Below are positions 1 through 64,000 of a stretch of DNA of 64,000 nt, in pieces. The DNA comes from Blepharisma japonicum (lineage: Eukaryota; Ciliophora; Heterotrichea; Heterotrichida; Blepharismidae), in contig CATKHK010000068.1 in NCBI GenBank assembly GCA_949751835.1, forward strand, positions 62,001-126,000, read 5' to 3'. The notes beneath the pieces were generated by a model that did not search any database, was not told the origin of the DNA, and worked only from the letters and a program-made list of their open reading frames with translations. Numbering within the stretch: position 1 is the first letter of the stretch; each line of letters opens with the position of its first letter. The translations under genes and the position numbers were made by a program.

Positions 1-1223
1 CTACCCTTTTTCTAATTTTCCATTGTCTTTTCATAAACAATGGGGATGCCTTAGCCAATGCTTTTTCTTCTCAGCTGCTTTCAGGATGTGGAATTTATCA
101 ATCTCCTGAGTTAAATTTGACACTACCTCTTGATGATGAATGCCTCTATATCAATAACTCTACTGTCCTTTTGCCTGAAGATATTTATCATATTTCAGTC
201 AATTCTTTGACATATGAATTTTCTATGATGACTGAGTCCTTATATTTTCCTGAAGAAATAGTGAAAAGAAAAAATTTTACAATCCATAATATTACTGCCA
301 ATGATATAGTGCCTGATTCTTTATGAATACTTTCACTGGCAGTAAATGAAATTGATACAGTGATGATTAATCAACTAAAGACCGTGCTTCATAGCAATGG
401 AATGCTCAGAAACCTAAACACCAAAGAAATCTGGATTTGGAGTGAAAGTCAAATTAAAGAAAAAGAAAATTTAGGATTTTTCGGAAAACTACGTAATTTA
501 TTAAAAGCTTTCTTTTGATTCTTCATAGTTTCACTTATTACTGGGCTTACTTGCAGATTTGCCATAATTGGGTCATCAGCTTTATTATTAGCAATTGTAT
601 CTCTCCCATGCATAAACAGAATTCACCCTCAATGCTCACACATTGCATATTTATCCTTTCCTTGAATAGGCGAGCCTGCTTATGCTCTCTCTCAAGCTCG
701 AAAAAGTACTTTTAAACTTGTATTCTCCTTCTTTTTGATGCTTTTCATACTATATATGATGTATGTTTGCACCTCAATCCTATGGACTTTCTATTTATTC
801 GAAAATTGTTTCCCTCAAGATATTGACGAAAGATTTTACAATTTAGTTTCTTTAGTCGAGTTTTTTTCATTGATTTTTACAAGAACCAAAAAGTCTGTCG
901 CTTATTACCCAAGATTTATATCATTTTTCCTCATTTCTTTCCTCTTATACAGATATAACTATTTTTACGGATTTTTGAATTTGGCTTTTGCTATTGTTTC
1001 ATCACTGTGCTTTGGAATAATGGGATTTATGATAGTGAAATGGGAAGCACCAACATTAAATGACGGACCAAGTTTTGCAAGCCCAAGATTAGTTTATCAG
1101 ATGATTTTTAATGAGAGAAGAACAGGGTTGGCTGACTTGTGGAGCATGTTTTATCCAGTTGAAGGAAGAGGGTACTTTAGTGATAGAGAAATGGAAAGGA
1201 TTTTTCCTCCACAAAATGTTTAA
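1..1223 (+). CDS. Polytopic membrane protein, possibly membralin-like (5' end missing)
   Basis: The reading frame is open from the window edge to TAA at 1221-1223 when three TGA codons (324, 516, 666) are read as Trp, so the gene starts upstream. The visible part has a soluble N-terminal segment with N-glycosylation-type sites (NNST, NFTI, NITA), then four to five hydrophobic segments from about nt 500 to 1040, and a polar tail. The layout and a GMLRNLNTKE-type segment before the first membrane span recall the ER protein membralin (TMEM259), which acts in ER-associated degradation. That match is from memory of the family pattern and is tentative; a ciliate-specific transporter-like protein is the main alternative. 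No domain with a diagnostic motif is visible. Confidence 0.6.
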
Positions 1224-1271
1224 TTAGTAATCTAATCAATACAGTAGATAGAAAATGGCTAAATAAGAAAA

Positions 1272-1844
1272 ATGAAAGCTATAAAGAGGATTTCTGCAAA
1301 ATGATTTTCAGAAATAAAAGATTCAAGCAATGAAATTATCATTTATTGTGATGAAAATAATAATAAAATAGGAGAATGCACTAGAAAATATATGAGGGAT
1401 CATAGATTAAGGTTCAGAAAATCATTTGTGTTTGTTAGAAATAAAGAGTAAAGCTAACATAGAAACTTATTTTATGTCCAAAAAAGAGTAAAATCCGCGT
1501 TTGTTTATCCTGACTTTTACGATCCAGCCCCAGGTGGAGTTGTTTTGGCTTCTGATTATAATGATGAGCATTGCGCGAAAAGAGAATTAGAGGAAGAAAT
1601 GGGGATGAAAATTGATAAAATTGACTTTTTAATGGATTTTCTCTATAAAGGTCAATGAGAGTATTGATGTGCAACATTTTTGGCTCAATGAGACGGGCAG
1701 ATCTTATTAGATCCTAGTGAGGTTGATAGTGTAGAAATGATGAGTCTTGAAGAAATTTTGCGAAAGGAAAAAAATGAAAAATTCACTCCAGACAGCATGA
1801 AACTTTTGCATGAGCTAATAAAAAGAAATTTAATTCAAAAATAA
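1272..1844 (+). CDS. Nudix hydrolase (YfcD/IPP-isomerase-like)
   Basis: A 185-residue protein read from ATG 1272 with a 15-nt intron at 1448-1462 removed. Without intron removal the frame hits TAA. The N-terminal half carries the RDHRLRFRKSFVFV strand typical of YfcD-like Nudix proteins. The Nudix box starts at DPAPGGVV and ends in RELEEEMGM, so the RE-x-EE-x-G metal-binding core is intact. The upstream Glu of the consensus is shifted by one position. Family members hydrolyse nucleoside-diphosphate-linked substrates; the substrate here cannot be told. Three TGA codons near the C-terminal third read as Trp (KGQWEYW, AQWDG). It follows the membrane protein gene by 48 bp on the same strand. Confidence 0.8.
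1448..1462 (+). other. 15-nt spliceosomal intron (Nudix gene)
   Basis: Sequence GTAAAGCTAACATAG. Removal joins ...RNK-E-NLFYVQ in frame and deletes in-frame stop codons. A lies six bases from the 3' end. Confidence 0.85.
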
Positions 1845-1901
1845 AATTATTTAGCTTTTTAAGGGATAAAATAGATTTTTACATTTTCCTTGAGGCTGCA
1901 A

Positions 1902-2792
1902 TTATATAAAAGAATTTGATCCTGATCTGCTTCTCATATGAGCTCTATTTAACTTTGTCTGCGAATTATCATGTTTAGCCACTCTTGAAATTTTAGGTAA
2001 AAACTCATTGATTTTTTCAATTGAAATCGCTAAGATTGGAGGCTTTTTCTTGAGAACTGGCTTTGATGAAATATTTTGAATGCTGAAGGATTTCGATAAT
2101 TTTTTATTTAATTTCCTTGCCTGAGAAGAAAATAATAAAATTTTTGAATCTAAAATAGGCGCTCTTGATATATCTTCTGGGATTACTGCACATTCAAGAA
2201 ACGTTTCAGCTCATATTTTGTCTATTTCATCTTTTAAATATACAACTTCGATATTAACTACACTACAACTTCTATTTTTTTCTATGGCATGTATTATGTT
2301 TACAGTGTAAATCATAAATACTTTTTCTTGTTCTATGTCATCTAAAGGCTGCTTTTTATTATTCGCCAACTTATAAGGATAAGAATTATAGTGATTTTCC
2401 GTATATTCAAGCCGGTGAGTAAATAAGGATTTTTTTCCTTCCCGATAACCCTGAATAGCAGTATATCGAGAAATTTCAGAAGTGATTTCATATAGAAAAA
2501 AAGTTTCATTAAGCATTATTGGCAATTGATTAGGCTCAAAAGCTTTTGAAAAATCAATAAATCTAGGGAATCTTGATAGCTGGTGAAATTTCCTGAAAAT
2601 GGAGAGAATAATTTGTTCTGAAATTTGCGTATGGTTATAATGCATAATTCTCCCATTAGTATCAGTATATATAATTTTGAAAGGCAAGTTATCTCGTAGA
2701 AGTAGTAATGGTGGGACGTTTATGCAAGAAACTAAATCAGGATTTCTTGAATACAGAGAGTCAAATGCCCATGTCCAAGGCTTTTGTTCCAT
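1902..2792 (-). CDS. Hypothetical protein, 296 aa
   Basis: Reading from ATG at 2792 to TAA at 1902 requires one TGA (2211-2213) as Trp. The protein begins MEQKPWTWAFDSLYSRNPDL and has a compact mixed alpha/beta-looking first 200 residues without membrane spans. A basic, Ser-rich C-terminal tail follows (RAHMRSRSGSNSF). I recognise no domain. The tail's basic, low-complexity nature suggests a flexible interaction region. It converges with the Nudix gene, with 57 bp between the stops. The start is the only upstream Met in a frame that is open to the end, so the gene model itself is fairly secure. Confidence 0.7.
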
Positions 2793-3420
2793 TATTTAAA
2801 ATTAAATAAGGTTTTAGAAAAAAACACTATTCTTATAAGCTACTTAAATATTTTATTTTCAAAATTCCTGAAATTTGGTTGATTCCTTCTATAATCAATT
2901 TTTTCAAGTCAAGTAAATCTCTTGCTTTATAATAAATCGGCTGATAACCTGGCGGTACAAGCTTGCTTTGAAAATTTCATTTAAATTCCAATCTCTAGTT
3001 AAAATTTTATTTTCCATACATATTGAAATTCAGAAAATGAGCCTAAATTTCTAGATCCTAGAAACTGTCACCTAGACTCCAAATTCTATGCCATAAAAGC
3101 AAGTGCTTTAATTTTTAGAGATTTCATTAATAAGACTGCCCATGAGATATTCTTGGGTTAAACATTATAAAACTAAGATAAGATCATCACATAAAGATCA
3201 TATGCCAATATTTAAAATTTATCTTAGTAAACTCTTGTATGATCAAATTAAAATAATAATTCTCTATCTCTAGGAATAATGCAGAATTTTATCTGCTTAA
3301 GAAATTACCTTGTTAATCCTTAAATAATGTAGCCTATTCTTTATAATATTTTAGCAGATTCTTTCTTAAGAATCTTATCCAACGTGATTTTAATGATATC
3401 ATCATCTAAACATAAATTAA
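2793..3420. other. Intergenic, AT-rich, with one possible gene relic
   Basis: This 628-bp stretch upstream of TOR shows no long frame. It contains only the possible minus-strand relic or small gene at 2833-3017 described separately. Confidence 0.6.
2833..3017 (-). pseudogene. Possible small gene or frameshifted relic
   Basis: On the minus strand an ATG at 3017 opens a 20-codon peptide (MENKILTRDWNLNEIFKA). The protein-like continuation is in a different frame: KLVPPGYQPIYYKARDLL, then about 25 more residues to TAA at 2833. No 15- or 16-nt intron joins the two frames. It could be a small gene with a sequencing or real frameshift, a relic, or chance. I do not recognise the peptide. Confidence 0.2.
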
Positions 3421-6400
3421 ATGGGAGACTCAACTCGTATTCTTCAAAGTCTTAAAAGCAAATCCATTGACATCCGCCTTACTTCCCTAACGAAATTAGT
3501 TGAGCAAATTGAAGACACTCAAGATATTTCAGCAGAATTAATCACAGGCTTAAAAAAAATTGTCACATCTAGTGATACAATTGAAAAAGCAACAGGTCTT
3601 TCAACTCTCATAAGTATTTGTTCAGTCACCAATGAAACCAATTTAAATAATCTTGCATTTCATTTCCTACAACTTGTTTCACTAAAAAATATTCTCTCTA
3701 AAGAAGACGAAATAATTAATTTGGCAAGTCAAGCTTTAGGTGAACTTGTAAGCTCTCCATCTACAACCACTTTTGAACTGGCTGATGAAGAGTTTCGATA
3801 TGCTCTTAACACTTTAAAAGTCGATACAAGCAAAGATGGTTTCCCTCGCTACGCAGCCTGTTGTGAAATTAAAGCAATTGCCCAAAAATTGCCTATGCTT
3901 TTTGCGGTTTATTTGGGTGAGTTTTTAGGATCTATGTGGAATGCAGTTAGAGATCAAAAAGATTATATAAGAGAAATTGGTGTCTTAACCTTTGCATTGA
4001 GTCTAAAGCAAATAGAATCTCGAGAAGATTTATTCGAAAAAGTTTTAGTTGAGTGCCTTAAAGGCATAACTCCAGACAGTCCAGCAGCAACTGTTCATGG
4101 CTCTATTTTAACTCTTCATCAAATGGTTGAAAAAGCTGAAAAATTAATTTTCCCAAAATTTCGAGAAGCATGCGATGCAATTATAAAAATAAAAGATCAT
4201 AAAAATCTAATTGTAAAACAAGCTGTCATTGATATAATACCAGTCCTAGCAAATTTTATATTGACTTATGCTCATGGCGAAATGGAATATGCTTTGCTTT
4301 TTCTTGAGTATATTTTTAAAGCGGTAGGAAATATTGGAAAAGAAAATAAAGGAGAAGTACTCAGTATATTGGGTAAAATGACTATGCTATTAGGGAGAAA
4401 TATTATAGGGTCTATGCAGCAGATAGTAGGATTAGTAAATCACGAACTTAAAAAAAAGCCAATTTTGTCTGGAGTTTTTGATATATTAAAAGGTGTGACT
4501 AAAACGCTAGGCCCAAAGCTTGTTGACCATTTTGAGCTGAATTTATTAATCTCTAATGTTTTCAACAGTGATGTAGAACTCAATGTAAACTTGCTTGATT
4601 TCTTAAGCGAATTAGCCATAGCTGTATTAAAATCCCCAGATCACAAAACTAAGACTATTGTATATACAATTTGTGATAGGTTGTTAGGAATGATTTTTTC
4701 TATATTAAACCAAAGGGTAGAAAAGAATTATACGCTGCCTAGAAATGAGATGTCTTCTATCACCTCTACCAATTCTGAATTTAATTTTTCTGAAGCATTT
4801 CTAACACCGATACAGCAGCTATTTGCTCCTGCTAATAGTATTCATATGAATAATATCTGTTATGAATGTGAAGACCATAAATCAAAAATTTCTGTTGTTT
4901 TAGCTCTATTTGCCCTGGCAAATTTTGATTTTCATAATACTTTTTCATTGGGATTCTTAGTACAATCTTGTGTTCTGCCTTACTTAGAAAGCCCATGCAC
5001 AATCATTCGGCAATATGCAGTCATCACTACTTGCGCCCTCACAAAATGCCCGAAAGCTATTAACTTAGGTGGAGTCCTCCGCAATGAGCTATATAACACA
5101 GTAGAGCGCTTATTAAATGTAGCATTAACAGATCAAAGCGATTTAGTCCGCTGCACACTTTTTAAGCATTTAAAAGAAGATTTTTTCCAATTTTTAGCCT
5201 TAGAAAGCAATTTATCAAAACTAATGATTGCAGTGAATGATAAAAGTATTCAAGTGAGAGTTGTCTGTGTAAAACTTCTAGGAAAGCTGGTGGGGTATAA
5301 TAGTTCTTTTATTTTACCTTGCTTAACACAGCTATTAAGCCAATATTTAAATGAGCTGCAAGTATCAGGAAGAATGAAGCAGCAACAAGATGCTGCAGTT
5401 TTGCTTAGGGCATTGATAAAAAATACTCGTCAGTTGCTATCGCCAAACCTAGCTAATATCATTGACATCTATATACAGATCTTAAAAAATTCCCAGCATG
5501 CACCATTAGTTTATCAAGCTTTACGTGGGATTTCTGCTTGTGCAGAAGTCTGCAAGCAGCAGCTCAGACCGTTTTTCAATGTAATTTACCCTTGTTTAAT
5601 AGATAATATTAAAGATACCACAACATTGAAAAGAAAAGGAGCTTTAATAGCAATTTCTGATGTAGTCACATATTCTACAAGGGCTATAGAGCCTTATTTG
5701 AAATTCGAGTCTTTATTAGATACTTTACTTGAAGTTATAAAAACTGAAGAAAGAATAGAAATAAGAAAACTAGCAGAAAAAGCACTAGGAAAACTCGGAG
5801 CCCTTGACCCAGTGAAATATAAAGAGCTAGAAAAAAGAACGCACTCTGGGTTAAAATCACACAAAAATAACCCAGTAGAAAAACACTTGCGAGAGCTTCA
5901 CCAGAAATCATTAGAATTAACACCTTCCCACAATATTTATTACCCCTTGGTCGCCTTAAAAGCACTAATGAGCATTTTATATGGAATAAGCTCTTTAAAC
6001 CATGAGCATATTGAGCAAATCTTGCAAGCAAGTTATAATATTTTCAGATGCTATACTAGACAGATAAGTTCTTTATTAGAAAATATTATTCCTATCTTAG
6101 TTCATGTGAGCAAGCAAGTAGAAAGTCCTTCTAAAGAAAGATTTATCAGTACTTTTCGAAAAATCACATCAGTTGTAGGTGATGATATTAATGATTGTGT
6201 GTTAGAAATAACCAAAGTAATTGACTTATCGGTCTCCTCTCCAAACCTTCTTCATGAAATGCTTGAATTACTACGTGAGCTTGCAAGCCACTCTTGCTAT
6301 GAAACGATGACTTCTTTTCCTTTACTACTGAATAACTGTATCAATATTCTCAATACATCAGCAGATGAGCAGCTTATAGTGAAAACACTCAGCTTTTTTG

Positions 6401-9400
6401 AATGCCTCAGAGGGAAGATTGACCAATATTTATACATAACAATTCCTGCACTGTTAAAACTAGTCCAAGATCACCCAAGCACGAAAATAAGAAAACACGC
6501 CATTAAGGTAATTGCAGAGCTATGTGATAAAGGGACTCATCCACATATAGTAGACTATATTTCTTTTATAATTGATGGACTATTAAATGTAGTTAGAACT
6601 GACAGCAATGAAGTCATCCCTGACATTTTTGACGCTTTTACGGGCCTAGTTGCTTCTTTAGGATCATTATTTGCAGTTTACATCCCTGCTGTACAAAGGC
6701 TTATGATGAGCAAAAAAATTTCTCACAAAAGGTATGAAAATGCTGTACAAGATTTAATAGCTGGAAGTGACCAAATAGAAAACCCTTTCAGAAGGCCACG
6801 CATGTCACTTATATCAGAGCCTGAAAGATCCTCAACTATAAGTGAAGGCCGTGAAGCCCGTGCAACTACAACATTTGGTCCTTATAAGCATGAAGTTAAT
6901 GTTTCTCAGCTTTTAAATGTATGTGAAACTTATGATCGCCACACAAAGGAAGAATGAAAAGACTGAATGCGAAGATTTTCTAATGAATTGTTAAAACAAG
7001 CACCTGCGCCTGCATTGAGAGAGTGTCAGGTTATTGAAGAGTACCCAAATTCATTGGAGTTGTTTAATGCAGCATTTGTGTCGTGTTGGAGTGATTTATA
7101 TGATGAAGATAAAAATATGATGATCAAAAACCTAGAAAATGCTTTTGATTCACAGACAATTCCTACTGAAGTTTTGCAGGTGTTGCTTAACTTGGCTGAG
7201 TTTATGGAGCATGATGACCATAAATTATTTGATGCAAGAACATTAGGAAAATTAGCGTATAAGTGTAAAGCATATGCAAAAGCGTTGCATTATAAAGAAG
7301 TTGAATTTTATACGTCTGCACCACATACAGAAATTATAGAAAATTTGATAGCGTTGAATAATTTATTGCATCAGCATGAAGCAGCCTATGGTATTAGAGT
7401 TTTTGCTAAGAGAAAAGGATGGGAAAATTTAAATCAAGCACTTTTCCAAGAGTTTCACCGATGGCAAGATGCAGAAGACTTGCATGAATTAATTAATGAA
7501 AAGTTAATTACAGATCCAGACCAAGCAAACTCTGAAGAAACTACTGTCATTCGAATGAAGTGCCTTAAAGCACTTTCTGATTGGGGAAAACTAATGTCTC
7601 TAGGAGAAATCAAGTGGAATTCTATCGGAAACAACGAAAATTTCAAAAAAGAAGTAGCAAGCTATGCAGCAGCTGCTGCTTGGAATCTTGGCAAGTGGGA
7701 AGAGCTAGAAAAATACACAAAGGAAATGGACCAAAATATTTTTGAACAAAATTTTTACCGTGCAATTTTATCAATTCATGATAACAATTTATCCCAAAGC
7801 AAAAAAATTCTTGACAAAGCTTGGGACATTGTTGATGCAAAATTGCCAGGACTTTTAAGAGAAAGCTATATCAGAGCCTACCCAGTTGTTATAGAAACCC
7901 AGCAGTTATGTGATTTAGAAGAAGTTATTCATTATAAAGGATATGAAGAAACTGCTGAAAAAAGAGATGAAATACTACAATTATGGAACTGCAGATTAGC
8001 TGGCTGTCAGCCGTCAATTGATATCTGGGAAAAATTCTTCTCCTTTAGGCCATTATTAGTGTGCCCAGAAGAAGATTTAGACACTTGGATACAGTTCGCT
8101 GAATTATGCATGAAAAATGGCCAAATGAGACTGGCAGGAGACACTCTAGAAACTTTATTACTGAGAGCTGTTAGCGATCCTAGAGCTGGAAATTCTAGTA
8201 AAATTTATTATGAAATCACAGGAAATGAAGAATTGCACCCAGCTTCAGTGTGCTTTGTATATCTAAAATATCTATACTCACAAGGACCTAAGCATAAGTC
8301 TCTGGAATATTTACATAAATTTGTAGAAGAGCAAGAAACCATGAAAGCTAATGGGCCCGCTCTTTGCAAATATTATTTACAGCTCGCAAAATGGCAAAAA
8401 GACTGCTACGCTGAAGGATTTTCCCAAGAAAACATGGACAAGGTGCTGAGGAGTATCAAGACGGCTACACAATATGATATGAAGTCTTATAAAGCATGGC
8501 ACAAATGGGGAATCATGAACTTCTCAGTCTTAAGCCATTTTGAAAGACCATCACGAGGAGAAATTATTAGTAAAGAAACAATGGATCCATACATAAATAG
8601 TGCTCTTGAAGGCTTTATTCACTCTATAGAAATGGAGTACAGTTTAACAGCCAGTCACAAGTTACAAAATTTATTGAGACTAATTACACTTTGGTTTAAA
8701 TATGGAAACCAAGTAAAAGTTTCTGAAAAATTAAAATCAAGCTTTGATTTATTAAACGTAGAAGTCTGGCTACAAGTGATTCCACAAATTATTGCAAGAG
8801 CTTCAACGCCTGATCCTGTATTGAGAGGCTTAATTGTAGATTTGTTGAAAAAAATAGCAAAATATCATCCACATGCTTTGTTATATGCCTTAACTATGGC
8901 GATAAGAACGACAAGTGAAGAGAGAATTCAAGTGGCGAATTTGGTATTAAATGTGATGAGAGAATACCATCAGACTATTGTTGGAGATACCTTACTTGTG
9001 GCTGATGAACTAATTCGCTGCTCTGTCTTATGGAAAGAAGCCTGACATGAAGCAATTTCTGATGCATCTCAACTCTATTTTGGTAGCAAAGATATAAATG
9101 GGATGATATCTTTATTAAAGCCTCTTCACGAAACTCTTAACCAAGGCCCGAAAACCATGAATGAAGTCGGCTTCTACCAGGCATTTTCTGCAGATCTCTC
9201 AGAAGCTGAGTTTTGGCTAACTCGTTACGAAGAAACTAAAAAAGAAATAAATCTCCAGCAAGCCTGAAATATTTATTATTCCGTCTATTTGAAGCTTCAC
9301 CGTGTTAATATGAAAGAAGTTGAGATAGAAAATGTCTCCCCACGTCTTTCTGAGGCTAGAAATCTTAATGCTGCTATCCCAGGAATTTACAGAAGTGATA

Positions 9401-10545
9401 AGCCAGTCATAACTATCCAGAAATTCGAAAAAACCCTTAGAGTTTTTCCTACAAAACAACACCCTCGTAGGCTATCTATGATAGGAGGAAATGGCAAAGA
9501 GTATCAGTTTTTGCTCAAAGGGCATGAAGATATAAGGCAGGATGAAAGAGCTATGCAGCTGTTTGGGCTTGTGAATGATTTATTGTCAGCAGATAGAAGG
9601 ACTAATGGAAAAGATCTAATGATTAGAAGATATGCAGTTGTCCCATTAAGCCCAACTTGTGGGCTTATTGGCTGGGTGCATGGCTGCGATACCTTAAATC
9701 AATTAATCCAAGATTACCGACAAAGAAAAAGAATCGAGACTTACGTAGAAAGAGACCTAATCAAAGGAATGTACACAAAATATGAGCAGCTACCATTAAT
9801 CAATAAAATTGAAATTTTCGAATATGCCATGTCACAAACAAAAGGAGAAGATCTGCAAAAAATTTTATGGTCTAAGTCACCTACAAGTGAAATTTGGCTT
9901 GAAAGAAGAACAAACTATACGAGGTCTCTTGCTACCATGTCAATGGTTGGGTACATTTTGGGTTTAGGTGACAGACATCCTTCTAATATTATGCTAGATA
10001 GATATACAGGCAAAATTGTGCACATTGATTTTGGGGACTGCTTTGAGGTTGCTATGAAAAGAGAAAGGTGTCCTGAATTGGTGCCGTTTAGGCTTACAAG
10101 AATGCTTGTAAATGCTATGGAAATTTCAGGAATAGAAGGAAACTTTAGAAATACTTGTGAACAAGTTATGACTGTTTTAAGACAAAACAGAGACTCTCTT
10201 ATGGCTATGCTTGAAGTCTTCTTATACGAACCATTAGTTAGCTGGCGAATCATTGCCCAAGAGAAAGCCAGACCTAGCCATGCTGAAGAAGGAGACGTAG
10301 TTAATGCTTCAATGCCTGATGAAAAAGACTTACAAAGAAACATCAGCGGAGAGCTAGAAATGACTGATTTATTGAACGAAAAAGCAATAGAAGTCATAGA
10401 CAGAGTTTTAGAAAAATTAACAGGGAATGACTTTTCTGACTCAAAAGAATTGTCAATTCAAGACCAAGTCGACAGGCTCATAAAAGAAGCAAGATCCATT
10501 AAGAATTTATCACAAAGTTATATAGGATGGTGCCCATTCTGGTAA
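3421..10545 (+). CDS. TOR: Target of rapamycin (TOR) PI3K-related kinase, complete
   Basis: One intronless frame of 2374 residues with four TGA-encoded Trp codons (6955, 6964, 9043, 9265), close to the usual 2400-2550 for TOR. Residues 1 to about 1170 form the HEAT array. The FAT domain starts at about 1180 with WKDWMRRFSNELLKQAPAPA, the TOR signature. The FRB domain lies at about 1868-1960 and begins AWHEAISDASQLYFG. The kinase domain spans about 1995-2310 with GDRHPSNIML (Asp2184) and HIDFGD (Asp2203). The FATC tail ends SYIGWCPFW, as in other TORs. TOR is the catalytic core of TORC1/2, controlling growth in response to nutrients. FRB contact Ser1883 is kept, but two other rapamycin contacts differ (see findings). 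ATG 3421 is the first in-frame Met after stops. Confidence 0.98.
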
Positions 10546-10698
10546 TAGATAAATTATTTAAATTCAAAAAATTGCTGTTATATGGACTGTACTCTTCGTT
10601 GCATCATAAGGTGCACAAGTACGTAGAAGATTAAAATTAAGGATACATGAACTAAGTGCAATTGTTTCTAATTGTTCCAAATTTAAAGAGCAAGCATA

Positions 10699-11286
10699 TT
10701 AACGATATCTATGTGCTGGTGACGACCTTTCATCTGACTTTGGGCTTCTTCTTGGGTTTTCTCTTCTGTACTCTTCTTTATCACGATAGTTGTCCCTTTC
10801 GCGGTCTCTATAGCTGTCTCTATAGTTATCTCTGTGGTTTTCTCTGTAGTTATCTCTTTCTCTGTCTCTATAAGAGTTTCTGTCTCTATAGTTAGTTCTG
10901 TCTCTTTCACGGTATCTGTCGCTATCTCTGTCTCTGTAAGGGCTTCTTCTAGGACCGTTACTGGCATACTTACCTGGTGTCGATTTATGGCCGCTTGATC
11001 TTTTGGCCTTTTCGACTCTCAGTTCGCGGCCATCGACTGTTTTATTATTCATTTCTTTTATAGCTTCTTCAGCGTTGTCTATGTTTTCAAAGGAAACAAA
11101 TCCAAAACCACGAGACTTATTGGTTTTTTGATCTTTCACAATTTTACATTGGGTGATCTTTCCGAACTTGGAAAAAGCCTCTTCTAGGTCACTTTCACGG
11201 GTGCTGTAGCTGATATTTGTGACGTAAAGATTTTTCCCTGAGTCGTTGGTATCAGGGCTGCGTGAGCGGCTTCTTTCCTCCTCCAT
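10699..11286 (-). CDS. SR-type splicing factor (RRM plus RD/RS tail), Tra2-like
   Basis: A 195-residue protein from ATG 11286 (MEEERSRSRSP) to TAA at 10699. A short RS segment precedes one RRM at about residues 18-95, with RNP2 LYVTNI and RNP1 RGFGFVSF. The remaining half is a low-complexity tail of RDRD/YRDRE repeats ending in SPKSDERSSPAHRYR. Short RS, RRM, then RS-like region is the layout of transformer-2/SR splicing factors, which bind exonic RNA and recruit the spliceosome. The repeats are also visible at DNA level as TCTCTATAG-like units. The frame stays open upstream of this Met, but that extension lacks protein character and overlaps the divergent gene. The 82 bp to the divergent methyltransferase start probably hold a shared promoter. 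Confidence 0.9.
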   Translation of the reverse strand: MEEERSRSRSPDTNDSGKNLYVTNISYSTRESDLEEAFSKFGKITQCKIVKDQKTNKSRGFGFVSFENIDNAEEAIKEMNNKTVDGRELRVEKAKRSSGHKSTPGKYASNGPRRSPYRDRDSDRYRERDRTNYRDRNSYRDRERDNYRENHRDNYRDSYRDRERDNYRDKEEYRRENPRRSPKSDERSSPAHRYR

Positions 11287-11368
11287 TTCCAAATTATTAT
11301 AATGATGACAGAATCGTGAATGAAATGGTGGTTGGATAATAGAATTTTGCCCAGGATTAAATAGAAAT

Positions 11369-11971
11369 ATGATAAGGGAATTATTTGAACAAGATACCTT
11401 TGAAGAACAATTTGAAATAATTGAAGTAGAATTGTGTGGAGAAAGATACAAGATAAGGGAATTTAATTTTCATCCGCTAAATGCAAATAAAGTTTGGCCT
11501 GGAAATACAGTTTTTGCTGGATGACTGCTGGGAAAAATAGAAGAGCTAAGAAATAAGAAAGTTATAGAGCTTGGTGCTGGAAGTGGAATTTTAAGTATTT
11601 TTTTAGTAAAACATGGGATTGATATCACAACAAGCGACTATGATGACCCAGAAATTCCTGTAAATATTGCTTATAATTGCAATTTAAATGGGATTTCAGC
11701 TATTCCTCATATAGCTCATTCTTGAGGAGAAAATATTGATTTTTCAGTTGATTTTGATATTGTGGTTGCTTCAGATATTTTACTTTATGTTAAACAGTAT
11801 GGGAATCTTATAGAAACACTGAAAAAATTACTTGAAAAGCCACACTCAAAATTCTGGCTGAGTAATAGAAGAAGGATTGACACGGAATCATTATTTTTGG
11901 ATATGTGTACTGCAAATGGACTAATCGTACAAAATATAGGACCTAAAGTATTTGAAATTAAATTAAACTAG
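11369..11971 (+). CDS. Lysine methyltransferase-like protein (METTL21 / Methyltransf_16 family)
   Basis: A 200-residue protein from ATG 11369 to TAG 11971 with two TGA-encoded Trp codons. FNFHPLNANKVWPGN matches the W-P/G segment in front of motif I of METTL21/EFM-type enzymes. Motif I is VIELGAGSGILSIFL, motif II region TTSDYDDPEIP, and the post-II region VVASDILLYV. This family uses S-adenosylmethionine to methylate lysines on elongation factors or chaperones. The characteristic VWPG and D-x-x-Y are present, so activity is plausible; the substrate is unknown. Only the last third is visible as a frame under the standard code. Confidence 0.85.
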
Positions 11972-12779
11972 TTTACACAGAAGAATTTCAATAATACCTT
12001 TTAATTATAAATTGTTGGGTATTTTATAAATTTATTATCTAAATTTGTTTTAAGGCTGATCATTTGAATAGAATTATGTATATAAAGGTTGGAAGCATCT
12101 ATTAATTTCAAACAGTATCTATTAATGCTGCAGCTTCATTTAAAAGGCTCAGATATTTTTACTATTATTTTTATAATGCTTTAAAACTGTTAGTACAAAT
12201 AGTCCTGCTGCTATTTATGAGTTTAAGGTTTACATTTTAATTTGGCTTTGAGTAGCTACAGATTAAAGCTTTAATATTTAACAGTTATTCTTCTATTTAT
12301 AAATTACTCAGAGACTTATATTATCTAAAAAAAATATTTTTAAAGACTACCCTCTTAAAATTTATTTTTCAATAAATACTAATTCAATATTTATCTGAAG
12401 GATATGTGAATTTCCACTTCTAGCTGACAGTAGTAATAAGACTTTAGTCATCACACGATGCCAAATGACACAGAGGCAGCTCATTTTTGAGACGTCGAAG
12501 ATGGCAGAATCATTTCCAAGTGTGGCTTGACATAACGAAGCAGATTGTTTTCATAGGTCTGTGAATCTAAACATGCAAAAGCAGTAGCTATTTATGTATC
12601 AGCAGCCCGAAGTTATTCAATATAATTATGTTAAGTTAAGATTCAATAGCTTTTATATTACATTCTTAATAATATTTAATATATGATACTCATAACTTTA
12701 TTTTCATTATTGATATTATCCAATACTCAATAAAAATAAGTAAAATTCAAATAGAATTTTCCATCTGATAAGTTATAAA
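11972..12779. other. Intergenic, AT-rich with a higher-GC island
   Basis: No conserved gene is recognised in these 800 bp. Positions about 12430-12620 are clearly less AT-rich than the flanks. They hold short open peptides on both strands and a GACTTTAGTC / GTCAT...ATGAC pairing. See findings. Confidence 0.5.
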
Positions 12780-13391
12780 ATGTCAAAGATACAAAGAAAA
12801 GACTAGTAAGCTCTATTTAGCGACTATTTATTCAAACTCGTGCTTGTAGGAGACTCAGGTGTAGGTAAATCTTGTTTATTACTGCGTTTTGCTGATGACA
12901 CATTTTCAACAAGCTACATCAGCACAATTGGAGTAGATTTCAGATTCAAAACACTTTCAGTAGATAATACAATTGTCAAGCTTCAAATATGAGACACAGC
13001 CGGACAGGAAAGATTCAGAACAATAACAAGTGCTTATTATCGAGGTGCTGACGCTATAATGGTTGTCTTCGATAAAACTAATAGAGAAAGTTTTGATCAT
13101 GTCAAAGACTGGCTTGACGAAATCAACAGATATTCAGAAGGCTCTGTTCGTCTTCTATTAGGCAATAAATTCGATCGACAAGATAGTATTCAAGTAAGCG
13201 AAGACATGGGCAAACGATTTGCAGAAGCCCATGGCATGAAATATTTGGAGACCAGTGCTCTCAGCTCACATCAAGTCCATGACGCATTTTTACTTGCTAC
13301 TAAAGATCTTATAGGGAAAAAGTCAAAAAATGTGACGAAAGGAAAAAGACTTGACGACCTGAAAAACAAGAAAAAATCTAAATGCTGTTAA
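12780..13391 (+). CDS. Rab1/Rab8-like small GTPase
   Basis: ATG at 12780; a 15-nt intron at 12806-12820 interrupts codon 9 and restores [19 protein letters not shown]. The 198-residue reconstruction has P-loop GDSGVGKS, effector loop [12 protein letters not shown]-type segment ([12 protein letters not shown]), switch [12 protein letters not shown] with its Trp encoded by TGA, guanine motif GNKFD and ETSAL. It ends in KSKCC, a double-cysteine geranylgeranylation signal. Length and motifs match Rab1/Rab8, regulators of ER-Golgi or post-Golgi vesicle traffic. Converges with the Myb gene, 15 bp between stops. Confidence 0.95.
12806..12820 (+). other. 15-nt intron (Rab gene)
   Basis: GTAAGCTCTATTTAG. 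Retention would place TAG in frame immediately; removal gives the canonical Rab N-terminus. Confidence 0.95.
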
Positions 13392-13406
13392 TAGAAAACT
13401 CAATTA

Positions 13407-14540
13407 TTATAAGAATTTTGTAATATAACCAATTGAGTTATTTATTGAAGAATCTGTGAGAGCTCATGTCTGGGCTCCTCAACAGTCTCGGAAGGTGTAT
13501 TTATCATCCGAATTACTTGAGTCTATTAATGGACATCTGCTTAACTTCTTAAGTAGTGTCTTTTCCCATGCTTGCAAATTGCTTTCACTGTTGACAGTTG
13601 GGTTTAAATTTTTCCCAAATTTTTCTTTTATTTTACATTTCAACTCATTTCTTGTCAGATTTCCATAGGTGCTTAATGCCCAAATTATGTGTTCATTCAT
13701 TGAATTATTTGTTATTTTTGTGTTTTTTGTGCCATTTTTCAAGGAATAAAACCCAGAAATTTTTTTGAAGCTGGTGCACAGTATTTGTTTGACGCTTCTT
13801 TTCCATCTGCACTCTTTCTGATCCCCATTTGTGTCGCTAGATAAATAGCCGCTGTATATTTTTTCAATTGTTTGGATGATTTCTTCTTTTGTTCCAATGT
13901 TGTTTGGAAGAGCTTTTAATGCTTGATTAATCATGTGGTTTATTGTTGGTTTTGTTGATTTTACACGTTTTGTAGATTCTGTTTTATGATGAAGTCCATG
14001 CTTCATAAGCTGGGCAGCTTTTGTTCTTAAGCTGCACATGCTTCTCCCCATTTGAAAAGCCAATTGATTTCAGGCCTCATTTGGGATTTTTGAGTTAGGA
14101 TATGAGTTATTGATAAAATTAAATAATTGCTCTTCTTCAGTTTTCGTCCAGGGCTGCCGTTTGCGGGCATCTGAAGTTACAGAAGAACTATCAGAGTCTT
14201 CAAATAGTTTATCAATATTGAAATTATCAGGATCATCGACCAATGAAGGAAGGTCCATTTTTTCCATGAAGCTTCGCTTGCGAGGTGTTGGCTGAGGTTT
14301 AAAAAGTTTATCTAAGTTCATAGGCTCTTCATTGGTAAATAAATTTTCGCCTGGATCTATTGGTGCGAGAGTAACCCATCCATCTAGAACTGCTGATGAG
14401 TGCTTTTGGAATAGGACTGAAGGATTGTTCTGAGTCCATTGACGATTTAGAGTCATCCACTCTGGCTCAATCTGCATTTCTAAGTCCTCTTCTGGCATTG
14501 TGAAATCATAGTTTTCAGAAAAATCGTAATCCATGTCCAT
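13407..14540 (-). CDS. Myb/SANT protein with tandem winged-helix-like modules
   Basis: A 377-residue protein joining two frames through TGA codons at 14067 and in the C-terminal tail (CWGAQTW). The first ~110 residues are acidic (MDMDYDFSENYDFTMPEEDL). A Myb/SANT-type helix-turn-helix follows at about residues 125-180: PWTKTEEEQLFNFI, then AWNQLAFQMGRSMCSLRTK, with its second Trp encoded by TGA. Two further repeats follow, each with the pattern I-x2-AL, GT/NLT-x-EEI/ELK, W-K-x2-VKQIL/TLLKKL, looking like linker-histone- or HARE-type winged helices. Acidic region plus Myb plus winged helices suggests a DNA-binding transcription or chromatin factor. The winged-helix call is inference from pattern only. 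Confidence 0.7.
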
Positions 14541-15120
14541 TGTTATTATATGCTATCAGTCAATATTTATATAAGAAGCCATATAAAATCAATATTTTCA
14601 AAGTAAAAAATTCTTTGGATTAATAAGAATTTTGGAAATACAAGCAAGCTTCTAATGTTTATATGTTTTTAAAGTAAATATACCTGACAGAAAATGGATT
14701 TAAAAATAATTTAAGCACAAAGAGTATCAGGGTACTTTGCATTTTCTTTATTAATTTTCCAAAAATTTATTCTAGAACCATTTCTAAAGTTCAATAAAAA
14801 TTTTCATTATTATGAGATCATTTAACTTTTTTTCTAAGTCGAAGCATTTGGTTCTCTACTATTGCAAGACTCCATTTTCAAAAAGATAAGCCTTGACTTT
14901 ATTATCAGAAGACATAATTTCATTTTAAAATCATTAGCTATGCTATTCCACAAGACATCATGGTGTGTATGAACTCACCTCCATAAGACTTTGATAAAAT
15001 TTCTATTATAATAACTAATAACCTATTGCAAAATTAAGTCTAATAATATTAATACGCATAGGACAGAATATTTGAAGGCCTATACCATTTAATTTTTACA
15101 TATTCTAAGCATAAAATAGA
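14541..15120. other. Intergenic, nothing recognised
   Basis: About 580 bp of AT-rich DNA upstream of the Myb gene and downstream of the first O-methyltransferase. Stops occur in all frames and no clear structured element is visible. Confidence 0.6.
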
Positions 15121-15867
15121 TTATTTTTTAGTGATCATGAAGATTCCATCTCCAAATGGTAATGCAATACTCTTGACTCTATCATCCCTAGCAATTCTTT
15201 CATTCAATTGCCTTACACCTACTGTATCCACATCATTCTGAGTTTCATCTGCAACTAAATTTACATAAGACACATTATCTACTAAAATCAATCCTCCTTT
15301 TCTCATTAAGGGGAGCAGATTTTCATAATAATGGAAGTAATTCTTCTTATCCGCATCAAGATATGCAAAATCGAAAGTATTTTCATGTCCTTCTCTCCTA
15401 AACTTTGCTAAGGTGTCAAGTGCAGGAGCAATAAAAAGATCAATTTTATGGTCAATACCTGCCACCTTCCAATATTTTTTGGCTATTGATGTAAACTCCT
15501 CACTTATATCTAGAGCAAAGATTTTCCCATCATCTGGTAGTCCTAAAGCAGTACAAAGCGATGAAAAGCCTGTGAAAACTCCTAGTTCGATGCATTTTTT
15601 AGCATTCATAGATTGAACAAGATTCTCCATGAAATCTCCTTGGATTCTATCTGTCGACATATCTCAGTCATCTGGAAATACTCTTCTTGTCTCGGCCAGC
15701 AACTCTTCTTTGATTTCGTTATTCCTGATACCAATTCTATGTATGTAGTCCAATGATTTCTGATTTAGATGTGTTTTCAATGGGATGCTTCCTGAAAACC
15801 TTGAAATTCCTTTAAAAATAATGCTTCGCCTTGCACAAGAAATTAAGTTGTACATATTAAATAACAA
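15121..15867 (-). CDS. Caffeoyl-CoA O-methyltransferase-family enzyme, copy 1
   Basis: A 248-residue protein from ATG 15867 to TAA 15121; one TGA (15661) is Trp in PDDWDMSTD. The N-terminal ~30 residues are basic and hydroxylated (YNLISCARRSIIFKGISRFS) and look like a mitochondrial presequence. The SAM-binding motif is CIELGVFTGFSSLCTA, followed by FALDISEEF and the FDFAYLDADKKNYFHYYE acidic metal motif, then GGLILVDN. The Asp/Lys/Asn set of the cation-dependent PF01596 family is intact. Family members methylate catechol-type oxygens using SAM and Mg2+. Its neighbour at 16561 is a clear paralogue, so this pair arose by tandem duplication. Confidence 0.9.
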
Positions 15868-16560
15868 ATTAATTAGTCCACCATTTTTTAAATATTACTT
15901 ATGTGTGTAAATTTTTTTCGCTTTTTAATTTTTCCATATAATCCAAAATATAAAAATTATACAGATTTTAGCAAGAATTAAAATTGTTTTTTATCTTTAT
16001 TCGATTTCTCTATAACTCATTAAATAATCTAAATTATAGTTCTATTTATTTTTAATGATTAAAATTATGCCCAATGAGCTGGTATCAAAGCATGCTTTAA
16101 AAATTAATTTAGAAACTTTAAGCAGCAATGTATTTTATTTTCTTGCACTATAAAAGCAATTATTTTATAATTTAAATCAGCTTTTAGAGGTTTTAGATAA
16201 TATACTTACTTATTTAATTTTATTATAATGGCGATTTGACTATCGTTATATGAAGAAACTCATAAACACATGAAATGGCTTTAAAAACGGATCACTTTAT
16301 TTTTCATATTGCAAATTCTATAGTTTTAATTTAATCCAAAGTCTATATTGCCAATATTGTCAGATCTAGTACTAAGCATTTAAGAATTATTTAAAAGATT
16401 GTGAAAGTACTTATAATTAGTAATTTTATTTATGAAATTTATTCATTCTATTAATTGTTAAGGAATTTTGATTTTTAATTAAATTTCAAAAATTAAATTT
16501 ATTGAAATTTCCATAAATAAAAAAAGTTAGAAGGAGATAATGTCTTAATAAAGCTAATTA
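15868..16560. other. Spacer between tandem paralogues, nothing recognised
   Basis: About 690 bp, strongly AT-rich, no open frame and no visible repeat of gene sequence. Confidence 0.6.
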
Positions 16561-17295
16561 TTATTTTTTAGATACCACAAAGATTCCATCAGCAAAAGGT
16601 AAAGCAATACTTTTAACTCTTTCATCTCTAGTAACTCTTTCATTTAAAAGCCTTATACACTTCACGCCCTCGTCGGTATTCGTTTCGTCTACAACTCTAT
16701 TGTGAAAGATGATATTATCTATTAAAATCAGGCCTCCTTTTCTCATCAAGGGTATCATATTTTCATAGTAATTCAAATAATTTTCTTTATCAGCATCAAG
16801 AAAAGCAAAATCAAAGGAATTTTCATGTCCTTCTCTCCTAAGTTTAAGTAAATTATCTAAGGCTGGGCCAATTTTTAGATCAATTTTATGAGAAACTCCT
16901 GCTCTTTCCCAATATTTTCTTGCAATTGATGTAAATTCGTTACTTATATCTAAAGCAATTATTTTTCCATCGTCAGGAAGTCCTAATGCTGCACAAAGTG
17001 ATGAAAATCCTGTAAATACTCCTACCTCAAGGCATTTTTTAGCATTAAGAGACTGGATAAGGATTTCTATTAAATCTCCTTCTATTCTATCAGTTGACAT
17101 TACTGAAATCTCTGGGTATAATGTTTTTGTTTCATTTAGAAGATCTTCTTTAATTGGTGAGTTTCTTATTCCGACGTTATAAACATAGCCAAATGATTTA
17201 TCGCTTATATGAGTTTTTACTGGAGCAGTGCTTGTATATCTTGAAATGGTGCTAAAAATATTTATCCTTCTGATGACTGAGGAGAGTCTGTTCAT
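16561..17295 (-). CDS. Caffeoyl-CoA O-methyltransferase-family enzyme, copy 2
   Basis: A 244-residue protein with no in-frame TGA. It starts MNRLSSVIRRINIFSTISRY, again a basic Ser/Arg leader of mitochondrial type. The catalytic body matches copy 1 almost position by position: CLEVGVFTGFSSLCAA, IALDISNEF, FDFAFLDADKENYLNYYE, GGLILIDN and IALPFADGIF. Differences are scattered, as expected of an old duplicate under selection rather than a pseudogene. The region after the metal site (FHNRVVDETNTDEGVKCI) differs most and may set substrate choice. Confidence 0.9.
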   Translation of the reverse strand: MNRLSSVIRRINIFSTISRYTSTAPVKTHISDKSFGYVYNVGIRNSPIKEDLLNETKTLYPEISVMSTDRIEGDLIEILIQSLNAKKCLEVGVFTGFSSLCAALGLPDDGKIIALDISNEFTSIARKYWERAGVSHKIDLKIGPALDNLLKLRREGHENSFDFAFLDADKENYLNYYENMIPLMRKGGLILIDNIIFHNRVVDETNTDEGVKCIRLLNERVTRDERVKSIALPFADGIFVVSKK

Positions 17296-18065
17296 TTTAA
17301 TGGATTAATATGGCTATTTAATTTGTTTCTCCTGAATTATGCTGAAAATATGAAAAAAGCTCTTTTCATTATTTAATTAATATTAGATTTAAAAGCCATA
17401 TAAAATGCAAAATAAATTGAATTTCCTTTTTTGTTTAGATAATGAGGCTGTTGATATATATTATATAAATTTAATTTGGCTGTTAGATTTTTCTTGGAAT
17501 CTACTCAGTAATATATTTTTAAAAATTCAATACTGTTTAGAGTTCATCAATATAACAAGGTTTTGTTAAAATCTCCTTGAATCTGTAAGTTGGCATATCA
17601 ACATTATATATTCCAATGATATCTAAGATATAGACGTTCTCACTGGAACTGTGATTGGAAATCTCAAAAAATTGTTTCTTCTAAATGTGACAGCAATAAT
17701 CTATATATTTTTATTGTTATAATGATGAAACCAACGAGTTTTACTAAAAAGCAGCATTATCATAATTAATGATAAAATCAATGGACATCACGACAATGTT
17801 TTAATTTTAATTTTCACTTTTAATCTGATTAAATATTTAAAATCTTTTAGAGTTGTTAATAGAGCATTTGATGAACTCTTCATCTCTAAATTAAGATTTT
17901 TATCATTCTAAAATTCCAAAACCGTTTTAAACTATAGATATTTTAATAATAAATTAGTATAAAATTAAAACAATTACTCCGATTTACTTAAAACAATCAT
18001 TCCTAAATGCCTGAGAAAAACATTTTAATATTAACCCTATATATGAATTTAAAACCGAATAAAAT
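17296..18065. other. Intergenic, nothing recognised
   Basis: About 770 bp of AT-rich DNA between the second O-methyltransferase start and the ankyrin gene end; only short frames, no obvious RNA gene. Confidence 0.6.
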
Positions 18066-18761
18066 TTATTTCTTTTTACCTTTCTTTCCTTTTCCCTTCT
18101 TTCCTTTACCCTTTTTCCCTTTTTTGTCTGATTTTTTATCAGGATCAAAACCAAGTACAGCTCTCACAAAAATTCTGTGTTCCATGACTTCTTCAGGCTT
18201 CATTGTAATTGGAGGCGGCAATTCTGCAATTAGTTCTTTTACATCATTTATTTTAGCATAATAGCTTGGATTACAGCCCATAACATCTCTAATATTAGGG
18301 TCTGCACCTTGCGAAATCAGCATTCTCGTAATTTCAACGTTTCTTTGTCTTACTGCTACATGTAAAGCTGTATGCCCCAGCTTATTTCTGAAATTTAGGT
18401 CACTTCCAGCCCTAATAAGCATTTCAACAATTTCCCTATTCCCTTTTTCACAAGCTTTGTGTATAGGCAAATAATATCCGACATCCAAATGTGTTGGAAT
18501 ATTTGGGTTCGCTCCATAATTTAGTAAAATTCTTACAAGGTTAATGTTTTCCAGCTCAGTAACAACATGAAGTGAGGTCATCCCATTGATATCTTGATCA
18601 TTAGGTGTAACTTCTCGATTTTGGAGCATCCTCAATATCTCTTCTGTATGTTGGTATTTTAAATGGTAAAACAGCAGATCGGTCCCAATAGTTTTTGTTC
18701 GTAAAGACTGCATATTTAATAGTGAATTCAATTTTAAATAGAAGAATTTTAAAACAGCCAT
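18066..18761 (-). CDS. Ankyrin-repeat protein with Lys/Gly tail
   Basis: 231 residues from ATG 18761 (a second Met at 18713, MQSLRTK, is an alternative start). Four to five ankyrin repeats occupy about residues 25-185, with consensus pieces GMTSLHVVTELENINLVRIL, LPIHKACEKGNREIVEML, GHTALHVAVRQRNVEITRML and GADPNIRD. A linker (PPPITMKPEEVMEHRIFVRA) leads to a tail of KKGKGKKG repeats. Ankyrin domains bind other proteins. Lys/Gly tails of this kind are common in protist axonemal and other cytoskeletal proteins, so a structural or ciliary role is possible but only inferred. Confidence 0.85.
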   Translation of the reverse strand: MAVLKFFYLKLNSLLNMQSLRTKTIGTDLLFYHLKYQHTEEILRMLQNREVTPNDQDINGMTSLHVVTELENINLVRILLNYGANPNIPTHLDVGYYLPIHKACEKGNREIVEMLIRAGSDLNFRNKLGHTALHVAVRQRNVEITRMLISQGADPNIRDVMGCNPSYYAKINDVKELIAELPPPITMKPEEVMEHRIFVRAVLGFDPDKKSDKKGKKGKGKKGKGKKGKKK

Positions 18762-18840
18762 TTTTATAAAGTAAAATTGATCTTAAATAACGGCTTTGAT
18801 ATAAAAAACATTTATAGGGTATCAATATTTTGGTTTAAAA

Positions 18841-19059
18841 TTAAGTTTTTCTTCTTCCTGTAATTACTTTATGAATTGCTAAGTTTTGCTGTTTATTAAC
18901 ATCATCCATATGCTCTCTAATTCTCTTCATTTCTCTTTTCAGCTCGTCTAGCCTCTTTGAATTATGATCGCGATATTTTTTGACTTTATCGAGTTTTATT
19001 TTGAGCTTAATAAAAGAATCCATCTCATCTTCAAGTTTATTCGGGCTTAGGTCTTCCAT
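18841..19059 (-). CDS. Small coiled-coil protein, 72 aa
   Basis: The start MEDLSPNKLEDEMDSF at 19059 is chosen over a Met nine codons upstream because the intervening residues are hydrophobic and unlike the rest. Nearly the whole protein is a charged amphipathic helix with heptad spacing (DELKREMKRIREHMDDV), ending GRRKT before TAA. I do not recognise the family. Same strand as the ankyrin gene, 79 bp upstream of it. Confidence 0.55.
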   Translation of the reverse strand: MEDLSPNKLEDEMDSFIKLKIKLDKVKKYRDHNSKRLDELKREMKRIREHMDDVNKQQNLAIHKVITGRRKT

Positions 19060-19552
19060 TTTAGCTTTATTAATTAACAAAATCACTTAATAGAACTATA
19101 AATATTTTTGTTATTGAAAATTAATACAATCTTGCTTTATTTGGAGCTAAATATTTGATCATGTAATAAAAAATTGATAATTTTTCAAACAATATTTTTG
19201 TGATTTATATATAAAGACTTTATGATTTATTGATAAAGTTGCTAATAAAATATGTAGTTTAATTAAATAAATTGCTATAATTCTATTTCATTATAAACTA
19301 CAAACAACGATTGATTTTAGAAAAATTGTAAGTCCTATTTTTGACTGGCTTAAATACTGATAATTTTCTAAATAATAATCATCCACAAGTATAGAATTTT
19401 TCGAAAATACTATTGAAGTTACAATTTTATATATCTTCCCCAAATATCAACTCAAAAATGCTTTTCTACTTGTCCTTCTACTTTATTTTATTCTCTGCTT
19501 CATAATATGGTGTCCTATGCCAAATTTCACTAGCCACCTCGACAGATAAAAT
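19060..19552. other. Intergenic between divergent genes, nothing recognised
   Basis: About 490 bp, AT-rich. It should contain promoters for the small coiled-coil gene and the transporter; no motif stands out. Confidence 0.5.
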
Positions 19553-20845
19553 ATGGCTGTTATCCTCCTTTCAATCTATTTCCTTTATTTCTGGGCGTGC
19601 TCTTTATATTCCATCATCGCTCCTTTTTTCCCAACAGAAGCCAAGGCCAAAGGGATGGGGGAAGACCAGATCGGGTATCTTTTCAGTCTCTACGCAATCC
19701 TGGCGATACTATTTTCCCCAATTTCAGGAAAAATCATGATGTGTGTAGGAAGAAAAAATTTCCTTTTCATAGGCTGCATAATAGAAACAGTAGGTATCCT
19801 TCTTTTTGCCTTTGTAACTAATTTTGATGGCGACACCTTTGTATTCCTCAGCTTTGCGGCAAGAATTTTGCAAGGGATGGGAGGGTCAGCGCTGACTGTC
19901 ACTTTGTTTGCGCTAATCGCTAATATGTACCCTGAGGACATTGAAGCGAAGCTCGGGTGGATGGAGACAATGGGAGGTGTAGGTCTTATTCTTGGGCCAC
20001 TTATTGGAGGTGGGTTTTACAGTCTTGTAGGATATACATTGACTTTTGTTATTTATACCGTTATTCTGGCTGCTCTTACTGTTGTTACATTTTTGGTTTT
20101 GCCAACCCCAAATCCTAAAAATGACACTGAAAAAGAATCCCGAAGACTCAGCTTATTAAAGCTTGCATTTAATGGGAAAGTTTTTCCTACACTCCTTGTG
20201 GTCATGTTTGGAATGGCTGGACCTTCTTATCTTGAGCCTGTGCTTTCTAATCATTTGAAAGACAATTTTGATTTATCAATTGAGATGATATCTGTAGTTT
20301 TTGCTTTACCTGTAATTGGGTATACGACTGCAGTGAAAGGGCAGACAATGCTACCAAAATCTTTTGATAGAAGAATTGTATTGACTGTTGGACTTTTCAT
20401 TGAAGGGGTTGCATTTTTCTTAGTAGGGCCATCATTTGGACTCCCAAGCGATATTTATTTAGTAATTGCTGGGTTAATTTTGATAGGATTAGGAGGTGCA
20501 TGGGCGTATTTGCCATCACTTCCTTATATGATTGATGCAGCTGCTAAAGATATGAAAATAGATGACCGAGAACATTTGTCTGACTGCTTGTCTACAGTAA
20601 TGGGGACTTTCCACTATGTAGGAGAAGCCTTAGGGCCAATATCTGCAGGACTGTTTACAGAGTATATAGGATTTAATGAAGGTGTTACAATTTTTGGAGG
20701 AGCTGTGCTAATATATACAGTTATCTTTGGATTGCTGACCAAAGCACTTGTGAATATTTTCAAATGCAAATGCAATAGGAAGAGCAAGAAAACGGGTGAT
20801 AACGATCTTAAGAAAAAACTGATAGATGGAGATAATAAAAATTAA
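19553..20845 (+). CDS. MFS transporter, SLC18B1-like (vesicular polyamine/amine type)
   Basis: 430 residues, no TGA codon, twelve predicted membrane spans. The first span is followed by IIAPFFPTEAKAKGMGEDQI and GKIMMCVGRKNFLF, the MFS loop 2-3 signature region. GLILGPLIGGGFYSLVGY is the motif C-like G-x8-G-x3-GP sequence of drug/H+ antiporter-type MFS proteins. The pattern PFFPxEAxxKG with motif C resembles SLC18B1, which loads polyamines into vesicles by proton exchange. The tail is lysine-rich. TAA upstream of ATG 19553 fixes the start. Its stop lies 7 bp from that of the convergent monooxygenase gene. Confidence 0.88.
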   Translation: MAVILLSIYFLYFWACSLYSIIAPFFPTEAKAKGMGEDQIGYLFSLYAILAILFSPISGKIMMCVGRKNFLFIGCIIETVGILLFAFVTNFDGDTFVFLSFAARILQGMGGSALTVTLFALIANMYPEDIEAKLGWMETMGGVGLILGPLIGGGFYSLVGYTLTFVIYTVILAALTVVTFLVLPTPNPKNDTEKESRRLSLLKLAFNGKVFPTLLVVMFGMAGPSYLEPVLSNHLKDNFDLSIEMISVVFALPVIGYTTAVKGQTMLPKSFDRRIVLTVGLFIEGVAFFLVGPSFGLPSDIYLVIAGLILIGLGGAWAYLPSLPYMIDAAAKDMKIDDREHLSDCLSTVMGTFHYVGEALGPISAGLFTEYIGFNEGVTIFGGAVLIYTVIFGLLTKALVNIFKCKCNRKSKKTGDNDLKKKLIDGDNKN

Positions 20846-20852
20846 GTTACAA

Positions 20853-22364
20853 TTAGGAAATAGAATAAATATAGCCATCTGGTCTGATTATATAGGAATT
20901 ATCATTGTAAGACGGAATATTGTAAGTTTCATAAGGAAAATTGTTCGGCTGATTTTTACTTGTGAGCTGGAGAAATGTAGGCTTTTTATTTTCTTTTCAT
21001 AGCAAACCTAGCAATTTTCTTATTTTAACTTCTGATTCTTTATCTGTTATATCAATATTTGGCGAAAGATCTCCTCCATTATCAAAAAATCCTGATTTAT
21101 AAGACATTTCAATATCTCCTTTTGGATTAATCAAGCATAACAAATTTCTTTCATCTGCTAAATGATACCTTGCTTTATTTTTATCAAATAAAAATCTCTG
21201 CCCAATTTTCGAAGCAAAATTAAATAAATTATCCCCAAATGGTAAGTAATCAGCTGCTTTTTTATAATTTTCTACCCCACTAATCTCTAATCCTGAAGCC
21301 TCAGCAATTTTCATTAATTTTACAAAATTTTCACTTGCGATTTTTAAAATTTCTCTGACAAAATTTTGCCTTTCTTCCCCATAAGTTTCTAATAATTTTT
21401 CGTAAGAAAATTTCCAGCATAAATTATGGGCATCTTTTATGCCAGAATTTAGCCCAAATCCTCCAGCCATAGGCATCTGATGTGCCGAATCACCTACAAG
21501 AAATACTCTTTTATTGGAAAAAGTGTTGGCTAAGCTTGAACTCATTTTATAGTTTCATGTTGATTTTATTACAATATCTTTAAGAGAAGTTCCAGACATC
21601 CTAATGATCATTTCTTTAATTTCTTTTTCACTGTAAAATTGAGGCCCTTTCCCAAATATAGGCAAGTGGATATTGAATTCTCCATCATCAGGGTCATGCA
21701 TAACAATAGATGCAGCATCATAAGGACTCAGCACAAAATATACCATTGCTGAAGATCTTTTAGCTAGTTTTCCTAATTCTTTTGAAAAGAAATGAATATT
21801 AATAAAGTCTTGCCATGATCCAAATCCTGCCATTTTTACATCTAAAAGATTTCTCACTGTGCTGAACTGTCCATCAGCTGCTATTAAATAATCACATTCA
21901 TAGGAATCTCCTTGGCTTGTCCTTATTTTTACCCCATTTTCAGATTGAGATAATTCAGTTAATTCTTTATTAAAAATCACCGATGATGTTGATGGTAAAT
22001 TTTCGTGTAAAATTTTAGTCAATTTGTGGAGAGGTAAATGCGCAACTTCCATATCAGATAATTTTGAATTTTTCCGATAATTATCAGTCGAGAAATGATC
22101 ATGCCGCCTATAAGTTTCTCCTAAAATTTCTGAGCAATAATTAATATGTCGTCAATATTTAATTTCTGGCATTTTTGAATAAATTAAATGAGAAATCCCT
22201 ATATCTCGAAAAATTTCCATAGTCCTAGAATGGAGAAAATGAGCACTTGGATGCTGGCTTAAAATTTTTTGTTTTTCAAGAATAACGTTTTCTATTCCTG
22301 ATAGACCTAACAGATGGGAACAAGTAAGTCCAATAGGGCCTGCTCCTATTATAAGGATCTTCAT
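20853..22364 (-). CDS. FAD-dependent aromatic-ring monooxygenase (PheA/TfdB family)
   Basis: A 503-residue protein that looks like three fragments under the standard code; TGA codons at about 22149, 21552 and 20994 are Trp. The N-terminus is the dinucleotide-binding fold IIGAGPIGLTCSHLLGLSG. The middle has the DG motif LIAADGQFSTVRNLL, and the third FAD motif is GDSAHQMPMAGGFGLNSGIKDAHNLCWK in two parts (GDSAHQMP and GLNSGIKDAHNL). PF01494 enzymes hydroxylate phenols or related rings using NAD(P)H and O2. A pigment-forming role is an attractive thought for Blepharisma but nothing in the sequence shows it. Divergent from the parvulin gene with 46 bp between starts. Confidence 0.88.
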
Positions 22365-22410
22365 TATTATTTTTGATAAGAGAAGTTCTGAATGAAATAT
22401 ATTATTAAAT

Positions 22411-22752
22411 ATGGAAAGCCGCGTTAGAGCTTCTCACATTCTTTTAAAGCACACAGGATCCAGAAATCCTAATGACTCCTATAGAAAACGCCCTGTTACT
22501 CGTTCCTTCGAAGAAGCAAAAGCTGGGATTGAGCGCGTTCAAAAGCGTCTGGCCGCTGGAGAAAGATTCGATGCAATTGCAAGAGAGCTCAGTGAGTGTG
22601 GAAGTGCAGCAAATGGTGGAGATCTTGGATTTTTCACTAGAGGACAAATGCAAAAACCATTTGAAGATGCCTCTTTCGCATTGCAGCCTGGTCAGATGTC
22701 TGGACCAGTGGTTTCTGATTCTGGGATTCATATAATTTTAAGAACAGCTTAA
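22411..22752 (+). CDS. PIN1: Pin1-type parvulin peptidyl-prolyl isomerase, no WW domain
   Basis: 113 residues that are a single parvulin domain. RASHILLKHTGSRNP opens it; KRPVTRSFEEA carries the basic loop that reads phosphate in Pin1; LSECGSAANGGDLGFFTRGQ and QKPFEDASFALQPGQMSGPV are near-identical to eukaryotic Pin1; GIHIILRTA ends it. Pin1 isomerises pSer/pThr-Pro bonds, for example in the RNA polymerase II tail. The N-terminal WW domain of animal and yeast Pin1 is absent, as in plant Pin1. The frame begins at the only suitable Met. Confidence 0.93.
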   Translation: MESRVRASHILLKHTGSRNPNDSYRKRPVTRSFEEAKAGIERVQKRLAAGERFDAIARELSECGSAANGGDLGFFTRGQMQKPFEDASFALQPGQMSGPVVSDSGIHIILRTA

Positions 22753-22822
22753 ATTCTTTCTTATATTTTTTGTTTACTTATAAAAAACAATTGAGAAATT
22801 CATTGATTATTTATGTGTCAAG

Positions 22823-24055
22823 CTAATCTTCTCTGTCCATATCTAAATCCTTTTTCCTCTGCTTGCCATCATACGAGTAGCATGGGTTTGGTACGTTGTA
22901 AAATGGGCTTTCTGTATAGTTTGAAATTGCAGGAGAGCATGCTATGACTTTTTCTCTGAGCATGGTAACAACCTTTTCTGTAGAATGTCTGAGGTATTCT
23001 TTTGAGTTTTGATTTTCCATGTTACTAATAGATGGAACTAATGAAAAATCAGGACCATAGTAGCCTAAATATTCATCCCAGTCAGGAAGTTTTGGGTCTA
23101 ATTCATAGCCACAAGCAATAGCTGTTTCATATGCCCAGCATCTGCCTACATTTCTTAAAGTATATCCACCACCGCCTATCAGAAGTATTGGTTTTCCAAA
23201 CCTTTTTACGTACTCAACACAAGCTCCATGCCCTTTGATTGACAAGTTAAAACACCCAAGTCTATCTCCAGACAAAGAGTCAGCGCCAGATTGTAAGACA
23301 ATGACTTCAGGGTTATAGATTTCCATTACTGTGTCAATGACTGGCTTGAATATTGTTATATAGCTATCATCGTCCATTCCTTCATTTAAAGGCACATTAA
23401 CCGAATACCCATCTCCTACTCCATGGCCGGTATCATTGAAATTTCCAGTATCAGGGAAATAATTCCCAAATTTATGGAATGAACAAGTCATAACTCGATT
23501 TGTGGTATAAAAAGCTTCTTCTACCCCATCTCCATGATGAATATCTATATCAATATAAAGTACTCTATAATGGTTTTTTAAAAGTTCTAAAGCGCCTAAA
23601 ACACAGTCATTTATATAGCAAAAACCACTAGCTTCTTGCTGCTTTGCATGGTGAAGCCCGCCAGACCAATTTACAGCGATATGATTTCTCCCTTCATTGA
23701 TTGCGTTTGCGCCTATAATGCTGCCTGCTGCTGTAAGTTTGCAGTAGTCCCATAGCCCTTCAAAAACAGGACAGTCTTCTCCCATGTTAAAACCAATAAA
23801 AAGATCTAAGTAATCATTCAGATTTTCAGGAGTCACTGTTTTAAGGAAATCCAAATAATCTTCTGTATGAAAGTACGATATATCTTCTTCGATAGTAGGA
23901 GGTACTGAGCTGCCATCAATTACTTCTAATTGGTCAAGGACACCATAATTTTTCAGCAGGGAATTGCACATTCTGACTCTATGTGGCTTCATGGGGTGTC
24001 CAAGTCCGTAAATAAAGTTTCCTACTTCATCGTCAAAATAATAAAGCACTTTCAT
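22823..24055 (-). CDS. Class I histone deacetylase (RPD3/HDAC1-like)
   Basis: 410 residues, starting MKVLYYFDDEVGNFIYGLGH as class I HDACs do. Catalytic His135-His136 lie in SGGLHHAKQQEASGF. Zinc ligands Asp171 and His173 are in YIDIDIHHGDGVEEAFY, and the third Asp is in QSGADSLSGDRLGCF. GGGGYTLRNV near residue 300 is also intact. The enzyme removes acetyl groups from histone lysines in nuclear co-repressor complexes. The C-terminus is short compared with animal HDAC1 and ends KKDLDMDRED. Stop is TAG. It converges with the parvulin gene at 70 bp. Confidence 0.97.
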   Translation of the reverse strand: MKVLYYFDDEVGNFIYGLGHPMKPHRVRMCNSLLKNYGVLDQLEVIDGSSVPPTIEEDISYFHTEDYLDFLKTVTPENLNDYLDLFIGFNMGEDCPVFEGLWDYCKLTAAGSIIGANAINEGRNHIAVNWSGGLHHAKQQEASGFCYINDCVLGALELLKNHYRVLYIDIDIHHGDGVEEAFYTTNRVMTCSFHKFGNYFPDTGNFNDTGHGVGDGYSVNVPLNEGMDDDSYITIFKPVIDTVMEIYNPEVIVLQSGADSLSGDRLGCFNLSIKGHGACVEYVKRFGKPILLIGGGGYTLRNVGRCWAYETAIACGYELDPKLPDWDEYLGYYGPDFSLVPSISNMENQNSKEYLRHSTEKVVTMLREKVIACSPAISNYTESPFYNVPNPCYSYDGKQRKKDLDMDRED

Positions 24056-24818
24056 TTAATTTTAGCAAACCATTTTAATAGCTGGGAAAAATGGACTGCA
24101 ATATAAAGGAAATTTAAAAGTTTGATATTGGCGGAATAGAAAGGGTGATGTTTTAAGGATAAGAGGTTTTTTGGTATTTAAGTAAATTGGATAGGCAAAA
24201 ATGATGATAAATGAGATCAGAAGGATTAATATTTATTTAAAACAATTTTGTGAAAAATAAAAGCATGGGAATGCGGTGAGGAATATTATTAGCATTAAGG
24301 TCAATATTCATATCTAAAATATTATTTTTGAGGTTTAAATGATGACTATGAAAGCTATTTGCATATGAATAACTCTTTTATTTTATGAACTAATTGACAT
24401 AACTATTTCAAAATTAATTTCATTACAAAACATAATAACTGCATGCAGCATAGTTCATAGACAGAAATAAATATAGGATATATCATTTCCACCATCTTTC
24501 TATAGTGAAACTAGCTTATAAAGTAAAAATCAACTCAAAAGCTGTTCTGAAACCATCTGTTTGTGCACAAAATGCATTTACGTTATTATATCCTGTGTCA
24601 TTTCCTGGAAAAACTCTATTAAGCCAAAGAAAAGCCATTAAATCATCTTTCTCCAAACAAATAGGGATAGCCAGAAAATGGATAAACTCTAGAATAGTTG
24701 AGAAATTTCCCTAATGGAGCCAAAAATTCAGCTCAGAAACTTAACAAAAATTATTTCCCACTTAATTATAAACAAAAAGATTGTACGATTTAATATATAA
24801 TTACTTTACTCAAAATCA
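24056..24818. other. Intergenic, nothing firmly recognised
   Basis: About 760 bp, AT-rich. A 70-codon plus-strand frame at 24505-24714 has no ATG and is preceded by TAG with no fitting intron, so I do not annotate it. Confidence 0.5.
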
Positions 24819-25307
24819 CTAATCACTATTAGTCATCGGTGCAGCTTGAGTTTTCCCTATGAATCGTCCTTTAACTCTGATTCTCCTATCAGCAACCCGC
24901 TTTCTGCAGTCGTAGCTGATTTTTTTGCCCCATTGTCTCCTTTTCTTTTTCTCTTGGTATCTGAGAATTTTCAATTTTCTCTCTTCAGGACTTAAAGTGC
25001 CAATGCGTTTCATTGTGGTTGGTACCAGAATTTGAAAAGCAATTGGCAGTTTAGGAACCTCTACATTGACGTAGTCGTCTAAAATGTGAGGGCTGAGAGA
25101 AGAATTGAAAGAGGGTTCTCTGGGTTGGGATTTGCAATCGGAATCAAAGGGATCAAAGCTGAAATCATCGATGTTTGAGCACGTTGAAGAAGAGAGGAGA
25201 TCGACAAACGATGAAGATCTCTCTCTTTTTTCTATAAGGGATATGTCAAAATCCAGGAGATTTTGTTCAAATTCAGTTTGGTTTGCCTCCCACGCGGATA
25301 AGTACAT
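24819..25307 (-). CDS. CCT-motif protein
   Basis: 162 residues from ATG 25307 (MYLSAWEANQTEF), the only Met after an upstream TAA; stop TAG at 24819. The N-terminal 100 residues are acidic and Ser-rich (SSSFVDLLSSSTCSNIDDF). The C-terminal 55 residues form a CCT motif: SPEERKLKILRYQEKKKRRQ, then YDCRKRVADRRIRVKGRFIG. This is the domain of plant CONSTANS/TOC1 proteins, which binds DNA together with NF-Y subunits. There is no B-box or pseudo-receiver domain. A transcription factor role is a reasonable inference. Confidence 0.85.
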   Translation of the reverse strand: MYLSAWEANQTEFEQNLLDFDISLIEKRERSSSFVDLLSSSTCSNIDDFSFDPFDSDCKSQPREPSFNSSLSPHILDDYVNVEVPKLPIAFQILVPTTMKRIGTLSPEERKLKILRYQEKKKRRQWGKKISYDCRKRVADRRIRVKGRFIGKTQAAPMTNSD

Positions 25308-26043
25308 ATTTTTATCAGGCAACAATAGACAATATGCCAATATGAATGGATTAACGTTAGATTTAGATAGAGATTAGTTCTTGGAGAAAGAGAATTTTAA
25401 GTTTACTTTATTATGAAATAGGGTTAAATTTGATTCTATGGTGTATTTTTTTTCTTTGATTACTGACACTAGGTTAGAGAAAATTAGAGAGATTTATGAA
25501 GAAATTCCTTAGAATAAGTGATTGATTGAGAAAGATATATTTTAATTTATAAGGAGGCTCCTTGAAATTGCGTGAAACTATATAAAAGATAATTAAAATT
25601 TTATAAATTTTAATTGTATTTTTTTCTTATTTTTTATAACTAGAATTGCTTAGGACTGCCAAAATATTTCCAATGGCCTAGCTTTCTTAATTTTTCGTTC
25701 AATCCATATTTACTTCGGTATAGATTTTAATTTGCCCTGCCATATTAAACACTATTTGAGATCAAATTTTGATAAACTTGAAACTTAGAGAGAATTAAAG
25801 AATTTATAATAAGTAATTATCACTCAGATATCATTACAAATTAATACAGCCTAAAATATAATAATTATTTTTTTCATAATTTTGGGATGAATAAGGAAAA
25901 AGAAGCTGAGAGTAATTATAATTACTATTAATTAAGAAGGTATTTTACATTGAAATTTTGACAAAAAAGCAAAAATAAAATTAATTAAAATTCTAATAAA
26001 ATAAAAAAATAGAATTTTCTTGCAATTTAATTATGAAAACTCA
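25308..26043. other. Intergenic, nothing recognised
   Basis: About 735 bp, extremely AT-rich with poly-A/T runs; no frame of note and no clear hairpin. Confidence 0.6.
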
Positions 26044-26901
26044 CTACTCTTCTTCTTTTTTATTTCCCAATGACTTCTCAAAGCTTTCCATCAAAATTAG
26101 CGTTTTATGTTTTTTGTTTCTTTTTTTCTCAGCTTTAAACTCATGCTCCATCATATAATAATCCTGCTCTTTCCTACTCATCCTTGCCAGCCCTGCCCTT
26201 AAGCTAGCTCTTGGAATTCTATGCAAATGTTCCTCTAGAAATGCCCTTAGCATGGCTTTTCTTTTTTTCCCAACCTGCCTCATTACTTGTCCAATCGCAT
26301 TTTGAATTTCTTTTTCTTCACAATTATCTAGCAGCAGTCTGCATACTTCTAATGCTAGCGGAGCTTTATTTTTATCAATTGCACATTTTCTTATCGCAAG
26401 TGCGGAAGCTCTTCTTATATTTGGATGCGGATCTTTTGCTCAATTTATGATTAAAGCAATTCAGCTTTGTTTATCATTTATAAATGGCATTAAACAATAT
26501 TCACAAAAATCAACCAGCGAATCTTTATCGAATAAACCTGTCTCTATTCAATTTTTAAAGATATTTAAATTAGAAGTATCGTCAGAAATTTCATGATAAT
26601 GATACATCATGTAAAAAATTGAACCCATTTGAAGGCTTCGTTCTGGAACATTGAGAAAAATATATGGAAGAAAGTTCATTACCTCTTGTACTGATCATTG
26701 AGAAGTTTTTGCAAGAAGAGATCGAGCTACTTTCCTTAAATAAATGCCATTAAGTTTTTCATAATAAAGAGCAGGGTCGTGATAGATTTGGGTAGGAGGG
26801 TGATTTTTAGGGAGAAAGCGAGTAAGTTTTTTATTGAATTTTGTTATAAAAAAGTCACGGGCGGATGGGTAATCTTTAATATTGTCTTGAGTTTTATTCA
26901 T
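26044..26901 (-). CDS. AlkD-like DNA alkylation repair protein (HEAT-like)
   Basis: 285 residues from MNKTQDNIKDYPSARDFF (26901) to TAG, with four TGA-encoded Trp. The frame is open to 26985, but that extension would overlap the divergent gene. The family core is W-x-E/GLFDKDSLVDFCEY, then LIINWAKDPHPNIRRASALA and AIGQVMRQVGKKRKAMLRAF, matching PF08713 (AlkC/AlkD). These are all-helical proteins that excise alkylated purines, using Trp, Asp and Arg at the cleft; an Asp in DSLVDF and Arg-Arg in NIRRA are present. The last 40 residues are a Lys/Glu helix. The role is probably base-excision repair in the nucleus. Confidence 0.78.
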
Positions 26902-26953
26902 GGTAATTATAGGGGGCATTTTTATTATAAGAAATTTTGGGGGCTTATAATTA

Positions 26954-27568
26954 ATGAGAGATATAGCTATTATCGCCCTTCTCAAAGGAGTCCCACAAAC
27001 AGCTGCTAAATTCGGCTATGAAGAAGATAAAATTAAATCATGAATTGGAAATTTAAACGATGATCCATTTTTTGCTGCAATTAGAAAATTAATATGGGAA
27101 TGCCTATGCAAATCTGGCATAGAAGTTACTTCAACAACTTTTAAACTTTCTCTTAATTCTTTGCAGATTTTTAAAAAGCATTATGAGGCAAATATTGATA
27201 TAAATGATTTATTGCTTAAAGAAGGAGAAGAAAATAAAATAAGCAGGGTATCTGCTGAAGAAAGCAAAAAAGTCGAAGAAAATAAAAATCAGGAACTTGA
27301 CGAGACAAATATCACTAAAAATAATGAAGAAAATGCAGAGGAGCTTATAGAAGAAAATTTTGAAAGAAATAAAATTGAAAATGAAGAAAACGCTGATATG
27401 GAAATAGAAGAGGTAGAGGATAAAAAAGAAATTAGCGAAAATCCTGCATGGTTTGAAGAGGATGAAGAAGAATTCAATAATGTGGGGTTAACTGAAAAAG
27501 ATAAAATTGGGATGGAGAAAATGGATATAGGAGAAGCTCTGGATGAAGTAGATTCTGACTATGAATAA
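26954..27568 (+). CDS. Hypothetical protein with HTH-like N-terminus and acidic tail
   Basis: 204 residues from ATG 26954; one TGA is Trp in SWIGNLNDD. Residues 1-35 (IALLKGVPQTAAKFGYEEDK) have the spacing of a helix-turn-helix with the sharp turn at G. Residues 35-90 are mixed. From about residue 95 to the end the protein is a Glu/Asn/Lys low-complexity stretch (EENAEELIEENFERNKIENE) ending MDIGEALDEVDSDYE. I do not recognise a family. Its start lies 52 bp from the divergent AlkD-like gene, suggesting a shared promoter. Confidence 0.6.
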
Positions 27569-27955
27569 ATTTTAATAAATTAATTAAATATGATAATCAA
27601 AATAATATGAAGTTTTATTTAAATGAGAAGAAATCATAATCCTAAATGAAATTTAAGCTTGTAAAAATATATTTGTTGCCTTTTAAATTAGCTTAAAGAA
27701 TTACTCATTTAAATTGAATACCAGTAAGCAAGCATTTCTGACTCAATACGCTAAAATTTTATATATAGCAATTTTTGTAAATAATGAGTAAAAATGAAAT
27801 TAATGCTTATTGTTGATATTCAGAGTTTTTAACAAAGAGTGAACGATGATCTTATTGAAACAATAAAAATTTACCCAAAACTGCCAGAAAAAAAAACCTT
27901 ATAAATGGAGTTATTTATAAACAATGTTTTAATTATTAAGTAGCTTGGATTCTTA
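27569..27955. other. Intergenic; one doubtful small frame
   Basis: AT-rich. The frame from ATG 27784 to TAA 27939 encodes 51 residues (MSKNEINAYCWYSEFLTKSE...) but four Trp come from TGA, which is expected by chance in AT-rich DNA. Not convincing as a gene. Confidence 0.3.
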
Positions 27956-28354
27956 TTAAGGAAGTCACGAAATAGTATTAAGTAGTTGAATAATTTGGTC
28001 ATGAGGTCTCGATAAATGGTTTCTTAGGTGGTGCATTGATGAGTATTGCTTATTACAGCCCAGCATAGGGCATCTGAATTTTTGGCGATCATGAACCATT
28101 TTGTGGTGATAAGACCTTGCGCTTGATGATGAAAAAGCTTTATCGCAGCCTCTCTCACATTGGTAAGGCTTTTCCAAAGAATGCTTGCTATTGCGATGTC
28201 TTTCCAGTTGTTCTTTTGTTGCAAATTGTTTTCCACAATCGCAATCAAATGGTCTATAACCTTGATGAACGACTTTTATGTGTCTCTCTAAGGAATAACG
28301 GTGCTTAATAATTTGGTGACAATATTCGCATTCATATCTGTCATCCTTATCCAT
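27956..28354 (-). CDS. C2H2 zinc-finger protein, four fingers
   Basis: 132 residues; a TGA near the 3' end is Trp and the true stop is TAA at 27956. Four fingers follow one another: ECEYCHQIIKHRYSLERHIKVVH in two parts, FDCDCGKQFATKEQLERHRNSKH-type, YQCERGCDKAFSSSSARSYH and FRCPMLGCNKQYSSMHHLRN. Spacing between fingers is short, as in DNA-binding arrays. TFIIIA-like CX4C variants occur in fingers 3 and 4. No other domain is present. Likely a nucleic-acid-binding protein; the target is unknown. Confidence 0.88.
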
Positions 28355-28829
28355 ATTTTTGCAGAGTAGTAAATAACTTCAAAACTTCCCAATATGCAAG
28401 TTTAATAAAGAAAATTAGTCAAAATAAGTATCATAATAATCAATAAAAATATAAAATTAGACCGCAAAATATTGTTATTTCAAAAATGAAAGACTAAGAT
28501 TTAAAATTATAAGTTCATTATATACATTGTTAAATTCGGCAATCAGCTTCAAAATTTTAGACATAATTAAATATTTGCTTTCTTTTCTATGAATATATTT
28601 GATTGTACAATAAATATTTATTTTCTTCATATTTTATAATCTTTCAATTTTCGAATTTATTTGAAAATATCAATAAATTGCAATTTTGCATTTTCAACAC
28701 TGATTAATCTATTTTTTCAACAGGATCATAAAATCTCCATTTAAATTTGAATTAAGTCTTTCTAATGCCAATTTTTGCTATTTAAATTTAAATATTTTTA
28801 TTTTATCATTACGTAAATAAAACTCTCTT
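28355..28829. other. Intergenic, nothing recognised
   Basis: About 475 bp of AT-rich DNA with many stops in every frame. Confidence 0.6.
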
Positions 28830-29360
28830 TTAAGCCAGCCTAAAACTTTTAACACCCTCTCTAATAGCTAAAGCATTTTTCCTGCTTTCCCATATCAAAT
28901 TCTTCTGTGTCCACTTCCAGCACAACCCAAAGCATCTTTTTACAGACATTCTATTACTTACGTCAACAGTCATAAATTTAACCCCCATTTCATCAGCAAT
29001 TTTTTTACCGTTAAAAACCTTTTCATTTCCTCTAACTGATGCTACGATTGCACAGCCAAATGTGTGCTTACTGATTTTCCTTAAAATATTTATTAAATTT
29101 TGAGCATAATATAAAGACTCTGGTCTTGTCGGATCATAAATAATTAATACTGAGGAAAATATAAGACCGTTAAGAATATCTCGGCTTTCAATTATTTCTA
29201 GTGTTTTTGAAGGAGACGGATAAGAGATAGTATATTTATATTGTTTTGGCTGAGTTGTTGGAATATATGAAGTGGAGATAAAAGAATAGAGATATTGGGT
29301 TATAAAAGCAGTTTTCCCAGAAAGAGGGTCGCCTAAAATCAAACATCGAGAGGAAGCCAT
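28830..29360 (-). CDS. Ras/Rab-like protein with degenerate GTP-binding motifs
   Basis: 176 residues from MASSRCLILGDPLSGKT, an intact P-loop. The rest follows the Ras fold pattern: an effector-like TSYIPTTQ, strand KTLEIIES, and VLIIYDPTRPESLYYA in place of the usual VYDxTxxxSF. However, the switch II DxxG is absent (ESRDILNG), NKxD is replaced by VASVRGN, and the ETSA motif is TVDVSN. No C-terminal cysteine is present, so it is not prenylated. It may be a divergent small GTPase or a non-hydrolysing pseudo-GTPase; ciliary small GTPase-like proteins (IFT22/RABL type) show similar loss. No closer assignment is possible. Confidence 0.7.
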   Translation of the reverse strand: MASSRCLILGDPLSGKTAFITQYLYSFISTSYIPTTQPKQYKYTISYPSPSKTLEIIESRDILNGLIFSSVLIIYDPTRPESLYYAQNLINILRKISKHTFGCAIVASVRGNEKVFNGKKIADEMGVKFMTVDVSNRMSVKRCFGLCWKWTQKNLIWESRKNALAIREGVKSFRLA

Positions 29361-29668
29361 TTTATTTTGTAATATAAGTTAAGACTACCTTGATAAGCTG
29401 GTGGAGAGATATTTCAAAATTTTTGACTCTAATTCCACTCATATAAGTATAGTCGCTTATATTTATGCTAAAAGCATTTCATTTAAAATTCTAAAATTGC
29501 CCATAGCATTTTATAGCAATTGATTAAGATGCATAAAAGCATTAACTTTTGATGGATCAAAAACCAGAAGAGTTTTAAGCCATAAGTACGATGAGTTTAT
29601 AAATTAATTGTCTATTCATAATAAAAGAAATGACTTTTTACTAATAATTCTCATAATTTGATTCAAAT
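29361..29668. other. Intergenic between divergent genes
   Basis: About 310 bp, AT-rich, holding the presumed promoters of the pseudo-GTPase and the AMPK gene; no clear motif. Confidence 0.5.
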
Positions 29669-31295
29669 ATGTAAGATTTTACACAGGTCAAATGGAAAAG
29701 ACTCTCAATTCGAATCGCCCGGGAGATCTCGTTCAATAGGTCATTATATACTTGGGAAAACGATAGGTCAAGGCACATTTGGAAAAGTCAAAATTGGCAC
29801 TCATATCTTAACGGGAGAAAAAGTGGCAATTAAGATCCTCGAAAAAGCGAAAATTTCAGATAAAAATGATGTGGAGAGAGTTGCTAGAGAAATTCATATA
29901 TTAAAGCTTTTAAGGCATCCTAATATTGTGCAGCTTTATGAAATTATTGAAACTCCGAAACTTTTATATCTGATCATGGAATTTGCAAGTGGCGGAGAGC
30001 TTTTTGATTTCATAGTCGCACACAATAGGGTCGAAGAATATGAAGCTTGTGTACTATTCCAACAAATCCTAGCAGGAGTTGAATATCTTCACAAAATAAA
30101 CGTTGTTCATCGTGATTTAAAGCCAGAGAACTTACTTCTTGATAAGAAAAATCAAATAAAACTAGCCGATTTTGGGCTATCAAATACTTATAAGCCTGGT
30201 CAGCTGTTAAAAACAGCCTGTGGAAGCCCTTGTTATGCTGCCCCAGAAATGATAGCTGGGAAGCGATATAAAGGCTCTCAAGTAGACATATGGAGCTGTG
30301 GAGTAATTTTATATACGTTAGTATGCGGTTATTTGCCTTTTGATGACAAAAATACAACTCAGCTCTACAAAAAAATCTTAGGCGGAGACTACAAATGCCC
30401 GAATTTTATTTCTGAACCTGTAAGAGATTTGATTGGTAAAATTTTAAACGTTGATCCAGAAGTCCGTTATAATATTGATCAGGTAAAACAGCATCCTTGA
30501 TATAGAATGGCTCGACAAGAAATTCCTATTGGAATTATTATTGGCTTTGATAGAATTTTAATAGATGATGAAATGCTAGAAAGCCTTAATCAATTTGGTT
30601 TCAACATAAGTCAAGCCAGAAAATACATTGAAAGCAACAAGCATAATAACCTGACGACCACTTACTATTTATTGCTAAATAAGCATGGAGAAGGAAGAAT
30701 TAAGCCTCTACAGCCTAAAATTCCTATCCCAAGAATCTCTATAGAGCAAATTCCAGGAAACATTACAGAGCGTTCCAGAACACCTAACAGTGATCGAAAT
30801 TCAATTGAGCTAAAACGCCCAAACACAACAAGACCTTCTATAGGTGCCCACAATAGAAAGGTTTCTCAAATCACAGAAACCCGCAAAGTGACTACACCAA
30901 AAGAAACTTTCAAATCAGTTTCCCCTACTTCACATAGGCCAAACGCATCACCAAAACCCACAATTTACAGCCGGCTCCAAAATAAAGAAAATCCACCAAA
31001 AATAAGGCCAGTCATAAAAGTTCATAAAGGTCCTTTTAATGTCAGCTGTACTAGTGTAAAATCTTATGATGATATCATAAAAATTGTTGGAAATGCACTA
31101 GAGATAAATGATGTTGCCTTTAAACAAGGAAATTTAGGGAATTTTGAATGTGAAAAGAGCAAGGTTAAGTTTGGAGTTGAAATTAATAGTGTTGAAGGTT
31201 ATTCAAAACTATTAGTTGTGAAGTTTGTGAAAATTAATAATGGGGTTGGCTATGAAAGTATATGTGAAGAAATTTTAAGTTCAATGAATTTGTAG
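29669..31295 (+). CDS. SNF1: AMPK/SNF1 catalytic alpha subunit
   Basis: 536 residues once a 16-nt intron (29671-29686) is removed. The only in-frame start is then AT|G, with the codon split by the intron: AT at 29669-29670 and G at 29687. The kinase domain (about 20-275) has GQGTFGKV, Lys50, HRDLKPEN (Asp144), DFG Asp162 and activation-loop Thr177 in LKTACGSPCYAAPE, the LKB1-type site. The Trp after QVKQHP is TGA. A UBA-like autoinhibitory segment follows (EMLESLNQFGFNISQARKYI), then a Ser/Pro-rich linker and a C-terminal KA1-like region. AMPK senses low energy and opposes TOR, whose gene is in the same window. Confidence 0.94.
29671..29686 (+). other. 16-nt intron splitting the AMPK start codon
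   Basis: GTAAGATTTTACACAG, A six bases from the 3' end. Upstream in-frame codons run into TAA with no ATG, so initiation depends on splicing. Confidence 0.8.
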
Positions 31296-31415
31296 CTGAA
31301 ATTATAAATAAATAAAATGTGTGGAGATTTCATGTTAATAGATATACAATCCAAAATTGATCTTGCATATTTAATATTTTTTTAAAAATTGATGATTATT
31401 TAATTACATAGGAAA

Positions 31416-32567
31416 TTAAAATAAGGTGCATTTAATGCATTTCGGGCTTTCCACGATTATTTGAGATTTCAGGTCTATATCTTCATTTTGGCTTTGTCTG
31501 TGCTTAATGAAAGACTTTTTAACGTTTTCAATATAATTTTCGGGTTCCATTTTTACTATAATTTCAGGTCCTTCATAATAATCATTTTTTGCCTTCTTAT
31601 TGTCCTCTTCTTCATCGCTAATAAAAGTTTCTTGAGTCTGCTTATTTTCATTATTCTCAAAAAGATTTATGGAATTTGATTTTTTTTCATTTAAATCATT
31701 TTCCAGCTTCTCAATTTCTTTTTCTTTTTCCAAATTCGATTTAACAGTTGAATTCAGCTGCGTCAAAAGTTCATTATTTTTTTCCTGAATTTCTTTTTTT
31801 TGTTTTGATGACTCTTCTATAATTTCTTGCATTTTTGCTTTTTCTTCATGATTATTAGTAGAGCTTGATTCTTGATCAGCTTTTCTTAATAGTAAAATCT
31901 TTAAGGACACTAATTCTTCAAATTTTTGTTTAAATTCAGATAGCTCATTCCGGCTAATTTCATAATTTTTTTTTTCTTCATTTTTTTGATTTTCAAATTC
32001 CTCTATGACTTTTAAGTCAATATTTTGCTTTTCTTTAGCATAATTTAGTTTAATTTCTAGTTCTTTTTGTTTTTTTAATAATTCTTCTTTATTTTTTTGA
32101 GCTGTGTTTTGCTTTTGTAACAATTGATCTATTTGGGCATCATAATCCGACTGACTATTTTCTAAATCTTCTTCTAAAGTTTTTCTTTCCTTAGAAAATT
32201 TTTCTCGGTTTTCTATTTCTTTATTTATTCTTAACTTTAATTCTGATATTTCTTGCCGATATTTTCTATATTCACTATGAAAATCTGTTATTAAAATTCT
32301 CTGGCTGCAAGTTATGCACATTTTTTCTAATTTTGAGGTTTCTGGGTGCATAGCTTGTTTAGTGATGCATTTGGCACAGACACCTCTATAGCAAAACATG
32401 CAGGAATTTTTTTGTGAATGAGAAATTCCAGGGATATTTAAGGACATTTGGCAGACTTTACACTGGGTGTCAAGTTTCCATTGTTCCCGATCTGAAGGAA
32501 GCTCGACCGAGATGTCTTGATCAGAGACTTCTGAAACTTCACTACTGGAAAATGATGAATAAGCCAT
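31416..32567 (-). CDS. FYVE-like zinc finger plus long coiled coil
   Basis: 383 residues. After an acidic start, residues 30-95 hold eight Cys in the FYVE/PHD-like order: CKVCQMSL, SCMFCYRGVCAKC and MCITCSQRIL. The spacing matches FYVE or rabphilin zinc fingers, but the RRHHCR phosphoinositide motif is missing (the segment reads KNSCMFCYRGVC). Residues about 100-310 are a Lys/Glu/Gln coiled coil. The protein ends ESPKCIKCTLF. It resembles FYVE-domain effector proteins such as Rab-associated tethers. PI3P binding is uncertain; a structural zinc finger for dimerisation or Rab binding is as likely. Confidence 0.75.
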   Translation of the reverse strand: MAYSSFSSSEVSEVSDQDISVELPSDREQWKLDTQCKVCQMSLNIPGISHSQKNSCMFCYRGVCAKCITKQAMHPETSKLEKMCITCSQRILITDFHSEYRKYRQEISELKLRINKEIENREKFSKERKTLEEDLENSQSDYDAQIDQLLQKQNTAQKNKEELLKKQKELEIKLNYAKEKQNIDLKVIEEFENQKNEEKKNYEISRNELSEFKQKFEELVSLKILLLRKADQESSSTNNHEEKAKMQEIIEESSKQKKEIQEKNNELLTQLNSTVKSNLEKEKEIEKLENDLNEKKSNSINLFENNENKQTQETFISDEEEDNKKAKNDYYEGPEIIVKMEPENYIENVKKSFIKHRQSQNEDIDLKSQIIVESPKCIKCTLF

Positions 32568-32751
32568 TTATATAATTATTCATTGATAAATTGTCTAATA
32601 AATTCAACGAACTTAATAAAAAATTATGAATAATTCATTCTTTAAATGATATTAGCTTCTTATATTTTAAAGAAATAATATAAGCCCAAACTAAAATAAT
32701 GACTTGGTAAATGACAAAATTTTTGCTAAAAAATAAAGATTCAGTTGATAT

Positions 32752-34155
32752 ATGAAAATTTCCAACAATCGTACAAGAAGCCAATCCAGTCTTAGACCTT
32801 CAAAAATACCACTTTATAGGCCAGTTTCCTATCAAATGAGCAGAGAGGTTGAAAATGTTATAAAAGATTTAGAAAAAGAGCATCGAGAATCACATTACCT
32901 TGATGAGGAAATTGAAATCTCTAGATCAAAAAGCCAAACACAAAGATCACTATGCAAAACTTATACAAGCTGAGAGGCTAATAATGATTTACTAAAGATA
33001 AAAATATCGGTATTAGAAAAAGAATTGATAAAAGAACAAAATCGATTGAATGAAACAATTTTGGAAAATAGTGAGTTACGAGAAAAAATTAGTAGTAAAA
33101 GAAAAATACATCAAAATTCAAAAAGAGCTATAACTGGACTTGAAAAACAATTAAAAACCTGCAATAACCCTTCAGAAAATAACGCAAATCTTGATGACAT
33201 AGATTTTTTTCAGAAAAGACAAGTTAATCTATTACGATGCAAAACAGCGCGGCCTAAGAGCATGATTTTTGAGAAATCAAAAACATTAGAGCTTACAGAA
33301 AGAACCGCTCCCAATAGTAAAATTTCTTCGACAAAAGGAGAAAATGAGCTATACACAGTCAGCAGGCCCTATGAGTCGATAAGAATTGTCAATTTATTAA
33401 GAAAGATGATAGAGAATCGAAGGATTTTATTAAAAGAAAAAAAAGCTGTCTTAGTTAAATACACATCACAGGTGGTTTATTTAGAAGACGCTTTTGAAAA
33501 AATTAAAAATGCAACAGGGATGGTTAGTGTTGAGGAAATAGCTTCAGCATTCATAAGGAGTGAAAGCCAAAGATCGCACATGTACAATTATTTTAACGAT
33601 CTAAACATAGAAATAGAAGAACTCGAAAAAAGTTTTACCACAATCTCAAAATCTATAAATGATTTAAAGCTGCTAAATTGCAAAGGAGAAACTCATGCTT
33701 TGAATTCCAAAAATGAAATTTTGGAAAAAATAAAGCAAGCACATATTAAAAATACCAGAGCGATTGATGATTATAATCAAATTGAAGCAAATTTTAGATT
33801 TTTAAGAAACGATATTAATGAAATTTTAAAGTTGTGTGGAGACTTAGTAGTAAATACTGAATGGGATATAAAACTTGAAGATTTTTCATTTATGAAAGAA
33901 GACTACATTAGAAGTGTACTAGGAAAAATAGAAGAGCTTATTCATTTTATCTCAAGTAGCCAAAAACAAACCTCAACATGGGAATTTGCAACCCAAATTA
34001 CACAAAATAACAAAGAAATGAAAAACCTAAAAGAATTTTTAGAAGAAAAAGACATTAATAATGACTCTAAAGTTGATACTTTAAAAGGACCGGCTTCCGT
34101 TTTCGAATTAAGAGCGCTTACAGAGATGATGCTAACAAGAAAAAGATACAAATAA
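32752..34155 (+). CDS. Outer dynein arm docking complex protein (ODAD1/CCDC63-like)
   Basis: 467 residues; one TGA (32971) is Trp joining two fragments. Almost entirely coiled coil. A segment at about residues 245-310 (QVVYLEDAFEKIKNATGMVS, then VEEIASAFIRSESQRSHMYN and LNIEIEELE) matches the signature of CCDC63/CCDC114 (ODAD1, DC2 in Chlamydomonas): x-F-x-KIKxATG followed by an I-x-x-F-x-x-QE helix. These proteins anchor outer dynein arms on axonemal doublets. The N-terminal 75 residues are basic and Ser-rich. A ciliate needs many such proteins for its cilia. It converges with the MORN gene at 31 bp. Confidence 0.8.
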
Positions 34156-34186
34156 TAATTAATTTTGAGCTTGATGATTTACAATA

Positions 34187-35510
34187 TTAATTTGTGCTGT
34201 TTCCCAATTTTATCATTTTTCCATTTTCCCATCTGTCTTGGCTTACTTTACCATCATTTGTAATCGTGTATCCGCTTCCATGCTTTTTGCCCATTTCCCA
34301 TTCTCCTTCATACTTTTTCCCATCTTTCCAAGTAAAAATCCCAAATCCATTCATAACGCCGCTATCTCACCATCCTAAATACTGTCTTCCATCAGCCCAC
34401 ATATATTTGCCTACACCATGGATTTGGTTATTTTTTCATTCTCCTATATACTGAGTTCCATCATCCCAAATATAATGGCCTATTCCTTCTTTCAGATTTT
34501 CTTTGTAATACCCTATATAGCTACTTCCATCAGTTCATGTATTTTTTCCAGAACCAGTTTGAGTGTCATTTTCCCATTGTCCTTCATAAATGTCTCCATT
34601 TTCCCATAAATTTCTGCCTTTTCCATGCCTTTTACCTTCTGATAATTCTCCAAAGTACCTTATTCCTCCTTCAATTTGAGTTTCTTTGAATTTTTCATTG
34701 AAATTCTCTTTAAATTCAGATTTTAAAAGTCTAATTGGCTCTTCAAGTAATTTCTGAACTTTCTTGAAATTTAATTGCAAGTTTCCTACTTTTCTGTAGT
34801 GATCTAAAGAGAATTTTGATGATCTTTGCTTAGGAGGAATAGATTTCATAGCTTCATGCTTATACCAAAGCCACACTAAATAGATAATTACAGTATCCAT
34901 CTCTTTTTCCATTAACAATGCTTTCAAGGAAAGATTTTGAGTTTGAATTAAATGGATGGTTTCCTGAGGCATAAGGATTTCTCCATCTCCCTTCATAAAC
35001 CTCTTGGTCTACGTGGGTAAATTTTCCTTCACCAAAAGGATAACCAAAGCTAAATTCCCCTTCATATATACAGCCATCAGGCCAAATCATTATTCCTTGG
35101 CCATCTCTGAAGCCGCCTACCCATTCACCATCATAGGTGGCTCCAGATTTATAAGTAAAAATTCATTTCTTTTTCCTTTTTGTTGAAAGAGGAGCTGATT
35201 TAATAGTCTCCTTAATGCTTTCTGGAGTAAAGTAAATATTGTTAGGTTGGCATAGCTTTTTTATATGATGATATTGTTTGATATTACGATAGATTTGCCA
35301 AGCATTTTTTATTTTTACTGCTGCGATTTCTTGCTGAGAATCTGGACTTGTGGAATTTGTCTCTGAAGGCTGAGATCCAAGGTTAACACTCCGGCGTAAA
35401 TGATTATAACTTTGCAGAATAATCTAAATAGCAAATACTGATGATTTTAAATCGAGTTCGCATTTTTTGTCAGCACCTTGACAGCATCGTGAGCAATTTG
35501 CGTTTCCCAT
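34187..35510 (-). CDS. MORN-repeat protein with N-terminal acylation motif
   Basis: 430 residues after removing two introns (35424-35438, 15 nt; 34876-34891, 16 nt) and reading four TGA as Trp. It starts MGNANCSRCCQGADKKCELD: Gly2 for myristoylation and Cys6/9/10 for palmitoylation. An IQ-like helix (IKNAWQIYRNIKQYHHIK) follows at about residue 70. MORN repeats then occur in two blocks, with units such as ATYDGEWVGGFRDGQG, YEGEWEMGKKHGSG and IYEGQWENDTQTG, separated by a Lys-rich linker of about 90 residues. MORN repeats associate with membranes and the cytoskeleton. A membrane-cortex linker role is inferred. The second such gene is at 62791. Confidence 0.85.
34876..34891 (-). other. 16-nt intron (MORN gene, second)
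   Basis: On the minus strand GTAATTATCTATTTAG. It falls after the first base of a Leu codon and reunites two frames that otherwise differ. Confidence 0.9.
35424..35438 (-). other. 15-nt intron (MORN gene, first)
   Basis: On the minus strand GTATTTGCTATTTAG, phase 0; retention gives TAG in frame. Confidence 0.85.
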
Positions 35511-35682
35511 TTTGAAATTAATTGATGAAATTTAAATTGGAAATATGTATTTTATAAGATAAATAAGTAAGGAATTAAATTTATTTATATTTTGAATTAG
35601 ATAATTTTTATTAGAGATATAAGTGCTAAATATACTAATTTAAATTATAAGAAAATATTAATTTTTTGAAAATAAATATAAA

Positions 35683-36603
35683 ATGCCAATTTCAATAAGT
35701 GAATTTTCACGTCCAAGGGCTATAATAGTAAAAGAGCCAAAAGATATAGCAATCTATGCGCTAACTGCAGCTTTTTCTTATTTAGCTTGCAAAATAGTTG
35801 TAAAAAAGGTAATTCCTTATATGTTTTCCAAACTAGTTGATTACCTCAAATATTTATCAACTGAAACATTAGGATTATCAAAAAGATATGGGGAAAACAG
35901 CTGAGTCTTTATTACTGATGGATCAAATTCTCTTGGAAAAAGTTTTATTCATGAGCTTGCCAGAGAAGGCTTCAATATCATGGCAGTAGTAACAGAAAAT
36001 TACGAAATTGCTACCAACTATAAAAATTTGATCACTACAAAATTCAATATCGCCTATGAAATAATCCAAGCTGATCTTTCATTACCAAACTCATATGAAA
36101 ATATAATAAACATTATTGAAGAAAAAAACATTAATATTTCTATGCTTATAAACAATACTGTTTATTATAATCCCTCATCATTTATGAATTTAGAAAATGA
36201 TAAGATATTTAAGTCAATCAGATTAAACTGTCTAATACCTGTCCTGCTTGAAAATTATTTTTTAAAAACATTTGAGAGAAGAAATCGTAAATCAGCAATC
36301 ATAAATGTTTGTGACAGCTGAAAACCAAATGCAATATTTAAATCTTCTATAATAGACACTGCAAGCAAATCGTATTTAAGAGATTACACTCTAAATAGCC
36401 TGAATAATGAAAAAATTGATATTTTGTGCTATGAACCAGATTTTCCATATATACAAATTATACATAATGGAATGACTGTAGAAGTGAACTATGGGCAAAG
36501 TTTTGTAAGTGGCGTTCTATATGATCTAGGTAAAAAGCGCAAAACTGATGGAAATTATCACAAACGATGGGAAATCACAATAACTGAGCAAAGACAGAAT
36601 TAG
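35683..36603 (+). CDS. Short-chain dehydrogenase-like membrane protein, catalytic Tyr lost
   Basis: 306 residues, TGA-Trp at two sites, stop TAG. A hydrophobic segment at about residues 25-50 should anchor it in the ER. The Rossmann region reads VFITDGSNSLGKSFIHELA, where TGxxxGxG has become TDGSNSLG. MLINNTVYYNPSSF matches the NNAG region (NN-T). The active site Y-x-x-x-K is DTASKSYLRDY, so the Tyr is Asp, and the Ser motif is VCDSWKP. Layout and the N-terminal span resemble HSD17B12/KAR very-long-chain 3-ketoacyl-CoA reductase. Loss of the active-site Tyr suggests a pseudoenzyme or a changed reaction. Confidence 0.75.
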
Positions 36604-36613
36604 CCTAATTAAT

Positions 36614-37243
36614 TTATTGCTGCACACATTCCACATCTCCATCTTGAGGTGGCTTATTTCCTCTTGTTTTTCTTGCTTGCTCCAGCTGTCTCCTCATTTC
36701 TTCTTCCTCTAAAAGTATTTCTCTTGGCTTAGGGTACTATTTATCCATTACTGTAATAATAAGTGTATTAAATTGATGAGTATATCTAATAAGATCTGGA
36801 ATCAGCCTTAATCTTTTTCTAACTAGATCTGTAATTTCAAATATTTTGAAATATTTTTTATTTGAGGTTCGAATAGTGATTTTACTTGTGCTAGAATCAC
36901 CTGTCACTGAATATACGTCAAATGGGTATGGTAAATTTCTGATCCTTCATTGAAATTCTGTTGGCAAATCTTTTCTTATGAAAATTGGCTAATTGGGAGT
37001 TACATTTGTAGAACTAGCAATCATTAAGTCACTTTCTGGGTTGAAGCTAGATGGCGGCTCACCAACTTCGAGCTCCCATTTGCCTTCGCCTAATTCAACT
37101 GGTTTTTTAACTCTTCTTGATAACAGTTCAAAAGAATTAACATCGTATTCCTCTACTATTTCTAGACCATCAGGAAAAGTTGTGTGTAGTCTTCTTTTGC
37201 CGCCTGCTATTGCGCAAGATCTAACAGGTCTTGAAGATTCCAT
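36614..37243 (-). CDS. DPCD: DPCD homologue (ciliary protein)
   Basis: 199 residues after two 15-nt introns (36989-37003; 36737-36751) are removed; human DPCD has 203. The alignable features are clear: KRRLHTTFPDGLEIVEEYD (human HYLFPDGKEMAEEYD), WELEVGEP, NPIFIRKDLPTEFQWRIRNL, PYPFDVYSV, TSNKKYFKIFEI, and LIITYPKPREIL. FQWRIRNLPYP is almost identical to human, and its Trp is TGA. DPCD is required for motile cilia assembly, working with R2TP-type chaperones on dynein arms. Under the standard code only the first 84 residues appear. Converges with the SDR gene, 10 bp between stops. Confidence 0.95.
36737..36751 (-). other. 15-nt intron (DPCD, second)
   Basis: On the minus strand GTAATGGATAAATAG; removal joins LIIT to YPKPREIL as in human DPCD. 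Retained it ends in TAG. Confidence 0.9.
36989..37003 (-). other. 15-nt intron (DPCD, first)
   Basis: On the minus strand GTAACTCCCAATTAG; removal joins SSTN to PIFIRKD, matching the conserved NPIFMRKD of DPCD. Confidence 0.95.
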
Positions 37244-37971
37244 TTATAAGAGTATATGCTTAAGAGATGAAGCTAGATTTACTGTGTATCATTGATTTAG
37301 GAAAATTTAGATATCTGCCAAATGAGGTGAATGAAAATAATAAAATTTAGAATTATAGATATAAAGCAATGAATAAACTCATTTTCCTTGGTCTCCCCAC
37401 AATTCTATGTATTACTTAACTCAAATCTAGAAATAGTATTTGTCTTTGGAGATTCAATTATAATAATCTACTCATATGAGATAAAAAGACTATTTATAAA
37501 TCTGACTGCTCTTCTCCTTTTTACAGTTTCATTTATCTTTCTCTATAGTTATAAATAATTTTTATAATTGTTTAATAATCAATGCTTATTCTTTGCTGAA
37601 GCGACCTATAAACGCTAAAAAAAAATATTTCCAATTAGATTTAGTTAATCTGTGCAAAGCTGTGATTCTTGTCAGTATCTCCTAATAAATATTCAAATTC
37701 AAAAGTCCGCTTTAAGCTTCTGAGCTTATAATAGCTGATAGTTCTTAAGCCTCAATTCTCGATCCCTTATCCAGCTATTCTCAAGCATATATAATTATCA
37801 TCAATTTAATAATACACTCAATTCTTTAACTGCAACTTCCTTTTACCTTATTTTCAAACTATCTATATTTTCCAGCTGAAAAATCTTACTTTTTTCATTA
37901 GAGTCAGATCCAGTCAGGACTGGCCAAAAAGAACATATAAATTAGCCGATTCTGTTGTGACCTTATAAAAT
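37244..37971. other. Intergenic between divergent genes, nothing recognised
   Basis: About 730 bp, AT-rich; promoters of DPCD and the UBC/U-box fusion gene should lie here but no motif is certain. Confidence 0.5.
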
Positions 37972-40900
37972 ATGGACCAACAATTAATTGATCTTCTCGT
38001 CGAAGTCCCAGGGAAAGGGCCATTAATCATTGCAGCTCCATCTACTCTAGACGAATTACTCTTATTGATTTCTCAATACTCTTCATATCAAAAAACCGAT
38101 CTTTCTATCCTCTACAAGCGTAAAGAAACTTGGTTTGGAATCATAGACCAAGCTACTTATTCATCAATTCTTAAGCGTGCACAGACAGCAAACCAATCTG
38201 AGGTCGAAATTAAAGTAGAAATAAGTGCTCAAGCTCCTCAAAATCAATTAGAAGAGTTAAAGACCGAAGTAAGCTGGGAAATCATGTCAAATGTCCCTGC
38301 TCCAGTATCTGTGCCTGAAACTTTGATTGAGTCTGAAGCAACTCCACTTATTCAATATCGCTATTTAAATAGCGACGATCCAGAAACATTTAACCAGCTA
38401 AGAATCCCAGCTTTAGACATCACGCTAGAAGACCTATCAAATTTAGTTTTACAGCTAGAAAACAAGCCTCCTGCAGACTTTATTTGTGCATTTTACAGTG
38501 AAGATGGATGCCCGCTATATGGAAGCTTGTCTCAGATGCCTTTTATTAAATGCAATGAAGTTATTCCAGGCTCCTGCAAACTTTCTGTGCTGATTGTACC
38601 TAATTTTGATGTGAAATCTCTCCCTGCGAAAGACCCTAATGAAGGCTCTGACACTGTAATTTTCCAATCCAGTGCCGACCTGACTAAAACTTTTACTGTA
38701 AAAGTGACCTTATCGACTACCACAATCCAAGATCTAAAGCAAAAGCTTTATTCCTTAACAAGTATCCCTACTTTTGAAGCCAAATTTAAATCAAATGACA
38801 TTTTCCTAACAAATGACACCTTTACATTATCATCTTACAATATAAATCAAAATCAGACCATTATTTATTGGAAAGAGAGCTATGATTACACTACAAGGAC
38901 TTATAAACCTATCATAAAACACACTATTGAGCAAACTATTGATGGAATTAAGCTATTCCATTCCTTTTTATATTGCTTTTCTAATGTAATTGGAACATGT
39001 GAAAAACCTACTCGTGAAGCCATTTTAGGCATGATAAGACAAGCATCTCAGAATAATAGTCCACTTTTGCATGCTTTATATGAGCTTAGTATAGAGAAAC
39101 CTATGAGTTTATTAGACTCAATTGCTTTAGAAGAAGGGTTTATTTTTATTATTAGCCATTTAGTAAAAGAACTAAATGCCGCAAATAAAGTACCAAATGA
39201 TAAACTATTTGAAAATTGCTTAGAAGTGATAGGGTTATTATGCGAAATCGGCTGCAAACCAACTGAAGAGTACTCAAGAGATGAAACTTATTTAGAATAT
39301 GATACCATCTGCCCATTATCCTTGGCAGAACTAAAGAATCCTGTATGCTTAAGAAAAATTGATGGGACTTATGCTTACTATGAGCATGAAGCTGTGCTAA
39401 AAAGAGCTCAGGAGCATACAGAAATTGTGGGTGTCGGACTAGTAAAAGAGTCACAAATAAAAATCACCCAAGATTTTGTATACTCTGTTAAGCGAGCTGT
39501 TTATAATGGAAAAGAATCAATAATTCTCTGGACTGGGACTTTTGACCGCAGCAACACTTTTCCTAACATCATAAGAGCTTCTTTCCCACAAGGACTTGTA
39601 TGGGACCAATTAATCCAAATTAAGAAAAACTACAAGCTTTCTAAAATTGCCTCAGCTTTATCATTAAAAAGCTCTGAAACCCGCCATTGTATAACCCTCG
39701 ACAAAAATAAAGAAATTGTTGTAAACAGAGGATTATCTCCTAAAGAGCCAAATACTGTAGAATTAATGAACATTCTGACGAGAGATGTATCGAAATATGA
39801 TATTGACGATATGGCAAGCATAATAGAAAGGACAAGCAGAGATGATCCTGCTATTGAAACAATCACAAGGCCACCAGACGAAACTATTGTTGTTATTTTT
39901 GATAAAAGCGGATCTATGGGAACTGCATTTGGACCTGAAGGGGAATATACCAGACTTGATGCCACAAAGCAATTTTTCGAATCTTTTGCTGATAGGACTG
40001 TTGGGTATAACCTTAACCATGTTATGTCTTTAGTCCTCTTCAGCACAACCTTAGATAGGGCTTGTGGATTTACTGAAAATATCTCGACATTTACAGCAGT
40101 TGCACATCAGTCAAGACACTCAGGTGGAACTAAACTGTGGGACGCTATATATGACGCAATTCAGTCACTTGTAGAATTTAAGGGGAAATACCCAAGTACC
40201 CATTTGAGAATTTTATGTTTAAGTGATGGAGAAGATACATCGTCAGTCCATGGCTATTTACAAGTAGCCCAGCAGCTGATTGCAAATAATGTGATTATGG
40301 ACAGTGTCGTTGTAGGTGACCTTTCTCAGAATTTGAAAGCTATTTCTTATGCCTCTGGAGGCTATGTCTTTTTGCCAGCCACTTTGCAAGCAGGAATCAA
40401 GCTATTTGAAAGTGAGACATTGCTGTCGGTGAGAAATAGAAAATCTATAGTAAAAAGTATGGTAAATACTGATAATGATTTAGAGCCTTTAAGAAGAAGA
40501 GAATTTTCTAACCAACAGCCTGCTATGGCAGCTCCAGCAGAAATTTCTCAAGGTGCAGTGACAGCAGAGCAAGCTTTGAAAAAAATGGTTGCTTCTCCTC
40601 CTGTACCCCAAGCGAAAAGTGGCTCTGCAGGATGCATTAAAAGAATAATGAAAGAACTGCAAAATATCTCAAGTAACCCTCATGAAAATATTGTTGTACT
40701 ACCAAGTGAAAATGACGTAATGTTTTGGAATTTATATATTGAAGGACCAGAACATACTCCTTATGAAGGAGGTCTATTTCAAGCCTTTGTAAGATTTCCT
40801 AATGATTACCCCTTCAAGCCTCCTACTATTAGATTTGTTACTCCTATATACCACTGCAACATAAACTCCACAGGAAGAATCTGCCATTCAATTTTAGACC

Positions 40901-41331
40901 AATTTTATTCGCCTGCAGTTAATGTAAGACATATGTTGGATTGCATATATGGGCTGCTTATGACTCCAGAACCTATGGATCCCCTTGATGCTTATATTGC
41001 GTCTGAAATTAAAGATGATTATGAGCTCTATGTGTCAAAATGCAGAGAACATATACAGTTACATGCTAGCAAATCATTTGAAGAATTAACTGGAATGAAA
41101 AAGCCTGTTAGTGGAACTGTTATCCCTGGAGAATTTTTAGATCCGATTTCGAAAAGGATTATGAGCGACCCAGTAGCCATTAATGGGAAAACATATGAAA
41201 GAGCTGAAATTGAAAAAATAATTGACCAGACTGGAAAAGATCCTGATGGAGTTGATGCAAATAAGGCTGATTTAGTCCAAGATACTGGACTCTTGCAAAG
41301 AATTGAAGAATTTAAGCAGGCCCACCCTTAA
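37972..41331 (+). CDS. UBL / U-box / vWA / UBC (E2) / U-box fusion protein
   Basis: 1119 residues in one uninterrupted frame. A ubiquitin-like fold is suggested at about 240-305 (FTVKVTLSTTTIQDLKQKLY). A U-box-like segment is at about 444-500 (TICPLSLAELKNPVCL). A von Willebrand A domain spans about 637-835 with a full MIDAS: DKSGS at 644, GGTKLWDA near 717 and LSDGED near 751. A ubiquitin-conjugating domain covers about 885-1045: MKELQNISSNPHENI, FPNDYPFKPPTIRFVTPIYH, catalytic Cys971 in RICHSIL, and H961-C-N963 where HPN is normal. A second U-box closes the protein (DPISKRIMSDPVAINGKTYE). So E2 and E3 activities sit in one chain with a Mg2+-dependent binding domain. Confidence 0.95.
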   Translation: MDQQLIDLLVEVPGKGPLIIAAPSTLDELLLLISQYSSYQKTDLSILYKRKETWFGIIDQATYSSILKRAQTANQSEVEIKVEISAQAPQNQLEELKTEVSWEIMSNVPAPVSVPETLIESEATPLIQYRYLNSDDPETFNQLRIPALDITLEDLSNLVLQLENKPPADFICAFYSEDGCPLYGSLSQMPFIKCNEVIPGSCKLSVLIVPNFDVKSLPAKDPNEGSDTVIFQSSADLTKTFTVKVTLSTTTIQDLKQKLYSLTSIPTFEAKFKSNDIFLTNDTFTLSSYNINQNQTIIYWKESYDYTTRTYKPIIKHTIEQTIDGIKLFHSFLYCFSNVIGTCEKPTREAILGMIRQASQNNSPLLHALYELSIEKPMSLLDSIALEEGFIFIISHLVKELNAANKVPNDKLFENCLEVIGLLCEIGCKPTEEYSRDETYLEYDTICPLSLAELKNPVCLRKIDGTYAYYEHEAVLKRAQEHTEIVGVGLVKESQIKITQDFVYSVKRAVYNGKESIILWTGTFDRSNTFPNIIRASFPQGLVWDQLIQIKKNYKLSKIASALSLKSSETRHCITLDKNKEIVVNRGLSPKEPNTVELMNILTRDVSKYDIDDMASIIERTSRDDPAIETITRPPDETIVVIFDKSGSMGTAFGPEGEYTRLDATKQFFESFADRTVGYNLNHVMSLVLFSTTLDRACGFTENISTFTAVAHQSRHSGGTKLWDAIYDAIQSLVEFKGKYPSTHLRILCLSDGEDTSSVHGYLQVAQQLIANNVIMDSVVVGDLSQNLKAISYASGGYVFLPATLQAGIKLFESETLLSVRNRKSIVKSMVNTDNDLEPLRRREFSNQQPAMAAPAEISQGAVTAEQALKKMVASPPVPQAKSGSAGCIKRIMKELQNISSNPHENIVVLPSENDVMFWNLYIEGPEHTPYEGGLFQAFVRFPNDYPFKPPTIRFVTPIYHCNINSTGRICHSILDQFYSPAVNVRHMLDCIYGLLMTPEPMDPLDAYIASEIKDDYELYVSKCREHIQLHASKSFEELTGMKKPVSGTVIPGEFLDPISKRIMSDPVAINGKTYERAEIEKIIDQTGKDPDGVDANKADLVQDTGLLQRIEEFKQAHP

Positions 41332-42154
41332 GAATTGAATTAGATTAATAACATTTTGATAATTCGCCTTTATTTTATACTCTCTCTATTGTTATATCAT
41401 TTTTTTTATTTGGATATCAAAGATGATTAACAATTAAGAATTTTAACTGTTTTTAAGCTCTCTGGCATGATAAGTCGTCAGAAAAAACCTTAAATCTAGT
41501 TTTTAATGAATGCCTCAGTCCTCAAAAAGTGTTATACTGTTAGATTCTCTTCCAAAATGCTGCAAATCCCTAGCCACACAAATATCAGGGTATATTACAA
41601 ATTCCAAGCTTATATGGTGTTAAGCAAACAACATCAATATTTTTTACTTCAAACTTAACACCTTGAATAAAATAATAATAAAAATCTAATATTAATCCAA
41701 AAAAGTGTTAGCCATTAATTGCTGAAGTAAAAGCATATGCCTTCGAGGCTGTATAAATCGCTAGACAAGCGCAGCCTCTGTTAATAATTACTAATCTTGA
41801 GGGCCTTAAAGGTAATTAGTAAGAGTTTTCTTGTCAATAATTAAAAAGATTTTTATGTGAATCATAGAGTAGTTTTAAGTGGGTTAAAAGAAAACCCCAC
41901 ATTATTAATAAAAATGGAGGCATCTAATTTTTTTCTTCAAGAAAATTGTGGATGATTTCTATTGAAATTCTTGAAAAAGATATGAATATATATTCCCAAA
42001 ATTTTCTCTTATGCTTAATAATATAAAAAATCATACAGATATAATTGTAATATTTATTTTCCTCAACAACGTTAATTTTTCTTTAATTAAAATGAAATTT
42101 AAAATATTTTTATTATATAAGACTTTTTATAATAAAATCGCAATTAATTGATTT
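41332..42154. other. Intergenic with clustered inverted repeats
   Basis: 820 bp downstream of the fusion gene and ARL8. No protein-like frame. The segment 41616-41822 has several inverted repeats (separate entry). Confidence 0.6.
41616..41822. ncRNA. Candidate structured non-coding RNA (three hairpins)
   Basis: Three stem-loops in about 207 nt: GGTGTTAAG at 41616-41624 pairs perfectly with CTTAACACC at 41654-41662; GAGGCTG at 41745-41751 pairs with CAGCCTC at 41772-41778, enclosing CGCT (41759-41762) with AGCG (41768-41771) directly adjacent; TAATTAC at 41785-41791 pairs with GTAATTA at 41812-41818. I cannot assign it to a known RNA class and strand is unknown. Chance pairing in AT-rich DNA explains the third stem more easily than the first two. 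Confidence 0.3.
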
Positions 42155-42712
42155 TTATCTACCTTTATTTCTCTTAAGATTCGTCAAATACTTCAAAGTT
42201 GCATCAATATTTGTCATATTTTTAGAACTCACACTATAGCATGCGACAGTTCTACCTGTAATAGCATTCAAGCTTAATGCTGAAATTAGCTCTTCTTCAT
42301 TGAGTGCTCCATCTAAGTCATTCTTATTCCCCAGCACTAATAATGAAATTCCTTGTAACGAAGGCCACGATAACAATTTTTGCAATTGAGCTTTCGCAAC
42401 TTCAAGATTACCGAAGTCAGCTGAATCCACAACAAAAATAATGCAATCCACATTTCTGCAGTATTTTTCCCAGCTTTCTCGAAATTTAGGTTGTCCACCA
42501 AGATCCCAGAGTCTCAGTTCGACACCTCCTTTTTTAATTCTTCTATGGTTAAATCCAATTGTCGGTATTGTGTCTTCATCAAATTCAGAAGTTGCAAGAA
42601 CATTTACAAAGGTCGTTTTTCCTGCGTTTTGTAGACCGACGATTGAAAGCTCCATTTGCTGGCTCCAAAACATTGAACGAAGTCAATTTAGGAATCGTGA
42701 CCAGAGTCCCAT
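42155..42712 (-). CDS. ARL8: ARL8 small GTPase
   Basis: 185 residues (human ARL8B has 186) from ATG 42712. A TGA-encoded Trp sits in the first helix: MGLWSRFLNWLRSMFW, equal in layout to human MLALISRLLDWFRSLFW. This helix anchors ARL8 on lysosomes after N-terminal acetylation. G1 is GLQNAGKTTFVNVL, switch I TIPTIGFN, G3 WDLGGQPKFRESWEKYC, G4 LGNKNDL, and the C-terminal half contains CYSVSSKNMTNIDATLKYL, matching the ARL8-specific region (CYSISCKEKDNID). ARL8 recruits motors and tethers to lysosomes. A start at the internal Met (42673) would remove the helix and is unlikely. Confidence 0.96.
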
Positions 42713-42986
42713 AATTATTTACAACATGACATAGTTGTTTTAATTTTAATTTATTATAAAATGATGGAAAATTAGATATTTTAAAGTAAAATGATTAAGA
42801 ATTATGATAATGTTGGGTAGATAAAAGGATTTATATAAAATTTTGATTTTTTTCAGCTAATAAGCGAATAATTTTAATGTGCTTAAAGGAATTATCCTAT
42901 AGAATAAAATAAAGATTATTAGAATTTAATAATAAATTGTTTAGAGTACCTGTAAAGATATAAATTTATTCGAAAATACAAATAAT

Positions 42987-43409
42987 ATGGCACCCGATCC
43001 AAATTATAATCAAAGATCTAACTTAGCCTCTGTTTTTAGAACATTAGCAGCAATTTCTAAAGCCAAAAGTAAAGCAATGGCATTAGATAATTTTGTAAAG
43101 ACAGAGAAAATAGAAAAACAATCAAAAATCGAAACATCTCTTATAAAAATAAAAAGAGAAATTTTTCAATTGAATTTATCAAGATTAAAGCAGCACTCAA
43201 ACACAAGCGAAAAAGTCGAAAATGATAGAGATAAAACTGAAATTATCAAATTAAAAGTAAATGAAATAAGAGAAAGCTTGGATTCATTATTTATCAATGA
43301 AGAATATAAAATAAAATTTGATAAAGAATTAGATTTGTGTGAGCAAGTCTTAAATGGTATGAATTTAGGAAGAAGGGAGCTAATGAATTTTTTGGCTTAC
43401 GGAAAATAA
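42987..43409 (+). CDS. Hypothetical helical protein, 140 aa
   Basis: Starts MAPDPNYNQRSNLASVF. Two long charged helices are predicted: residues 20-75 (Lys/Ser-rich, coiled-coil-like) and 80-120 (EIIKLKVNEIRESLDSLF). It ends MNLGRRELMNFLAYGK. There is no signal peptide, membrane span or TGA codon. I recognise no family; being short, soluble, charged and helical it may be an adaptor or cytoskeletal subunit. Confidence 0.5.
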   Translation: MAPDPNYNQRSNLASVFRTLAAISKAKSKAMALDNFVKTEKIEKQSKIETSLIKIKREIFQLNLSRLKQHSNTSEKVENDRDKTEIIKLKVNEIRESLDSLFINEEYKIKFDKELDLCEQVLNGMNLGRRELMNFLAYGK

Positions 43410-43712
43410 AATAAATAGTTTAGAAAATGTGTGGCTTTGTAAGCTCCATAGATTTAATCCTAAATTATTATTTTCTCGCAAAAAAGTTATTTGAATGCTT
43501 TTATTGTTTCTAATTAGGATTTGGATTTATCTTAAATTTTCTTTTAAACTATCAGCATATCTTAACGTCCTCTGATATTAATTGAGTTCAATGAATTACT
43601 CCTAATCAAATTCAACAAAATAAAATAATTCATGCCATTAAATTCTGCATTTAAATATAAATACACTTTAAAATTATTATTCTAACATATTGACAATGAA
43701 CTAATTTGTAAT
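43410..43712. other. Intergenic, nothing recognised
   Basis: About 300 bp, AT-rich, between the hypothetical gene and the convergent VPS9-domain gene. Confidence 0.6.
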
Positions 43713-45020
43713 TTAAAAACGAAGGGCCTCTTCAAAATTCAAAAGAGTGTGTTTCTCATTATCAAACTTACTACCTACATAATCAATCAGCATATGAACT
43801 TGTCCAATGATATCATCAGATTTACTCTTGATGGCTAAATATTTAAGAACTTTAATTTCATCACTATTCTCCATTTCAACTTCTCCTTTCCAATAATCTA
43901 CTACCTCAATCTTTATCGACTCAATAATTTCAAGCAAACAGTTGATTTTTTCAATAGGAGTTCCAAGATTATATAATTTATTTAGCATTAAAATCGCTTC
44001 AGCATAAGGCTCTTTTCCATCATCCAGCCTCAGCTTCGGCGGTATATCCAATCTTTCCATAATTGCACTATCTCCAAGCCCTTCGCATTCTCTCCTCATA
44101 TCTTGCAATTTTTCTTCTAATTTCTCAGTTTTAATATTATAAATTTCTAATAAATGCGGCATAAGCTTAGAATAAATATATTTTTCAACTGACGGTCTAC
44201 AATATACCATGATATTTTCAGTGTTACTTCTTCCATAATTATAATGAGAAAACAAAGAATGAACGGTTTCTTCCACTTGCAGCTTTATCGACTCAATGGG
44301 TTGAGGTAGCAACAAAACTGATTCTTTCGGATTTCTATACTGACTTTTGAAAGATTCAATAAATTGGCTTAATGATCTTCCTAGTGTGTAAGATTCTGAT
44401 GACAAAATTTTGTGAAATAAACAATAAGACGAGCTTTCATTTTTGCAGGTCATTGTGCTTTCCTCTTCTTCTTCATAATCAATTTTGTTATAAGTTTCAT
44501 TACAATGAGGAGATCTTAAAAACTTTTCTATTGATTTTTCAATCCCATTAAGTAGCTTGGAGATCGGCTTTTCTGTCCCAACCATTCCTTGAATCAGAAG
44601 AATTCTTTTGTTTTTTCGCTCATCCATTAAAATCAGCATTCTTACGATTGAGGCTTCTTCATGGGATTTTTCTTTTAATCATCAGCAGCATAAGTATTTT
44701 TGAAATTTATGGTTGGGAGTGTGGACGGCAATTAGGGAATTTGGGCTTCTTTCTGTAACTTCGAAGCCTTTTTTGGAGGAAATTTTGGTTAGTAGGCTAA
44801 AGAGATTGGCATGAGCTTGGGATATCGGCAATTCGATTTTTATTTGAGGGAGAGAACCAGGGGAATCTGGGAGCAAAATATCAGTGCGAAAAGAGATTGA
44901 TCCTCTTGGAGAGTAATCTACTGTAAAATCAAGGGAATCTTTAGCGTTTGTTCTTTTCTTTTCTTCATTTGACCGAATAATAGGCATTTCTGAATTTTCA
45001 TTTCCTGATTGATCTTTCAT
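43713..45020 (-). CDS. VPS9-domain protein (Rab5-type GEF)
   Basis: 435 residues; two adjacent TGA codons (near 44679) encode Trp-Trp and join two fragments. The N-terminal ~110 residues are acidic and Ser-rich, with an IELPISQAHANLFSLL helix. The C-terminal third is a VPS9 domain: a helical bundle (EKYIYSKLMPHLLEIYN), then AEAILMLNKLYNLGTPIEKI, and the signature strand-turn KYLAIKSKSDDIIGQVHML with Asp-Asp equivalent to the catalytic region, and a GSKFDNEKHTLLNFEEAL helix that matches E-x-x-Y-x-L-T-x-x-E-A-A. VPS9 proteins exchange nucleotide on Rab5-family GTPases in early endocytosis. Target not determinable. Confidence 0.75.
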
Positions 45021-45448
45021 TTAATTTATATTAATTTGATAAAATAGAATATTTAAAATCTTAAAAAACATATTGTTTGGATTGAAGGCTTTATTTTCAA
45101 TTTTTCCTAGGGTTTATCAGAATGAGTCTAATAATTGAATACATCTCTATATTATACTGATATAATAAGTGCCCTCTTATATGTGTATTCGTTTACCTTT
45201 AGTACAAGCTATATTATCTGTTTCCAGCATCCTTTATGATTTTTTAATCCATTTTCCAGTCTTCATCTATTTCGTCATTATAATAAATCATCTTGGGCTT
45301 GAATAAAAATATATTTAAATTGCTGAAAGCCGCCACAGTCGTTTTCAATCATTCGGTCTCTACGAAATCAATTTTGACTCTTATTAATAATCTACTCATC
45401 ATATATATCAGTTATAATTTAGAGGTAAATTAATGGATTTTAATATAA
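45021..45448. other. Intergenic holding one small candidate gene
   Basis: AT-rich. Minus strand 45244-45402 may encode a 52-residue protein (separate entry). The rest has nothing recognisable. Confidence 0.5.
45244..45402 (-). CDS. Candidate small protein, 52 aa
   Basis: Minus-strand frame from MMSRLLIRVKIDFVETEW to TAA, TGA as Trp once, upstream TAA before the Met. It has a hydrophobic middle (TTVAAFSNLNIFLFKPK) and an acidic end (DEIDEDWKMD). Frames of this length occur by chance in AT-rich DNA, so this is only a candidate. Confidence 0.3.
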
Positions 45449-46066
45449 ATGATTCGAAGTCTATCCAGGACTCGCTTGTCTGTTCCCCTTCCTCAATGAG
45501 AAAAGATCGTCCCAAAGGACATGAGCAAGCTTCTCCTCAAAAATAAGCGTCGGCTAAAATCACATCGGGCTGACATTCCTCCAACATCTGATACTATGAA
45601 GCTTCGAAACAATTTTGAGAGATCCCCAACGAAATTCGACTCATTATATGAGTATTCCCCAGCAAAAACGAGAAGTAGACTTCTTTCAACTAGGAATAGT
45701 AATAAAACTATCCCTCTACCAGATGACTCTCCTAATAGCAAAAGTCCTGATCGTAGACTGAGCAGTACAAGGCTAGAAACTAATAATTTTGATAAAGAAA
45801 GCAATAATAATTTGGAGAGGGAAGTTCAAAGCTATAAAAAAATTGTAGTTAAGAATTTAAGAGATATTAAGGGTAGGGAAGAAGCTTTGCTAACTGATAG
45901 AGAAAAAGAGGGCTTTGTTAAGAGTTTTACAGATCTCAAGCCTAAGATGTATACGATGACCAGAGGTGGAAGCAATTATAGACGGTCTTTACTTAGGAAA
46001 AAACTTGATAACTTTAAGGCAGACTCAGTTCGCCTGAATAAGTTTGATGTAAAAATAATTAATTAA
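45449..46066 (+). CDS. Hypothetical basic, Ser/Arg-rich protein
   Basis: 205 residues from ATG 45449; TGA at 45497 is Trp (PLPQWEKIVPKD), which adds 24 residues to the standard-code frame. The protein is basic and low in hydrophobic residues, with SP and RSP/TSP motifs (FERSPTKFDS, YSPAKTRSRL, DDSPNSKSPDRR). The last 60 residues look helical (REEALLTDREKEGFVKSF). Probably phosphorylated and largely disordered. I recognise no family. A microtubule- or chromatin-associated protein would fit, but nothing proves it. Confidence 0.6.
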
Positions 46067-46130
46067 ATTTTTTGGATGATTATAATAAATCAAAAATAAA
46101 AATCTTAATTTTGCTTATTTGAATAAAATC

Positions 46131-46751
46131 TTAATCTCTTTTACGTCCCTTTACTTTTCTTTTTTTGTCTCTTTGATACCCTTCAAATTCTGACCATAGT
46201 ATAATGTAATACACAAAGCATCCCATACTCGTAAGAACAATCAGTGTAATATTAATTGGCTGACTAAACTCTATAGATCAATCTTCATCGTAATTAATAT
46301 GGCATAATTCCCTTGCAACAATAAAAAAGCTCTCATCAAAGCATTTATCCATAATGGCTTCACATCGATCTGAAATAACCTCAGTGTATCCTTCCTTACA
46401 AGGCAAAAAATAACAAAAATCTCCTAAGCATACTGATTTATTGCTCTCTTCTACATGTGTTCTTTCTATATGCTTCTCTAGCCCTTCCTCTTTAGAAAAC
46501 TGCTTGTGGCATATCTCACATTCCCACGTCGCTTGGGAAATCCTTTTCTTTGTTTTTTCATAAGATTTAAACAAATCCTTCTGCTCTGCATTTTTTAATG
46601 GACAATCCTCAGGCAGTTCATAGCTTTTCACTTTATATTGGTTCATCAATGGCGCAAGCTTATCTTGCAAAAAGTCTTTGGCGTACTTAGAATCTTCCCA
46701 CGAGCATGCAATAGCTATTGATATTAAAGTCAAGAAATAATAAAATATCAT
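46131..46751 (-). CDS. Signal-peptide, C2H2 finger, single-span membrane protein
   Basis: 206 residues; one TGA (46276-46278) is Trp and the protein continues past it to a membrane span. Order: hydrophobic signal peptide (MIFYYFLTLISIAIA), soluble region of about 140 residues with one C2H2 finger (WECEICHKQFSKEEGLEKHI...H), several Cys (VCLGDFCYFLPCKEG), then a membrane span (ITLIVLTSMGCFVYYIIL) and a basic cytoplasmic tail (RDKKRKVKGRKRD). If topology is right, the finger lies in the lumen or outside. Such ER proteins exist across protists, but I cannot name this one. Its start codon overlaps that of the divergent WDR4 gene. Confidence 0.75.
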
Positions 46752-47580
46752 GGATATAATTACAGTATGCCCTGATGAATCCGAAATTGCTTTTTCAAAA
46801 GGAACAGCTGTTTATTTTATGAAGGATAATAAACGGATAGCTTCGCTAGAGCACACAGATATAGTGAGAGGAATAGTAAAAGCTGGGAATTATTGAGTAT
46901 CTATAAGTGATGACAAAACAATCAAATTTCATAGTCTGAATTGGGAGGCTTCACAATCAATGGTAGCTTATAATCTGACTCATGGTAAAAAACCTACATC
47001 ATTAGTGTTTTTACAGAATTTAATTGTGTTTGCAGACAAAACTGGAGAAGCTTGGAAAGTTGATTTGGCTAGACTGAGCTCAGGGAGAACCAAGGAGCTT
47101 GAATGTGTCGCATTTGCAATGGGGCATCAATCCACAATTACTTATATGACAAAAGGAGAAAGTTCATTAATTACAGTTGATAAGGACAATAAAATAAAGA
47201 TAAGCGAAAGCCCACAGTTTTATGAGGTAAGAACCGTGCTGCTTGGACATAATGCTACTATTTTATCTGCAATAGAATATGAAGGGAAGATTTATAGCTC
47301 TGATGAAAGTGGGTGCATTAAGAAATGAAATGGAGTTGAGGAAGAAGCTAGTATACAAACTATGGAAGCTGTTCAATTATTTGTGGCAAATAATAGAATT
47401 TTGGGAGCTTCAAAGTCAGGGTATTTTTATGTAAACCCAAGGAACTTGCAGTCTTTGCCTATTGCTTTGGAACCGTTTGGAATTGTGGCAGTTTGGGAAA
47501 ATTATCTTTATCAAATAGATAGCGAGCTGAACATAAGACAAATTGATTTGAGGCTGCAGGGACATAAAACAGATAATTAA
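46750..47580 (+). CDS. tRNA (m7G46) methyltransferase accessory subunit, WDR4/TRM82-like
   Basis: 276 residues of WD40 blades joined through two TGA codons. Diagnostic is GHQSTITYMTKGESSLITVD followed by KDNKIKISESPQFYEV, equivalent to the WDR4/Trm82 pattern GHxSxxT-x-x-x(S)xxxxTxDRDxxIRxSxxPxxxxI. LLGHNATILS comes next. The protein is shorter than yeast Trm82 (444), as blades are compact. TRM82/WDR4 stabilises the METTL1/Trm8 catalytic subunit that makes m7G in tRNA. The catalytic partner is not in this window. The start is the Met overlapping the divergent gene's start. Confidence 0.8.
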
Positions 47581-47963
47581 TAAGGATATAGTTAAAATTA
47601 CATAAAAATATTTGTTGCGAAGTATTAAAGATGCATATTTTGAGTGATGAGGTAATTGTATTTGAACTTATTAATAAGCGTAATTTTTTTGAAGATGATA
47701 TCTGCCTAATTTATTGCTTCAAAATCTCACTTAATTCAAAATTCATCTCCATAATATAGAAATGCGCCCTTTTTCTAAAGGCAACGTTATAATTGCAGTT
47801 TAAAATATCATCGCCAATTTTAAATAATTCACCGGATTATTAATATACTAAAATAATAGCAGCATTCTTAGCTACACATTTTATTAGCAAGCATAACTCT
47901 TCTTCCAAATATTTTGCCTAACAAACTGTTAAGCCAGCTTTTCCCCAATTGTTATAAATTAAG
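47581..47963. other. Intergenic, nothing recognised
   Basis: About 380 bp, AT-rich, with no long frame. Confidence 0.6.
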
Positions 47964-48806
47964 ATGGAAATATCCCCAAACGGAAATTTGGCACAAAACA
48001 TCAGTTTGCTCACAAATATCACTAAATACAGAGATCCAGACGAAGAAATCGCCACCGAAGCAAACGGGAAAACCCCCCGTGCAGTTTTCTCCACCCCGAC
48101 TCTTCATAACGCCAAAAATATAATGCCTGAAGAAGATTCCCAAACAATGGACACCGAAACAGACCAAGAAGAGCAGCTGCAGGATGCTTTTGATTTCCTT
48201 TCACGCCTTCCTCCAATGCCTCCAGCTCCAAGAAATAAAGTGCTTCCTATTAAAACTAGGAGCACTTCAAGACTTACTTTGGTCCTTGATTTAGACGAAA
48301 CCTTGGTACATAGTGAAGCAAAGGCTATATCAAACCCTGATGCCGTTATTAACTTGATATTTAATGGCGTCGCTTGCAATGTTTATACACTCTTTAGACC
48401 AGGAATGTATGAATTTTTGTATAGTGTCAGCAAAAAGTTTGAAGTCGTTGTATTTACTGCTTCACATAAAGCTTATGCTAGTCAACTGCTGAGAAAAATT
48501 GACCCTGATAGAAAACTTATAAAACATAGGTTGTATAGAGATTCGTGCTATAACTTAAAGGGAAACTACATAAAGGATTTAAGAGTGCTTGGAAGAGATT
48601 TGAGTGAAGTTATCATAATTGATAACTCGATTCAAGCTTTTGGGTATCAATTGGATAATGGAATCCCAATTGTAAGCTGATTTGATGATCCAAATGATTG
48701 TGAGTTGTTCAATGTGCATGCTCTTCTAATTCATCTTCTTAGTGTGCCAGATGTCAGACCTATTCTTAGGCAAACTTTTAAACTTTCAAGGTTTAGCTCT
48801 CAATAA
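47964..48806 (+). CDS. SCP/CTDSP-type phosphatase (FCP1-like domain)
   Basis: 280 residues; TGA at 48678 is Trp and the frame ends at TAA 48804. The first 100 residues are polar and acidic. The HAD catalytic motif is LVLDLDETLVHSE (first Asp nucleophile), followed by YTLFRPGMYEFLYSVSKKFE and VVFTASHKAYASQLL, then HRLYRDSCYNLKGNYIKDL, and VIIIDNSIQAFGYQ (the DNSP-type motif) with WFDDPNDCEL ending the core. This is the SCP1/CTDSPL type, which dephosphorylates Ser residues such as RNA polymerase II CTD Ser5. The lack of a BRCT domain distinguishes it from FCP1. Confidence 0.95.
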
Positions 48807-49403
48807 TTTTTAATAAATAATTTTAATGCTTATTAAGTGTTCTTCTAATGGAATAAAATTTAATATAAGATTATCAAATTAATGTTATAAACGGTTAATG
48901 AAAAATGAACTTTTAGTAAATGGGATAAATTGCATGCATGCAAATTTAATTAATATTTAAAAATTAGTTGATTTTTCGCATGAAAAACAAATTGAATCCA
49001 TCTTGTTTGGGATAGTTATAATTTAATTTTTGTTATAGCAAGCTATAAAGACTCTTTCTTATATTCAGATTTAATAAATTACTTCAAATTTTATTGAGAA
49101 GCTTTATAACTTATTCTGAATTAAAGTTAACATCAAATTCTATTTCTTCTTTTTTTATTTACACTTTTTATCTAATTGCATGATATAATTTAGTTTAAGC
49201 AAATTAAATAAACTAATTATTCGAAAATGGGTTTTTGATAATAAATTTTTATGAAGTTGAATTAAATTGACAAGATAACCCAATTCAATATGGAAATTCT
49301 AGAATTACCACTCTTGACAATTTAGCTCAAATAACGACCAAAATTTTTGAGATTACGTTTCTGAAATGATACGAAATACGAAATTTTAAAGAAATTGATA
49401 TTT
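48807..49403. other. Intergenic, with one palindrome
   Basis: About 600 bp, AT-rich; a perfect 14-bp palindrome lies at 48930-48943. No gene. Confidence 0.5.
48930..48943. repeat. Perfect 14-bp palindrome
   Basis: TTGCATGCATGCAA, with alternating CATG units. Could be a protein-binding site; no support beyond symmetry. Confidence 0.4.
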
Positions 49404-49925
49404 TTATTTATTTTTTGAATACTTAACGACTAAAGAACGCCCACGGACAACAGTGCCATTCAAATTTTTGACTGCTTTGGTCGCATCTTCAACCTTTTGG
49501 TACTCAACTTCTGCAGTCCCTTTTGATTTACCAGTTTGGTCCCAATTTATGCCGCAGGTTTTCAATGGTCCAATTTTTATGAAAATGTCCCTTAGCTCAC
49601 CATTGGTAAGCCCAAAATCTAGGCCTTTCACAAAGACTCGGCCAGTCTTTTTCGATCCTTCAGATTTCTCTCCTTTTGGCGGCTTGTTTTTTTGGCTGCT
49701 GCCTTTCTGGGTGTTTCCTTTTTGGGTAGGATTTTTCTTATCTGATTTCTTGGGCTTGTCTGAAGAGAATTTCTTTGGTTTTCCTCGGTTGTCATTCTTA
49801 TCTACTCCTTTCTTGTTAAATCCCTTGACTTTATTTTTAACATGAAGTTTTTGCTTCTTTTGCTTACCTTTTTCTTTGTTCTTCTTGATTATGTCATCAA
49901 GGCTCATGTTAATCTTTTCAGACAT
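49404..49925 (-). CDS. ALYREF: ALYREF/Yra1-type mRNA export adaptor
   Basis: 173 residues. The N-terminal REF-N box is MSLDDIIKKNKEK, the UAP56-binding sequence of ALYREF. A basic Lys/Gly spacer follows (about residues 20-93). A single RRM occupies 95-170: RVFVKGLDFGLTNGELRDIF, then KSKGTAEVEYQKVEDATKAV and RSLVVKYSKNK. The RNP1 reads GTAEVEY, as in ALYREF (GTADVHF), which is distinctive. This protein joins TREX and hands spliced mRNA to export receptors. Usual C-terminal REF-C box is missing. Intronless and lacking TGA. Confidence 0.93.
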   Translation of the reverse strand: MSEKINMSLDDIIKKNKEKGKQKKQKLHVKNKVKGFNKKGVDKNDNRGKPKKFSSDKPKKSDKKNPTQKGNTQKGSSQKNKPPKGEKSEGSKKTGRVFVKGLDFGLTNGELRDIFIKIGPLKTCGINWDQTGKSKGTAEVEYQKVEDATKAVKNLNGTVVRGRSLVVKYSKNK

Positions 49926-50129
49926 TTTATAATTATAAAGAAAAAAGAAGAGCTGAAATAAATATGGGTAAATAACTCAAAAATTGCATCTCGAAGATTA
50001 AAAGGTTTGTTTTGGCTCTTAAAGGAAAGCATGCATAATAGATTAATATAGCTATAGCTTATTTATAAAATTGTTAAGCATTAATTTCAGTTATGATATT
50101 TTTTCTGGATTAATTAAAAGTTATGTTGT

Positions 50130-52223
50130 TTAAGTCAAAGGTCGTAAAAATTTGAGGATGCTATCATTTTTTTCAATTTCAGTCAATTCAATTTTTCTTC
50201 TATCTGCCAAGCATGTTTTCCAGTGCTTCACCATTGTATTGACAAAATTATTTTCTCCTGCTACTGAATCAGTAATCCAATCATCTAAAATATCATATAC
50301 ACCCTGCACTTTCATTTTCATTTTTGCAAGTTCCTCTTTAGCCCAGTTCCTAATTTCTGAAACTCTTAAAGTAAAAATAGAGCTTAATTCTTGAAACTCC
50401 AATGATTCAAGTCCTAATTGTAAAATAGATAATTTGTAGTCTTCACACATTTGATCCAAGTCATCATAAACATCTGTATCTTTAGAAAATTCAAACTTTA
50501 ACTCAGGTATATCAACTTTGTTTCTCTCAGAAAGATTAGCTTGATATTGGAAATCTATGATAAGATTAATTAAATTCACAAGCTTTTCTAGCTCAGTTTG
50601 TATAAGTGATCTTGTAATTTTCATAGTTCCTTGAGCTAATTCTTTTTCAGAAATTCCTTTCAGGGTTTTAAGTCTGTAATTTATGGCTTCAGCTTTTCTT
50701 TCTTCAATGATATCCCACAATTTGTCTGAAAAATCATCTATTTCTTCAAAAATAAATTTTTGATCTTTTGATGTTATTATCGATCTCCTTTCCATCAAAT
50801 TAATAATTTTATTCACAAAAGGTTCAATTATGCTTTGCTTATGATCTGGCCTTGTCAAAAATGTTTTAAATGCTGCAAATGAGTTTTCTATAATAGAATA
50901 AATAACATCTCTAAATAATAATTACTGTGTAGTTGACGTTTCCTTTAAATTTTCTTTTAACGAAGAGATATAATTTTTAAATGCATTTCCCCATTGTTCA
51001 TATAAAGATGAAGCCTGACTATAATTTAAATCAATTTCTGTATCCCTAAAGGAAATCTTTTTCTTAACTTCAGTTTGATCTAATAGCTGATTTTTAGAAA
51101 TTTCTTCACGGATCTTAAGCCATTCTTGAATTTTACCTTCAATTATTTCTTTTACTTCTTCAATCCGATGCCCTGATATCACATTTAAGCTTTTCCAGTC
51201 ATCAATTCCAAAAAGCCGGAATCATTCTTTAAGCCCATTGGCTTCTTTGGTAAACTCGTTGTATTTTTCTGTAATTTCAGCTTCATTGGGGTGCTCTATT
51301 AATTTAAGTTTTGGTAGAAGATTGTCTGGAGGAGGGTTATAAGTAAGATTATAGACATTTCCGCTGTTATCGACTCTTCTATCTATAGCTCTATGAACTA
51401 AATTGGAAAGAGGAGCTTCTAATCAAAATATTAGGTCAAATCCTGATTTTTCCAATAAATATGGTCTTATCTCTGTAAGTGATGATTTTGCTAGAATTCC
51501 TGCTTCTCTCTTTTTTATGCTCCCAAGTGATTCTGGGAGCTCAGAAGGATGGACATAGCCACTAAAAATCTTTTCAAATGACTTAGCTTCTTCAGCATTC
51601 CTTGGATATCCAAGTGCAACCCATCCTTGGCATTTAACTTCTTCTTTTTTGCCTGGCTTTTTTACCTCTTCTTCTATTTTTGGCTCATCTCCAAACAATC
51701 CTCTGATTTTTGCTCTGAAAAGTCTTGCAAGCTCATCAGGAGAATTCCCAGGACAACTTATTGATTCTTGCACAAAAAATTCTGATTCTTCTTCAGGCTT
51801 TTTAAGTTTTTTACCTGCATCAAGCTCTGCTTTTCTTTCTAAAACCCCATTTCTATCTTCAATAATTTTTTCTATATCAAAAGTTTTAATTCCATATTTT
51901 GCTTCAAGGAATTTTATTTGGGTATGTCTTCCTGAGAATAAAGGCCCTAAAAAACAGAGTTTCAAGGGGAAATAGTGAGGGCCAGGAGGAAGTGGTGGAC
52001 GGGTATATGCAGGAAAAGTTAGATGAATTATTGATTCAATAACATCGCCTAAGTAATAAGGATTAGGAACTTCAACGTTTGTATTCCAGATACCCTCACC
52101 ATTCAGATAATTATTAATTAGCAGATTTTCTTCATCATTTAGTGCAACAGCTGTATCCTCTTCTTGAGCTATATCATTAACTTCTCTCTCAGGCGATAAA
52201 ACTGCCGATTCGTCTAATTCCAT
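50130..52223 (-). CDS. SPEF2/CPC1-type central-pair protein with adenylate-kinase domain
   Basis: 692 residues after removal of a 15-nt intron (50911-50925) and reading TGA as Trp at two internal sites. From about residue 90: LKLCFLGPLFSGRHTQIKFL, a P-loop variant of adenylate kinase, then TFDIEKIIEDR, GWVALGYPRNAEEAKSF and HRAIDRRVDNSGNVYNLTYN, the LID. The remaining 400 residues are coiled coil. This domain order matches SPEF2/CPC1, a projection protein of the axonemal central pair. The N-terminal calponin-homology region of full-length SPEF2 is absent, as for the split ciliate SPEF2 homologues. The P-loop GPLFSGRHT lacks the normal GxxxxGK Lys, so ATP binding may be altered. Confidence 0.82.
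50911..50925 (-). other. 15-nt intron (SPEF2-like gene)
   Basis: On the minus strand GTAATTATTATTTAG; retention gives CAG TAA in frame, removal continues TTQDVIYS. Confidence 0.9.
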
Positions 52224-52354
52224 TTGTTTTATTATTTTTCAAACAAAACACAGTTCATCCTTATAGTTATTTTTTCATAACTATATTCTAGATATCGATT
52301 ATTCAAAAAAAGCCAATTATTAATAATCGTTTTAAGTTAAGTTTACCTAAATTT

Positions 52355-55300
52355 CTAGTTGAATATTAGGAAGAAGGCCACGAATAGACCAGCTATTGAA
52401 GCTCCATCTATTTCATAAGTAAGAATAGATTGGATTTTTGCAGTTGTAATAGATGGAGTAGTTGCAGCGTCAATGCAAGTTGGCCACAGAGGATAGTCAT
52501 TGCAGCCAGTAAAGCTGCAGTTATAATGAGTCCCTGCTGTAAGCCCATCGACGAACAATGTAATATTTTGATTGGCAGTGCTGTTTGAGCAGCTGGATGG
52601 AGTAATTTCACTGTACCCATCAAGCCCAGCAATAATCTGCCAGGCATAAGTTGTAAGTGACTGGTATTCCTTATATGAACAGCTAACACACATAATACCA
52701 CTTTGAGTTGGCGTTCCAATAAATGTCACATTCGTCTGCCCAATAGCTGCAAGAACAGGCTGGCGTATCCACGAAGGGTAAGTAGTTGAGGAGCTAGTTG
52801 CTGCTGCATTTGAATATGTAGGGGTGACTGATGTCAATGTTGTTAAGTCACTAGTTAATTGGCTAACGTCTAAATTGGATATAATAGTTGATGGGGAATA
52901 ATTAATGTTGCCCCTATCATAAAGGACTTCATAAGTGAATGTTGTTGAAGATGCAAGCATTCTCATCCTTGCAGCTGCATTATTTTGAACATCTTGGTTG
53001 GTGAGCCAGCCAGGATTGATTCCCATGTTTTTCGCAATTGCATTACGAATATCATCTCCTTTGCTTGAAGCTACAGAAGCTCCAAATGAAACTGTATAAG
53101 TATAGACTGATGGCAGGCTAGGAGTAGAAAAGCTTAGAGTTTGGCCTTGTAAAGCACCAGTATATAGTCTATTATCAGCATAAACATAAACATTATAACT
53201 TGTATCAGCATGAAGCCAGTTTAAATCTATTTGTAGGTTTCCATTAGCATACAAAACTTCCATATTGCTCCAACTCAAACTGCAATGATCTCTATGTAAT
53301 CTTCTGAAAAATGCATAGTAATCTGAATCGACCTCAGGATTTGGATCAGTCTCAGTCTTCAAATAGTCTTCAGATCTTTGTTCATAAAGAGACAAAGTTT
53401 TGTTATCAGGGTTCACCAAATCTTTGCAATTTTCCTTCACCGTTTGAAGAGATGGCATAGTTGTCCCAGAGCAGGACAACCACCAATAGATGACCACATT
53501 TTGTGTGGATGAAATAGTGACTTGGGCATTGTTTCCGTCTATGACGTTTTTATTAAGGGTAACTGTTGCTGCGGCATTAGAAGTGCTAGTAGCTGCATTT
53601 ACTGTAAGACTAACGGTGCTTGGGGCTTTAAATGAAGCTGAATCAGTCCCTGACAAGTCAAATCTGAGTACTGGAGCTTTTTGAGTGGTAGCGTAGGAAG
53701 AGTTTACCATAATTTCAAAGTATTTGACATTTTCGTCAGGCCCAAACATTAAATATGTAGGAGAAATGAAGATACCAGAAGGAGCGTTGTCGAAGCTAAG
53801 CCAGACAGTGATATCGGTAGCTGGGGCTGCACCTAAAGTGACAGAAATAGGGATGCTTGTATATCCTACGACTAGACTAGGGATGGTTCCTACATTTATA
53901 GCTATATTTTGAGACTCAGACTCACAGATTTCAACAAGAATGGAATAAGGAGAATTATAGAGATTGCTGGAAACTCCTGGTTGTAAGGTTTCTTCGGTGC
54001 TTCAATCAATATAATAAATTCCACTTGTGGCATTGCTTAAAGCGGCAATTCTGAATGTCATAGACTTGTACATTTGGAAAATTGTCCAGTTGTGGTAGAT
54101 TGAGGAGTATTGGAAAGTATAGTCGTCTGGGTAGTTAGGGTTGCTATGAGGAGTTAATATAAGTTTCTTTGATCTCATAGGCCAGTCTCCTACTGAAATT
54201 GTAATATCATCACTTTGAGTTCCTGGAAGAAGCTTGATTCTGTCATCAGATGTTTGACCTACACTATCAGGAGAATAGCTATTAACTTCAATTGGGATGT
54301 AGCTTCTATTGTAGCCAATATAAGCTGAGTTAAGAACTCCATAGCTTTTTCCAAGCATAAGGTTAGCTGTATCATTGTAAACTCTGATCTCAAATTTGCT
54401 GGACCAATAGTCATGCCATGAGAAAGTGGTATTGTCTTCAATATCCCAGTAATCAAAGTCCTTAGAGTGCCTTTCATATCCCCATTGAGGGTTAGACGCT
54501 ACAATGTCTAAGCTAAACATATCAGTGGCATTGAAGTTTCATGATTTTACTGTTTGTACATTTAACTCAAATTTATTTTTTTCTACATTGCAGGAAGTCC
54601 CGCTGAACCAGTATAAAGCAGTTGATGAGCTTGTATTTACCTTACCAGATTGGTCATAATAAACTGAAGAGCATGAAGTGGAATCATCCATTTGTAAAGT
54701 GTTATCATATTGAGCTGGGAGGCCAATTTCGAATCTCAAAGTATTATTGACTGTGTTCGCATAGTAAAACTGAAGGTTATAATTAGCACTTTCTAAGAGC
54801 TCTGCCTGATCTGTAGTAATTGACTTGAAAATGACACTAGCTGGAGTTAGATCAGTTGTAGTAACCGTCCCGAATTCTTCTTCATAAGCTTTTACAGTTC
54901 CTGCAGAATTAAGATGATAAACTTCAAAGTATCCAGTATTTCCTTTGGCTGGGTTCATTACTTCGCTAATCGTAATATCAATTGTAGTGCCAGCAGTAAC
55001 AGTTGTATCAATCCCAGAAACAACGACATACCAATGGTCTGCAGTACAAGAAATAGAGCCTAATGATAAGGAACTGCACGGAATATAGTATAAATTAGGT
55101 AAACAGTCACTCAAGTAATTATCTGCGTTTCCTATATATGGATCATAAGATGACCTAGGGAATATGATCCAGAAATTATCACTTGTGTCTACTTGTGCAG
55201 AGGTGAATTTGAAGGTGTATGAAGAATATTCAGCTGCGTTTGTAATGCTCATTGTTAAAGAGTTGCTGGTAGCTGGGACTAAAGTGCTAGTTACTGCTGA

Positions 55301-58300
55301 GTTGACAGTAAATGCAAATGCTGTTGTATCTGAAGTGATTGTAACACCATTCCATGCAGAAACTACTTTAAAGCCTCCAGATGTAGTGCCTGCTGAGGCA
55401 GGAAGATTTAAAGCATTATCAAGATAAATCTGAACTGTAGTAGAAGATAAAAGGTCTTGGGACAACGTAAGAATAATTTGGCTTGAGCCACTCGAAACAG
55501 TGCACGATGAATAGACAATATTTGACCAACAGCTATTTTTTATATCCCCAGAGGAAGTATATTGCCAAGTATCAAAAGCTGATATTGAAATGGTTCCTCC
55601 TGCAGGTACTTTTTTAGATAACGAAAAACTGAGGAGAAAATCTACTCCAGGAATTCCAGCTTGATTTGGGTATGCAGTAGCTTTTCAGTTTGAAGTAGTT
55701 CCTGCGTCTGCAACAGCTGTTAAAGTGCATTTAGCAGTAAATGTAGATAAAGAATCAATGTAATAGTTAGAATCAGCATCTTGAGTGTAAATTGAGGTTA
55801 TATAATAGATTGCATCTGTTCCTGAGGTAGGAGGGAAAACGTGCTTAACACTTATTGTTATCGATGCAGCTGAGTTTAATGCTGCGAATTGTGTAATAAC
55901 CAAAGTTCTTGAACTAGAGGTATATGTAAGTAACAATGTTTTAGATGAGCTTTGATTTGAAAGTCCCGTTGCTGAGAATGTTGCATAAGTTAAATCCCAT
56001 GATTGTGCAAGAGTAATAGTTATAGAGCCTCCAGCTGATATTGGATTGACAGTGGAAAAACTAATTGTAATAGTTGTGTCAACTGAGTCTGGTCCTTTCA
56101 ATGAAACTGTTGTAGGAGTGAATGTTGGTTCACTAAGAGAAGCTACTTGAAGATTATAATTGCTTAAAGAGCCTGTATATAAACAATTATCTACAGTGTT
56201 TGAAGCAATGAATAAATTAACTGGGATATTACTTAGAGTTGATGATGATTTCACTCTACTAGGTGGCAGAACTTTACTTATTGCTAAAGTGGTACTAGTA
56301 GCATCTGCTATAGTAAAAGTAGTACTAAATTGTGCAAATATAAATGCTCCTTTAAAATTCATTGCTGAAGATGAAGCGTGATAAGTTGTACTTGGTGAAG
56401 CTCCACCTAATGTCATTGTTGTGGAAGAAGTAACAAATCCTTCTGGAAATCCAATACCAAAATAATAACCATTTGTAGCTCCATTAGTTCAATCAAGTTT
56501 GATAGTAGCTGAAAGATCTCCACTTTGATTTATTGTAAGAGTACTAGCAGTCGCTGTTAAAGTACTAAAACTATTGGTTACACCACCGGGTTCTAAAAGA
56601 TCTGAACGGCTATAGAGTTGGAATTGAACACCTGGATATGATGAGGACGTGTAATAAAAAACAGTTGAGTAACCTGTTTTTTCTGCATTCCCTATTGCAA
56701 TATAAGTAGTCGTAGCTGAGGTGGTGCTTGTTAAGCCAAGTCCTGTTAATGTAATAGTAGAATCTGTGCCAAAAGTTAATACAGCAGAGGCTGATGATGA
56801 GGTTGAATAAACAGGTATCGAAGAGCCAGAGGTTAGACCAGTATTCAGGTCTGCACCTCCTGATAATGTTATATCAATGTAATAATTGCCAGAAGAAAAA
56901 TCAAAAGTCTGAGTGACTGATTTGAATACATTAACAAGAGGGATCCCTATAGTTGATCCAACACAAAGTGGAACTGTAGAAAGAGTTTTACTATCAGTAA
57001 TTGATTTGACGGTAACTGAGAACACATATGTATCAATATCATATAATGGTCCTCCTGTTAGAGTTGTGGCCTTTGCCCAGCATTCATAAAATGTCACTTT
57101 ATTTGATGCAACAAATGGAAAAGCTACCTGCTCAGTTGTAATTGTAGCGGAGGTAGTTGTATAATACCCAAACAAATAGTAGCTGCCTGAAGCTAAATCA
57201 GTTTTAAGCAAGGAAACTGAAATTTGATTAGATGCAAGGGTGAATGTATTCGCATCAGTTATTGTTGTTTTTGAACCGGCCAAATCTGTGGTGGATAGCT
57301 GGACCAATGTAGCAGAGCTGCTAATATAATTGCTAGTGAATTGAACTCCAGAGGATACTAATGGCAGGTTGACAGATATAGTTGTGCTAAGATCCCAATT
57401 GTTAGTTGGTTTGAAACGAAACCAAAGAGTTCTACCTGTATATTCTCCACCTTCCTGGTACCCGCTATTAAGTGTATTGGGATAATTCTTTGCATCAGAT
57501 TGATAATAAGCATGATATTTAAAGTCACTAAATCGACTTTTACTGCCACTTCCAAAGGTCCAGGAAATAGGACTGCTACTAGTTTGGTCAACGACGTAAG
57601 TTCCACTATATGTTGTAATTGAACTGACGCTAGCAGATGAACTAAATTTACCCAGCACTATTACAGATATTGATCCAGCTGGCTGTGCTTGTCCAAATGA
57701 AATAGTTAATTCTGATTTTGTATCAGAAGATGATGATATTGAACAACTACTTTTTGAAATTGAAACATAGCAGAATGCGCCAGAACCTCCTGTGCCATCT
57801 AGATCTACCCACCAATTTTGACCAATATTAACATTTGCGAAATCAACGACTACTTTTCCTGATGTAGTAGAACTGATATCATGACTAGTCACAAAAGTCA
57901 AATTGTTAAACAGTGTCATTCCAGCCAACGTATCACTTTGAGCAAGAGTGCTCACAGGAGCCCAAGAAGACGCAGTAACTCCTCCTGCATATGTTGCGAC
58001 TGGGCCAGTAACTGATGCATAATTAGCTAATAAAGTGTTTGTTCCCCATCTCCAAATATAAACGCTCCATGAAGAAGCAGTTGCATCTAAAACCCATCCT
58101 GGTAAAGTAAAAGTAGACACGCTAATCTTCAATTTCAGCGAAGTCGTCGTTTCTGTCATTAAGACATCTTGAGAGATGCCATAAATAAATACGTGCCCAT
58201 AACTATCAGTTTGACAGGGGAGATTATTATCTCCTTTTGGCCCAATTAGTAAATTACTGTTATCACTAACAGTTACTGAGCTGCATGTCGCATTAGAAAC

Positions 58301-58894
58301 TTTCCAGTTAGAATCCGTATTTATTTCAATTAAGTCATGCTTCCATAAACTGGTTGTAAGTGTAAATGTGAAATAAATCCCATCAGTGGAGCCTACGATT
58401 GGTTTTGCCGCGCCACTAACCGTTGCTATAGAAAGGGTAGATGAATTTATGGTTGCCGCTGATGTAGCGATGCACCCAAAGAAGTAGTTTGCATCGACTA
58501 TTTGCCCAGTTGAACTTGCCCTAGTCACAATAGAAAATGGCCCAAAAACACTTTGAGAATTGGGAAGGGTAATTGAGCTTGTAGCTACTTGCATATCAGT
58601 TTGCGCGGTGATAGCAACAGGGGAAACTGTTACTGTCTGGCCACTGCTAATTGTGATAGAAGAAGGGAAGGTTATTTGAACAACTCCAGTTGAGATAGAA
58701 GTTGAAGGTCTAAAGCGGAAGGTAAAAGTTACGCCAGTTGATCCTTGATTGGTTTGACTCAGCTCTATAGCGTTCGTGCTCCACGTGTCTTGCCACCAAG
58801 TTATCTTGCCAGGGTCGAGCGAACTATCTTTGGTGCCTATCGTTAAACTTGATGCTGTCCACAGGACACCTAAGAGACATAAAAGCCATTTCAT
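52355..58894 (-). CDS. Giant secreted, GPI-type surface protein, 2179 aa
   Basis: A single intronless frame from ATG 58894 to TAG 52355; the five frames seen under the standard code join through TGA-Trp. It starts with a signal peptide (MKWLLCLLGVLWTASS). Most of the length is Ser/Thr/Val-rich beta-strand-type sequence with many N-glycosylation sites. Repeated motifs include runs such as GGSITITLAQSWDL and TTVTAGTTIDITISE that suggest serial Ig-like or cadherin-like domains. The last 400 residues are richer in Cys (WLSCSGTTM, MCVSCSYKEY, PTCIDAATTP). It ends with a hydrophobic segment and no basic cytoplasmic tail (SIAGLFVAFFLIFN), typical of a GPI signal. Possibly a surface-coat or adhesion protein. 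Confidence 0.85.
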
Positions 58895-60080
58895 TTTATA
58901 TTAGTGGATTTAAATCAAGAAAGATTTAAGAAAGACAATTAATAGCTATTTTAATTATAGTTTAATAGGCTACTGAATGAAATTTTAATTTGCATATATG
59001 AAGTTTTGGGCATAAGACTGCAAACCAAGTAAAAGAATCTTATCAACAACTAAAATTTAAGGGTTTAACAAACGAAATAAAATAAAAAAGCGAAGAAACT
59101 TTAAAATTTTAGAAATTTTATTTAAATTGAGCTTGAAGGATAATATTAGAAGAAATATGGAAGAGAATAAGTGAATAATTATTAGGGATAAAATTATGAA
59201 TTTAATAAAAATTAAATATGTTTTTATCAATATAGAAAAATCATATAAAAGCTTTAAATATTAACCGTTTTAATAAAGAAAAATCGTGATGAGCTGGCTA
59301 CATCTTAATCGTTAATTCTATTATAAAATAATAATGTTATACAGTCATTCAAATAATATCTGAAAATGGCTTGGGTTTTGTTTCTAATATTGATATTAAT
59401 GTTGAAAGTTTAGCTTATATTTTATGAAAGATATTTGAACTTGTCTCTATTTTACTATTTTAATTTTTGGACAATAAAGAATAGTTAAAATGTCAAGCAA
59501 TGTTTTCTGGTCGAATCTGAAACGCACAATAATTAAAAAGACATTTCAGCCAATATGAGATAGTTGTGTTAATTTAATTGTTATTGAAAGGATAGCTTAT
59601 ATATCATCTTTATTATATTTGCTATTAATTTATTAAGGATTTTATAGTTGAAAGAAATGGTGTTCTTAGCAGAAAAATTATTCGAATTTTTATTTATTTT
59701 ATTTCTGTCCTTAGTTATAGCACATTTTTCACATAATTATTTTTCTGATAAATCATTTATTTTAAAACTATGCATTTATCATCATGAAAAATAAAGTATA
59801 CCATATTAATTTTGGTTCATTGACTTCTTCTATACGAATTTATTTAAACTACCTAATCATAAAATACATCCAAGCCTTTTAAAATATTCACCCCTTTAAG
59901 CCCATAAAGAAATAGAAATAATATTTTAAAAATAAAAGAATTGTTCGGGACAAAAAGTTAAGCATCTTCCTGAAATGACCACAAATAATCGAGTATTTCG
60001 AATAAACCAAAAAATTTAGTTTATTTTATTCATACACATAAATTGCCCCTACAATCTAATAAAGATAATAATCAATTAAG
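58895..60080. other. Longest intergenic stretch; no clear gene
   Basis: About 1190 bp of very AT-rich DNA between divergent surface protein and CDPK genes. A plus-strand frame at 59490-59636 (48 residues, MSSNVFWSNLKRTIIKKTFQ..., ending with a hydrophobic stretch) is the only candidate and is weak. Confidence 0.4.
59490..59636 (+). CDS. Doubtful small membrane protein, 48 aa
   Basis: ATG to TAA frame, one TGA as Trp, C-terminal hydrophobic stretch (IAYISSLLYLLLIY). No family match; chance frames of this length are expected here. Confidence 0.2.
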
Positions 60081-61472
60081 ATGGGAAGTGCTTCAAGCAA
60101 TCATATTATTGATATGTCTATTGATTCAGGCTTAATTAACACCTATAAAATTGGAAAGCAGATCGGGATCGGCAATTTTGGAATTGTTCGAAAGGCTTCA
60201 CTTTTAAATGATCCATCCCAATCATTTGCGATCAAAACCATCCAAAAATCGAAGATTAAAACCAATAAGGACTACTTATTCCAAGAAATAGAAATCCTCA
60301 AGAAAGTGGACCATCCGAATATTATAAAACTTTATGACGTTATTGAAGAGCCAGGCTGTTACCACTTAGTAATGGAATATTGCTCAGATGGTGAGCTCTA
60401 TGACAGGATTTCTGCACAAGGACACCTTGATGAATCAGAAGCAAAACGGCTGGTAAGACAAATTCTTCTAGCTGTAAACCACTTACATTGCAATGGAATT
60501 GTTCATCGAGATCTCAAACCAGAAAATTTTTTATTTGAAGGAAATGAGCTCAAGCTTATTGATTTCGGCTTATCAGCATTTTGCACAAAAGGAAAAATGA
60601 AAACTATGGTCGGTTCACCTAATTATGTATCTCCTGAAGTGCTGCATAGCAAATATGATACAAAATGCGATATATGAGCAATTGGAGTTATTACTTATGT
60701 TATGCTCTCTGGGAGTTTTCCTTTTTATGGGAGGACAAATAAAGAAATATTTTCAAAAATAATTCCAGGGGATTATCGATTTTCAGAGCCTTCATGGCAA
60801 AATGTAACTCCTCAAGCTATAAATTTTATAAGGCAGCTGTTAGTTATTAAGCCACAGAAGCGATTATCTGCATTTCAAGCGCTACAGCACCCTTGGCTTC
60901 AACAGTCTCCTACAGATTTAATAACTTTCAAGCTATTGATATCTTTAAAAGAATACAACTCAGCATGCTCATTCAAAAAAGAAATCCTAAGCCTTTTAGC
61001 CCGATACTTGAAATCCGAAGAGATTTCAGATTTAATTCAAATTTTCTTTCAAATAAATAAATCGTGCACCGGGGTCATCACTTTTGATGAATTTTCCAGT
61101 TCTTTGGAAAAAATAGATTCAAGACTTCTCGATGTGAAGCGGATTGATATTTTGAAAAAGCTTAAATTTAAGGAAGGGAAAATGAAATATTCAGATTTCT
61201 TAGCCTCTGTTTTGTGCTGTAAAACTATTTTAACAGAAAAAAGACTTAAACAGATTTTTAGAATACTTGATATTGAAAAAAATGGATTTTTAAATGCAGA
61301 AAGCTTAATTAAGGTATTTACGAGGTTTGGAAAATCAAAGGATAAAGGCGACGTGGAAAAAATGATTGAAGATGTTCACCCTTGGGTTGCTGGACAGGTT
61401 AATTTCAAGGAGTTCAAGAAATGCATCATGCCTCTTTTTCGAAGCAAATCAAGGTGAAGCTGCCAATTCTAA
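60081..61472 (+). CDS. Calcium-dependent protein kinase (CDPK), EF-hands degenerate
   Basis: 463 residues; TGA at 60675 is Trp (DIWAIGVITY), and a second TGA near the end adds SCQF before TAA 61470. MGSASSNHII carries Gly2 for myristoylation. Kinase domain about 23-278: GIGNFGIV, Lys52, HRDLKPEN (Asp144), IDFGLS (Asp161) and activation segment MKTMVGSPNYVSPE. A junction segment and four EF-hand-like helices follow at about 310-450. None of the loops has the full D-x-D-x-D-G pattern: loop 1 begins NKSCTG, loop 3 is DIEKNGFLNAES, and loops 2 and 4 lack acidic ligands. The kinase is likely active, but calcium regulation may be weak. Confidence 0.92.
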
Positions 61473-61689
61473 TAATTTTAATAATGCGCAATTATTAGAT
61501 GTCAAAGCTAGAGATTGGGAAGAATTTATAATTCAAACTCAAGATAAGCTCCTATACATAATTTTTTTCATCTACTCGTATTAGATTTTTGGGAAATTTA
61601 TTATTTTTCCTCTTAAATCCTATCAATTTCTTTTTTGATAGATATAAGCTTTTAATTATGATAGAAGCATGGATTAAAATCCATATAAT

Positions 61690-62761
61690 ATGAGACAGCT
61701 AATAATAAGCTTAGGAGATCATATCACCAAGTATAAAATCGGGCCACTTGTATTGTTTATTTAGATTCGTAAGCTTGGAAAAACTTTGGATACAATTGGA
61801 TTTAAAATTTCCTCAACTTCCTACTTAGAAAACTGTAAAATTTTACATAGATGTCCGATCTCTGCGCAATATCCCTACTGAAAATCAAATCCCAGACCTA
61901 GGCAACGCCAAATTCATTGCTCCAAACACTTCAATAATCGGCGACGTCAAATTTGGAAAGAATTCTTCATTATGGTATGGCTCAGTCGCTCGTGGAGACA
62001 TCCAAAAAATCGAAATCGGAGATAATACCATAATCCAAGACCTCGTAACAATAAGAAGAAATGACGGAAAAACAGACCCAATTGTTATAGGGAAGAATGT
62101 ATTTATAGGACCTGGCTGCAAGATTGGCGGATGCACTCTTCATGATCATAGTTTTATTAGCATGGGAAGCACAATTGAAGATGACTGTGTTGTTGAGAGC
62201 TATGGATTTCTAGCTGCTGGAGCTGTTCTTGCAAAGGGCTCAAAGGTACCATCTGGACAAGTTTGGGCAGGAAGCCCAGCTCATTTCTTAAGAGAAGTCA
62301 CCAATGAAGAAAGAGATGCCATCTATGAGCATATTAACGAAATAAGTCAACTAGCTGATGTTCATCATGAGGAAGCTGAAAAGCCATTCGAAACTGTTTT
62401 CTTAGACGATTGGGAAAAAGATCGAAAATTCCACAGAAACCATATAGAAACTTTGCTAGACAAGCTTGAAGAGCTCGACATTTCTTCATACCCTCATGAT
62501 GCCCCAGAAGCTGAGTTCATCCACGGCAACCAAAGATGGAACTACAATGAAAGGCAGCAAACTGAAAAGATAAGCACCAGGAACTGGAAACCATTCAATG
62601 AAGATGGTGTTGTATTTCCAGATGATTGGAAAGTTTATGGAGAAGACATGGACAGATATGAAAGAGCCAAAAAGGTATTTGATGCCCCTCCTCCAGCTTA
62701 TGAAGCTCCAAATGCTCCTTCAATCTCTAAAGACCAAACCCCATGGACTAGAAGATATTAA
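61690..62761 (+). CDS. Gamma-carbonic anhydrase-like protein (complex I type), catalytic His lost
   Basis: 346 residues after removing introns of 15 nt (61750-61764) and 16 nt (61835-61850). The left-handed beta-helix repeats run from about residue 55 to 200 (SLWYGSVARGDIQKIEIGDN, IVIGKNVFIGPGCKIGG, FISMGSTIEDDCVVESYG). PSGQVWAGSPAHFLREVTNE ends the fold as in plant gamma-CA. The zinc-binding His residues of the family are missing: DLVTIRRND replaces DxxxxH, and GPGCKIG replaces the HxxxxH segment. Mitochondrial complex I of plants and ciliates contains such proteins as structural trimers. A 120-residue C-terminal extension (WEKDRKFHRNHIETLLDKLE) is unusual. Confidence 0.92.
61750..61764 (+). 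other. 15-nt intron (gamma-CA, first)
   Basis: GTATTGTTTATTTAG, phase 0 between GPL and IRKL; ends in TAG if retained. Confidence 0.85.
61835..61850 (+). other. 16-nt intron (gamma-CA, second)
   Basis: GTAAAATTTTACATAG, joining LEN-Y-VRSLRN; restores the frame of the gamma-CA body. Confidence 0.88.
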
Positions 62762-62790
62762 ATAATCATATCTTAGTCATAAATTATTTA

Positions 62791-63804
62791 TTATATGTCA
62801 GTCCACTTAATTCGTTTCCCGTCTTTAAACTCCCCTTTTCTTTTAGGCCCATTCATATGTCCTACTTCGCCTTGTCCGTGCTGTTTTCCTGCTTTCCATT
62901 GACCCGAGTATACTCTACCATCAGGCCAATAAAAGGTTCCGAAACCTTCTTTTTTATCATTTACATAACACCCTACATATTTTCTTCCGTCTGGCCATTG
63001 GAGTTCTCCTTTTCCATGCATTTTATTGGCTTCCCATTGTCCATCATATACTCTTTGATCAGGCCAATGGTATCTCCCTACCCCAGCAATTTCGTTATTT
63101 TTAAAATTTCCTTCATACCATGCCCCATCTGCAAAATTAAGTTTTCCCTTCCCATTTTTCTTCCCGTTCGAATAATGTCCTTCATATCTTGCTCCATCAG
63201 GCCACATTTCAATTCCGTTCCCATCTTGTTTATCATCTTTTCATTCGCCAACATATTTTGCACCATTCTTATTAGTGTATTCCCCAAATCCATTGATTTT
63301 GTCGTCTTTTCATTCACCTTCATATACATCTTGTTCTACATGTATGAGTCTTCCAAGTCCATGGGCTTTATCATTATATCATTGACCTTCATATTTAGTT
63401 TGGTCTGAGCTTATTTGTGTGCCGATTCCGTGACGCTTCCCATCTTTCATCTGACCAGTGTATTTGGAGTCTCCAATAGCAATTTCGTCGACTCATTCAA
63501 TGCCATCTTCTTCTAATGGAAGAATGATGGCTCCGCGGATTTTTAAAACGCTAGGGTCATCGCTTATTTTTGGCTTGGGAGATTTGAGCTCTTTTCTGGC
63601 GAGGTAGCCTCGGGCTGCTGATTGAAGCACTTTCGGGGAAATTTGTACAGGAGGAGGAGGCTCAGCGTGGAGGATTGGTTTTTCTGTAATATTTATTTCA
63701 ATTTCGTCTATGGCTGGCTCTGAAATGTTTCGTGCTGAAACTTGTCCAGGCTCTTCTTCAGGCTTGGAATCACAATTAAAAAGAAAAGCAGTGCAGTTTC
63801 CCAT
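62791..63804 (-). CDS. MORN-repeat protein with N-terminal acylation motif and IQ-like helix
   Basis: 337 residues, intronless; four TGA are Trp, three in the MORN consensus GEW. The start is MGNCTAFLFNCDSKPEEEPG: Gly2 for myristoylation and Cys4 for palmitoylation. Residues 57-72 (KVLQSAARGYLARKEL) look like a calmodulin-binding IQ helix. About nine MORN repeats fill residues 115-335, with units such as YEGQWYNDKAHGLGRL, YVGEWKDDKQDGNG, YDGQWEANKMHGKG and YSGQWKAGKQHGQG. Same architecture as the 34187-35510 gene: acyl anchor, IQ-like helix, MORN array. Probably a cortical or membrane-associated scaffold, possibly calcium-responsive through calmodulin. Convergent with gamma-CA, 29 bp between stops. 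Confidence 0.92.
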
Positions 63805-64000
63805 TTAATATTCAAGGAAAATCTGATATATGAAAGGACGTTAAATAAATAAATGGTCTTTTAAAATCGTTTAGAATATGTAGGAATTATTGATGGAGGA
63901 ATTTATAAATGTTTTTTATTTAGTTTTGCATGTTAGTATAGATAAATATTGGCAAAATGCTTAAATAATTGTCTTTTTCTCTATTAAATGCATTTAAAAT
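63805..64000. other. Intergenic at window end
   Basis: AT-rich DNA upstream of the MORN gene; no gene seen. Confidence 0.5.

Follow-up and report, generated by a model that had tools for sequence, protein, structure and literature searches.

On balance, we favour the reading that a single gene of Blepharisma japonicum encodes a multidomain E2/E3 hybrid, that is, a natural single chain in which an E2 domain is found together with a U-box and a vWA domain. The gene lies in the window, by which we mean the whole stretch of 64,000 nucleotides that was analysed (contig CATKHK010000068.1, positions 62,001 to 126,000 of the forward strand). The sequence supports the parts of such a hybrid, not the steps by which it would act.

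The window gene (37972-41331, forward strand) is one uninterrupted frame from ATG to TAA that is identical under translation tables 11 and 4, and an in-frame TAA (37966-37968) lies directly upstream of it. It contains no TGA codons; its three long homologues, which we refer to by their contigs as C36, C15 and C86, contain 3, 4 and 1, and each of them is a single open frame when TGA is read as Trp. For B. stoltei, passages of PMC9942806 give UGA as Trp and introns of predominantly 15 and 16 bp. The genome searched here (45.2 Mb, 224 contigs) was likewise read with TGA as Trp, and TGA is present in most of the neighbouring frames listed under table 4 and in many of the U-box matches of the genome. 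An Rfam scan of positions 37300-42000 gave no match. In the protein, the domains follow each other in the order N1, block 126-212, ubiquitin-like block, block 312-438, U-box-like region, block 511-634, vWA, E2 and U-box. The features are:

37972..41331, forward strand: single open reading frame, 1119 amino acids followed by TAA; the homologues have the same start Met and end close by
37972..38226, forward strand: N-terminal module N1, residues 1-85; also present in a WD40 protein of striatin type in this genome
38347..38607, forward strand: next conserved block of the N-terminal part, residues 126-212; no family recognised
38647..38877, forward strand: ubiquitin-like block, residues 226-302; Pfam stretch 239-297
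38905..39285, forward strand: conserved block, residues 312-438; 76%, 45% and 40% identity to the three homologues
39289..39501, forward strand: diverged U-box-like region, residues 440-510; from hhalign against U-boxes of the same genome
39877..40446, forward strand: vWA domain, residues 636-825; Pfam stretch 639-803
39901..39915, forward strand: MIDAS DxSxS, D644-S646-S648; invariant in the four family members
40129..40131, forward strand: MIDAS Thr720; invariant in all four
40225..40227, forward strand: MIDAS Asp752; invariant in all four
40627..41079, forward strand: E2 (UBC) domain, residues 886-1036; Pfam UQ_con stretch 891-1027
40852..40860, forward strand: H961-C962-N963 motif; invariant in all four
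40882..40884, forward strand: catalytic Cys971; aligned with the Cys of UBE2D-type chains and invariant in all four
41116..41322, forward strand: C-terminal U-box, residues 1049-1117; Pfam stretch 1051-1118

The initial annotation, made from the letters alone, had claimed that one protein joins a UBL, two U-boxes, a vWA domain and an E2. Three of these parts stand, as UQ_con, U-box (the C-terminal one) and VWA are found over the curated Pfam cut-offs, among seven families in all at E<=1; the first U-box and the UBL stay below the thresholds. A single polypeptide with E2, vWA and U-box is thus supported at the level of predicted domains. Structure prediction, which had been proposed for the domain borders, was run without an alignment on the window protein alone. 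The mean pLDDT was 34.0 for residues 1-640 and 36.1 for residues 626-1119, so the models were not used as evidence.

The E2 domain matches UQ_con (PF00179, residues 891-1027) with an E-value of 1.7e-39 and 135 bits, compared to a cut-off of 27, and the solved relatives closest to it are mostly E2s of the UBE2D/Ubc4 type. An E2 with Cys971 and H961-C-N963 had been described at exactly these positions, and this was confirmed. Cys971 aligns with the Cys that we take to be the active site of UBE2D-type chains, and His961, Asn963, Cys971 and Asp1003, as well as HCN as a whole, are invariant in the four family members. In the alignment, the window E2 also shares K890-R891, Phe948, S980-P981-A982 and Asp1003 with UBE2D-type chains, positions that in UBE2D are presumably involved in E3 binding and catalysis. 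The E2 of C36 retains the equivalents of K890-R891, Phe948 and S980-P981-A982 too. In the E2s of C15 and C86, Phe948 is replaced by Leu and S-P-A by TVD or TAD, which may weaken the classical docking of E2 and U-box. Two residues after Cys971 stands Ser973, a position with Asp in the aligned UBE2D-type chains.

In the initial annotation, HCN in place of HPN was considered an unusual change next to the active site. The HCN form is, however, carried by UBE2E1-3. Furthermore, the canonical E2 motif is given as 'histidine proline/cysteine asparagine' in passages of PMC10971424, and His, Asn and Cys are all kept in the window protein. As Pro and Cys are both listed there and no member of the family deviates from HCN, we rejected the view of HCN as an anomaly. 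Within the genome the motif sets the family apart: at 16 other E2 loci, which are the best 16 of 37 other E2 matches, the middle residue is Pro in all 16 (HPN in 14, HPA in one and HPW in one). HCN is a distinctive mark of this family within the genome and no sign of lost activity.

The vWA domain is matched by VWA (PF00092, residues 639-803) in all four family members, in the window protein with an E-value of 2.9e-7 and 31.3 bits against a cut-off of 23.8. We take DxSxS...T...D to be the MIDAS pattern. The full MIDAS that had been noted earlier is indeed present, with D644, S646, S648, T720 (previously placed near 717) and D752 (previously near 751), and none of these residues varies among the four proteins.

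The two U-boxes that had been annotated differ in how they fared. The C-terminal one (PF04564) starts about a dozen residues past the E2 and was recovered by Pfam with an E-value of 1.1e-9 and 38.7 bits against a cut-off of 21.4; C15 and C86 score higher (50.2 and 54.6 bits). With hhalign against a U-box profile of the same genome, it reaches an E-value of 1.5e-20 and a probability of 99%. This profile contains 27 usable U-boxes from 30 of the at least 50 genome matches; L038 and L056 (stop) as well as L052 (empty) were left out. The last U-box is over the Pfam cut-off in three of the four family members, and in the fourth, C36 (L010), its core is missing while the tail is retained. For region 440-510, Pfam gave no U-box match and only a fragmentary zf-Nse (444-463, E 0.007, below the cut-off), and a profile search of the PDB gave nothing credible (best E 2.6). 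The hhalign comparison yielded an E-value of 1.1e-4 (single comparison) with a probability of 56% over 61 columns. Eight further regions were compared in the same way: seven had E-values of at least 0.08, and the eighth, a shorter cut of 440-510, had 3.6e-4 and a probability of 37%. The region retains C-P-(L/I)-S, P-V and D-G in all four proteins. It is over no family threshold and is best called diverged and U-box-like, as far as these profile comparisons go. Nor do two U-boxes flank the E2 directly, as had been stated, since the first U-box-like region precedes the vWA domain.

The N-terminal part consists of conserved blocks for which few relatives were detected. Among the first three of them, a ubiquitin match was found in the third only (residues 239-297, E 1.2e-4). 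Its score of 22.2 bits in the window protein is under the cut-off of 25.4, which leaves the earlier assignment as UBL short of the threshold; the match recurs in all four members at E<=1, and a UBL-like fold is plausible for block 226-302. PDB profile searches gave nothing credible for block 126-212 (best E 0.30) and no credible relative for N1 (best E 0.46), and no Pfam family was found for block 312-438 at E<=5. N1 likewise matches no Pfam family over the cut-off; PB1 was found below the cut-off (E 0.0077) in one homologue only, and to call N1 PB1-like or UBL-like would be a guess.

A link beyond the E2 genes comes from N1. In a genome search with residues 1-879, a fifth place was found with an E-value of 2.5e-8 (3.2e-22 with the C86 protein); the same search also gave two further hits, both weak, to the ubiquitin-like block, with E-values of 0.05 and 0.2. 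The fifth place, at C3:579246 (L059), is one frame of 503 residues whose C-terminal part is a WD40 propeller. The best solved relative of this propeller is Striatin-3 (7k36_B, E 8.3e-55; next best 2.8e-27). Thus, in a six-frame search that ignores introns, the N1 module of about 85 residues occurs at E<=1 at five places of the genome, namely the four E2 genes and the striatin-type gene on C3. In this module, the four E2 genes are 52, 43, 35 and 33% identical to the copy on C3. Two other propellers that are 44% identical to the C3 protein (115 of 270 candidates scored) are not among the N1 matches. Being common to just these two kinds of protein, N1 looks like a pairing domain, as we infer from its distribution. 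It could further be speculated that a ciliate ubiquitin ligase with E2 and U-box on one chain has the four proteins as its catalytic subunits and that these pair via N1 with the L059 propeller, which would act as substrate receptor or connect them to phosphatase-scaffold signalling, but we regard this extension as improbable.

The single chain recurs on three other contigs. We searched the whole genome with the window protein, scoring 41 of 123 first-look candidates, and detected long homologues on C36 (71% identity, query residues 1-1048), C15 (45%) and C86 (40-41%); the remaining 37 matches comprise the E2 part alone. At E<=1, UQ_con, VWA and ubiquitin are found in all four members and U-box in three. 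The N-terminal blocks, the vWA domain and the E2 follow in the same order in all four, with the last U-box again in three, and this conserved order is, judging from the alignments, not due to chance. Compared to C36, the window gene has a dN of 0.198 and a dS of 1.264. The lowest dN among 12 segments of this pair is found in the vWA domain (dN 0.107, dS 1.597) and the E2 (dN 0.111, dS 1.178, 81% identity). For the window gene and C15, dN is 0.529 and dS 2.275, and for C15 and C86 they are 0.486 and 2.306, with dS near saturation in both pairs.

The combination is confined to this family among the matches listed in the genome, which amount to at least 127 for E2, at least 50 for U-box and at least 36 for VWA. 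Among these, E2 and U-box matches share a strand and are at most 4 kb apart at three places, and E2 and VWA matches at four; all of these places belong to the family. In four additional E2 pairs at this distance, the partners are on opposite strands. In a tree of 20 E2 rows, the four family E2s form one clade (support 100/99) to the exclusion of 16 other rows, which are the best E2 loci of the genome search. Row L026, which was wrongly cut (30 residues) and whose locus reaches a contig end, was kept in; it was flagged along with four other long rows, including the family member L012. Since the four E2s form one clade, the E2 probably joined the chain once. Scans of a viral collection and of prokaryotic genomes gave no relative with the whole alignment, and a scan of viral contigs with the E2 alignment gave none either; each scan was based on two short peptide patterns and would thus miss distant relatives. 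Taken together, the four genes appear to make up a small, conserved family whose products would be self-contained machines for tagging with ubiquitin.

As a rule, E2 and E3 are two different proteins, and their encounter is weak and transient. In a hybrid, E1 would charge Cys971 with ubiquitin, and the C-terminal U-box would bind an E2~Ub, be it in its own chain or in an adjacent copy, and prime the transfer. The N-terminal blocks (N1 and the ubiquitin-like block) and the vWA domain might select the partner or substrate and position it near the charged E2. The protein would thus bring its own E2 and E3 rather than recruiting them. That the chain could do without separate E2 and E3, as had been proposed, is plausible and has a precedent in BIRC6 and UBE2O (passages of PMC13061254), but it does not extend to every member. 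If an E2/E3 hybrid is a protein with both domains in one chain, the window protein is one, whereas L010, without the U-box core, is not. The loss in C36 shows that not all members need the U-box, and action in cis is not settled as it is the nearest homologue that lost the core. Mainly, cis action should not be taken for granted because the member without a U-box has intact docking residues and members with a U-box have altered ones.

The same observations bear on a different explanation, in which the protein is an E2 that carries partner-binding domains and relies mainly on separate E3s; the U-box would then be accessory or serve other E2s, and the vWA domain and N-terminal blocks would only localise the protein. 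C36 fits this explanation well, having no U-box core and yet an E2 that is 81% identical to that of the window protein, and so does the UBE2D-like surface that the window E2 retains. In addition, three of the at least 50 U-box matches listed in the genome belong to the family, and other U-box proteins could therefore serve the window E2. However, a U-box over the Pfam cut-off directly follows the E2 in three of the four members and nowhere else among the listed matches. We consider work with separate E3s possible but less likely than the hybrid.

We give far less weight to the idea that the domain is a catalytically silent pseudo-E2, a scaffold that binds ubiquitin or ubiquitin enzymes. HCN instead of HPN and Ser973 at the Asp position of UBE2D-type chains would agree with it, whereas the invariance of Cys971, His961, Asn963 and Asp1003, the high constraint on the E2, one of the two most constrained segments, and the acceptance of HCN as a form of the motif (passages of PMC10971424) speak against it. 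Lastly, an accidental fusion is hardly credible. The initial annotation had raised the possibility of two genes in the frame, which is contradicted by the three homologues with the same continuous frame: as these single open frames retain the key residues, we conclude that there is one protein and not two genes. Misassembly was rejected on the same grounds, since the same order is found in one open frame (TGA as Trp) at three loci on other contigs, and the linker between vWA and E2 (residues 826-885) can be aligned to each homologue with a single gap position.

If the family does consist of E2/E3 hybrids and their derivatives, a natural E2-U-box chain, a member free of the U-box and members with altered docking offer a ready comparison of cis, trans and U-box-free transfer. 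In a single-celled organism, the family also links ubiquitin tagging to a MIDAS-type vWA domain and, via N1, to a propeller of the striatin kind.

Several known systems share parts of this design. UBE2D/Ubc4-type E2s are the best solved relatives, with Cys, His and Asn aligned; the window E2 differs in being part of a chain of 1119 residues, in GRICHS and DQFY around Cys971, and in HCN compared to the HPN of UBE2D. Plant vWA-RING E3s of the WAV3 family are of the RGLG/copine type. Passages of PMC6118397 describe a VWA group of RING E3s with a reference to WAV3, and these likewise have a vWA domain and an E3 module in one chain; in contrast, the window protein has no RING family at E<=1 and instead a U-box, plus the E2. 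PARP6/8-type proteins also carry an E2-type domain (C-terminal UBCc) on a large multidomain protein (passages of PMC2964712 and PMC4245714), whereas no PARP domain is found in the window protein at E<=1. The solved chain 8v0d_B (PDB) is labelled a UbcH5B-RING fusion, and such labels suggest that laboratories join E2 and RING on purpose. In the literature searched, which was largely open-access and covered by titles, abstract openings and some passages, such a domain combination was not found.

The closest parallels in kind are BIRC6 (Apollon) and UBE2O, which are called E2/E3 hybrid enzymes in passages of PMC13061254 and, like the window protein, combine an E2 (UBC) domain with E3 function in a single chain. 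BIR repeats are present in large UBCc proteins similar to BIRC6 (passages of PMC2964712), whereas BIR is not among the seven Pfam families of the window protein at E<=1. UBE2O is likened to the window protein by kind; beyond E2, U-box and vWA, the latter has no further Pfam family over the cut-off. Compared to both, the window protein has as its E3 element a U-box that immediately follows the E2, and a vWA domain is present in addition. E2/E3 hybrids are thus an already known kind of enzyme, within which the domain combination described here appears to be new and its architecture is unlike that of BIRC6 and UBE2O.

The genome of Blepharisma japonicum holds a large E2 repertoire, with at least 127 matches to UQ_con, a count in which separate exons may be scored individually. 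Several of these matches form clusters on contigs C21 (~80-92 kb), C107 (~71-130 kb), C68 (~219.7-223.2 kb) and C79 (~106-112 kb), and several E2 matches that do not belong to the family of the window gene lie in frames of 500-885 residues. Among the U-box matches listed, seven form a local cluster within ~43 kb of contig C78 (63333-106389). In the nearest homologue of the window gene, on contig C36, ~50 residues of the C-terminal U-box are gone, while the final residues before the stop are kept (around 1432-1500 of its locus, L010).

Further coding frames in the window and elsewhere in the genome are:

window 42155-42712, (-) strand: gene for a small GTPase of the Arf/Arl type (Arf family in Pfam, E 3.7e-43)
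C86 homologue locus (L012) 4-1359, same strand as the homologue: transposase frame, 451 residues
L059 247-1758 (contig C3, 579246-580757): N1-WD40 gene, 503 residues

The GTPase gene is the next gene 3' of the window gene, on the opposite strand. The transposase lies directly upstream of the C86 homologue, and its product is matched over its full length by DDE_Tnp_1_7 (E 1.3e-47), a family of the PiggyBac type.

In a whole-genome search, copies of N1, the N-terminal module of the window gene's family, were found in five places only. In the C3 protein, this module is fused to a striatin-type WD40 propeller, whose top solved match is Striatin-3 (E 8.3e-55).
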